64,000 nt of DNA from Sphagnum magellanicum (lineage: Eukaryota > Streptophyta > Sphagnopsida > Sphagnales > Sphagnaceae), in NCBI GenBank assembly GCA_021904315.1, contig CM038915.1, positions 11,656,001-11,720,000 of the forward strand, given 5' to 3'. Shown piece after piece: positions 1 to 64,000 of this stretch. Position 1 is the first letter of the stretch. The number at the start of each line of letters is the position of its first letter. Position numbers and translations under genes: made by a program. Below the pieces are notes generated by a model, which was not told where the DNA came from, did no database searches, and saw nothing but the letters and a program-made list of their open reading frames with translations.

Positions 1-1066
1 ATTCCTTCAAGCTCTTCTACCTCCTCCTTGACTACAAATGCAATAAGAACTTTTTATACTTTCTCCTTAATCTCAAACATAATAAGGACGTTTTTCTTCA
101 CATCCTTTGCATTAGGGTGGATTTCTACTACCTTCTTGATCTTAGCTATAATTAAATTGTTGTTTAATCCCTTATTGATCTCATACTGTAATTCTTCTAG
201 AAAACGTTGAAACTTTTGCAACGAACTTTGACCTTGATGTGACATGCTTAGTAACTACAAGGTTTTACAATAGGGTTGCAATGCAAAACTATGTGATATC
301 TACCCTTAACTTAGTTCTTGATCCAATGGTATCCAAACTTGTGCATTATTATAATGAAGTTGTTTCTTGTGTGTGATCTATTCTAGCACATTCCAGTTTC
401 TTTATTTGGATGTCATGTCTTTTGTTTGTTGTTGACCCAAGGAGAAATTCCAAACACTTGGTGTTTTTTCTTTTTGTGCATGAAGTTTTAAATCAACAAT
501 CATATCATTGTTTATTAATGTTACCTTGGACCTCTATTACTGAACCAAAAATTGCACAAAAGTGAAAAAAAGGTATGTGCTTCAAAATGCTCATTGTTTT
601 AAGTTGAACATCTTAACCCTTATTCCCGAACATGAAATATCCGAAGGCATTTTGCATTTTATAAATTTAGAACAAAAGGTTTTTGGCTGAGTGTTCAGTC
701 ATGAGTGTTCGTTTGAACAATAATCAACATAAGCAAGAACTAACACCATGTTGTAACCCATTGAATAGGTGTTTGCTCATTGGCTTCGTTTGGTGATAGA
801 GCATTCTACCCCACTTGGATGAACAAAGCAACGTGTGTAAATCTATGAAATATTTTTCTTCCCAATGGAAAATTATGTTATGAGCTCCCCCGAAAAACCC
901 TATTAGTGAGTAATTAGGGTAGCCATAGGGGCACCTTCTTTGGTAAATAATCATTCTAGTGGAAGGGCAGCATCAGAGGGCATTCATCCATTTGAGGGCC
1001 GGGAAACGACCATAGGAGCATGGGCTTGGGCCCTCAAACAGAGGATAGGAGGTGCCTCCCAAGTTT

Positions 1067-1103
1067 CCCCCCCCCCCCCCCCCCCCCCCCCCCTTTTTTT
1101 TTT
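1067..1103. repeat. C27-T10 homopolymer tract
   Basis: Twenty-seven consecutive C are followed directly by ten T. The complementary strand is a run of 27 G, which can form G-quadruplexes. The exact length is likely to be unreliable in any sequencing read. Confidence 0.9.
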
Positions 1104-2857
1104 CCCAATGAGCCAATTTGATTGGTCCATAACTCAAAAAAATGAAACTATGGAGGAGGCTCCCCCAAAATAGAAGGTTCTATTTTGAAGTATAGAGTTC
1201 CTTCCCCCCTTTGGCCCACCTATAAAGTTGAAAGGAGGATGACATTTACCAAAGCATACTGGATGAAAGTGAGGTGCTATTGGGAACTCTTTGGGGAACA
1301 TGTCAGGAACTTGGGAACTCTTTGATTTGAACCTCCCAACCCCAAAGAAAAAAAAAAACACCCCACACATAAGGAAAATAAAAGGGAGGCCCCTTCACTC
1401 CATGACACTACTTCTCATTGGTTGCATGGAAATTCTATTCCTAAGATTGGCTACCACTATTTTTGGCCTGGACTAATAGCCCTTATTAAGAACCCTAAAA
1501 CTTAATCATGGCCAATTGTGAAGTAGCCCTTGTGTGAAGTATTAATTCTCCTAGAAGAAAATGGTTGACTAGTATTGACAAGAAAAATAGAATAGAATTA
1601 AATTAAATTAAATAAAAAATGGAACATTACACAATAGCCTCGGTGGAAATTAGTTTTGTTGTTGGGACCTAACCAAGGAGATTTTTTCCACTTCAAGCCA
1701 ATGGGAAGGTTTAGCATACGATCCCTTTGGTCACGCTTGTGTTGGTGACAAAAAAAACCCTAACCGTAGACCTAAATTGACTGTAAGCTTGTTCTATGTA
1801 CATCTTCTTCTTCTTTTTCCCATCTCTCATCATCCAAGAGTAGTACATCCGTCATTTGACACAAATGGGTTCCCACCTCCTTTGGATGAAATCATACGGA
1901 CCGTAGGCCATCGGATAAAAGTTCCCCATTTTTTTTTTACGTCCATGCCAATTGAGAAGACACCAATGAAGTAATTTGGATGGGCATGAATAAACTCCAT
2001 TTCTACGGTCATCCTTTTTACTACTAACATACATTTTGCCCCCCATCAAAATAAAATAATAAAATAAATAGCAAACAAAACAAGGTGAGCCTTTGGCTTT
2101 TTCTTCCTTTGGAAAAAGAGAGAGAGAGGAAAACAAAATTGCCCACCACTCTCACAAGGTTATTAGTTATTACCACCCAAAAGAATAATTTAAAAAAATT
2201 AGTGAAGAGAATCAAAATAGGGTTTGATATTGTTGTCTAGGTACAATTTTCCCATAGAACTGATGATTTATACATTACTTCCTTAAGAAGGGAACATATA
2301 GGTAGGCCCAAGTTCTCAATCATTGTTCCCCTCCCCACCACCCCCAATAACTACAAAATTTTGTCATTTTTCCAACCAAAAAAATTGGGAAAAAAAATTA
2401 ATTGCTAGTGTAAATTCAACTATTTTTTTTCTTCTTCTTATGGGAAAATTTTACCAAATTTTCAATATCATAAAATCTGAAAAGAAAGCATCCTTTACAT
2501 CCATAACATACATCCATAACATGCTCGGTAGGTGGATGTGGGTTGGTCACAATTTGTCCACCCCGAGAATAAATGAACGGATATGGATCACTTTTCACAC
2601 ACACAAATAAAGTAAGCTTAATGTGCCAAATATAACTGGGAAATGGGATGTCCAATCAGGAAGAGACACGTCAGTAAGCCAGTCAGCCCCTAAAGCTATG
2701 GGTTATGGGTCATCCATCCAATGGAGAGGGATGAACAATGGATGGGCTTGTGTAAAAAAAGCTTTAAAAAATCCAAAAAAACTTTTGAAATTTGTTCATT
2801 CCCTAACCCACTCAGCAAAGGGGCAAAAGGAGACCATGATGTGTGAGCATTGGAAAG

Positions 2858-2888
2858 TAAACCCTAAACCCTAAACCCTAAACCCTAG
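2858..2888 (+). repeat. Short interstitial telomere-type array
   Basis: About four tandem copies of CCCTAAA, the complement of the standard plant telomere unit TTTAGGG. It is too short to be a chromosome end and lies inside unique AT-rich DNA. Such tracts can arise from break repair or persist as telo-box-like sites; the sequence does not decide between these. Confidence 0.85.
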
Positions 2889-4800
2889 TTCCAGTTTTTG
2901 ATCACTTTTGTTTTTTTTAAAAGATTGCTGACATGGCATCCATTTATTGGTTCTTAACAGAGGAGCTAGGCCACATAACCTAGTTGTTCTTTTTGACTTT
3001 ATAAAAACAAGTACCTTATTAATATTAATATTATTAATATTATTATGTCATTTAGGTTTGGTTTGGTAGTAAAAGTAATAATATTTTTATAATATGAAGG
3101 TTTTTTTTTTTTTTTTTTCTTTGGTTGTTTTGACCCACCAATTATCAATTTCATTATTGAAGTAATATCTCTAATTATCAATTCACTTCATTTTATTTTT
3201 TGTTATAATCAAATGCTATGCATAGGGTTTGTTTTCATATACTCATCTTCAAAATTGCCTATTATATTATTTAGGTATCTTTTGAAAAAGTTTATAATTA
3301 ACAAATGATCATTTGAAGATTGAAAATTTGAAAAAAAAAAAAAAAAAAAAAAAAACTTTGATTTGAGGTCACCATGTGATGAAATGATAATGTTTTGCTT
3401 CACTAAACGATCCAACAAATAAATATTTTCAGTATTTTGCTTTCAATTCAATAGAAAATTTTACTCTAACCATCAAATTAGAAAAATCAATAATTAATAA
3501 TTCAATCTGTAATTAACTAGATACATAAAAATGAGTTTTAAGACTTTTTAAATTTTTTTCTTTTTTGTCATAAGCAAGTTTTGAGTTTTAAGATTCATAA
3601 TATACTTGGTTGAAAGTCCAATCATTTAGGCAAGTGATTAAAATTTCAAAATTCAATACCCAACCCATAAAGGTTTTACTCATTATCTGAATACTTACCA
3701 AATGGATAAGTTCTTTACCCATTTTAAAAATCAATAATCATTATGTACATTATTAATAACCAAATGTTTTCCCAATAATTGGCCAACATTGATTTTAACT
3801 CCTTTAATTTTATAATTTTAAGATCATTTTTTTCAATTTAACCAAAAAATGGAAAGGGAAATATATATTGGTTTTGCATACATTATGTTTTTTGGGGCAA
3901 ATCTTGAATATGTTGAGGCAAAAATGTTGAACTTTTTTTTTCAAGTTTATTTTTTGCAAAAATTTTAATTCCACAAGTCGTTATAACAATCAAAGTAAAA
4001 TGTCATGTAATAATGTCTTAGCTAGTTTAAATTGAAATTTTTTTAGGACTTCGAACCTCGATTAAACTATGTTTTAACACCTCTTGTCACCATACAATAT
4101 AGTTTTACTAATCAATCCCTTTTACACATTTTTGTCCATATAAAAACAATCCTCTTAAATAATGTCGAACCTAACCCATGGCTATAGTACTCGAGGTTTT
4201 CTAATGACACCATAATGGAATGCATGAAATGACTTGTGCATGCTATTGCAATGTCTAGTCACCATTTTGATGGAGCAAATATACATAAGTTTTGAAGAGG
4301 CCTAATGTTTGAAATATACATGAAAGGCAAAGAGGAATTGGAAAATTTGTAAACTCATTATAATTTTAAAATGGATTTGGTAGAATGTATGTAAGTTAAG
4401 AAAAGCCTTAACTTTGACCCCCCAAAAAAAAAGTTCCATGCATTATACTACTTGTTATTGCTTGCAATCTCTTCAATTGGTTGTGATTCCCAAGCTCCTA
4501 GTTATTGAAGTTTTAGTTAAATGGGTTTTTTAGAAAATCAAATTTGCACAAGTTTTTTTAAGCAACAAAGCTAGGGGAGTTTGAGTATGCAATCATGAGA
4601 ATTGGGATGCATGGGTTTGTAGTCAGGGCGCATGATTTTGTAATAGTTGTAATTACAAGAAAAAAATCATGTTTTTGCAATTGTCACATGGAACAAAAAT
4701 TTATTGCAGTTACCTTGGACAAGTTGCAACTAACATGTAGTTGCATGCAACAATATTTGAATTATATATATGGTATGGCTATCACATCACAAATGATAAA

Positions 4801-5185
4801 TAAATAAATAATATATATATATAAATATATATTCTGAGTTTCATGAGAAAGGCACAAAGAAAGAAAGAAAGAGAGAGACAAACCATTGACCTAAATTAGG
4901 GAAGAAAAAGGAAAGAAGGAAATTCATACTGAGGTCCCAGCAAGTACCAAGTTTTAACTGTGACTGGGTCCCAAGTTAACCCCATCCCACTGGGTTGGGC
5001 CCCGCCCTCCCCCACCCAAAACAGAAAACTGTAACAAAATTTTGTCTTTTTTTTGGGCAGTCAATGTGTCTTTATTGGCCTTATTGGCCTTGCCTACCAA
5101 GGCAAGGATATTGTGTTTTTAGATTCATTATAGAGTATATAATAGTAGCTTAAGGGGATTTTTATAGGCCCCTACTAGGTAATAA

Positions 5186-5219
<34 letters not shown>

Positions 5220-8200
5220 AATAATAATAGGTCTATTTTTTTGTATCAAGATTTTTGAAAGATGGTATTTTTGGCTTGTGTTGAGACTTGAGATTAATAG
5301 TTATAATAGAGTTATATAATATCTTGAAGGATTTTTGGGTTTCTTTTAGAGGATTTTTTTTTTGGAAGATTAGGTATATTTTTTGCATGGTGAAAATATT
5401 TGAGTTTCCATTTTGAAATCCTCTGTGGCCTTAAGATCATCCTTTTTTCATGTAACATGGCACAGATTGCCACACCAACTTGTTATTGCTTCAAAAGAGC
5501 TCTCTGTACTCTCTCTCTCTTTCTTCTCTCTTTCTTCTCTCTCACCACTCACCACCAGGCACAAATCCAATTTTGTCTTGTGCAATCCATGATATTGTTT
5601 TTCACTTTTTAGATCATCGGAGCAATTTCATTGGATGTTGAAACCTGCATCTGGTAGCTACAAAGTGCACAAACACACCCACACACAACATATTCTTGTG
5701 TCTTGTTGCTATCCAATCCTGTTGCATGCTCTAGAGTTCAAACCCAATTGGTGCACCATTTTGATTTGTTTATTTGTTTTGTTTTATACTTTACATTCGA
5801 CCCACTCACCCATCCACCCACCCACTCACCCCACCCCATCTCCTCTCCTTCTTCCTTTGCACTTTTTTTGGTTGGACCACAATGAGAAAACACACAATCA
5901 AAGCTGGCTGGCTGGCTTTTTCAGGGGGGTGGTGGTCGTGTACACATGTTCTTTGCTTTTCAAAAAAGCTGGAAGCAAAAAAGTTAGGTATTGTAGTAGT
6001 ACTTCTTCCTTGTCAGTCAAAAATGCAGAAGATGTAGTAACAACATCACCCACTAGGAAAAAAGCTTTTTGGGGGAGAGGGAGAGCTCTCATGGAGTAGG
6101 TGTAACTTAGCTCCTCCTTTTTTTGGAGATCCAAGTAAAGGATACAAGGTGGCCTGCAGCAAATACACTGAAAATTTTCTCTAAGTGCTTTCAGTTTAGT
6201 AAAGTTTATCTGAAGAGAAAAATTAGTGGAGTTTCCAAATGAAGAACAAATTGCAGCTACAGCCGGGTTGGATTCATAGCATCTGATGATGAAGTCCAAG
6301 TCAAGTTTGCATTATCACCCATACTTTGGACATTCATCATTAGAATTCTTGAATTTAGTAGTTATAAGTCTGCTCTTCTTGGTGCAGTGGGGCAATTAAG
6401 AATCCATTTGCTGATGTCACCATTGTCTCTTGCACTCAACTGACATAAATGGTGCTCATATTGCTGATGTCATGTGCCACTTGCACTCAGTTGACTTGAT
6501 CCAGTTTTTGCTTCAATGGGCACTCCAGAATCTGCACCCATCCATCCAGACACAAAATGAAATCCAGAAAAAACAATTTAGGCAAAAGGTTTGGTATATT
6601 CCATGGGCACCCATCCATCCAGGGACAAAAGGAAATCAAAGAAAAAAAACAATTCATGCCAAGGTTTGAGACAGGTATCACATGGGCATCCATCCATCCA
6701 TCCATCCAGGAACAAATGAAATCAAAGAAAAAAACAATTTATGCAAAAGTTTGATACATTCCAGCTGCATGCATGCATCCATCCATCCACGGACAAAAGG
6801 AAATCAAGAAAGAACAATCTATGCCAAGGTTTGATATATTCCATCTGCACCCATCCATCCCGCCTGACAAAGGAAAGCAAGAAAGAACGATTTTATGCAA
6901 AGGTGATATAACATACAGTGAGCACTCCACAATGACTATGTAGCCTGATTTTTGTTCGTAACTGGAATTGTGGTGCCACCATCATTCCCAAAACATCACA
7001 TCTCCTCTTGCAGTGTGCTGCAACCTGGAACCCCAACTGTAGAAATTCTGCACCATGACATGAGTTCCTTTTGAGTCCTTGCTTTCCCTTGCTTCAAGAA
7101 GAGGCTCTCCTTTCATCAGGGGATTGAATATCATTGGCCTTTCCTACAAATGTCAGCTGCCATCACCATATCCAAGCCAGGTTTTTGTTCCTTTGTTGTT
7201 CCTTGGAAACTGTCGTAGTAGGTACTCAACAGATTTTACACACTTTTCACATATATATCTCAACACCATGAAAGCACGACACACAGACAGTATCCTTTCA
7301 AGTGTCCTGCAGCATGCAATATCAAACATAGCAAGTTAAGTGGACATGGCTATGACAGATTTCTATTCAAATATGTATCTCCTCCAAAGAGGAGGGGATG
7401 ACTGCTGTTATCTGGGGTGTGCTAGCACTCAATTTCCCTCTAAATCACGTTTTGCATACCGTCCAGTTTGTGACAGCATATAAAGATTTCAAATTTTCAG
7501 AAATCACCATACTTACATGGGGGCAATTAACTCTTAGAGTTTTCTCTTTCTGAGTCCGTTGGAGTTGTGTACAGCTGACTATTGCACACAGCTTGTGAGC
7601 CATTTCTCCTTCTCCTACAGAGACCACTTAATTGCTAAGACAACATGAACCAAGTCAAATTGCTGCAACATCCATGTAGCTTTGACTTTTTCTCTTACAA
7701 ACTCGTATTCATTAGAAACATTTTCTGCATTCATTGAGGCAACTCTATCTGGGTGTTACCACCAACCCACCTCCAAAAAGAAACAGAGCTTCAAGTCACG
7801 GAACCTAATCACATGAAGCTTCCTACCAGTATACAGAGGAGCTCATAAGGCACAAGATATTGTAAGAAAACATGAACCCAAAAATTTATGTTGATGGAAC
7901 CTGAAAATCAAGCATTCAAAAGGGAATTGTACAGGGTCAAAATGCCTTTCTACTCATGATTGGACAACTTTATTGGAAACTGTTACCCTAGTTGCACTTT
8001 ACATTCAGAGGACTTAGGCAGACAGTCCATGACAGTATGGACTATGGACCCTCACATCAATCAACTGCAATAGACTCCAAAAACTCATGTCCCTCACCCA
8101 CCTCTAACTACACCTTATCCCCTACTCTTCCCCTACCCCACACAAATCCTGCTCCTAAACATCTTTGTTCCCCTACAAGGTTTTCGAACTTCAAGAATGC

Positions 8201-8615
8201 TGAATGTGGTCTCCAGCCCTGATTCTACCCTATGGAACCATTGGAGGAGAGTACTCCACATGGTTAAATCAGACTGATGAGGTCAGAACAGTAGCTGGAC
8301 ATTCTATCTACCTTCTAAAAGGCAAAACATCAATTAAACTCACTGGTTACAACTGAATATTCCAAATTCTCCTAAATCCTATGGGTGACCTGAAGACACA
8401 TGGTACTGCTTCAGGTTGGAGCATGTGCGATTTCAGTCATCAGATCAGTTGGACTTCACATCAAGCAGAAGCTTTTGAGATGCAACCATACACCTCCATG
8501 TATACCTTACAAATCAAGAGTGTTGGGTCTGCCTGTACCAGTCAAACTTTATCTCCAAGCATAGATAAAGTTTCAGTATCCATGTAATGTGGCTAAACAG
8601 AAGGTGACAAAATTT
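4801..8615. other. Intergenic stretch downstream of ALG10
   Basis: No coding region is supported. The part 5500-6100 has CT-rich and CACCCA-rich runs that create a 154-residue open frame, but its product is low in complexity (His/Pro/Thr runs) with no domain. The part 7000-8615 is less AT-rich and may include the 3' untranslated region of ALG10, whose stop lies at 8616 on the minus strand. A minisatellite occupies 6533-6920. Confidence 0.5.
6533..6920 (+). repeat. Minisatellite, five copies of a 73-81-bp unit
   Basis: Five units start at about 6533, 6606, 6685, 6766 and 6847. Each begins with GCA(C/T)CCATCCATCC, runs through an A-rich middle (GGACAAAAGGAAATCAA, then AAAACAAT) and ends with AAGGTTTGATA followed by a ATTCCA-type end. 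Units differ by substitutions and by the number of CATC steps. The ORFs seen across it are by-products of the repeat. Confidence 0.85.
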
Positions 8616-11600
8616 TCACCACATGAATCTTTGGATACCCCCTGGGTCATTTGCCCAATGAAATGGGCGAAACAAAAACAAGTACATTGTAAAGGCATTT
8701 AGTACTGAATATAAAATGGTCATGCAGAATGATGTTCCTAATTCAATCTCTTCTGGGATTTTTGTGTGCAATGCAATGAGGAAGAATGGAATGGTGAAGT
8801 AACGGAACTCCAGTAGGGGAGCTGGAACTAACACCCCCATAATGCCAAGACAAAACACTAGAATCCATAGCCTTCCTTGTGTTCTTCCTGCAACCCAAAC
8901 CCATTTTCAAAATCAGAACCATCACATATTCTGAACAAAGTACTTAATCTTTGCGTAAGTCACACTATTTCTTCAAAACTGAAAATATCTTATGTATCAG
9001 ATTGCCCAGGATGCTCAAAAAACACTTTGTAAGTAACCATTGTGTCAGTTCCAGAAAAACCAGAACAGGCACAACAAGAACTCAGAATGAGTTCGGTCAT
9101 GACCTTACCAGTGTCACCCACAAAGTATCACACCATTACTATCACCATAAATGGCATTAACTGGCTGCCATTACTCCCCATTGACTTCATTACATCCTGA
9201 CTACAAACTTCGCTGGTGTAGCAGTTCACTTGAGAAATATCTTCATAAGTATTGAACTTCTCCATATGTACGATTCAAGCTACCCTGAATATAAATGAGA
9301 GATGACTTGATAATAAGGTTATAGAGTTTTCACATCCTACAACAGATCAATGAACAGGGGAAAAAGGGGGAGACCCAACCCTAACAAACAGAGAAAAGAC
9401 TGAAGCAGTTTGAGCAAAAGTGACAGTTGATTTGGAGAAACCAAAATCCTGCAACATGGAGGAATCTCACCTAGTGAGTGTAATATAGACCACCATGAGT
9501 AGACATACAATGGAATGAGGCAATATTTAGCACTCTGATTACGCTGTATGACATCTTTCCACAAGTAGAAAGTATAATGTCGATTGTCTGCCAGTAAGTA
9601 TGGGTGAGCCAAACTGCACAAGAAGCAAAATGAATAGTTTTAGTGAGCTCAACAGACATTTCACGAGCTATCAGAGGGGGAAAACATTGTCTCCGATTGA
9701 CATATGGAAAGCTATGGCTTCTAGTTCATAGCAAGCACAGATCACAGCTGAAAAAATGTGCCAGGGATTTCACTTGTCCTGTATAAAATGACTATCGAGT
9801 GGTGTATTTGGAGAGTTCCAACAATACAAATACATCACATACAACAGTTATATCTCTCACAAGAATTGAGAAATCTCTACATGGTCAAGAAAGCAGCTTC
9901 ATCTAACATTAATAGCAACAGTTATAGGGATGTGACCTGAAATAATGGACAAACACAAATGCTGCTCCAGATCCAATGCCTCCAAGTACCCAAAACTGTG
10001 GTCTAAGAAACTCATGTATCAGAATACCAAAATTGGAAGGCTGAAAATGAACAGGGGCCATAGCTGCAGCTGAGATGAGCCCAAAGTAGAGAAGCTGAGC
10101 AAAATGGGGGGAAACCTTGTGTGCATCTTTTGCCCCTGCACAGAAGAAGGAACTGTTGAAGACTGAGCACTTGAGCACATTGTTCACTGCAGATGTGGAA
10201 TATCAACTCAAGATATTGCAGACACATGATGCACCTGTGTGACCACAAAGGGGTAAATACACAAACATCCTCAAGTTTTCTTGTGATTAGGGTGAGTGAA
10301 GAATACAAAACAATGGCAAAAACCTTTTACTTACCAACAACAATACTTCCATTGTAGCAGACAAACAGAAAAAACAAAATTATTATACATATTAGAGGAC
10401 CAAATGATTTAAAAATTTCCCATCTTCTCAGCCATGCTTGCTTTGCCAAACTCCATATCTCTGACCTTATACCTGCAGGCAGACTGCTTGGTCAAAAAAT
10501 CTCACTGACATGCTGCACATCAAATCCAGCTGAAATGCAAAAGTTTACCCCTGCTGATGGGAGTTCACATAAAAGGAATTATGTCTTTATAGTCTAAAGA
10601 AAGACAGTACTATACATCACCAGTAAGTTATTGAGAAAAGATATGAATAGGAAAACTCTGAAAATACTCATATGGTCAAATGTGATAACAACTACCTGGA
10701 GCATTATCAACTACAGGGGAGTTACAAGGGAACATCTCCAAATTCTCATCAGCCAGCACAGAACTTCGCACGCGTCTTCGCAACTTCATATCCTGAGAGC
10801 CCCCTTTATTTTCCATGGAAAATCCAAACAGTGATTTGTCACTTGATGCATCGGCTTTCAGCTCTTCAGTTTCTCTAGGTTTAACACGAATGGGACCTTG
10901 GAGAAATTCTAGCAAGCCCGTACAAGTGACAAAAATAACCCAAATGACATTTGTTTGCCGGAATAGGATGGCAACTGCACCTAACTGTGACATCATTGGA
11001 ACAAACAAGTTTCAGGGTCTTCAAATTAGTGATATTAGAACATTCTGTAACAGTAAACCTCAAAGAACAATCAGTTAGAGCTGACCATCATCACACAGTG
11101 AGTAAGATCAAGAATGACACCTCTCCCTCTCCCTCTTTTTTTATTTCTTGATGATTCTAAGGTGCAGTACTCCTGATGACCGCAATGAACAACCTCACAT
11201 GAGTTTTTCTTGGTGACTATAAAAACAGAAGATTTCAAATCCTTAAGTTCCAAATGACAGTCTTCCAGATAACCACAACAAATAACGATTCCAATTATCA
11301 AATTAGTGTCCTACAGTATTGTCCTGCAGATGACCATTGTTATCCCAGAAATCTATCTCAGCTCTGCCTCTCCACTCCAGAGTGAACTGACCTCAACGCA
11401 CCAGTGCACTTATCCAGTGGGCTTGTTGGAGACAGGCAAGATGCATTGCCATTACAGCTGTTGTTGACCCCACATCTGTGTAGTACAAGAATGCAAAGAA
11501 CCAGTGGAGGGGATAGAATGCAAGCAAGGCTGCTTTTGTAAAAACTCGTTTCAAACTTTTGTCCGGCTCCAAGTAGCGCATGATCCCGACAAAGAGAAGA

Positions 11601-12833
11601 TAGCAGAGCAAAGAAAGCACCACATTGATGGATCGCAGAAATGCTGGGGTGCAGAGATCCAAAAGTGATGAAGATAAACCAAGAATTTTAGCTCCCAGAA
11701 GAAAAACTCCCGTGTAAGCCAGTGACACAAAATATCTGAACAGAAATAGAAAAGTGGAGGATATTTCAGGCATTAGACCACTTCAGGTTGGATATGTGTT
11801 TCAGGGCTGCAGATGGGTTTATGACAACACAAAGGGACATAGCAACTGTGAATTTTGAACTAATGTTTTAGGGTTTAGAGTTCAGGTGGTTCAGGTTGAC
11901 AGCTGATACTTTGGCAATGTAACTTTAAGCCTCTTACAGTTCAAAGGCAGATACAAAATTCAATCTAAATGTCTCCTTTGCTCACAAAAACCGACACCTG
12001 GAAAATCCATGCTCTATCTTTCATGCTGATGATGTATGTTGTTTCTCCCATCCTTAGTTCACACATTAATTGGTATCCAATTATTGTGAATTTTGCTAAT
12101 TCTTCCCCAATGACACACCTTCATTGGTTCAACATAATCCATAATGAACAAAGCAATGTGTAAACAAAAAAAAAACCAGGAAGAAAGATAGTGAGACAGA
12201 GGGGGGTGTCCATCATACAGGCCAGGGAACGTGGTGATCATGGGATCCCATTTCCTGAAGTTGCCTTGACAATACTCTTGTGCTTGTGGAATATGGAATA
12301 TCTCATCCTGTATTTTTCCCTCCACACACACCAAAACACATTATTCAGAATGATGACGACTGAAAAATAAAGAAAGCTTCAGAATCGGGCGTAGCTCGTA
12401 AGAAAGAAGAAGAAGAAGAAGACTGGTACTGTATATAGCAACAACAATCACATGGCATCCGTCCAAAAACTTAGGGTTCCTGGCCCTTCTTTGCAAAGTG
12501 GTCACGGAGCATCTGCCAAGGTCATCCAATGCCACATTTGGCGGCCTTGGAAACCTGGACCGATTTACAATGTGCCAAGATGATGATGATGCCTGAGATC
12601 CTCCTTTGTCACTTCAACTTGCATTTCCAATGCGCTTATCCATTGACAGCAAACGTACATTAGATTCTTGATACAATCAGAAAAGATAGCGAGACACAGA
12701 CGGAGACGGAGTGGGAGTGACAGACCATGTAAGGATGCGGCACAATGGAGTTGACGAGCAAGGACACCGGAACCATACTTGCAGCCATAACGATGGCAAT
12801 AGCCATCGTCCACACAAGCACTCCTCTCGCCAT
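8616..12833 (-). CDS. ALG10: ALG10: dolichyl-P-Glc alpha-1,2-glucosyltransferase
   Basis: Eight GT-AG exons on the minus strand: 12833-12726, 12307-12219, 11735-11402, 10984-10696, 10472-10335, 10135-9937, 9613-9471 and 8887-8616. All phases agree and give 523 residues, near the roughly 510 of Arabidopsis ALG10. The start at 12833 follows an in-frame stop and is the only candidate. The family transfers the third, terminal glucose from dolichyl-phosphate-glucose to the lipid-linked N-glycan precursor in the ER membrane, the signal read by oligosaccharyltransferase. Diagnostic motifs are DEIFHIPQAQEYC and WDPMITTFPGLY (residues about 37-66), YPLHWFFAFLYYTDVG, FRQTNVIW, the LAHPYLLADNRHY block in exon 7 and the C-terminal LFRPFHWANDPGGIQRFMW. 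Hydrophobic segments recur throughout, as expected for a polytopic membrane enzyme. Residues about 205-280 form a charged loop of low conservation. No lesion is seen, so the gene looks functional. Confidence 0.95.
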
Positions 12834-12883
12834 CGCCCCCCTGCGCTCGTCGTTCGTCCTAGCAACAGCAGCTTACCAAACCC

Positions 12884-12904
12884 TTAGGGTTTTCCTTAGG
12901 GTTT
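12884..12904 (-). promoter_or_regulatory. Two telo-boxes in the ALG10 5' leader or promoter
   Basis: The plus strand carries TTAGGGTTT at 12884-12892 and again at 12896-12904, so the ALG10 strand reads AAACCCTAA twice, about 50-70 bp upstream of its start codon. Telo-boxes are known in plant promoters and leaders of housekeeping and ribosomal genes. A role here is inference from position. Confidence 0.5.
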
Positions 12905-13000
12905 GGGCTGAGGAGTTTTGGGGGTATAGAGACGCCCTTTGTGTACCTGCCTACCTACCTACCTACCTCCCTCCCTCCCTCTGGTGCATTCATGTGGCAT

Positions 13001-13059
13001 GTTCCCATTGTTGGGAACGTGAGTCCAGTGCTCACGCACCATGTTCCCAAATTGGGAAC
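13001..13059. repeat. Three back-to-back perfect hairpins upstream of ALG10
   Basis: Hairpin 1 has arms GTTCCCA and TGGGAAC (13001-13018). Hairpin 2 has arms GTGAG and CTCAC around seven bases (13019-13035). Hairpin 3 again has arms GTTCCCAA and TTGGGAAC (13043-13059). The block lies about 170 bp upstream of the ALG10 start codon, next to a CCTA/CCCT run at 12951-12980. Confidence 0.8.
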
Positions 13060-14279
13060 TCTCGATGATTCAACATGGTAATGTGAGGATCATGGGGTGG
13101 ATTTGTGTTGGTTCACTATGGTGCACAAATTTAACATGAAATATGATTTTATTTTTCAATGTGATTTGGACTTTGTTTCAAAACCCTTGTTTTCAATGAC
13201 CAATTTATTTATTTTATTTTTTTAAATCCATTAAGAATAATACATAGGTACACAATTGACAATGGTGTGAAATTCTTAAATCTTGTTTTCATTGATATAT
13301 TATTATTATTATTATTATTATTAAAATTAAGTTTGAATCCTGAACAACTCTAGTTTCAAAATATTGGACCATTGTGAAATCGATATGTAAATTGCAATCG
13401 ATTTGACAATTTGACGACTTTGAACTTTTAATTAAGAGTTCATAGGTTTTTTTCAATTTAACAAATTATGAAAAATATATGCACAAGAGAAATTTGATAA
13501 CTTAATATGAGATAGAACAATAATGACTTTCTCATAAAATAAACTATTCAACCCTTCTAAACTTAAGGAATGTGCAATTGGTGCTACTTATATATATATA
13601 TATACATATATTTTTTATTTTTTTTTTTTTTTGACTTGTTATTTTAACCTTTGTCGAATACAAAACTAGTTTGAAAATGGGAGTTGAATTGAGTTTTTGA
13701 AAATTAATTATTTTAACAATAGGTTGTTGAATTGGCCCAAGTATTGTATTAACTTCAAACCAAATACAATCTATTGATATTTATACCAACATTTTAAAAA
13801 TATGAATTAGACATTATGATCGCACTTATAATACAAAAGTTTCATCATAATTTTTTTAAGTTTTAATTTAAAGGATTGCCAATTGATTTACAATATCACT
13901 TATATCATTTACCATGCCCAAATTAATGATATGACTTTAAGCAAATTTACATGAGGGATTTGATTTGTGGGTTTGATATGGTGAAGGTTTAATTTTAAGC
14001 TCATATATTTACTTTCAATCCACATTTTCCAACAACATTATTACATATAGTTGAAAGCAATTAAAGAAATTGTGAAGGGCATTTGGAAAACACCTTATAT
14101 CCATGAACATTACAAATATATGTAAGATGGTGCCCAATTTTAAGGTCCCTTTGATCCTCACTTGGCCATCTCACCCCAATGTATAAGTATGTTTAAAAGT
14201 CCCCCAATCTTGCACCCAAAGGGACTTTTAATAAGGACAACCTCTCCAAAGTCCTAAGCATGGTTTATAACCTTGTGCT

Positions 14280-14570
14280 TGCCTAAAGGGCTTACCTTCC
14301 AACTTACCAATATACTTACTTGTCTAAGCTACCTATCCACACATTTAGTAATGTACATACCTACCTATCCACCTACTTAGGTTATTTACCAACCTTAACC
14401 TACTTACCTACCCACCTATATTGTAATGTACTTATTTACTCAATTATTTAAATTATCAACCAACCTTGACCTACCTACCTACCCACTTAGGCTACCTACC
14501 TACCTACCTACATATCCACCTAGTTTATTTATCTACCTACACATGCCACCTTCATACACACGTACCTAAG
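14280..14570 (+). repeat. Degenerate CCTA tetranucleotide array
   Basis: The plus strand is dominated by CCTA, CCTAC and CCAACCTTA steps with interruptions. A matching array of the opposite polarity (GGTA on the plus strand) lies at 17900-18420. Confidence 0.75.
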
Positions 14571-15036
14571 TTACATATATTGATCTTTGCACAAGGTGGT
14601 AAACTTGGATTGGGTTGGCCAAACTTGTTTGGCTATGAATTTAAAAGGTCAAAATAATTTGATCCCCTACCCTTTTATGGTTCAAAAGTGGTAGTCGCAA
14701 TTTTAAATCCTACCACCAATTTCATTCAAACTAGTCGTGGAAGTTTCTAGGTTGTGCCACTTTAAAAATATTTTTGTTAGGGTTTAGGGTTTAAAATTAA
14801 GATTGATCTTGCATTTTCAAGTGGACATAAGTAAGTGTAAGATCCCTTCCATACTTAAGGAGCAAGTGTAAAAGTCCATCCCTCTTACACTTCATAATCT
14901 ATCTATGTTTTGGTTCATAATAACATTTGCTTGTGGGAAACAACCCCAATGTGCACTTATGCTTTGTGATTGATAAAGCCCGTTGGTGAGATAATCTCAA
15001 AATGCATGGCCAAACTTTGCTATCACCTAATTTGAA

Positions 15037-15512
15037 GCCCTTTGTCTTTGGAATGCCCCCAACCCTAACTTTTTATCCAACACTTCAATCCTTTAAAACC
15101 CTACCATTGATTATTTTGAACCTTGTTACTAACTTATTACAATTTTGTGGCTACCATTGCATCTTCAATTTGCAACCAATTTCAATGTCATTTATTTTCA
15201 TCTCACTATTATCAATTGTAAAACAAGTGTCACTTTGTTTATTTTACTTGAGAGAAACTTGTTTATTATAAGCCCCTTATTTTCGGAATGCCCCCCATCT
15301 TAGGGCTTTGCCCTGTGCAAAAATCCTTTCAAACCATACCACTAATTATTTTGAATCTTCAATTCAATATATTATATTACTAACTTACAAGAACTTTATG
15401 GCTACCATTGCTTCTTTGATCTACAACCAATTGAAATGTGTTCTTTATTGTCATCTCAATGTTATCATTTGTAAACAAGTGTCAATTTTTTGTTTATTTT
15501 ATGTAAGATAAA
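15037..15512 (+). repeat. Tandem dimer, unit about 235 bp
   Basis: Copy 1 begins near 15037 (GAAGCCCTTTGTCTTTGGAA) and copy 2 near 15269 (TAAGCCCCTTATTTTCGGAA). Both run through ATCCTTT-AAACC-TACCA, TGGCTACCATTGC, CAACCAATT and AACAAGTGTCA in the same order. The copies differ by scattered substitutions and small indels. No coding potential is seen. Confidence 0.8.
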
Positions 15513-15590
15513 AATTGGAAGATGAACAACATGCTATAAGTGACTAGATTGAAAAAGCCAACCTATCCTATGCTTTCAACAAAGAGTTCA

Positions 15591-16075
15591 CTACAAGCTT
15601 GACCCACAAGAGTTCATATAATAACAAATTCTTTTGTAGTTCAAGTTACTTGACTTTTTTGTTGTATGGGCATTCTAGTTACTTTTGAATTAAGTAATGA
15701 CACTTTGGTTATGGTGTTGCCCACCAAACAAGTGGTTGAAGATGAAAGGGGCCACATGTCACCTAACTATGTTAGATTATTTAAGTATTTTACGAATGCC
15801 TTTGGTGTCATGATTCCATAATTTCTTGTTTGCTATAAGCTTTGCCCATAAGAGGTTTATATGCATAGCAAACTCTTTGCTATAGTAGTTCAAGCCTACT
15901 TGACTTTTTGCTTTATGGGCATTTTAGCTATTTTTGGATCGTGTAATGACACTTTGGTTATGGTGTTGCCCACCAAACAAGTGGTTGGAGATGAAGGGGC
16001 CACATGTCACCTAACTATGTTAGGTTATTTAGGGTTTCTATGAATGCCTTTGGTGTCATGATTCGATAATTTCCT
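15591..16075 (+). repeat. Second tandem dimer, unit about 240 bp
   Basis: Copy 1 begins near 15591 and copy 2 near 15833. Both contain TACTTGACTTTTT, ATGGGCATT, TAATGACACTTTGGTTATGG, TTGCCCACCAAACAAGTGGT, GGGGCCACATGTCACCTAAC and GCCTTTGGTGTCATGATTC in order. It directly follows a different dimer at 15037-15512, giving the order A-A-B-B. Confidence 0.85.
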
Positions 16076-16289
16076 CATTGTCATCACTTTGAAGACCCCT
16101 TTCTCCCTTTACTAGGGCTTGGGATCCCAGTTTTTATTTTAATTTTTTGGCCTACTTTGACAAATTGCCTTAAAGATGAAAGTTGAGGTAAATGTTAATA
16201 TAATTTTTAACTAATGCAATTTGGGCCATTGAACATAAGTTGTAATATTAGATGAGTTTTGAAATGGAAAACAATACACCTTATGTAGC

Positions 16290-16630
16290 CTAAGTGTGAA
16301 ATCTATTTTTCATCAAATTTTGATTTTTGGGGATTTTATTGAATCTATAATTTTAAAAATATTCAAATTTCAATATCTTCCACATCTTAAATCTAAAAAT
16401 TATGAAACCACCTCCATAAAACCCTAATCATTGAGGGTTTTCCAAAAGTAGATTCTTTGTGTCCTGATTGTTTTTGAAAATATTATTTTTTATTTTATTT
16501 ATTTTTCAATTACAAAATTATTCAATATTAATGAACTCTTACAATGTAAGTTTAAGCACTAAAAATACCAAGTACATGGCAAGCACAATTGTGGTTTGGG
16601 AGGTCTCAATGTGACAAATTGTTTATCTTA
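16290..16630 (+). repeat. Dispersed old repeat, copy 1 of 3
   Basis: It shares an ordered set of phrases with 33525-33905 and 48600-48895: CAATATCT.CAC....TTAAATCTA, then CATAAAACCCTAATCATTGA, then GGGTTTTCCAA, then GTGGTTTGGGAGGTCTCAA. Identity looks low, so it is an old family. The class is unknown; no coding part or terminal repeat is visible. Confidence 0.6.
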
Positions 16631-17613
16631 TTTAATAATAAATTTCTCGTGGTGTTTGGCAAAATTTTGTGTTAATCAAAATAATTAGAAGAAGTAATTA
16701 TTCTACCTTGTCCAAGGATTAATTTCATCATTAAATAATCCTTTGAATATTGAAAAGGATTTTGGCAAAATATGATAGAGAATCACAATGATTTTTAAAA
16801 ATAATTATTGCAATTTACGCAATCTACAATGTGGATATATTCATATGACAATATTACACTTGGGCTCCATGCAACTATGCATTAATAATGATAATCAATT
16901 GATAAAAATGAATTAATGTTGTGAAAACAAAGTTACTTGAATGAAAATATTAAATGTTATTATATGCACCTTGAATTGAATTGAATTCAAATGCATTGAT
17001 TAGAATTAGAATTTGAATTGTATTCTAATTAATGTCAATTCAATTCAACAATTGGATTAAGATTCATTTGAAATGAAAGAAAATCAAATGCAAATTGGTG
17101 GAGAGGGTATTGAAATATACTCATTAATATGACATTAAAAAAATAAATTATAAAGACATATCTCAAAATACACCTTTCCACACTTCTTTATGTTAAAATG
17201 GGCTAAATCAATTCTAAGTTGGATTTTGGTAGGACGAAATATCATGGAACCCTATGGTTGTCCTATCTAAACTAGCTCCATTGAATCATCGTCATTAGAA
17301 TTAAATTATTATAGATTACAAAAATAATAATAATTTCAATTTTGAAAAATGAATTGATCTTTGAAGCAAATTAAATATTTATTTTTACAACATGGAAGTT
17401 GACCCTAGGCTATGGTATACACTTTTGGAGTTTAAAGAAAACAGAAGGAGATTATTTAAGGTTTCATTTTACTGTAATCATTATTTGCTTGGAATTTTGC
17501 ATTCTCATGGTTGTTATTGGACCAAGATTTTTATGATTATAAAAAATTATTTCATTGATCATGTCAGAATTTATCACTTGCCCAAGCATATAAAAACTTT
17601 GTAAGGTCACTTT

Positions 17614-17647
17614 GGTAGGTTAGGTAGCCTAGCCTACCTAACCTACC
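17614..17647. repeat. Perfect 14-bp inverted repeat with 6-bp loop
   Basis: The arm GGTAGGTTAGGTAG (17614-17627) is followed by CCTAGC and then by its exact reverse complement (17634-17647). It is built from the same GGTA/CCTA steps as the surrounding arrays. Confidence 0.9.
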
Positions 17648-17724
17648 CTAGTTTATCTAACCTTTCTTAACTTAATTTAATCTATCATAACCTACCTACC
17701 CAAAACCTTTAATCATGTATATAG

Positions 17725-17800
17725 GTTACAAGTATTAGGAATTGGACCCCTCACTTCCCCAATGATAAACCAAGTCCTTACCAATGGACTACACCTTCCA
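17725..17800 (-). mobile_element. tRNA-derived SINE-like remnant
   Basis: On the minus strand a box A-like TAGTCCATTGG (17791-17781) precedes a box B-like GGTCCAATTCC (17748-17738), spaced as in tRNA-derived polymerase III promoters. Each matches its consensus at nine or ten of eleven positions. No cloverleaf can be folded, so a SINE or tRNA fragment is likelier than a tRNA gene. Confidence 0.4.
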
Positions 17801-17899
17801 AATTTGACAAAACTTGTTAATTTTTTTCATTTCACTTGTTTATTTCACATCATTAATTATGTAGGTAAGTAAGAAAGTTACGTAATTAATTGGTAGGTT

Positions 17900-18420
17900 G
17901 CATGATGTTATGTAGGTAAAAGGGTAAATAAATAAGTAGCTTGTAGTCCATAGGAAGTAGGTAGGGATTTCGAATGGTAGGTGGGTATGTAAAGATGTAG
18001 GATGATAGGTGGGTACGTAAAGATGTAGGATGGTAAGTGGGTAGTAGGAAGTAAGTAGTTATGTACAATGGTAGGTGAGAAGTACGAGGTAGGTAGGTAG
18101 GGTTTTAGGATGGTAGGTGGAAAGTAATAAAAGGTAGGTCAGTAGGGTTGTATGATGGTAGGTGGAAAGTAATAAAAGGTAGGTAAGTAGGGTTGTATGA
18201 TGGTAGGTGGGAAGTATGAACTAGGTAAGTAGGTAATAGGTAAGGATGAAGGATGGTAGGTTTGAAATAAGAGGTAGGCAAATATTATATTAGTAGCTTG
18301 GTGGGTAAGGATGTAAGATGGTAGGTGGGAAGTACGAGGTAGGTAGGTAGGTAGGTTTGTAAAATGGTAGGTGAGTAGGTATGTAATTAAATAAGTTGGT
18401 ATGTAAATAGGCCCAAGCTA
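17900..18420 (+). repeat. Degenerate GGTA array with a 45-bp higher-order unit
   Basis: The plus strand repeats GGTAGG and GTAGG steps. From about 18100 a 45-bp unit, GATGGTAGGTGGAAAGTAAT then AAAAGGTAGGT.AGTAGGGTT, is nearly identical in two neighbouring copies and recurs in looser form on both sides. Confidence 0.75.
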
Positions 18421-21400
18421 TTGAGAACACCATTGTCCGTCTTGATTAAATATGTCATTTTTTTTTGTCCAACTTGACTAAATGTTTTAATTGACTATAA
18501 GCCATTGGTCATTTTGACCAAGGTAGTCATTCTTTTGTCTAACTTAACTAGATGTTCGATTTGACATATGGTCAAATAGGTCAATTTAGTCAAGTTTATT
18601 AATAAACAATACACATGTCATTCAAGCCCCGGGTCTTTAGTCAAATTGTACATGTCCACTAATGAAAAAGGACTTGTTAGTAAACTTGGACCTTTTGAGA
18701 AACCATGAATTTTAATAATGCTTTAATTGAACTATAAATCTATATTATTTCAATTCATGTTGACCACATATGAGTTGACCTCTCAACTTTAGTGGTAGAC
18801 ATGTAGACATTTATAACATTTGCATGCATACATCATGGCCAGATTGCATCATCCAATTAAATGAGCTTAAAATATTTTTTAAATTATAAATAATTTCAAG
18901 TTTTTATGATGTGATGATGTGGCAAGTTGTGGTCAATTGGATCATCTTAATTTGGAAAGTTTAATGTTATAACACATGGATGAATGATTCGTATGCATAT
19001 GAACTTCATCCACCCATGCCACATTAGTAATTTGTAATTGAACATGTTCAACTATAATGGTAGGTTCGATTTAAACCTATTGCAAGATGGATGTAAACAT
19101 AAAAAAAATAAAAACACATATTTTCATTTATAACTTTTCTATGAATGACAAATGGATGGCAATGGATAAATAAAAATGATGATGGTGGAATTTCAAACAA
19201 GTTTTGAATTGTGATATTTGGTGCATGCTTTGGAAGCAATGTATATGAACAATTTATGTTGATGGATTACTTGATCTATGAGTTACAAGCCAAATAATAT
19301 AATTTTTAAGTACAATTTGTTTTAAGACTTCTTAACTATAGTGACTATTTTTTAATAATAGTTATGGCATGGTCACATAAACAACAACAACAACAACAAA
19401 TGAACATGTATTTTAAATTATAGGATTTATGGATGACAATGGATAAAATTTATGTAGAATTACAAAAAGGTGCATTGTCCTTTCAGTAGGGGTAGTGTCG
19501 ATCTCAAGGGCAAGTCAATACCCCTTTTAAAACATTTGACATATTTGCACAGATTGATCATTGTTCAAAACACACTAGTGCAATACCATTATTGAATTGG
19601 TACAACCATCTCTCAATAGTTGATGTTGACTAGACTAATATTTGGGTGACAAAACTTTGAAAATCAACAACGTTCTTCATCATAATCCAAATTGAACATT
19701 TAAAAAATTTATCTTATAACTTTTGAAAAACAATTTCAATTTTCTATCATTTGTTTTAATCAAAAGTGATTTAGCTTCTAAAATCGTAAAAAATGAAGTA
19801 TGGTAATCAATTCAACAAAGTCTGGAAAACATTTAATTCAGTCAAAAACATTGTTGACTCATAACTTCTTAAAAAAACTTTGAAATCAAGTGTTTAAAGT
19901 GGCCATTTTGTAGCCCTTGGAATAATGAAATATTAATGACCTTAATCAAAGTTTATTTGCCTTTTGAAATTGTCAAAAAAACTTTAGTAAGTAATTTTGA
20001 CAACTATTTATGTTAAGTGTTTTAGTAGTTTTCTAACTCTTTTCAAAACATATTTTTGATAGTTTGTAACTAACTTTTGTAAATATTTTATATAGTTTTC
20101 TAACTATTTTCACTACCTAGTTTTTACATGTGTTTTTTATAACTAAATAATACTAAAATAATGCTTAAAATTTGAAAATGAGGTGGTGGTTGTGCTTTAA
20201 AAAATTAAGCTTGAAAAATAATGCACATTATACATATTATGTTGATTGATAGGTTGTTAATTCATCGTTTCTTGCACAACAAACCAAACCAATAAATTTA
20301 AAAATACAGTACGAAAACAACTAAGATGAAGTAAGTAATTAAAAATATACATAAATATAACCTTAATATTCCAATAGTTTAATGAATTTCATATTGAAAT
20401 CCACCATTATATGCAAGTGTATGCTAAAGTTTAGTTATATGCTTATGATGTGTCATTTGTGTCACATTTTAATGGTTTGTTAGTTATGGTATTATGTGTA
20501 TGTTCCTTGCAAATAAAATGTAGTTATAGATTGGAATCTACTTAGTTTGCAAGTTTTGATTCTCAAATGTTCATTGCATTGTGAAATCATTAAATGTTAT
20601 TAATATTAGTTCACATATGACACCATAACACAATATGGTTGTTTTCAAAAGTAAATAAGGTGGACCTTATCATCTAATGTATATATCAACAAACAAGTCA
20701 TATCAAAGGTGAAGAGGGAAAAAAAAATATATGTTTTCTTCCATTGAAAAGAAAACAAAAGAAGGCATCTCACAAAATGACAAATTGTAAAAAATGATTA
20801 ATGCAAATATTTAATTATGGGCCCCATATCATAATGACAACCTTTTATATAGGAAAAGGACAACCTTTTTCATTAATGTCTCATGCATTATACATATAAA
20901 GAAATTATATTCTAAAGGAAAAAAAACCATGTTTGAAAATGCTCAAATAAAGTATTTTTCCAACCTTTGAATGTCAATGCATACCATATCTATGTGAATA
21001 TCATGTGTTTGTCATTATTCATGGGATGGACTTATGTAATGCATATCACAATGAAAAATTACAAACATGTTTACAAGGTCTATTGGACATGATTTTCAAT
21101 AATGGTCATATTGCATCCATAATACCTAATTCAAATTGTTACTTGTAATGTTATGGTAATTTCACATTAATTGCATTTTGCAAGCATTATATCATGTTTT
21201 AATTTCAAGCAATTAGAAAAATAATACCATTATAGATTATATATTTGATTAGGCACAAAATAATACCATAACCAATTATAAATTGATACCTTTTAATCAC
21301 AAGGTAGTTGTGCATAGTTAAATTAATTGTGCAATAGTCTATTTTCAATCACATGTTAGTTACAACTTAATTTTTTTATAGTCCCATTGTCTTTATGATG

Positions 21401-24400
21401 AAAGAACAATGATCCACATAAGGGCCAGGATGGCATGGGTTTCATTTTTCCCTACCAATCTAATGTGGCATTGAATTTTTTAGCTTGGACATCTAATTGC
21501 AAAACAATAAATTTTTGGCAATGTCAAAACCTATGTGGCAACAATTGGGGTGCCATGTCATGTGTCTATTACAACTTTAATAATGCATCTTCCATTACAT
21601 GAATATTTGCAAGCATTTATTGTAACTAAAAAATCAAATTATAAGGCCAATCATGAAATGCATGGAAATATGACCAAATGGGCAAATATTATTGGTTTTA
21701 TCACATCCATAATTATGTCTAAACATTATGCAATGGCTCTTGTTGAATTAGACCATTATGGAATATGTCAAACCTATAATTTATGACCTAAAATCAAGGT
21801 ACACATGAAGACATGTTTTCCCAAGTTGAATGTTGTAACTTTAACCTAAAACTTGCAACCAAAGTAAGGGCAACACAAATGGAAAATACGATAGGGACAA
21901 GATTGAGGCATGATATGAACTAAAAGAAATGAACACACACACAACTTAAACAATTGAAGAGTGCAATGATAAAGACTTTCAATATATTTCCAACTTGCAC
22001 TTCCACTTTGGGAATTGGGATTCCTGAGAAAATTTTGATGTCTATAATGATGTTTAAAGGTTCAAAGTGCGTAAATTGATTAATATCGGTGTCATTGAAA
22101 AGATGCCCTAAACAAAAAGGTTTTTGTTTATAATATGAATGCTTAAAAAGTTAATACCACAAATTGCTTAAAAAAAAAATTGACCACTTGATTTAAATGA
22201 ACATATAATGTTTAAATCATAAGTTAGCAACACAATGTTGGAAAAAAAAGGTTATTGCATGTTTGAATTGACAATGTTCCTTAAGGGCAATGAAATTCCA
22301 AAATCACAAGAGACCAAATTTTGTCCCAAATAAAAAAGTGTAACTTTGGTAACATAAATTATTTACCATTTCAATGAAAGGGCCAAAGGGAGTTGCATAA
22401 CTAATATATTGTGTAAATGAACAAATCTTCTTTTAGCAATACAACTCATGGTGAACATATTTGAATTTGTGGTGAGTTTTGAACCTATTTTTTATTTTCA
22501 AATTGCTTAGAAAGCTTTATAAATTTGTTTTGTGTAATTGAAGCAATTAATGAGTGTTTGTGAAATTCGTCATCATTTGTTTTATTGGTTTGAAAATTTC
22601 AGCCTTGTATCGCAATTATGAAAAAGCAAAAACACATCCCAAAGTTTCGAAAAGTTCATTATCAAACTCATGGATTAGAGAATTATCATCCATATCATTT
22701 CACATGCCCTATAGGAATATCATTTAATAATTTATTATTTGATGCATGCTGTGTGCATCATGTTTCCACCCATGAGTATCATTTGAAACATGGATTTTGC
22801 TAGTCCATTGAATTGAAATTTTGCTATGATTGATATGTGATGATTATGGTTATGCATTGTTCCAAATAATAGTGAAATGATAGTTTTGCATTCTTGAACA
22901 TGATGTTAAAATAAATTTGGCATTCCAACAAAAATGTTCATAAGCAAAGCTTGAAAATTTGGAAAGAATTTAAAAATTTATGTGAACACTTTTCCATTGT
23001 TAATAGGACCACATCTTATGATTATCTTGAAATTATTGGTTTGATTACAAGATTGGTACAACAATTCATGAAGAAAGGTTTGTGCAAATATGGGTTACAA
23101 AAGGGGCATGTACATGTGATTCAAACCTACATGCCATTGTTGGCAGTGGTACATCCATTCAACAAATGATATTTGTAGAAGTGTTTTCTTTTTGGGCGAG
23201 GACTTGAATCACTTGTGTTCATTTGTAGGGATGCAATCTTAATTATTAATCTTCATACGATTTCAATATGTGAGTTCACATTTGTGATTAAGTACAACCT
23301 CACTAATGTCATACGCATGGAAATGAATAATTAGACCATGACATAACATGTATACACAATGTGTTATTCCATTATTTGTTAGTTTAAACCTAATGACAAT
23401 GTTAATAATAATGAACCAAACCACATATTCTAAATATAATTGTTATCATTTTATATTTTTGAAAGCTTGAATTTTATGGATATCGATTTATGGTGCAAGT
23501 TTGGAAAGACCAAGTGGAAAATTATGAATAATGTCACCTTCCACATGTGTGGATGATCAAGTGTCTTTCATGTTATTAATAACTTGATAACTTGTTTGTA
23601 ATGGATGTTATGTAGATTTAATGATGATGTGTAATCATCATGTTGGTTTTGGACCAACAATGTGATCTAATAACGCATGACAAAGGTTTTTTATGGGGTA
23701 AAAATTGGTCGACATATTTAAAAACAACATAATGACACGTGAAATTTCATGCATGAGGATGAGGTTCCAAAATAAAGATATATAAAAGTAGAAAGATGGA
23801 ATGACCATAAAATCACATTAATTGGTAAATAGAAACTCAAAGCAACTCATAAATTTTTTATATTATTTAGTGGGAAATTTAGTGGAAATTTATTTCATGT
23901 TATTATTTTCTCAAGAAAATCAAATACATATTAAATGTGATCCTTCAAAATGTTTAGTTTTCAAATTCCAAAGTCCTATTTATAAATTCAACATGGGATT
24001 GAAATTTTCATTGTTTGAAAATATATTTCCAATTTCTAGTCCATAAACAATTCTTTGCAAAATTCAAAAAATTGTTTAAAACATATATGTTGGATTGTTG
24101 CAATTGATGACTTCTATTATAACTATAGGGTTGATTATTTGAATTTGACATCTAGCACAACATAGAGGTAAATTCACCCGAAGAGGCCTCCCATGCAAAA
24201 ACCCAACAAATTGGGTATAACTTATTTTCTTTATGTTTTTAAGCTTCAAAATGGTTTGGTGATAGTTTTGAACAAATAAAAAGCCAAACATGTTCCTTTC
24301 TCAATAGCTTCATGCAATAGAAAAGCCAATCCCAAAAGTTAATAGACTTTGGGGTAGTATCATCATAATACCTGAACAATTTTTGCAACAAATTGTTGAA

Positions 24401-25020
24401 TAATTAATTAAATTTAAAATCTTAACTTTGGCATTTAATTTTTTAATTCAGAATATATTTTGACAAGTAATGGATATATAAAATAATAAACAATCTCTCT
24501 TCAAAGTTGTGGAATAGTCTAATGTGTTTAGATTGTTTTAGTTTAAAGTTTCCAAAACTTAAAAATTTACAATTCACACTTGACAATTGAACTTTTGATT
24601 TTATTAAAATTTAAGCACAAATGTTAAATAATTTTTCAAATTTTTGACAAAACAAAAAATAATTTAATTTATGCGGAATCCATTCACGTACTAAAACAAT
24701 ACATTCCTATTCTAAAACAATACACTCTTCTTAACCACACATCACAAAAAGGAAAAAAGAAAAAAAAGGAAAAAAAAAAGAAAAAAAAAGAAAAAAAAAA
24801 AGTGTATGGTGGATGTGTGGAGTGTAGACCTCTCTTTCGACTCTCCCAAAAAAAATAATATTTAATTTTTTAAATTAAAAAAAAAAAATTCCTGGTCCTC
24901 ATTTCATCTGTCACTTTTTACTTTTTTTTTACACTTTTTAACTTTTCCACCATTCCAGAGATGACATGTGGCAGATGATGCACGATGCGTAACTAATTGC
25001 CAGCCGCCATGCAACTAGAA

Positions 25021-25118
25021 CACGTGGCATGTGTTGACAAGAAGGGAATTTGGTAATCCAATTGCATGTCGCCACGCGACAACACGTGCCGTGCACACTC
25101 CCCGCGTCTTTCTATTGG
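25021..25118 (+). promoter_or_regulatory. G-box cluster upstream of the hydrolase gene
   Basis: CACGTGGC at 25021 (an ABRE-type G-box) and a second CACGTG at 25083-25088 lie 380-445 bp before the start codon, and an inverted CCAAT box (ATTGG) is at 25114-25118. This block is GC-richer than its surroundings. Plant G-boxes bind bZIP and bHLH factors in light or abscisic-acid control; function here is inferred. Confidence 0.45.
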
Positions 25119-25465
25119 TCCGCTTTTTGTGCACCATTTACACCGACGGCCTAATCTGGCCCGATGGGTGGCGTGCTTTAGTGACTAATTAAACTAGTTT
25201 ATTGCTAATTAATCATTTAATTATCTGGTAATCGTGTCGCTAATCTAGGCAGTTTGTCTTTTTGCTAATCAACACCTTTTTGTGGGCAAGTGTTTTGGAT
25301 GTTTCGTTTTGTTCGTCGTTTTTGGCACGCGTCGGTAGTGAGGGAGTGTGGGGTTTGATCTGATCGCTTTTGGCTTCTGATCTTGAAGCAGTAAGTGCTT
25401 GTTTTCTTCTGTAGTTGTGGTGGTGGTGGTGGCAGAAGCGGCGGTAGCAGGAGCTGTGTGACGCC

Positions 25466-26414
25466 ATGGAGCACGAAAGATTGACGACGGAGCGCGACGA
25501 CGGTGCTGTAGCTGAAGAATATGTTGACGATCGAGATTTGGATCCGCTTGTAAACTTTGGAGCTGCTGCAAGCGGAGGAGAAGGTGGCGCTCAAGGAACG
25601 GAAGAGAGGAAGAGGGAGCAGCAGCAGCAGCAGGAAGAGCCTCGAAAGGAGGCAGATGGAGATGGAAGTGAAGAAATAGAGGCGATGCTAATGCCCACAG
25701 CAGAAAAAGAAGAAGAAGAAGAAGAAAGAGGAGGGGAACAACTCGATGAAGGAACAGAGGAGGAGTTGGGTACGGGATCTGGGATCTCATTGTGGCGTGA
25801 GAAGTTGCCGGCAGCTGTAAGGCAGCATGCGGAGAGTGTGCATAGCAAGCTGCAGCCCATCATGAGGCATCCTTATGTGACTCAAGGGGCGGAGACCGTA
25901 AGACAGGGACTGGAGCAAACCACACAGACATTGAGGCAGAGTGCGGAGAGCATGCAAAACCAATTGCAGCCAATTGTGAACCACCCTTATGTGCAGAAGA
26001 GCTCGGAGACAGTCTCCAGTACCTTGCTGCAGCCGTTGGTGAACAAGAGTGCGCAGACGATGCAGATCATAGGGAATGAGACGATGAGGAAGATGTTGTT
26101 GAACAACGAGGACGGCAGCTTCGAGCCCAAGAGCGTGGTACCTTTCTTCGTTGGCAGCATTGTCATTCTCTTGATCTGCATTCTACTCGCAGGTCCATTT
26201 TCTTTTCCTTCTTGTTCTCCCCTTCCCCCTCTCATTAGAATCTTTGCCTATCAAAATTTTCTCCTCAACAATGCAGTCAGCAGCAGCAGCAAGAAAAGAG
26301 AGAAGCTACCGGCCGGTTGGACTAAAAGATATATACAGAGTCTCAGGATTCCCTGGTACTACATTGCAATACACAGCTTTGGAATGAGGAAGAAATGCAT
26401 GCAGGGGTTGCACT

Positions 26415-26457
<43 letters not shown>

Positions 26458-29386
26458 TGTGTGTGTGTGTGTGTGTGTGTGCGCTCTTTTCTTAGGGTTT
26501 TGATTACATTCCTCCTGTGTCGCAGGAAGGGTGTCAAAACTTGCTTGACCAAAAAAAAAGTTTTGCTGGTTCTATGCCATGTGGGGGTTTGGTTGTTATC
26601 AAACCAACTAAGATTTGATAGCAAAGCCGTACTGGTTATAATTTTACGTACTTACATGATCGAAGAATTGGTCCAGGTCAGGTCCTGTTATCTTGCTTTC
26701 ATTGGCGGGATACGGGGTCTTCTTGGGTGGTTGGCGGTTTTACATGGGGGCGAGAGAGCATCACAGCGATTATTACATATCAGTCTGACTGACTGATCAT
26801 TATTACGCAATTGCTAAATACTGTATGCCGCCACCACACAGCTGATGCATAGAAATCCATCCCCTGGGTGTGACTAAAGATTGATGGGTTCCTCCTCCTG
26901 TTCTGAATATCATCTCTAGTGACATTTCATAAACTGATGATGATGGGTTTCTCTAACTGGCGGACACTCAAATCAATGTTTTCGCAAATGTGGGTTTACT
27001 TCCACACCATCATGTCAGCATTGCCCTCCCCCCCATTGTGATCTTGCAAACTAAGGAGTTAGGGCTGGGTGCTTCACTTCACACTTGAGACTTTTCTCTT
27101 CACAAGTTTGAAGGTTTGGAATTTTTTCTTCCCTATTGGAAGTATTGTTTTGCATCTTCAGGGAATATTGATAATTTTTCTTTAAAAAGAAATCTTCTTG
27201 TGATACTACCTGCAGGACTTACTACTACTCCAGGCTGTGATTACTGAGGTAACCCATGTTGGAATGTATTCCCCCAAATCATGAATGTTGATGAAGGATG
27301 TGTGGACTATGAGGGATGGCAGGTTGGGGATTGACGGATACACGCTCCAGGTTCCATGTGGATATTTCAAAGATTGTTGCTGAACGGATCCAGCTTCCAG
27401 ATGGAAGATATATTGCATATCAAGAGCGTGGTGCCAGTAAAGAGACTGCACAGCACTCAATTCTTGTAGTACATGGATTTCTGTCCTCACGACATGCAGG
27501 TAGGCATCCTACTCAAACCTTCTGCTTTGCATCTATATGTGGAATATGGTGGTGATCATCCTCATGAGCTGATAATTGTTCTATGTACTTCACAGCAAGT
27601 TGTTTTGAGAGTAGAACTGTCATGCTACTTCTCAGTGATTGTAAGACCAATTACTGTCATAAGAGGTGGGATTCCACTTTAGTATGGTTTGTGTCATATA
27701 TTAGAAACCAAAGATGGAGATGGGGGTTGGGTTAGCAGGTATCCCAGGCATCAGGGATGAACTGCTAGAGAGGTATGGTGTGCGGCTGGTTTCTTATGAC
27801 AGGCCTGGATATGGACAAAGTGATCCACACCCGCAACGAAGCCTCAATACATCAGCCCAAGACATGGTTCACATTGCAGATGCATTGGGGTTGGGTGACA
27901 AATTCTGGGTGTTGGGATACTCATCTGGTGGTCCGCATGCTTGGGCTGCTCTCTACTACATTCCACAGCGACTGGCTGGTAAATTTATCCTACTTCCTCA
28001 AAATCTATTTGCTTGCAACATCACCTGAAGTTCATCAAAACATGTGGGAGCTACATTGGAATAAAGTTTGTGAATTCCATGCTAGTGGTGCATGTTGTAT
28101 ACCAAAGTCCTCACTGGCAGAACTAGGGTGTTGTTTATGCAGGTGTTGTAATGTTTGCACCAATGGGAAATGCATATGCAAAACACATGACAAAGGAGGA
28201 AACCAAGCAAGTATGGGGAGGACTGTCCCTGAGGCGCAAATCCATGTTTACTATAGCTCGCTACCTTCCTTCTTTCCTGCCCTCCATTCTGCAGAGGAAC
28301 ACTGTGGACAAAATCAACCGGTTCATGAAACTCACAAGGAAAGGTGTCGGAGAAAAGGTTGGACAAATGGGCCCCTTGTGTGGTCCTTATTGATCTTTGT
28401 GTTTGTCAGATGTTTTGTGTAAATCATAGTTACCATGAAACAGTTTTTTCCTGTTAGTTGAGGTGCTGGCTTTTTGAAAATGCATGCATCAATTTATGAT
28501 ACCTTTCTTGAGGGGAGTCATGTTCACATGGATTATGCCAAAAGCAGAGTCATATGTTTTTGGTTATTTGGATGTAGCTCTGAATCTGTTTTATGACAGA
28601 TAAGGAGGAGCTCAGAGGGGGCATGCTGTTAGCAATCCACAAACAGCAAAGATCCCATTCTTGTTGAAGACAGAATTGTGTCACTATATTCATTGAGAAT
28701 CTTTCTTGTTTGGTGGACACAGGACCGAGCTCTACTGGATCAAGATTCATTTGGTGCTGCATGGGAGAAGGACATGAGAGAATCAGTGCGCCAGGGCACT
28801 GCAAAACCTCATTCAGAGGAGGTGATTCTGCATACGAATGATTGGGGTTTCAATTTAGCTGATTTGCTACCCAAGTCTCCCACACCAAGCTTGTATCAGC
28901 GGATGCATTCCCTTTTTCGAGGGTCCAATTTACCAGCCTTTGCTGGGCCCATCCACATTTTCCAGGTATTCACTTCGGTGTGACTCTGATTCCACATATT
29001 CTTGGAATACTAATTGACCTGAGATCCAAATGGCCTGAATCTTGAACTCCCTCTGTTGTAATGGTGGGGCTTTATCTCTATCTGCCTCAATCATGACAAT
29101 TGGGTTGTGGTTTTGTGGGTGGCAGGGCACAGATGACAAGTTGGTGCCTCCAGCCATGAATGATTATGCGAAGCGGGTGCTCCCACATATACATTATCAC
29201 AAGCTTGAAGGCGAAGGACACTTTTCATGGTTCTGTTACTGTGATTCTTGTCACAAGAATCTATTTGAAATCCTGTTTGGAGAAGTTGATCATGTGATTA
29301 CCTCATCAGAACCGAAGAGTTATATCGCTCCTGAGACTGCAACAACTTCTCCCGTGGAGGCTGAGAAGATCACCACAAAGGGATAA
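25466..29386 (+). CDS. Membrane-anchored alpha/beta hydrolase with acidic, repeated N-terminus
   Basis: Six GT-AG exons (25466-26192, 27323-27499, 27739-27978, 28143-28357, 28723-28965, 29126-29386) agree in phase and give 620 residues. The start has a good plant context (GCCATGG). Residues 1-110 are acidic with Gln and Glu runs. Residues 119-156 and 157-194 are two copies of a 38-residue unit (core AES...QLQPI..HPYV). One membrane segment is at about 224-242 (VVPFFVGSIVILLICILLAG). The rest is an alpha/beta hydrolase: HGF oxyanion region, YDRPGYGQSDP, nucleophile elbow GYSSGG with Ser363, probable acid Asp538 in GTDDKLVP and His566 in GEGHFSWF, so the catalytic triad is complete. Similar single-pass hydrolases occur in plants; their substrates are mostly unknown. 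The extension is longer than in the Arabidopsis relatives I recall. Least certain is the exon 2 acceptor after the 1.1-kb first intron; a small extra exon could be missing there. Confidence 0.85.
26417..26480 (+). repeat. (GA)n(GT)n compound microsatellite
   Basis: About twenty GA steps switch directly to about twelve GT steps. It lies in intron 1 of the hydrolase gene. An open frame continuing from exon 1 passes through it, but the good donor at 26193 and the conserved membrane segment ending there argue that it is intronic. Confidence 0.9.
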
Positions 29387-30429
29387 GAGAATGGTATCCC
29401 GTTTGGAGGAGGCTGGTAGCTCTTCTGCAGGGGCCAGCTGTTTTCACTTATGATTTGTGTTAAACTGAGTGTTATGCATGTAGCTTAGCAAGTAACAGTT
29501 TGAGGGTTAAACTGCACAGTGATGGGTCATATAAGCTGCGAGGGTGAAGTTTTAGTGTAGTTAGCAGGTGATGTTTTGATATGGTGTTGTGTACAACAAC
29601 GCTCAGATGCGCCATCCCAAGATAGTAATTTGCACAATTATGCAAAGCTTATACCACTGGCAAATACCTGCCAAACTGGGTATGGAAAGTTCACTTCTGA
29701 TGAAGATCAGAGTAACTTAGATGGACTGGTGTTTGAGCTTTTTCTGCCATAGAACTCATCTGGATCATTTCTCCTGTTTTTGAGCTTCAAAATCAGTGTA
29801 CCCTGGCCTTTGAACATATTTGAAGTGCAGTTTTTTTCTGAATAAAGGTCTTGATTGTTTGCTTCCTGAACTGTAGATAATTGATTTGATTGATAATCTG
29901 CAGCCAGACTGTTACTCGTACCACCAATTCTTTTCAGGGTGAATCTTCGTCTTGTGGCGGGAAGGTTATATGATTTGATCCTATGTAATTTATTATTGCA
30001 AGTATGTAAATTTGGAAGCCTCTGATGCATGAAGACTATTGGTAGTAGAAATTCAGCCAGTTTTGCCCTGTGATTGTTTAGTATTATCTCATGTGCCTTT
30101 CTGTGGTCTATTGCCTAGCCTCGGTTATGGAGTATTAGAGTCGCATTCTTCATGATCAGCTCCATTCAGGCTTTTGTGTTGCATCCTGGAAGTTGGTTTG
30201 CTAGCCAGGCCAGGATTGAAGAGAACTACATCCTGGAGATCTGTTCTACTGCATTTAGTAGGTGGCAATATAGTGGAGAAATTTACATACATACATTTGG
30301 GGATTTCATCATACATGTGATGAGGAATCAGGAGATTGGTTACCTAAGGGTGTTGACCCATGTCTGGTGGGAAACATCAAATATGAGTTTGTCTCTCTAC
30401 AGAGCAGACTCATGTCTTGCGGAAAACAT
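29387..30429. other. 3' flank of the hydrolase gene
   Basis: This stretch is likely to begin with the 3' untranslated region. Short open frames on both strands (about 100 residues) show no motif. Nothing else is recognised before the copia fossil. Confidence 0.5.
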
Positions 30430-31800
30430 CAGTTATGAATGTGAAAATATTGAAATCCGATAAGTGATGGAATAATAAGGAGGCTACAAAGGTCAAGAAC
30501 ACCATTGGCTCTAGATTCATTGTGATGCGGTGCTTGCTCTTGATTTTGTTTACCTTCTTGGCAAGCTACACATAGTTTATTCTCCAGTTGAAGGGACAAC
30601 AATCTTTTGACCATGTTATTTTTGGACAAATAAGCAAGACTGTGATTGTGCAAATGAGCAAAACGACAATGCCAAGTTGGCTCTAATTCTCAACTTTTGT
30701 TATGAATGTCAACCCTAAAACATGGTCAAGGAAAAGACAGAAAGTTCATTCTTAGTGTTCCACTTACTGCAAATAAATCACTAGGTTTCAATTCTTGATA
30801 ATGAGACATTGTGACTCATCAAAAATAAAAATGTGCGTAGAAGCAAAGAGTGAACCTATTGAAATAGGATTTTTACACAAAAGGACAAGATATAGATAAC
30901 ATATGAAACCTGCTCTATTTCACCAAATGGAGTCACAAACTCAATATAGCCTTTCCCCTCTAATTGAATGGACACCCCCCTCTTACTAATGTAATGGAAG
31001 AGTTTTGATCAATAGGATTTACACGCTTGGAGAGCTCTCTATTGCCCAATTGTATGCCAAGTTGCACTAGAATCCACATACCAATCCTTCTCCTTGTCTA
31101 GATCAAGAGAGTTAATTAATAATGGTAGCGTAGAAGAGGTCTATTTGGAGTTTGTCAGTGATTGAGTCACCCTCGTGCCAACATTTTGTGACAAATTCTC
31201 AATTTCAGTCAATAGAGTGTGAGCTATAGAGTTTCCATGAGCTTGATGCTCATGTGCTTGTTTAGTAATGTCTTTCAAAAGATCATGACAATTGCAATTC
31301 AAATGCCTATGCATCCACAAAAGTTACAATGGTCTTAGTTGTCATCTTCTTTGTGTTGGTTATTTTGTTGAAGAGGTAAGTTTGGCCTTCATGAATAGCA
31401 TGGAACTTGTTGTGTGACTCAAAATTTGGCTTGTGGTTGAAGCTCTTAAACTTGAGTAGAAATGCGAGTTTTAATCACATTGTTTGAGGTTGAATTCAGC
31501 ATTTATCCACCCTCCAACAAAAGTCAACTCAACAAATCATTGAATGTACAAAGCACATTCTCTCCTCCAAAAGCTTGCATGACACTATCATAGTTTGGCA
31601 AGAGAGATGCCAACATTTGTTCAACAATAATTTTATTTAGAACAAATTTTCCCATGTTGGCAAAAACAGAAGTCGTGTTGGAGATCTCCTTGAAGAATTC
31701 TTAGACACTTGTATATCCTCAATCATGCTTACATTGTTAAGTTCATCCTTTAGATAAATTGCTTAAATATTGTTTAATTTCCAAAAATAAATAAATTGAT
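30430..31800 (-). mobile_element. Ty1/copia retrotransposon fossil, gag to pre-integrase part
   Basis: On the minus strand, in the order expected for Ty1/copia, I see gag-like sequence, the zone of the aspartic protease (a WYVDS-type motif) and a GAG-pre-integrase region with a C-x2-C followed by EGKQ. Reverse transcriptase, RNase H and LTRs were not found in the window. The element is a partial copy, broken in many places, and looks old. Confidence 0.7.
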
Positions 31801-32794
31801 GGAATCAAATCTTTGTAAGATCATAGATTTTAATGATGAAGGTTATGATATTATTATTCACTAAGAGGTTTCACAATTCTTTAGCTTCACAATAATTGTA
31901 GAATCAATTGTTTAACGACTTGACATGCACAAATAATTATTCTTATATTAAGAGTTTAAAAAGTTGTGTTTGTGCTTGAGTTGTTTTGAGGTAAAGTTGG
32001 ATCAAATGTGTTAACATGTTTCTATGGATCATGTCAAATGAAAACATTTCAAACTTAAAGCATTAGACATTGTAATTGCTAGCAATCATAAACTTGTTAT
32101 AATCAAAGATTTTATTATCTAACGACATTTTGTAATATTGTTGGAGGCTAAGTAACAATTTTTTTAAAAAATTCTTGATAATTTAATTGGGAGTTGAACT
32201 GTGAACTAATGACAAGAAAATACACAAATAACCTTTTGACACTTTTTGAATTTTTCAAATTTCCAAGAGCCATTAGCTTTGTTCAATAGTTGCTTTTATT
32301 TTTTTTAATAAAAATAAATTGAAATTTTTTTTTTGTATTTTTTAAAAACCTTTTGCAAATTTTAATTATTCATAAGGGTTGTTAGCTCTAATCGCTTTGT
32401 CAAAATGCATGTGGTTTTCAAGTTTGAAACTTCTTTGTTTGTTAAATATGGAAATAAAACTATGACATGTCATAAGTGGTAAAGCCATGAGATGGGGTGT
32501 TAATTATAATTTAGCTTTTGCCTTCAATTCTTGGCTTAGGCAAACAACTTGTTCTCTTAACACTATCATCAAAGAGCTTTCCCTACCCACATGAATTGAT
32601 TGAAGAACAATGAATGCATGAGTAAGATTAACATGAGAAAATCAAGAATTGTGCATAGCATAGTCACCATTCACATTTAGCAAATTTTGTTGATATATAT
32701 ATATATATATATATTCAAGAAATGGGGTAGCCCTAATTTTAATATTTCAGAAATTTGATAATTAAGTCAAAATATAAAAGTTGCAATCATATTT

Positions 32795-32860
32795 TCCAAA
32801 GTGCTAAGGTAATCTTGTGATTGAAATAACATGTAGTGAGGTTCAATTCCCAACTTTTTT
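32795..32860 (+). mobile_element. tRNA-derived SINE-like remnant with exact box B
   Basis: GGTTCAATTCC at 32840-32850 fits the polymerase III box B consensus at every position. A loose box A-like GTGCTAAGGTAATC starts at 32801, at a normal distance. It does not fold as a tRNA, so a SINE remnant is the best reading. Confidence 0.4.
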
Positions 32861-33524
32861 GTGAGTGCTATTTCTGATTTTTTTTTGGTGGACTTTTCAT
32901 TATATGAATTAATAACTGCTAAACCATGGTGGCATGTACAATATCACTATAAACTTTAACTATATTTTTTCTGTTAAAGGAATGCACCTTATATCCATGA
33001 AAAATGCCTCTTCAAGGTGTGAAGATGCTTACTAGTCAATGTAGGTGCCTTCACATTTAAAAGGTTGTTCCCTTCATGCCTATTACACTTAATAAGTGTA
33101 AGGTGTTTTCACACATAAAAAAGGTGATCACTTCATGGCCTAGAGACTTTTGCTTCAAGATCTATGGATGTTTAATTCTTAATTCATTCAAGGGTGCTTG
33201 AATTAACATCCATACATGCATGCGGTCCCAAAATGCAAGCCTAGGCTCATCTATGCATAACCTAGGCCCCTTGTTTTGGAAGGCATTGGAGTAGGTCCCC
33301 TAGTGGTAAAATGACTTGTACATTATACTTTGAATGATGCAAAACCTTCAAATAATGTGAAAATTGGTTTAGACCCATAAATTTCCACAATATATAATGA
33401 TCTTCACAAGTCTCCACAAGGTGTAATAAAATAAATGACAACTTATGATTGGCCCGAGTGTTAAGTCTTTAAGTAATATCACCTTATAATAGGTATTCAA
33501 TTTTCATATTTGAATGTGTAAATT

Positions 33525-33905
33525 GGTTACCCAACTACTTTTTTCGTTCCAAAACCATTTTTTGAAATATAATTGAATTTCCAATGACAAAATGATTCAA
33601 AATTCAATATTTCTCACACCTTAAATTTATTTTTATTCCAAATCATCTTCATTAATTCTTATCATTTTTAGTTTTCCAACAATATCAAGAGTGAGCCAAA
33701 AATCTCTTATAATTTTTAGTTTTGATTTAAATGAATTTTCAATGAAACCATTATTCAATATTCAAAAGTTTTCAAGTTTTTCATGATAAGTTGAAACATT
33801 ATGAAAGTTATTCAATGCACCCCCTACTCATAGAAGGCTTTCTAACAACACCAAAAAGTCTCCCAAGAGGCACCATGGTTTGAGAGGTCTCAACATGGCA
33901 AATAA
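33525..33905 (+). repeat. Dispersed old repeat, copy 2 of 3
   Basis: It matches 48600-48895 from TACCCAACTA through CCAAAACCATTTTT, TCAATAT.TCTC and AAGTTGAAA.ATTATGAAA. It also matches 16290-16630 at the GGTTTGAGAGGTCTCAA end, so it is the most complete of the three copies. No coding part is seen. Confidence 0.65.
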
Positions 33906-35222
33906 ACAAACTCATAGATAGATGGATGGGAATGGGGGAACCAATTAACATACCTATGTCATGCAATGTTTTTTTTTTCCCCATTTTAAAAATTGTAGCA
34001 CAAATTCAATACTAATTAATGACACTTTGTAAAAAAATGTACGCCAACCAATGAAAATGTAATATGTTAAATATCCCTTAATGAATTTTGTTTAGACATT
34101 AATGCAACACCTTGCATGATTCTACCATAGGGTGTGACTAATGTCTTGCCAATTTTTTTTAAAAATTAGTTAATTAATTAATTTCAATAGTAGACCCTCT
34201 TATTACAAATGCTTGAAAGTAGGTTATAAATGGGGTATTGGATACTCCTTCCTTGATGTCATGTGTTGAAGCTCAACAAGGAACAACAAAACATATAATT
34301 TTATTTTGTTTTTAACAAAACAAGTGTTGATTGTGAAGAACACAACCTACATAGTGTGCAAAGTCACGCATGACATCACACTAATGCCCAAATAGAACTT
34401 ATTAAAGGTATTAGGTATTATTTAAAGTGTGAAGACCGCCCAATAATATCCTAGGTTCGGAGACAAAAAAAATATTGAAATAAAAAATGAAAACACACTT
34501 GTGTAACTTTGTGGTGACAAATCATTATTAAAGACAATTATACAAATAGTAGTACAAATAAATTACCAAATTTTAATGAAGAGTTAAATTGGAGTTGGTA
34601 ATAAACTAGAACAATTGAACATTAACACTTTCAAGCTTGCAAAACAAATGTAACTTCAAAAGAATCAGGTAAAAAATTATGAACAACCAGCTCTATCAAA
34701 CATGCTCAAGTTGACTCAAATACAACCAAGTAGTGTGATGAAAGCCTAAGTCCAAAATAATGATTACATTGAGAATAACAAATTTTTTATAAATATTTTA
34801 ACTGGCAAAAACAAAATCTTATCTATGAATTAGAAATCCTAACTAATAGTTTTCATATTATCACTAAAATTTAGATACTGAAAATAAATAAAAGATTTCT
34901 GTGGTCACTTTTGATAATCAATTTTCAGTACTAAATTTGAGTAATAAAAAAATTGATAAAAATACTTGTATACAAAATAAAATAAAAATCCTAACAGTGT
35001 TTTCTTGACCCTTTAACACAGTGTCATTGAAAATGGATGACAAATTGCCTCAAGACTAAAAGCCATGTTGCAATAATTAAATGAAGTTTTTTCAAAATAG
35101 TTTGAAAAAATGGTGGATTTTCCCTTTTAATAATTGGAAATTTTGTAAGATAAATATTCTCTTGTTATTTTCTAGGGTAAGCAAGTCGTGAAAATTCGCC
35201 ACAAAAAATAAAATCACTATAA

Positions 35223-35569
35223 TAAAGTTATCCCGTAAAGTCACCCTCCTATCCCCTCTGCTTTCACCCCTTATCTCCTCCTTCAGAGATATCAGAAAAG
35301 TAAGGAAATTTTATTAAATCTCAATATGAAAGGCTGAAATTCAGCAATTAATGCACAAGGTTCGAGAGTAATTATAGTAGTTGTCCAGGTAGGAGCAGTG
35401 AAAATATATGTAGCAGCAGTGGCGGCGCTCAGGAAAAAAGGAAAGAGGGGATGAAACTCAATTTACCACCAAAATTGGTGAAGAGACTATATTGAGTCCC
35501 AGTTACTTTGTTTTGTAGAATTTCATTCCCAGTTACGCATTTGATGCCCCAAACTGGCCGTTCTCGCCC
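35223..35569 (+). mobile_element. Inverted-repeat element (MITE), copy 1, 3' truncated
   Basis: The 5' end reads TAAAGTTATCCCGTAAAGTC, the same terminal sequence as copy 2. The body (TGCACAAGGTTCGAGAGTAA, then GTGAAAATATATGTAGC, GGCGCTCAGGAAAAA, ATTTCATTCCCAGTTAC, AAACTGGCCGTT) matches the reverse complement of copy 2 closely. It stops at about 35569 in TCTCGCCC, roughly 30 bp before where copy 2 has its other terminus, and PPR-coding sequence begins at once. Confidence 0.85.
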
Positions 35570-37213
35570 ATAGTGTTTGTTCATAGTGGATTTAAGTCTT
35601 ATGTATTCGTGGTTAGTAGTCTCATTGACATGTATGCCAAATGTGGGAGCATAGAGGATGCATGGAAAGTGTTCAATGAGACCCCTGTACACAATGTGGT
35701 CTGTTGGAGTGCCATGATTGTGGGGTATGTGAGATGTGGGCAAGGGCAGAAGGCATTGGAACTGTCTCAACAGATGCACCAGGATGGAGTGGAGCCAGAT
35801 TCTATGACTTTTGTGGGGATTCTCAATGGCTGTGCCAGTGTAGCAGCACTTGAAGAGGGCAGGTGTGTTCACAAGCAGATTGTTCAGAATGGCTGCAAGC
35901 TTGATCTCTGTGTGGGTAATAGCATCATTGACATGTATGCCAAATGTGGGAGCATAGAGGATGCTCAGAGAGTGTTCAACAGGATGTCTACACATGATGT
36001 CATATCCTGGAATGCTATGATTTCAAGCTATGTCACATGTGGAAAAGGGCAGGAGGCATTAGAACTGTATCAAGAAATGCAACAAAAGGGAGTGGAGCCA
36101 GACCATGTCACCTTCTTGGCAGTTCTCAATGCCTGTGCCAGTATAGCTGCACTTGAAGAAGGCAGACATATTCATGGTCAGATTGTGCAAAGCAATTGTG
36201 AGTCTGATCTCTTTGTAGGTAGTAGCCCTCGTTGACATGTATGCCGAATGTGGGAGTATAGAGGATGCAAGGATAGTGTTCAACAAGATGACCGCACACA
36301 ATACTATGCTTGCAGGGTATGCCATACATGGCCATGCAAAGGAAACTCTTGAGCATTTTGGACAGAAGTGTCAAGAAGCTGTAGGGCTGGACATGGTCAC
36401 TTTTGTTTCACTTCTGTCAGCTTACAGCCATGTTGGCCTAGTTGATGGAGGACTTCACTACTTTGAATCCATGGGTTTAGTTTGTGGTACATCTGCAACT
36501 GTGGAGCACTACGCCTGCATGGTTGATCTTCTTGGCTGTGCTGGCTATCTGCAAAAGGCAGAGGATTTGATTGAGACATGTCTTGTAAGCCAAACTCTTC
36601 TGTGTGGATGGCCTTGCTCAGTGCTTGCAGAGTTCATGGTAACACAGAGATGGGAGAAGGTATTTGCAAAACAGGTTCTTGAATCGGAAGCTAGAAATTC
36701 TTCGGGCTATGTCCTGCTGTCAAGCATTTATGCTGCTGCTAGCAAGCAGCATAGTAGTGCAAAAATCAAACAACTGAGGCTGGAAAGACATGTTAAGAAA
36801 CAGCCCGGGCGCACCTGGATTGAAGTGAATAAACAAGTGTATTCATTTACAGTAGGTGACCAAGAACATCCTCAGATAAATGGTATTCATGCGGAACTAG
36901 AATGATTGTTCTATCTAATGGAGGAGTCAAGATATGTACCAGATACTGAATTTGTATTACATGATGTAGAGGACGAAGAAAAGGTTGCTCATTTGTGTCA
37001 CCACAGTGAGACTCATTAGCCATTGCATTTGGACTCATTAGCACGCCTCCCAGTACTCCACTCTGGATTTTCAAGAATCTGTGGGTATGTGGTGATTGCC
37101 ACACTCCCACCAAGTTCATTGGAAAGTTAGTTGGGAGAACAATCGTTACAAGGGATGCCACTCACATTCATTACTTTGAAAATGGTCTTTGTTCATGCAG
37201 GGGTTATTGGTGA
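35570..37213 (+). pseudogene. DYW-class PPR protein pseudogene, 5' truncated
   Basis: The intact family are RNA-binding pentatricopeptide proteins of mitochondria or plastids whose DYW domain performs C-to-U RNA editing. Here PLS-type repeats (S/IDMYAKCGSIEDA, SWNAMI, VTFVGILNGCASVAALEEGR) fill 35573-36235. One extra C near 36230 shifts the frame, and repeats resume at 36237 (DMYAECGSIEDA). E and E+ parts follow (VEHYACMVDLLG, KKQPGRTWIEVN, HPQI..IHAEL), then a stop at about 36903. DYW remnants (HHSE, CGDCH, RDATHIHYFENGLCSC) sit in shifting frames and end in GYW plus a stop at 37213. The repeat following 36290 has lost several residues. No initiator or organelle-targeting part remains, because homology starts exactly at the MITE edge. 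The intronless state is normal for the family. The repeat wording recalls fern PPR families. Confidence 0.85.
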
Positions 37214-38890
37214 TGCCCAGCATCTCAAGTGCTTTTCTCTGTCAAGGGTTGTGTCTTAAAGTACTATGCTGAAGCAATTTACAGAGAAAAGATGAATGAT
37301 AATCATGGGGTGAGGAGAAAGAGGGGCTGCATTTTGGAGAGAAGGAGAGTGCAGGGATGTCATGTAGAGGCATGACATGACCTGTTTCCAGTGTTGAATG
37401 CAGTACCAATTTGTGAGGTTCCAGCACATCTGCAGATTCTTCATTCACAACAGCATTGAAATGATGCCTATGATGTGAAATGACTTGCTGGTGTGGAGTG
37501 TTTTCTGCTTTGGGTTGGAAGATGTTGCAACTATATGCCACCTGCAGCACCTTCAGCATGTAGAATCATTCTTTTGCCCACCTTTGTGTTGTGCACTTGA
37601 ATGCACATTCTTCAGGGGCCTTCGTCACAACCATTCTCCACATGTCATGCTGCTTCCAAGAATGAAGTGGAGTCCATCCATCAGCATCAGTTGTACCGCA
37701 ACAAGGGTTATGACTTACTCTGTCTTCGAAATCATCGTTTTGCAATTCCACTTCATGTGTGGAGTGTCTACTATGCACATGCATTACCATTGGGTCTTCC
37801 ACTTTGCTTTTGATTTTGCTGGTCTTGTGGTGTGTGGAGGGAGTGCAAGTTAGCATCCATCCCTAAGCCATTATTTGTTGCTGAGATGTTCTGTTCCTTG
37901 CCTACCATGTTCAAGTTTGCAGGGCTATGACTCTGAGATTATGGAGGCCAATTGGGTGTGGGTGAAGAGTCATCCTTCACATATTATGAGCTGAATGCAT
38001 GTATCACCATTCAAGAATGGGCATTTCATGGATGATCAGTGAGCATGTTCTTTTAAGGATATGTTCAGGGTGCAGTAGACTCCAACCACTATTCTCTATG
38101 TAGGCCTCTCTGTGCCTTAGGCTTAGATGATTGCTTGTACAGGGGTAAGCTGAAATGAATTGCAGTGTAACCTCACCAGCTCATTGCAAGTTTAGTGGGG
38201 AACTATGCAGGTTGTACCATGACTCTGTATGTTATGGCGGTAATGGGTATTGGCTGGTCTCAGGTATATTATGCAAACTCAACTTGCAACCATGAGTTGC
38301 ACAACTACATTTGTATAAATGCCTTGGGATTTCATGTTGAGCTTGTAGCATACAAATGGTGAATGAATTGTCGGATAAGATTACTACCAGCTCTGCATGT
38401 GGTCTCTTTGGCCAAGGTTTGTTCATTTCTCTTTCTGTTATTGTGGCACAGGACCATCAGAAAAACAGTCATTCTGTTCCCAGGTCTGTGATCTTTGTCT
38501 TGGAACTTGTGATATTGCCCCCTATCTGTAATGAAAGGATGTATTGAAATGGCTTGTCCCATTATCTGTAATCACAGGGGGTTATTAATACGGAACCTGA
38601 GATTCATCCCCATCTGATTTGGAGAGTTCTTATTGCCCATATGATTTGCATGAAACAAATTTGAGTCAGCATGTAATGTAATCCCAAATGTGTTGCCTCG
38701 CCTACTCATTTGTTGTTGAGATGAGTGCTATTTCTCATTCCTTATTCAGAAGAACATAACAATCAACTGTCAATTTGATGTCCTGATTGAATCATTATTG
38801 TCACAAGTCTAGAAGGTGGTTCTCTTGAATACAAGCCCTTCAAGCCCTTCATGGTTCACTTCACATAACAAAACCTGCTTTCCTCCTGAC
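37214..38890. other. Unassigned flank of the PPR pseudogene
   Basis: Base composition is less AT-rich than the surroundings, so part of it could be the old 3' flank of the PPR gene. Open frames up to about 120 residues lack recognisable motifs and look accidental. Confidence 0.4.
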
Positions 38891-39144
38891 CAGAGTGAAC
38901 CAGCACCCACCAGAACTCCGTGAAGGATGGATGGAAAGTAGTCAGGAAACAGAACTCTGTTGGGTTCCAGTTCCCTAGCTAACCATGGTGGTTAAGCTCA
39001 GTTGCTTTTTCTTTTATTTTAAAGCCTACCTACTAGCAACTTGCAAGGTGGGTTGCTAGTAGGTAGATAGTAAAACCAGCCCTTACTACCTATGCGAACA
39101 CCATCTACTTACCTGTTAGTTACCTATTTTCCTACCTATCTACC

Positions 39145-39179
<35 letters not shown>

Positions 39180-39326
39180 GTAGATAGGTGTATATATATA
39201 GGACCTACCTCTTACAGAATGGGTTACCAAGATGAAACCAGATATTAACTCAGTTGAGGTTCATCCACAACTGAGTCATAAGGATCATCCAGTGGATGCT
39301 TTGCTGGTGGGTGCTGGTTCACTCTG
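38891..39326. mobile_element. 436-bp element with perfect 23-bp terminal inverted repeats
   Basis: The left end starts CAGAGTGAACCAGCACCC (38891-38913) and the right end (39304-39326) is its exact 23-base reverse complement. Inside are a 15-bp-arm hairpin (39026-39066), an 11-bp-arm inverted repeat (39134-39189) holding a TA/GA microsatellite, and a 9-bp-arm hairpin (39248-39276). The CAGAG...CTCTG ends resemble hAT-type non-autonomous elements, but I see no convincing 8-bp target duplication, so the superfamily is open. It has no coding capacity. Confidence 0.7.
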
Positions 39327-40486
39327 ACCCTCTCCTTTACCTTAAAAAGCCAAAACAGTAACAACAGAAAGTTCAAATCAGATCACATGATGACCAGTTC
39401 AAATCCTGGATCAGCAACAACAACATCCACAAGCTTAAGAAACCCCTTTTGGCAGACACTTGGGAGGCACCCCACACACTACCCTACATCTGATAGGTAG
39501 TTAGTATGGAGCCATTTAAAAAATTTCAAACCATGACCTAATCAAATAATCCAACTTTGTTTGTGTAACCAGTTTTTTAGATAACTTAACTTACATGATA
39601 TATATATTTTTAAAAATTATTTGAGAGAAAAATGAATTTTTTGAAAATTTCAGCATGTCTAAATTATATATAGATATGTATAATTATTTTTTATTTTTTA
39701 ATTCTTAAAAAAAAAATCTTGTGGAACCTGCTATTTAACTAGGGTGAACTTATTACCTACAGTATACCTAACAAGCTGAGAGCTCTGTTGGAATTGTCAT
39801 AACCTTGAGCTCTTGAGCGCTTGAGCTCTAAAGCTCTTGTCTGATTGTCAGTCAGGTCCAGGGTACACATTGTCGTGTGTAAGGCTGAACTTTCTGGCAT
39901 GTTTCTTTTGGGGTGAAGGGCCTTACCATCTTTTTCTTTTTCTTTTTCTTTTTTTTATTTTTAATTAAATTTTAATTAATTAATTAATTAGTCCCAGCAT
40001 GAGTGGAGATGTTGTTTTGGCAGGAGAAAAAATATTCAAAGCTGAACTGGATCTCATTGGCAACCCCTTTTCAGTAGCTTATCATGCAAACTTCTGAGAA
40101 CTACTGACTAGTTTGTGTGTGTGTGTGTGTGTGTTTGTTTTTTTTTAATTATTTAATTATTTATAAATTTGTGAAGTAGGTGGGTTGGCCATCATGTACA
40201 AGAGGACTTAGCCAAATTGCCAAATTTTAATAAATTTTAGGTTAGAGGGGGAAGTAGAAAATTTTAATAATTTCACAACTTGTTAGAACCTAGTCTCAAA
40301 ATATGGCAATTGAGATTTATGTTTTTTCCCCTCATAATGTGGCAACTTGGACCCTTTTTTTCCAAGAATTATCATTTCTACTTTTTTGCACATTCCTTCT
40401 CGCCAGGTTTTCGCCCCAAAAAATAAAATGCCCAGTTTCTGATATATAACCACATTATCCAAATATCGAATACCCTGTTCTGAGTT
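39327..40486. other. Intergenic DNA
   Basis: AT-rich with a (GT)n run near 40116-40134. A box B-like AGTTCAAATCC at about 39391 has no box A partner. No coding region is supported. Confidence 0.5.
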
Positions 40487-40942
40487 ATAACCGTGGTTCT
40501 CGTTTTGAACAAAGACTAGAAAAAAAACTGCCCAAAAAACCACTAGTTCTTTGTTGGTTCTTTCGTGAAACCCACCGGTTCCTTTGAGTCCTTTGAAATA
40601 ACTGGGACCGCCAGTTCTTGGATTTCGAAGGTTTCAAATACCCAGAACCGATGGTTCTTTGATTCCCAAGGTGTCAAATACCTGGAACCGATGGTTCTTG
40701 AATTCCCAAGGTTTCAAATACTCCAAGCTGATGGTTCTTTGATTCCCGAGGTTTCAAATACCCGAGGGTGATGGTTGTTTGATTCCCAAGGTTTCAAATA
40801 CCCGGGGATGATGGTTGTTTGATTCCTGAGGTTTTAAATACCCGGGGATGATGGTTGTTTGATTCCCAAGGTTTCAAATACCCAGAATTGATGGTTTTTT
40901 TATTTGGTTTTTTTTTCAAAAACCTGAAACCAGCACGGTTAT
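40487..40942 (+). repeat. GGTTC element with eight 40-bp repeats, copy 1
   Basis: From 40571 to 40890 eight units follow in strict 40-bp register; the consensus core is GATGGTTCTTTGATTCCCAA then GGTTTCAAATACCC.GAACC. Each better-kept unit junction forms a hairpin AGAACC-GAT-GGTTCT. Short inverted arms ATAACCGTG (40487-40495) and CACGGTTAT (40934-40942) bracket the array. A related array with shared flanking phrases (CTTTCGTGAAA, CCGTGGTTCTC) is at 58154-58705. Confidence 0.8.
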
Positions 40943-41589
40943 TACAAATCAAATACCCTCCTAACACAAGAAATTTCCAGGAGAGATAAAATGGACTTGA
41001 TTGATTAAAGTTATCCGTAAAGTCAGGCGATTAGGGGGCGACAACGGCCAGTTTCGGCATAATAAGGCATCAAATGTGTAACTGGGAATGAAATTTTGCA
41101 AAACAAAATAACTGGGACCCAAACTAGTTTTTCCACCAATTTTGGTGGTAAATTGAATTTCATCCCCTCTTTCCTTTTTCCTGAGCGCCTCCACTGCCGC
41201 TACATATATTTTCACTGATCCTACCTGTACAATTACTACAATTACTCTCGAACCTTGTGCATTAAATGCTGAGTTTCAGCATTTCATACTGAGATTTAGG
41301 GCCACTTTAGACGAGGGTCCAAGGTCCAAAATTCCAGGGATCAATTTGAAGCAAATTGGAACAAATTGGACCCTTCTTCACATTAATTTTTTTTTAAAGG
41401 TACAACGAGTGTGTAAAGGCATAGGGTCCAATTTGAAGGTCCAATTTGTATTAAAAAAAGTGAGATTCATATGTGAGGGGTTTAGATTATTCTTTGTTTT
41501 TTTCTCTTTCTCTTTTTTTTTTTCATGTTTTTTCTCTTTTTGTTTCTTGCTTTCTCTATAAAAAAATTGTTTTCTACTACAATAACACA

Positions 41590-43014
41590 ATGGATGAGCA
41601 TAGGCACAAGATATTGGTGGTCCTAGTTTTTACTATGGCCATTGCACAAGTGGTCTTGTTACAATTAGTAACTATTACACAACATTGGAGTATGATGAAT
41701 GCGTTGTTTTGTTCAAAGTCTCTGAACATGCCACCAAAAGTTCGGAGCATATGGAGATATGCGAAGGTAATTGGATATATATGGAGAGCTTTTCAAAGAA
41801 GATGTTATGACAATGCACAAGGTTAAGCTTTGACACATTTCGTGTTTTGATTAATGTTGTAGGTCCAAGTTTCGAACGAAAAATACAAACATGAGAAAAA
41901 GCATTCCTATGGAAGTTATGATAACAATGGCTCTTGCAAGATTAGGTAGTGAAAACTCATTACAAATGTGTGGAGAGGTTTATGGCATTGCAAAAAGTAC
42001 GGCATCAATTACAATGAGAAATTTTTCTATAGCAATTAAAAAGCACTTGAAACTATTGGTGATACCTAAATTGACTAGAAACAAAATCAAAGAAATTACC
42101 ATTGGTTTTGAATGTTTACATGAAATTCCTTACATCCTAGGTGCCATAGATGGTAATCATGTTCCAATTATTGCACCTAAGGGAGATCCCAAATCATATT
42201 ATTATCAAAAAGGTTTATATTCCACATTGATTCAAGGAGTTGTAAATGCAAAATGTAATTTATAGGATTATGACTATGGGTGGGCAAGTAGTATTCATGA
42301 TTGGGCTCTTTCCCAAAATACAAAGTTAGGAAGTTGAGTGATGAAAGACAAGATTTTACCTTACAAGTTCATAGGAGATGTTGTTTATCCAATGCCAACC
42401 ATAGTTCTACTTTCTATTCAAAAGTGAGAAAAATGGGTTATCAAAAAACACAAAAAATATTGGAATTTTATCCAATCAAATACAAGGATGTTAGTTAACA
42501 AAGCTTTTGGAATGTTGAAAGGAAGGTTAGAATTTTACTCAAGAGAATACACATTCCATTGCACCACATGCTAGACTTGGTGACGGCTTGCGTATGTTTG
42601 CATAACATGTGCATTGTCAATTTGAATGACTTTAATATGGACTTGGCTTTGTAGGCTCAAAAATAAACACAAGTAGAAGCAAATTCAACTTTTGGCAACA
42701 TCAAAGGAGTTGATTTGTTCAAAGTGGTTGAAAAAGCAATCAAACAAATGAAGAGGCTACAAAATCCAAGGATAATGGATGGTAATAGGATTGACATGGA
42801 AGACATAGAACATCAAGATGAAGATGAAGATGTGACAACCATTGAAAACAATCCTAGTAAGAAAGCAAAAGAAGAAAGGATCATGAAGATGTTGACAGAG
42901 GTTATGGCAACTCATGAATTTTTAGCAAAAAACTTCTTTGAAATTTATTTGAAAAAAAATGACAATCTTGCCTTCTTAGATACATCAGATTCTAGGTTAG
43001 ATTATGGTGAATGA
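41590..43014 (+). pseudogene. Harbinger transposase (HARBI1-like), broken
   Basis: The intact enzyme is a DDE nuclease that cuts and pastes the element. Recognisable parts are an N-terminal segment from 41590, a helical region at 41891-42060 (MEVMITMALARLGSENSLQM, GIAKSTAS), and the first catalytic Asp in LGAIDGNHVPI at about 42140. Then follow a degraded second-Asp region (SSIHDW, about 42290), the part where the catalytic Glu is expected (AFGMLK, about 42505) and the C-terminal RIHIPLHHM...VCLHNMC block (42540-42615). An acidic tail is at 42715-43014. Frame changes and stops separate these parts, including a stop after about 78 codons and another near 42263, so no full-length enzyme is encoded. 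Confidence 0.85.
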
Positions 43015-43022
43015 CTCAAAGT

Positions 43023-44377
43023 TCATATGGTATGAAACTTATAAACTATGAGATGTCCAATTTGGACATCCATATTTTTTAATAAAACATTGGTTTCTAC
43101 AAATTGTTGTAACATTGTTGTGTTATTTTCAGCCATGGTTGAAAAGTGTTCAAGGACATTGATCTTATGCCTCTTGTTTTGTTTTGTAACTTCATCTAGA
43201 GTGATTAGTCTATCTAAGGGTTTTTTATTAGCATCATCCTTAGAACCACTATCAAGATTTGTTTGAAATTATGGATTGCCCACAATTTCATCAATTTCAT
43301 TTGCACAAGCATTATATGCTTCATCACATTTCCATTTTGGTGCCACCAACTATCCAATGCATCATAGAAAGGACATTCATAACGATCGTTACCTGAAATC
43401 CCATTTGTAATTTTGTCATCTTTGTATTGCTTGTAAATTGCATTGAACTTCCACTTATAAACAATTGGAATCTTTGAAAAACTAAGGAATGTACCAACAT
43501 TCGGGTGTACAATTTGACCCATGTATCCACCCCTGAAAGAGAAAAAAATTGAGATAAAAAACCTTGATTTATGGGCTGAAAGTAATCCTTGAAACAAAAA
43601 AATCAAAATTGATTACATGAATAAAGCAATTGTAAAGCACTTCAAAAGACTTAAAATAAAATTGGCTTTGTGGTTAGTTCCTCTCCTTCCCTCCAAAGAG
43701 ATGTGGGTTTAAATCTCATTGTGGCCAAAGTGGTGACCTCTGATGGGGGAAAACGGGGACAAAGGTAAGAGGCCCCAAAGGCTAAAACCTTAAAAAAACC
43801 CAATTGGCCCAATTTGAATATGATTTTTTTGTTATTTTTTTGCATGTTTTGCTTTCAAAAATTCTATCATTACATCCAAGTTTCAATTATGAAAATAAAG
43901 CAAAAATAAAATTTTTAAAAATAATTATAAGGTTTCAATAAGTTGGAATTTACCTTGTTTCTTTGCATTTTTGGTAAATTCAAGCTCCATTTCTTTGCGT
44001 AATGCAATTAGATGTAGAACTTCACCATCTACCCAATTTTTTCTAACCTTCTCAGCCTTTTCACCTTCTTCATCTTCCTCTTTCATTATAATTATAATTT
44101 TTTTCTTCTTTGTTATTCTCTTTTTGGGAAGGGGAGTCAGTTTACGGATTTCTTGTAAATCCAAATCTCCTTCCACTTGTGAAAATGAGTGTTTCAACAA
44201 CCTTCCATGACCAAAACTTTTTATCCTCATTTTTGAAACACTTTTATTTTGAGCATTTCAAGCAACAACTTTGTGTGGATCTATAAAACCAATCATGCCA
44301 ACACTAAATGTGTTAAAAAATGGAATGGTGAGTGTGCACTCAACAATGTCTTCTTCCATCCATGAAATGTCTTCCAT
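43023..44377 (-). pseudogene. Harbinger Myb/SANT-like partner gene, broken
   Basis: In this superfamily a Myb-like protein helps the transposase reach the nucleus and bind element ends. On the minus strand a start at 44377 (MEDISWMEED) leads to a basic and acidic region and then to the Myb-like part: NWVDGEVLHLIALRKEMELE, KNAKKQG, then KWKFNAIYKQYKDDK and ECPFYDALDSWWHQNG. The C-terminal part DEVTKQNKRHK...VLEHFSTMAENNTT runs to a stop at 43023. An intron with donor GTAAAT follows KKQG (about 43952) and an acceptor lies near 43536. Frame breaks, and a SINE-like insertion at 43655-43800 within the intron region, show that the gene is not intact. Confidence 0.75.
43655..43800 (+). mobile_element. 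tRNA-derived SINE-like insertion in the Harbinger element
   Basis: TGGCTTTGTGG (43663-43673) matches the polymerase III box A at ten of eleven positions. GGTTTAAATCT (43706-43716) matches box B at nine of eleven. The sequence continues into GGGGAAAACGGGGAC and an A-rich end near 43790-43800. That is longer than a tRNA and looks like the body of a SINE. It lies where the intron of the Myb-like gene is predicted. Confidence 0.5.
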
Positions 44378-47300
44378 TCTTGCACAATTGCAACTTCAAG
44401 AACAAGTGAATTATTTTTTAAACAAAGAATTATTTTTTAAAAAATAATGAAAAACAATGGAAGAAACAACATTGGACTTTAGCTTACATCTTGGTTCTCC
44501 GAACCATGAGCTTTCCTTTGAGCTCCATTATTTGGTTTGGACCAATTGAATTTCCTTCCAAAATGGTGCCATGTAAATGCCACTTCAGTTTGGTCTTAGA
44601 TCCTAATCTAAAGGCCTTGGGTCCAATTTATGGCAAGTTCAACCAATAGGAATGCTCCATTTTCATTGGACCTTCGACCTTTGTCCAAAGTGGCCCTTAA
44701 TAAAAATTTATTTACTTTGTGGAAAACATTGAAAGAGGGGATAAGGGGTGAAAGAGAAAGTGATTTTATAGATAACTTTATTTTTTTTGTGCATATAAAG
44801 TAAATTGGCCCACCATTGATCACTTGCCTATGACTAAACACTTTGGTAGATCTTTTTCAATTCTTCTCCATTTTGAATGATTTAAAATGTTATAGGAACA
44901 CCTATTCAAGCTTTCCAAATCATGTTTGAAATGCAAAGCCAAGGGACCGGCCAAAAAAGAGTTGTAAAGAAAATATGTTTTTGCAAATTGCAAAACATGT
45001 TTTTTTTTCATTTTTATTCATTTTGACCCCTCCTACTTTCAAACCTCATAACTTTATTAATTCTTATTCATTTAAAACAATTTAAAATGTTATAAGAATG
45101 CCACCTAAAGTTCTACAAATCATCTTTAAACCTTAATAACAATAGAGCAACATACAAGGCATTTTTTGGGTGTTCAGGAATTGGCCTTTATAAGATTCGG
45201 TGGTTTTTTTTTTGAATTATTGAGCGTAACTATGGGGGGTCATAACTTTTCTCAATTCTATTTTGTTTTTTAGGATGTTTAATGCCTGAGATGCACCAAT
45301 AAGAGGGGTTCAAGTTTTTTTTTGGACACCAAAAACAATGGAACCCTCCCCTTGGATCCAACCTACCTTAAATGCTTAAATGTTTGATCACCGACACATG
45401 CCAAACACCACATTGGAAGTTTGTGAGTTTGTGTTATACATTAGAAATACATAGAGGTTTATACATACACACTAGAGATCTATTTTTTGTCATTAAGAAA
45501 TAAAGCCCTAAAAACACCATTAAAGTGTAGCACCTAAACCCATGGTGTGATGGGGGGCAACAATAACCATATATATTTATTTATACACTTGTGGGCTTTC
45601 TAGTAGTAGCATGTAGTGCCAAACATAAGATGAAACTTTCAATTGTTATTCATAACATTTTTGGGTCAACTTTTTAAACCACAATCACTCCTTCTTTCTT
45701 TCTCTTTCTCTCTTTAGAATGAGTCCTCTTATTTAAACTAGAGACATTGCAACAACCCAATATAAGGACAATCATCAAAGATTCCAAAACAAATTGCTAA
45801 AGTTTTTAAAAATTAAATCTTTGATGAAACATATTTGGGAACATAATTGGGAGACTACTTATAAAGATGATGAAATGCAATTTTTTTTACAGCATGCATT
45901 TTACATGCCTCCTTTTTCTACATAGGCCAAAAAAACATTACATGTCATGAGAAGCATGAAGTTCCTAGTCTAACTATAATTAATTGCAAACTTCAAATCA
46001 TGGTATTTTTAAATTGCACTTAAAACATGAAAAATGAAGTTTTAAATTAACATAGTTTTTCAAGGGATATTCAATGAGAAAGGGATAGTTGGGTGTCAGT
46101 TGGTGAAGCAAATTGTGGCAACCTCAAACATGGACATCCAACCAATTTGTGTATGGATAATATTGATATATCAACATTGTTATAAAAATATTTCTTTACT
46201 TTACTTGTTGGTATACACATGTTGTCAAAATCAATTATGATTGTCAATTCGTCGATCTATTTAAACAATATCATAGCTAGATGTTTGTTGTTCCTCCAAT
46301 TATCGAATATCACTCATGAATAAATCTTGGTCTTGACATCTTGTTTAATAAGAATGGAAACTTGTGAACACAAATTTCATAGGTACCAAGTTTTTTTGTA
46401 CAAGACAATCAAATTAGCAAGTATTTATAAGTTGTTAGGACAACAAGGGTTCTAAGATTATGAATGACCTCTAACCCATAATGATCAACAAACAAATATG
46501 AATTAAAACACCATCTTTATACTTGGTGGACAAACTTTGTGTATAACGCTCAATGTAAACCTGCCAACCTTTTTACATACCTTCAACATTGGACAGATGT
46601 TCCTAACTTAATTTCAAAACATAATCCATATTTCCCAACATATGTATAGTTACAATAAGATTTATCCATTAAATTATTCATTCATTCACATACAATTATT
46701 AATTATTTTTATTTAAAAAATCTTAGGGATTAAAGCAAATGGCACCAACCATTCATAATGCATCTCCTTACAAAAATAACTTTGCATCTTAGTTCACAAA
46801 ATTATCATATCTAAATGGACATGCTTCTTCTAAACCTAAATTTTATCCCCCATTTTAAAAACACCTGTTAAAAATAATATGTCATTGGTTGCCTTTGATC
46901 CACTTTAATATTTTACCATCTTAATGAATTCAATAATGTTGTTCAATTATTTCCAACCACTTAGTAGCTTAACTTTTGAAAATGTACAATTTTAATCATC
47001 ATATTAAGGGTAATGATGTTCTTCAATTCTTTCCCAGGGATTTGAATGCTCCCCAAGTTCCCATCTTACTTTATGAAGTTCCATTATTAACAATTTGGTT
47101 AAAGTGGTCAACATTTAGCATTGTTTAATGGATTGAACATGCATGATGCAATTACAAAATAAGGCATTTTTAAAACCAAATATTGAGGTGAACATGCAGT
47201 ATCTATAAATACCACCAAAATTTATAACATATATGAATGCTAGGGTGATTTATGGCGAGATATATACAGGATCAAGTACATGTATTTCCAATGAAGGTGA

Positions 47301-48599
47301 TGACTAAAAACCTTAACTTACCAAGGAAGGTTGGTAATTATTTATTGAAATTATTTATTTAATCTTATGCATTTGATCAAGGAACAAAGAGAATGTAGGC
47401 ATATCCACATTGCAAAGTAAAACCCTTGTGATAGTTGGAGGAGAAGTGGAACTTGTGAAGACTCACAAAATTTAGAGAAAACATTGTTAATGGTGTCCAT
47501 AACACCTAAATTAAAAAAATATGGTTCCACTTATCATTCCCAAACATATTGCAAATGATGTTTAAATTAATGCACCTCAAGAAAAAAAAACTATTGAAAT
47601 TGTATAATGAACCAAATCCAAAATTAAAACTCACAAAACAATGCGTGGGAATGTTCAAAGAAGAAGAATATTTAGTGATCTCCATATTTAACATTGGCTT
47701 ATGGGGTGCATATCATGTGGGATGGGGTTTGTTTGCAATTTCAATGTTAATGGTATAATTTGTGTTGTTTCCTAAACCTACTATTTAGGCAAAACATTTT
47801 TTTATTATGAATTGAATGAGAAATTAAAACAATTGTGCGTGAACTATGAGGGAATATTTGTTGTGAAAACCCAAAGTTTTAAGGTGAATAATGTAGTGCT
47901 TCAAAGAATTGCAAAAGAATTCAAATTTGAATGCAACTTTCCATGTCATGTGGTTGAAGAGTTCATCTATTGATTTTAAGGCCATCATCAAATGACATAA
48001 AGGAGATGAAAAAGAAAAGAAAAATCAAACATCAAAAACAAAAAAACCAAAAAAAGGAAGAAGGCTATTAATATTATAATATCTCATAAAACCAAATTTA
48101 TTTCTTAATATGTGAGACAAATATTGAAGACATCATTTAATGTACGTTATTTTTAAAAATAATTGAAATATAGGTTTTAATGAATTTCTTTCTACAATAC
48201 TAAAAATCAATCAAACCCTATGTAATTGAGGGTGATTCATATGATAATATCATTTTCAAATACAATGGGTTAATTCTATAAGCTTTCATAATGGTAACCA
48301 TCCAACATGAGCTTCTAATTTATTTTTAAAAATCTATAATGAATGAAAATGGACAATGAGGGATGAATTTCATTAATTATTGATGAAAGTCGTTTATGGT
48401 TTATTCAAACCCAATTATGAATGAAAGGTAATATTTAAGGATGAATTCCATCATGAATGATGAATTAGATTACACATATGATGATATGAAATTATAACCT
48501 ACCACAAATTATCAAAATCAAATTGAATTACACAAAATTATGATATAAAAAGTTAATAAAAAATCTTTTGATCCAATAATATTAATGTAGTTTGTGATG

Positions 48600-48895
48600 T
48601 TGATCCAAATGTGAACTAATTACCCAACTAATTTTCATTTCCAAAACCATTTTTGTAATTTAATTGAATTTTCCATGACAAAAACTATTCAAAATTTAAT
48701 ATCTCTCGCACTTTAAGTCTAATATTTTCCAAATCACCCTCATTAAATCCTAATTATGAAGGGCTTTCCAATGATACCCAAAGCATGCCAAAATTCTCAT
48801 ATAATGTTTTTTTTAATTGAAATGAATTTCAATGAAAAATTTGTTCATTATTCAATAACTTCTCCACCATAAGTTGAAAGATTATGAAACAAAGC
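48600..48895 (+). repeat. Dispersed old repeat, copy 3 of 3
   Basis: It shares TACCCAACTA, CCAAAACCATTTTT, TAATATCTCTCGCACTTTAA, CTCATTAAATCCTAATTATG, AGGGCTTTCCAA and AAGTTGAAAGATTATGAAA with the other copies, in the same order and orientation. Confidence 0.65.
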
Positions 48896-51800
48896 TCATG
48901 GCTATCATGGGAAGGTCATGATTAATGATAGGCAAGGTGAATATAACATGATAATATGTGTGCTTATTATCAAAATAAATTTTGGATATCATTTAAATTG
49001 GGAAAATATGATTCAAACATAAAAAGGGGTGTATGAAATGTTCAAAATCAAATGAAATTACAAATTTAAGTCAAGTAAAGAAAATGTGTGGTTACATGTA
49101 GTAGATATTGTTTATAAGGTTGAAACTAATAATGATCTTAGATCCCCAATAATTATAGTCTAAAACATTTCAAAGTTTGGGCACGAAATTGTTCGAATGG
49201 AAACCTTCTTAAACCTTCAACCAATGGTAAAATTACCAATTTGTAAAGTCAACCCCTATTTGGGGTTACATTTGGACCTCCTTTTGTGCTCTCACCCCTT
49301 CCTTTGAACCTAAGGGGGACATTACTTGTGTTAAAATTTTAAATTATTAATGTCACAATGGTTTTGGGGTTGGGGGGGGGTATTAGGTGAAGGAATTTTG
49401 TTTTTCCCCACCATATTATTATCTAATTTTCTAATATGCACATATTTTAGCTGCCTTATATATTGTTTCCAATTTCAATATCTTGTAGTCATTTGAAATT
49501 TTGTATTTTACTATGTTTGTAGATGGAAAAGAAGTCAAAATTATTCTTTCAAAGATGGATCGTTTGCATATTGAGTTGGGGCATGCAAGAGTAGTTATTT
49601 CAATGCCTTCAACAATCCACTTCACTATAGGCAAGATTAACAAATTATGCGGCCAATGTAGTTTCCATTATAATTTAGACATATGAATTTATAAAATTAG
49701 ACAACAGTTTCCCATACAATTTGAAATTTGAGATACCAATATTAGCCAATGTAAGTTTAATCCTTAAATTTTTGATACACAAATGGATCAATAAAAACAA
49801 AACATAAACCTAACCTAAGAACAATTTTTATGATTTTGCAATATAACATGTTTAACACCTCACATGATAAATATAAACTTAAATTACTCCCAACCCATTG
49901 CAAATAATGGGTGTCAACAAATTTATTATCGCATTGTTAACTTTGCACATCATGTTGATGTTGATGATTCCTTGTGACCCAACATCATTATTCTACAAAC
50001 TTTGTGAAACAATTCACAAATATATTTGAAATTGTTAATTGATTATGCAATAAATTAAATATTATATCATAACTATGTTATGAATGATAGATGAAAGTGA
50101 AACAAATGCATATGAATCAAAGTAAAATTATCATCTTAAAAAAATGTTGAAGAAACCTATTTTCAAAAGAATAATCAATAATCAAACACATCTTCCATTG
50201 ATAATAGATAGATAAGGAAATATTTAACCCAAAAATGGAAAACAATACAAGATTGTTTAAGTTAAGAATTCTTAACCTATTAATTGAACCCATTAACAAC
50301 TAATACTTTAAAATGATATATACATATGTTATATATATAATTATGGATTAATGTATACCTTATATTAATTGTTTTCAAAATAAACATAACCTTATTATAA
50401 AACTAATTAAATCATAACTTTCGTCCAACGACCAATATATGGGACTTTATATTATTATTCACATTTAAAAAAAAATCAAAGAAGAATGTCCCCTTTAAGC
50501 TTTTGAACTATCTTTAAAATCATCCCTTGATGGGATTAACACTCCAAAGTGGGCATGAAAGATTGCCATTGCTTCAATTACACACTTTACAAACCTCATC
50601 ATTATTGTTCTAGCCACACACTTGTGAACTTCATCATTATAGACATACCCACAATTTTTAAAAACAACAAAAAAAATAGACACCAAAAGACACCAAATTT
50701 TTTAACACACACACAAAAGCGAACATAAGGACATAGATTAGAAGGCACCAAGATTTTGAATGCCCAAAACCCGAAAATTGAGAAAACAAAACCAAAATCC
50801 ACCTTGGAAAGCTTGTTGAAAACCTTTTCACATTTGCCCCACACACGAATTCCTCCTTCAAAGCTTGTTAGTTTAAACTGTTGAAAACCCAAAATAGGAA
50901 ACAATTTAAATTCTTCACACACAATTCCTTCTTGAAAGCTTGTCAAAAAAATGTTTAAAATCCAAAAAATAGAAAGAAAAACGTTGAATCCCAAAAAATA
51001 AATTAAAAAACCAATTCCTCCCTGAACTTTCTTCTTCCAACTTCTTATGCTCATTTTTTCATCAAGTTTTCTTCTTTGAGCCTCTTTGTTTCCTAGAGAA
51101 ATAAAACATAAGAACCAAGGCGTAAGGAAAACACAAGAGCTTAGGCATGCACAAAAACTTTCTTCTTCATCTATTGGAGAAACAAAACATAGGAGCTTGG
51201 TGATGGTGATTAGACATTTAGACCTCCAACCATGCATCTTCACAAAACCACCACTTTTAAAAGCTTCAACTCCCTCTTGATTCACAAAGACACCAACTTT
51301 GAATTTCACCATTGTTCCCAAAGGAAACACAAGACACATGATCAATATCTAGCACCCATTAGTCTTGGTGGGTTTCAAAGTTTGACTTGGTGGCATTTTC
51401 CTTCATTGTGCCTCATCTTGTGTTCTTGCCAGTTGCACCATGTTTCAATTAAATCCAACATGAAAACCCCCTAATTTTTTTAATTTCATAGATAATTTCA
51501 TTATATATCAAGTTTCACATATGTTATTTTGCTTTTAAGTACAAATATTTTTGAAGAAAAATTATACCCCCTGATGATGATAAACCTTAATTATAAAATT
51601 TTAGTTATTTTTACCACACAAACATAAATGGAACCATATATATTTGATTTCACATTGTTGTATAATACACCCCTATTATTTTCCCCTGACATATAATTCT
51701 TCCTTTGCAAAGTCAATGAATGACCATAAACAAAATTTATTAAAAATGATGCCTCTTTGATGGTGGAAGATGAAAAAATCAATGTAGGCATTTTGAACAT

Positions 51801-52128
51801 TTAAAATGTTGCAATGTATAAACAATTGAGAAAAACCTATTGACACAAAATTTCAACAAATTGGGAAGATATGAAAACATGTTCTCAATGTTCATGTGAT
51901 ATTTGATAAAAAATGGTGTTTGAATGCCCATCCCTACAAGGAGACATTTTGAGTTAATTAAAAGTGTGTGCATTGTGATGCACTTTGTTTCATGTGGTAT
52001 ATTACATAAATTATTGTGGGTAGAAATAATATGTTTTGATTTTGGGAATAAGTTTTCATCCTACGTACGATAAATCGATTAATACCAATTTTGGGTGGTT
52101 CTCAAAAGGTTCCTTGGTTTTCAATCTA

Positions 52129-52203
52129 GTTTTCACTGTGAAAACCAATGGGTATCACATTATGTGTCATAGTGGGACTAAAACCCTATTCATTGGTTTT
52201 CAC
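52129..52203. repeat. Nested foldback built on GTTTTCAC / GTGAAAAC
   Basis: GTTTTCAC-T-GTGAAAAC (52129-52145) is a perfect 8-bp-arm palindrome. Its right arm extended, GTGAAAACCAATG (52138-52150), is also the exact reverse complement of CATTGGTTTTCAC (52191-52203). Two alternative hairpins therefore share one arm. Confidence 0.8.
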
Positions 52204-54889
52204 ATTAACGAAAACCAAAATTTTAAATTTCGTTTTAATTTTAAAATATTTTTATATTGAGGCTTGGGTGCCATCAAAAGCACAATCCAAGTTCAAATAT
52301 TGGGGGGGGGGGGATTAAGGTCAAACAAATTTTTAATTATTAAATTTAAGGTTATTGTATCCTAAAAAAAAGGTGCAAATGTAAACACATATGGTTATCA
52401 ACTCATGGCCATAATACACACATGTATATAAGGTAGGAATAAATCACACTAGTTTGTCATCTTTAATCAACAATATTTTCTTAAACCTAATTTATTCCTA
52501 TGATTTTTTATCTAGTTGTTAATTCTCCATGACTTGAGACTAAATTCAAAACTTATAGGCATGAGATGGATCATATCATTATGGATCTCCTTTCACATGA
52601 TATCTTGATTTTTTATATGGCATTGAAATTACATTCAAAATTATATACCCTTCACATAATATTCATAATTCCACACAAGATTTCCCAAAAACTATGATTT
52701 GAGTATTTGACCTTGTCTCCCTAACAATTGATGACATATAGTCCCAATTGCCCTTTAGAGATCCCATACATTTGACATATAAAAGTATTACAAGTGTAAC
52801 CCCAACCTCCCAAAAACTATCCCCCTTGCACAATAAGCAAAAAATTGAACCCCAAGATAGTAGATGGTTTCCAAGGAGCATTAATGTTAGACCTGGAACT
52901 CCCACATCAACATGTACTTACTTTCCCTATATTTGTATCACATTTTTAGAGCTCTTAAACTATTTCAAGTAGATAGAATTTGAAATTTTGATGCCATGAA
53001 TAAATCAACCATTCATTATCCCCTAGAGCCTATCATTAGCTCCATTCATTCCATTAAAATTATACATGACCTACTTAAATGTTAGTCATCTAACTACAAA
53101 ATCTCCTATGCAATGGACATTTTTGAAGATCCATAGTTAGACTACCCAAGAATTTCACACCATGGGCATTCTTCCCATTGATACAACATTTACCCCTTCC
53201 AAACAACAACACCAAAGAAAAAACCCAAAGGCTTAGATCTTTATCTTGCCAAAGGTTGTTCCTTCTATCCCTTCAACTTCCAACATAGAGTTCCATCCAA
53301 ATTTTTAAAAACATCCACACTCCATGAAAAAACAAGGAAAACAACAAAAACACATTATAACACATCCCAAAAATCTTAGACCATCACAATCAAGTGCCAT
53401 TTCCACTACTCCACCACAAATTCGCAAAAAAATCACTAGATGATGAAAGACAAAAGTTACAACAATTTTTGGTGTTTAGATAGAGACATGGATCTCCTTC
53501 TTCACACATTAAACCTTAGTTGACATAGATTGTTCACACTAGACAAAAATCCAAGTTACATTGCAACATTGTTAATTGGCAAAGAAGTATGTTTGGTGAA
53601 GGCACGATGTTAATAGGTCAATACTGATGAAGACCTTGTAATGTAAGGAGGAGGTGATATACGTTGGGTGGACTATTGTTATTTAATGCATAATTATCTT
53701 TGGCAATAGGAGTAAAACTAGGAAGTGATGTAAACATAAAGTTTATTTTTTGCTTTACTTTTGAAGTAGTTTCAAATAATTGGAAGAAATGGGGATTTTG
53801 AATATTCTTGAAGATTTGGAGAATGTTAATAATTTCAAAACATATACTTGATGTGATAACAAATTAATTAAATAAATTTAAAATAAAAAGTAAATTATGA
53901 GGATGACATGGGAAATATTTGTCCATATATTTGAAAGTTTTGTTTTTCAGCTATGTAAAATTGGAATTTAATAACCAATTTGTGATAATTGGTCAAAAGA
54001 TCCAATTTTTTTTACATTTGCGAGAATTGACATCTTTGAGAATCAATTAATTTTTTCGAAAAAAACTTGATACCCTAATTGGTTTTTTAAAAACCAAATT
54101 TTTTGTGGTAAAAAATAGATTGGTTTTTACAAACACATGTAAAAATTGGAATTAAAAATTATCACAAAAAATGAAGATTGCCCAACATTAGTCAAAACAC
54201 CTTATTCAAATGAAACATGAATTATTACTTTTGAACCCAAACTTATATTTTTTCTTAAGGCCTCATATTAAGACCTTGTTTGTGGGCAAACCCGTTTTCC
54301 TTGTTGTTGAAGCTCATAGTGGGAGTTATAAAAACTTTAATGTGATGTTATAATAGTAGTTGGCGTTTGATTCATTGACACACAACAGACAAAAGTATGA
54401 GACATGATAGATTGAAACAAATAGACTTATGATTCCTTATGATTCCAAGTTGCAATCTACAAACAAAACTATTGTAACATGTTTTTAGAAAAGGGTTATG
54501 CCAAGGTATTTTTAATTCATTCAAGGCAGTTGACATGGGCATGAATGAGATATGATATTGATGAGGTCTACCTGTCATGTCCATAGTTTGAGCCTCTTTA
54601 GTGTTGTGCTTCAACCCCAATGTGACAAAGAATTTAAGCAAAGTAAAAATGTTAGCCAAGGGTGGAGAAAAACTTTTCCATGAATGGAATGCCCTAAATC
54701 CAAAGCTCGGGAGGAAGACATGCAAGGGTGGGCACATTGCAAAAGGGTACCTACTTGACCTAGAAAAAAGGTGTATAACTAAGTCAAATAAATAAATAAA
54801 AGAAAAACACCCAATAAGGGAACAAGAAAAGACAATAGAATGGATTGAAGTCCAAACAAAATACCACACCCAAAAGTGCAAAACGCACA

Positions 54890-55740
54890 ATGGGGAGCCA
54901 TAAAAGGAGAAATCAAGAAACCTGGGACCTAAACCCATCACCGGTAGCACGAAACAATTCATGCAAGGAGGTGGGTGAAAAACTTGGAAGGACACCAAGC
55001 CTAGAAGAGGCCTTTCCTGTAGCCACAATTACCTTTTGCAAAATAGTGGCTACCTAAACTTTTTGAAGAGCCACCAACACCGTTTGTTTATAATATGAAC
55101 ATAAAATCGAAAGAAAAAGACCTCTAGAACCCTTCATCAACCATGCCATGTTGGCACATTGATGAAAGAGTCATCCACCTATTGGTATAAACATCCAAAT
55201 ATCTTTACTACTAAAGGGATGAAATCATTTTCAAGGTGTCGGTCGCAATATGACATAACTTTGGCCTAATCTATAATCATGTCGCAATCACTTCCTGAGA
55301 AGAAGCAATTTGTGAAACAAGATCTGCACTAGTTGGGTCAACAATGATTATGCTTGCAAAAATGTGAATACCATTTGTTGTAAGCACAATATCCATTCAT
55401 CACCATGATGATTAGAGAGATGGAACCAAGAGAACATGAGTTTGTTCGCACAAAACATGGAATTCAACATCCTTAGCAATGGAATCAAAAGAATTCCAAA
55501 CTGTATCATGTGTGGTAGTGTGTTCTCCCCCATGAACACAACCAAGTAGGTGTATTCTTGTTGAATCTATGGGCTGGCCACATATGCATCAAGAAAGACC
55601 ATGAGCTGTAGGATGGGGGAGGCCCAATCTAATGCGTAGTGTTGAGGAGAAAATGCCAAAGGCCATCCTAAAATATGGGATGACTAGGCGGTCAAAAAAC
55701 TAAACACTTAAGCTTGCGGTTATGCAAGATCTTAGTCGAA
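54890..55740 (-). mobile_element. Decayed LINE-like 3' portion, downstream of reverse transcriptase
   Basis: On the minus strand a zinc-finger-like motif CICGQPIDSTRIHLLGC (about 55615-55565), preceded by LGLPHPTAHGLS and followed by HGGEHTTTHD, fits the C-x-C-G-x-P-x-D...H-x3-C tail after plant LINE reverse transcriptases. Then come EFHVLCEQTHVL, DIVLTTNGIHI and IIIVDPT, and further on pieces resembling VALQ-A-ATIL and ASSRL, in order but in different frames with several stops. I recall this conserved tail from many plant reverse transcriptase-like proteins. No reverse transcriptase core lies in the next kilobase, so the copy is partial. Confidence 0.5.
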
Positions 55741-58153
55741 CATGATGACAATTTGAAGACAACTTTGAAATGATATTAGAAAATGAATTTTCATGCACGT
55801 TTTCCAAAATGCTCTTTTGAAAACAATTTTTTTTCTTTTTCTAATAGGTGTTCAAATGGAAGGACAAAAACTTGAGCAATTGGAGGTAGAAAGGTTTTGG
55901 GGGTCTTGGGTTTGGAGTTTTGAAGCCTTAGTTGATGAATAGGGTTTTACCTAGGGTTTTTTGAGTTTGAAGTCTTAAGGGAGTAAGGCCCATGGTTAGT
56001 GTTTAAAACCAAATGGGGATTTTGAAAATGTCAGTGGAACATAATCAAATATTTGTGAATTTTCAAGGAGTGTCCATGGAGCATGGAAAAGCATCAATGG
56101 AACATTTAGGAACATTAATAAAGCATGTAGGAACGTCAACAAAGCATTTAGGAACGTCGACATAATGTCATAGAACACCATCATTGGGCTAGTGATAGAT
56201 CTTAGTGATGTTGGAGACTTGCATTTTGGAAGTTGTTTAGGGATGTGGGATAGGGGGTGTAGTTTCATTAATTTGACGATATGCCCTTGTGTGGTAGGCA
56301 TTCTTGGTTAAAATTGGAGTTGGTAAAAGCTTTCCCTTCCACATGGACATTTGAAAGGCCAAAGTCCACATGGGACTGATTTTAGGGAAGAAGCTAGTGG
56401 TGTGGAATTCGATTTTTTTGGATTTTGGTGTTTTCAATGATGTTCCTCAAGTTTTCACTGTGTTCCCCATGATGTTCCCAATAACATCACATCTTATTTC
56501 ATATGTTTTGCCCAAAGCTAAATGTTCCTATCCCATAAATAACTGGGCAAAAGGGAAGTACGTCTATATTTGTGTTTTGAGGGAGGGCGTAATGGGCCAT
56601 TCAAAGTGGCTCCTTGGGGGTGGGGGTGGGGGGGGGGAAGGGAACAACTTTGGGTTTACCCACCCAAACTAATTAATAGAAACAAACGAAGTTTTTTTCC
56701 CCACAAAAAAATGTGGAGTTTTTCCTTTCTCTAGTGTGAATTTGATTAGATTTGCTATTGTTGTTGGAAAAATTCTCCAAAATTCTCATATCAAAGAATT
56801 GGGGGGAGAAAAAAAAACTAGAAGGAACAATCTATTTGCTTTGTTCATTTGTTAGTTCTTTGAAAAATTAAGAAACCCAAACTTTCAAGTTTCAACCATC
56901 CCAAATTCCACCTCACATAACCATCAACTATTCCAATCCAACTGACTTCCTAACACAACCAACTATCAACCATTCCAACCACAACAATTTTATTTATTTA
57001 TTTATTTATCCCAATTTTTTGATGTAGCCAAGGTGGCAATCATCAACAAGCCAACTTAGCCAAAATTTTCTATTACAAAAAATAAGAAAGGATTTAAGAT
57101 CATTATTTATTTCTAGCTAACTACTTGAATCATGCATAGAAATTTGACACTTTTAAAGATTTCTTTTCAAAATATGGCAATTTTTTTCAAAAGATAAAAA
57201 TCATTGAATTTAGAACAATTTTTTTTCCCCCCCAAAAAATGCCAAATTTCACACCAAAAGAAAGAAAGAAAGAAAGAAAGATGATTCCAACCCAATAAAC
57301 TTTCAAGCATTCCAAACTAATCAAAGAACAAATATGCAAAATTTCAAATTTCAAATTTTTTCTCATGGCCATCTATTTTTGTGGAAGAAAAAAAGATTAA
57401 AAAAAAAAGCCTACCCCTTATTAAATTGTCTTAATCCATGGACATGAAAAAGCACATGCTAATTTGTCTTTTTATATTCATGTAAGTGGGTAGCAGAAAG
57501 GCCTGAGATATTGTAACCAAAGGTGAATCAGATTCGTCAATGTAAAAAAACTAATAAAATAAAATAAAATTAAAATTAAAATACTATTTTTGACATAATG
57601 AAATTATTTAGTTTTTTATTCTTGCAAAATTTGAATTTTCTTGAAATTTGTCATATGTTGGATATACATTCAAAAATATTGGATGTATTTTGGCAAATGT
57701 TGCAAATTAATCCATTATTATTTAACATGTATGAATTGCCATATTTTTGTGAGACAATTGAGATCTTGTTGTTGTGGATTCTTCATAAGAGTGATTTAAA
57801 AAAAGAACTGTTTGGTTGTCATTCTTTCAAACAGCCTCAAAGAACCTCCGGGTTTCAAGAGAAAACCGGAGGTTCTCTAGGTGGGCATTTGACTTTTTCA
57901 GAAAAGGGGGGTGGGGGGGTGAGAACTGGGTTACCAGATATCAAAACCTGGGCAGATGATTTCTTAATAACCATGGGTACTGTATATACTTGTAATACCC
58001 TGATGGCTTCAACACAAATTATATTATTTTAGAAATGCTGAAATTTTCAAAAAAAAAATTCTGAAAAAGAAAAGAAAATTAGTGAATTATTTGACAGATT
58101 TGTGCTGAAGCTGCCCAGTGCACCACTACAGTGTATGTGTATATATATATATC
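55741..58153. other. Intergenic DNA upstream of the GGTTC element
   Basis: No gene is supported. A short tandem repeat of about 21 bp (AAAGCAT.TAGGAACGTC) lies near 56090-56160. A G-quadruplex-type G run is at 56616-56637 and an AAAG microsatellite at about 57261-57282. A hairpin with 11-bp arms, AGAACCTCCGG and CCGGAGGTTCT, is at 57841-57876. A 144-codon frame at 57598-58032 crosses that hairpin and shows no domain. Confidence 0.5.
56616..56637 (+). repeat. G-quadruplex-type run G5-T-G5-T-G10
   Basis: Twenty G in three blocks separated by single T; the last block can supply two tetrad strands. It is intergenic, about 2.4 kb from the nearest gene start. Confidence 0.8.
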
Positions 58154-58705
58154 AGAGCTGGGTATTTGACCGTTTGAGACCCGTGGTCATCAACCACCTT
58201 GATACCCGTAGAGGGCTTGGTGCTGTGTTAGGTGGTTTCTTCAACACCCACACCCGTGTATATACCCGCTTACTTCCCGGTTCTCAAAACACTCCAAGAA
58301 CTGGGTGGGTTTGGTAGACAACCGTGGTTCTCAAAAAATGCAACCAAGTCAAAGAACCGCTGCTGGGTCTTTCTTTATCAGGCCTTTCGTGAAAAACCCT
58401 TGGTTCTGGGAGGGGGTTTGAAAGCGGACCGGTTCTCTGGTTCCGGGATGCTCAAAGAACTGGAACCGATGGTTCTCTGACCCCCCCGGGAGCATTCAGA
58501 GAGACGGAGCCGACGGTTCTCTGACCGCGGAATATTCGAGGAACCGGAACTGACGGTTCTCTGACCGCGGAGTATTCAAGGAACCGGAACTGACGGTTCT
58601 ATGATTCTGGAATACCATGGTAGGTACCCTGGAAGCTTTGACATTCAGGCCAACATTTGTACAAAATAACTTTGTGCAGTGTTTTTGAAATACCCGCCCA
58701 ACACG
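58154..58705 (+). repeat. GGTTC element, copy 2, next to a gene start
   Basis: About five units near 40 bp occupy 58428-58620 (core GACGGTTCTCTGACCGCGGA then TATTC.AGGAACCGGAACT), richer in GC than copy 1 at 40.5 kb. Many half-palindromes GGTTCT/AGAACC lie in 58280-58430. GGGTATTTGACC near 58159 and TGAAATACCC near 58687 may be its diverged inverted ends. The element finishes about 290 bp before the start codon of the next gene. Confidence 0.65.
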
Positions 58706-58870
58706 GGTAAGAACACAGTAGGAGCAGCAGACGGCAACCAGCCAGCGAGAGAGAGGGAGAGGGAGACAGAGACAGAGAGAGATGGCGCTTCTCTTCTCTT
58801 TTGCGTGCGAGCTGAGACGTTAGTAATAAGAAGTGGGCAACAAGATTCGGCTCTTGGCGTTGGCTCTCTC

Positions 58871-58912
58871 GTTGTTGTTGTTGTTGTTGTTGTTGTTGTG
58901 TGTGTGTGTGTG
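58871..58912 (+). repeat. (GTT)n(GT)n run in the 5' leader region
   Basis: About nine GTT units (58871-58898) pass into GT steps shortly before the start codon at 58996. A CAA run inside the coding sequence (59209-59226) is its complement. Confidence 0.85.
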
Positions 58913-58995
58913 CATGACATTGGACTTTTTTTCTTTTGGGGGAAAAAATAGGAGGAAAGAAGACAGACAGACAAACGGAGGAGGAGGAGGACAAA

Positions 58996-61900
58996 ATGGC
59001 GGTTTCGGCATTCAAGTCGACGACCAGGAGGAGCTGCAACATTCGCGGAGTTGAAGTAGTGGACGTCCTGGTCGCAACTCCGCGCTCCAGGAATACCAGT
59101 CCGGTACGGCGATCATCATCAGCAGCATCGCGGCCAACGAGTCCTGTGAAGCGGATGCCTTCTGCCACATCTCGATCTCGCCCTACGTCGCCAACAAACA
59201 AGCAGCAGCAACAACAACAACAACAAGTAGTTGCCAAGCACAATGAACGATTGCACAGAAGGACGCGGAGTTTTGCGGATTTGTCGTCTTCGCAATACTT
59301 GACTGATTCCTCCTCCACCCCTGCACCACCACCGGAGAGTACTACTACTCGTCGTCATGGCGGCATCAGTAGCAGCTTTGGCCCCAGGTCTTCCGCTCGT
59401 CAGTTGCCTAGTGATTCCGAGGTCGGATTCTTCTTCTTCTTTTCTTTTTTCTATTCTGCCGCCGTTTTCTGTATTGGATTGTGATGGAAACGTTTGCTAC
59501 AGAGTGAAGCAGAACCTAGGTACATGATGAGGCGGTCATCGTCGGAGAGAAGGCGATACGGTTCGGATAATGAAAGCAGTGTCCATTCTGTCAGAGAGTC
59601 ATCTGTGCACCGGCCTGCTGCTGGCCATAGCAAGCATTCTTATCGACAACCAAATGGTGGCGGCGGCTTGAGAAGGTCTATGAGTCAGCTTGAGCTTTCT
59701 GAGCCCAGAACTCCCGTGTACTATGTAAGAAGAAGTAGACAAACTCATCATCATCAGCATTTGCATTCTGTAAGAAGCTGCTTGCTACAGTTATAACAAT
59801 GTGCCAGCCAAAAAGAATTGATTACTGGAACTGATGGTAGTGTGCATCCTGCTTTCAACTTCTGTTTTTCTTGTGAGAGATTATACTGCACAGGGCCTGA
59901 TGAGCAAAGAAAGAAGCCAGACAAATTTCTTCTACCTTGACAACTTCTTTTTTTTTCCCCAGAGGAAAGGAAATTTGCCCAGTGAGGAGGACAACCACCA
60001 CCCTCTTCAACCAGAGGATGGTGAGGTGCAAGTTGAAGAGAAGACCATCCGAGCTGTGCACACACAGACAAAGGTTCAGACTCTCTGTTACAACTGCCTA
60101 TATGATGTTTCTTCGTCTGCAGAAGTTTCAACTGATTTTATATCAGCAGGAGGCAGCCTCAAGACGGTGGCTAAGGTATGAATCTGTGTGAATCTGGAGT
60201 TCTGCATTTTGAGCCTTACTCAATAGGTTGTTGTTGTTGTTATGTGCCTAGGAATATATAACAATAGTTTCCTTTTCACATCAACTGCAATGAATACCTC
60301 AGCTGCCTATGAATTGGTTGCACAAGCTGACTTGTGGTGGCTTTGAGTCTGCTGTGGATTTGAGGCGGCTCTGTGAATGTTGTTCTTGCCATGTCAATAT
60401 CCTGAACTATCTACTAAATGGTATTGGCAAATCTTGGTGTGACAGCTTCAAGGGAACTCAATAGAGCCACTGTCACGAGAGACAGATGCTATCAACATGC
60501 ATGATGCAATGTGGGTGGAAATTAGGAGAGCTGTAACAGAGGCACGCAATGAGCTGGAGCAGGTCAGGGCTGATTACCTCTTTTTTTCCATTCCAGCACC
60601 AAGTGATTTAGGTTTTCTGATGGCATGTTCGCTACATGTTCATGATGAACTCAGCTTCTACAGCTGGATTTCTTTTGCCAGTCAGTGTCAGGTTGTAGTC
60701 CTCATCAGCTTTGTCTTGCTGAGATTTGCCACCAGCCCTGCCTCTGGTTCTGAACAATATATATTGCCTGTCCCAACAGTCTGTTAGCAAAGACCCATTG
60801 GCCCAAAGTTTACATGCAATTTCAAATGATGTACGGAAGGAATATGCGACCAAGCTTGAGCAGGTTTGTCTGGAACTGTACTCATATTGAATGTTAAAAT
60901 TTGATGCAACTCTACTTTGGTGTTCAGATCTTGGGTCAGTGTATCTTTTACATTTTGGGCTGTCCTAGGCACCAACCATATTGAACAATGGAGACCAATG
61001 GTCTTTTCATTGTCATTATAGGTTTATAAACCATCTGGTGTGGTAGGCAACTTCCCCCTTAAGCACACAGTTAACTTCTGTATCATACCTGGGAATATTG
61101 TATTTCTTCATGGCTAGTTGCATGTTTTGGACATTTGCAGGCTGAAAAAAAGGTTCAGGGGCTGTGGTCACAGTTAGTTATTGAAGAGCAGCAGTGCCTT
61201 GACCTCGTTGGATTTGTCAAGGAACTGTTTTCAAGACAACAAGAGACTCTGCAAACTCAACAAAGATCTTCTTTGGTATTAAGGGTAAGTCTCTCTATCC
61301 TTCTTGTGTGATGTGCTCAGGGGAAGATAATCATCTGTGAGCTGATTATCTCAAGGTGGCCCAAGATTGTAAGCCATGTATTCCTACTTACACTAAGCAG
61401 ATCCTGTAAGACAATTTAAGTGATTGTTTACTCTGGTCTTCTGCTGGTTCTCCTGATGTGCATACTGATGCAAGTGGGTTTGCAATTGGAGGCGTGTTGG
61501 TGTGATATCACCTTTTGTTTTTTGTTGTTTTCCTTATTTGGTGTTAGGTGCTAGCCAGTTTCATGGCTGAGTCTTCCTGTTGCTTCTGAACTTGCAACAG
61601 AAACTCAGTACCCACTGTAGGGAGCTGAAGTTGTCAGTGTGTAAGTTGTGATAGAAAACTTGCTGTCATAGATGTTACTGTTGATCATCACTGAACAAGT
61701 GACACTGTCACTGCTGCTCATACTGCTAGTGGTATAGTTTATCTTGACCTAGTTGTTTCCTTCTTCTCTGTTCCTTAGTCCTTATCTGGAAATTTTCTTT
61801 GACATTTTTGTTTACCTTGAATTGTGAGTGGGAAGGTTTCTCAATACTTGTGTGAGTTAGTACCCTGGTCACTGGCTGCAACTAGTGATTAGCAGGACAT

Positions 61901-63077
61901 TAGCATGCAGATATGCAGACCAAGATTCTCATCTCAAACAGTTATAGGGTTACATGTGATGCACGGTGACTGTGGACTTTCCTGAAATGCCAGCTGCATG
62001 AAGTCAATGAATGGATGTGGACCAGGTGGACCTTTGATTGCATGGCTCAAAACAGCAGGGTTTTGGGAATGTTCTGTTCAGGATGACAACGATATTATGA
62101 GAGAGTCATTGGATGAGGAAGCACAGCGTTACTTTGAAGAGTGTGTTTCCATTGCAAAGTTGGAGCCAACAGGAGTAGACAGCCTTATGGTCTCTCAAGA
62201 AAAGGATATCCTGTCAACTGAGAATGAGGAGCCATTTGACTGGCCAGTAGAGACAGACTCGGACTCCATGCTTTGCTTTGACGACACACAAGAAGTTACT
62301 CAAAGAGCTGACCATGTGAGGAATTCAAGCATCCAGAACATTGCTGAGACTTCACTTGTTGGAAAGCCAGCTGGGAAGACAAAAGACTGTGCACCACTAG
62401 GTGACGAGGGAATGCTTCTGCCTTGGCTTGACTGGGAGCCGGAAGTGGATACTCTCAATCGGAAAGAAAGAGTTGAGAAGGTCAGTTGTTTGAGTTCCAT
62501 ACTTCACTGGACATGCCTTATAGTATCATCTGCACTTTGACTGCATGATGATCTGGTATAGAACAGTCTGCTACCCAGGGAAACTGGATTTTTTTCTTTA
62601 GGGTCTTGGGTCATACCACCTATCTTCATTTGCACAGACACCGTGTTGGTGGATAATTCTTTGCATGTTATTTCAACTAGCGAGCACCACTTCCTTTGAC
62701 TGTAACTGATACCTGAGCATATGTGAGTACTTATTTTGCAGGCTGCAGTTGACTTCAGAGAGTGGAGAGAAGCATGGGCTCGGAAGTCGGTGGAGTGGGG
62801 TAAAAGTATGAAGCGAGAAAGAGGCAAGGATGAGGGTGCTGTGAATGTTGATGAGTTCTTGTTTGAGAGGGTTAGGTTATGGCAACGAATTAGAAACAAC
62901 CACTCCTTGATATTGAATGTAGTTGAGGTCAGCTGGTTTGAGGTAGAGAGAACTGTGTTTTCCCCTCTCATGTCCCTTCCATTTCTTAATATGTTACCTC
63001 AGAGAAGCTTACAGCTTGGGATCCAGGACACCAGCTTCAATCATGCAGAATGTCATTACAGAAAGAATGTATTGTGA
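58996..63077 (+). CDS. Plant-specific Ser/Pro-rich coiled-coil-like protein, unknown function
   Basis: Nine GT-AG exons (58996-59421, 59503-59769, 59963-60175, 60446-60562, 60780-60863, 61141-61284, 62082-62480, 62742-62927, 63003-63077), all in phase 0, give 636 residues. I recall a plant-only family with the same MAVSAFKST start, an EEKTIRAV motif (exon 3), a helical part (RRAVTEARNELEQ; VRKEYATKLEQAEKKVQGLW; LVIEEQQCLDLVGFVKELF), an EEAQRYFEECVSI motif (exon 7), and WREAWARKSVEWGK with FLFERVRLW near the end. Its function is not known to me. The first 100 residues are basic and Ser-rich with three TSP motifs, two of which (SPVR, SPVK) fit the CDK target pattern, and an eight-Gln run. This could suit a cell-cycle-regulated cytoskeletal or nuclear protein, which is inference. 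Exon 2 could instead end at 59724, also in phase. The last 75-bp intron has a weak donor and reads through in frame. Confidence 0.8.
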
Positions 63078-64000
63078 TACGAACACTTCAATTCTTGAGA
63101 GTAAGTGATGTCACAGCCTACGTACATAGGTGTTATGCATTTGGTGTTGCTACTATGATATGAGATGTTACTGTGACATCTATTTTGTTAGATTGGTGTA
63201 GTGTTTATTCATTTTGGAGCAATATCTCTTGGTCTGTTCGATTGTGCCCAACTAGGTTTGGTAATCTTTTGAGTCGTTTAGTGCTTTGTTGTCTACTCTT
63301 CTAAGTGCCTTTGGATTTGTGCGGTCCCATCTAAGTGGGATTGGATATGTACTATTCTTTGAGGATTTGATGGAAGATCTGGCACAAGCCTTTTCATTTC
63401 CAGTAAAGGAATATGTATCAACTAGAACCTTCTTATCATTTCTTTGCATTTGTGTGTTTGTGTCCTTGGCTAGTAGCAGGTTCAAACCATTGATGTTTCA
63501 CATTCAATTGAGTTTTCCATGAGCTTGGGGGTAGAATCACATTATTTGAAGTGAGGAAAATGGGGATAGTTGATATTGAATACGGTATTAGTGACGACTA
63601 TATATAATTGACAAAGCCTTCCTACTTGCGTGATTTTGAAGAGAATGAAAATAGTCTTTTGACAAGGGCAAGGAGAGAAGAAGTGAGTAACACTTTGTGA
63701 ATTGTACATTAATTGAAGCCAACAATTGATGAGGCCTTACTATTAAAGTTGCATTTGCAAACATGGCATTTGGAGGGGAAAATGGCAAATCATTAGAAAG
63801 TTCAAGCTTAAGCTTAGAACTGAAATTACAATTGAGTGATTTCAATGTTGCTATTTTTGCTATCATAATTATAAACAAAATTTTGAGTAATCCTATCCTC
63901 AGTGTTAATGTTTAAACACTCACATTTTGTAAAATTTGCTCATTTTACGAATACAACATTTTGGGCTCTAGTTGGGGTCGTGGGGTGAAATTAGAGCTCA
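63078..64000. other. 3' flank of the last gene
   Basis: Probably begins with the 3' untranslated region. Short frames at 63286-63522 (plus) and 63588-63878 (minus) have no recognisable motif. Nothing else is supported before the window ends. Confidence 0.5.

Follow-up and report, generated by a model that had tools for sequence, protein, structure and literature searches.

A degenerate PIF/Harbinger element nested in a MITE copy, with its unoccupied target site preserved in the same window of Sphagnum magellanicum

Within a 64,000-nucleotide stretch of Sphagnum magellanicum DNA (GenBank assembly GCA_021904315.1, contig CM038915.1, positions 11,656,001 to 11,720,000 of the forward strand; here called the window, with positions counted from its first base), we observe two copies of the same MITE, one of which is interrupted by a degenerate 3.4-kb transposon. 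The interrupted copy (copy 2, plus strand) consists of a left part at 41007-41298, which starts AAAGTTATCCGTAAAGTCA and ends in the TTA that the transposon targeted, and a right part at 44700-44779, with the MITE's own ATT target duplication standing outside both parts at 41004-41006 and 44780-44782 (plus strand). The other copy (copy 1, minus strand) is uninterrupted, occupies 35224-35569 and is truncated on the left by about 29 bp. Both copies had been recognized in an earlier, sequence-only reading of this DNA, and both are real; the limits given here refine those drawn for copy 2, and copy 1 is not of full length.

Reading across the interruption in copy 2, GAGAT (41291-41295) is followed by TTA (41296-41298), the 3,398-bp element (41299-44696, plus strand), a second TTA (44697-44699) and ATAAAA, i.e., the junctions read GAGAT-TTA-GGGCCACTTT ... 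AAAGTGGCCC-TTA-ATAAAA. The junctions and the element size first noted, with TTA on both sides, were correct to the base, and sequence and paired-copy comparison identify the two TTAs (plus strand) as the left and right target duplications of the element. The insert also has the inverted ends that mark PIF/Harbinger elements, whose terminal inverted repeats are given as 14-25 bp (PMC2213677): its left end (41299-41329, plus strand) and right end (44666-44696, minus strand) match at 27 of 31 bases, with the outermost 10 free of mismatches.

The target site itself is preserved, unoccupied, in copy 1, where 35309-35322 reads TTTTATTAAATCTC, the reverse complement of GAGATTTAATAAAA, the latter being the site on the minus strand; the empty site claimed from the letters alone is therefore present. 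When the two flanks of copy 2 were joined by script, they aligned to copy 1 through the junction point (blastn, left flank 87.5% over 264 bp, right flank 79% over 52 bp); a pairwise alignment was the check that the earlier reading had suggested. The same junctions bear on whether an assembly artefact, or a composite repeat, has joined MITE and Harbinger sequence, a reading in favour of which we found nothing and that we find scarcely credible given an exact TTA duplication with family ends at both junctions and the MITE's own ATT duplication standing outside.

Two recognizable genes had been claimed for the element, and both can indeed be recognized, with the qualifications that the transposase is broken and that its fragments in the window gave no family match by themselves. 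The transposase gene remnant (41590-43014, plus strand) is interrupted by a stop at 42263-42265, inside the conserved domain, and by frame changes; at the position of the motif E-R-[TAVP]-F, present in 9 of 12 sister copies, it has N-K-A-F. The E of this motif we take to be the third catalytic residue, following the usual arrangement in the family, and the window transposase is without this third acidic residue. A Pfam search of six ORFs from the window gave no transposase match and one Myb match below the cut-off; among sister copies, DDE_Tnp_4 scored above the curated cut-off in three of four fragments from three copies and in the one further fragment searched. A single open frame holding both the first aspartate and the glutamate motifs was present in 0 of 12 sister copies, a count made with introns unmodelled and under which an intact copy is possible. 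With a stop in the domain, frame changes and N for E, the coding capacity expected of an autonomous element is not intact, and the window copy can no longer make its own transposase.

The second gene remnant (43214-44230, minus strand) is convergent with the transposase gene and carries a Myb/SANT domain split between two pieces that resemble exons (open frames 44230-43925 and 43606-43214). The first window piece alone matched Myb_DNA-bind_4 at 21.7 bits, below the cut-off, and the trimmed window pieces, once joined by hand, matched it at 30.6 bits (E 4.6e-7, cut-off 27); single pieces, including those from sister copies, all fell below the cut-off, with one of three sister pieces giving no match. 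Judged by its inverted ends, its TWA duplication (here TTA) and both types of gene (DDE_Tnp_4 in sister copies, Myb/SANT in the joined pieces), the insert is classed here as a PIF/Harbinger element, and the identity that had been proposed for it is borne out.

We searched the genome with MITE copy 1, which gave 3,327 first-look candidates, and scored the best 40; this scored set favors unbroken copies (copy 2 is absent from it), and the frequency of insertions is not readable from it. All 39 scored copies other than copy 1 are single matches of 295-366 bp that span the insertion point at query position ~254. Reading 30 of these 39 directly, together with L062, which came from a Harbinger flank, we found the site GAGATTTAATAAAA within 3 edits, and unoccupied, in 31 of 31 copies, among which L085, L086 and L091 are duplicates of one another, as are L081 and L094. 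Partial MITE copies in L047 and L068 are likewise continuous through the insertion point. Because about 40 other MITE copies are without it, the 3.4-kb segment is an insertion, as had been proposed; that it is instead a normal component of the MITE, in which case the other genomic copies would carry it, is ruled out by the 39 of 39 scored copies that are uninterrupted and the 31 of 31 read copies that are empty.

An empty site may also be left by departure. In this superfamily, excision is as a rule precise (109 of 110 events in yeast; PMC2836001), so that one empty site taken alone could have been left by excision. The empty copies might then have lost, by precise excision, a Harbinger that predates the spread of the MITE, with which the total divergence of the Harbinger, greater than that of its host MITE, would agree. 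This would call for separate precise events at each of the ~40 other empty loci, against one insertion, and we consider it very improbable; the excision reading is unnecessary, because many MITE copies at other loci are empty.

By its form, the host element is a MITE, i.e., it is short (369-396 bp between ends), has inverted ends that read AAAGTTATCCGTAAAGTCA and extend over ~19 bp (16 of 19 end bases match in copy 2), occurs in many copies and makes a short duplication. This 3-bp duplication is AWT in 21 of the 29 MITE copies with both ends (duplicate copies counted), copy 2 among them. AWT stands on both sides in 22 copies, and the middle base agrees in 21 of these; when duplication partners are exchanged between MITE copies, full three-base agreement is reached in 35%. 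The wider context of the duplication is palindromic, Y-AWT-R. The AWT duplication is the only pointer of the host MITE to the PIF/Harbinger class: duplications of PIF/Harbinger MITEs are tabulated as TWA, AT or AWT in PMC9033116, and our MITE is likened by its duplication to those elements, which come from moths and not from a plant.

Several observations concern the surroundings of MITE copies. Directly at the truncated left edge of copy 1 begins a reading frame (35570-36905) that contains PPR repeats together with an E motif (PPR_2 145 bits, E_motif 42.9 bits), shifts frame near 36220 and looks like a truncated pseudogene; on the other side of copy 1, 34200-35225 has no plus-strand open frame of at least 45 aa. 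Upstream of copy 2, positions 40596-40904 form an imperfect tandem repeat whose period is 80 bp. The near-identical MITE copies in L085, L086 and L091 share the same flanks and lie within ~70 kb on contig C2, and mark a local segmental duplication in which the MITE is included.

Searches with the two ends of the Harbinger element, which the sequence-only reading had suggested as a means of counting full copies and related short elements, gave 356 left and 826 right first-look candidates, with 40 scored for either end; regions were fetched for ten places with both ends and for 20 around right ends. They yielded 17 distinct paired copies including that of the window, both full-length and short: 8 of the 17 measure 3.28-3.48 kb, and the remainder are 329, 332, 595, 1,235, 1,475 or 1,481 bp long or fall between 2.7 and 4.9 kb. 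Matching 3-bp duplications flank 14 of the 17 (7 TAA, 6 TTA and 1 TGA, i.e., 13 of 14 are TWA), two of which share one flank, leaving 13 that are independent; at the other three copies (L033, L040 and L051) no matching duplication was found. C stands at -1 of the duplication in 10 of 14 cases, versus a background of 15%, and G at +1 in 7 of 14, versus 16%. The family thus shows an extended target preference around TWA, and a 9-bp extended preference is stated for plant PIF elements (PMC2836001); the window site, where T precedes and A follows the TTA, lies outside the family's common C-TWA-G context. A tree of 14 Harbinger copies is near-star, with own branches of 0.08-0.13 (0.26 for L058), internal branches of at most 0.016 and pairwise identities, gaps excluded, of 83-86% (76-79% for L058), a shape suggestive of a single burst of the family with decay thereafter. 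A 1.48-kb deletion derivative recurs with the same flanks, twice on C4 and once on C18 (L010, L011 and L013, equal to L045, L044 and L049), and a larger unit was probably duplicated together with it.

Some of these copies lie near the MITE, as would be expected if the MITE repeatedly served this Harbinger family as a landing pad, with nesting beyond chance. For example, a full-length copy in L047, whose duplication is TGA, stops 8 bp, counting that duplication, short of a truncated MITE (295-524), although its other flank is not MITE, and L062 and L068 also hold MITE copies. These three MITE copies compare with 1.07 expected in the 141,780 bases of L039-L068 (chance ~0.09), an expectation derived from the 3,327 first-look candidates in 439 Mb and rough, since most candidates are unscored. 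MITE copies near Harbinger copies are accordingly not clearly above expectation and give no clear sign of an insertion hotspot; with the window site itself outside the preferred context, we hold the landing-pad reading to be improbable. It is also unlikely that host and guest are both Harbinger-type, belonging to two lineages with different target rules (the MITE using AWT within an A/T palindrome and the 3.4-kb family using C-TWA-G), with the MITE as a recurrent landing place.

The order proposed at the outset, MITE first and Harbinger second, is supported as the only simple reading of the nesting, and it rests on that nesting and not on decay. In total substitutions, the own branch of the window Harbinger is 0.073 (0.067-0.084), versus 0.042 (0.024-0.065) for the host MITE, and a smaller set of copies had given values of 0.076 and 0.049; by this measure the Harbinger would, if anything, look older than its host, against the nesting order at equal rates. 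Transversion branches are 0.019 and 0.013, with overlapping intervals, and changes relative to the family majority (220 of 3145 sites in the Harbinger, 19 of 367 in the MITE) do not differ significantly, either for C>T (p 0.16) or for other changes (p 0.42). Four rows that were duplicates or an outlier (L086, L091, L094 and L058) were dropped before the branch and majority counts, and the branch estimate also left out MITE rows with at least 15% gaps. Divergence as a contradiction of the order is not upheld, the gap not being significant once C>T and other changes are split. Should the excess be genuine, it would be explained most simply by a Harbinger that had already diverged when it last jumped, because cut-and-paste movement does not reset the clock.

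Taken as a whole, the locus almost certainly records a cut-and-paste PIF/Harbinger insertion in which the element entered a MITE copy that was already in place, one of a high-copy family, at its TTA and duplicated these three bases. By analogy with the superfamily, a DDE transposase aided by a Myb/SANT partner protein would have carried out the cleavage, and a 3-bp staggered cut at TTA would have given rise to the target duplication; end binding is the role proposed for the Myb-like ORF1 protein and cutting that of the DDE transposase, both being needed (PMC2836001). The proteins would have been the element's own or, if the window copy was already damaged when it jumped, those of a sister copy.

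It is established practice to document transposition through the unoccupied sites of paralogous repeats, and a Harbinger insertion with an empty paralogous site is a further, ordinary example of a documented phenomenon. Similar PIF/Harbinger families are described in other plants. The MtPH elements of Medicago truncatula, as described in PMC2213677, encode a TPase, in many cases alongside a second ORF; they have inverted ends, make TTA/TAA duplications and include many non-autonomous copies, and paralogous empty sites were used there also, with 11 RESites reported. They differ from our family in their ends, which read GGGCCACTTTAGAC here where ten MtPH ends have GTTT (PMC2213677), and in probably belonging to another plant lineage, and the proteins are likened by description only. 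Grapevine Pifvine elements, likened in the same manner, combine a PIF transposase with a second ORF and have mostly TAA/TTA duplications; unlike the 12 sister copies here, none of which has a single transposase-spanning frame, 24 grapevine elements have intact ORFs (PMC2528002). Among the papers searched, none joins Sphagnum, Harbinger and transposition, and the Harbinger family described here may be undescribed in the open literature. The nested insertion leaves general understanding unchanged; what it provides is a Harbinger family whose ends, duplication and insertion order are fixed from one window.
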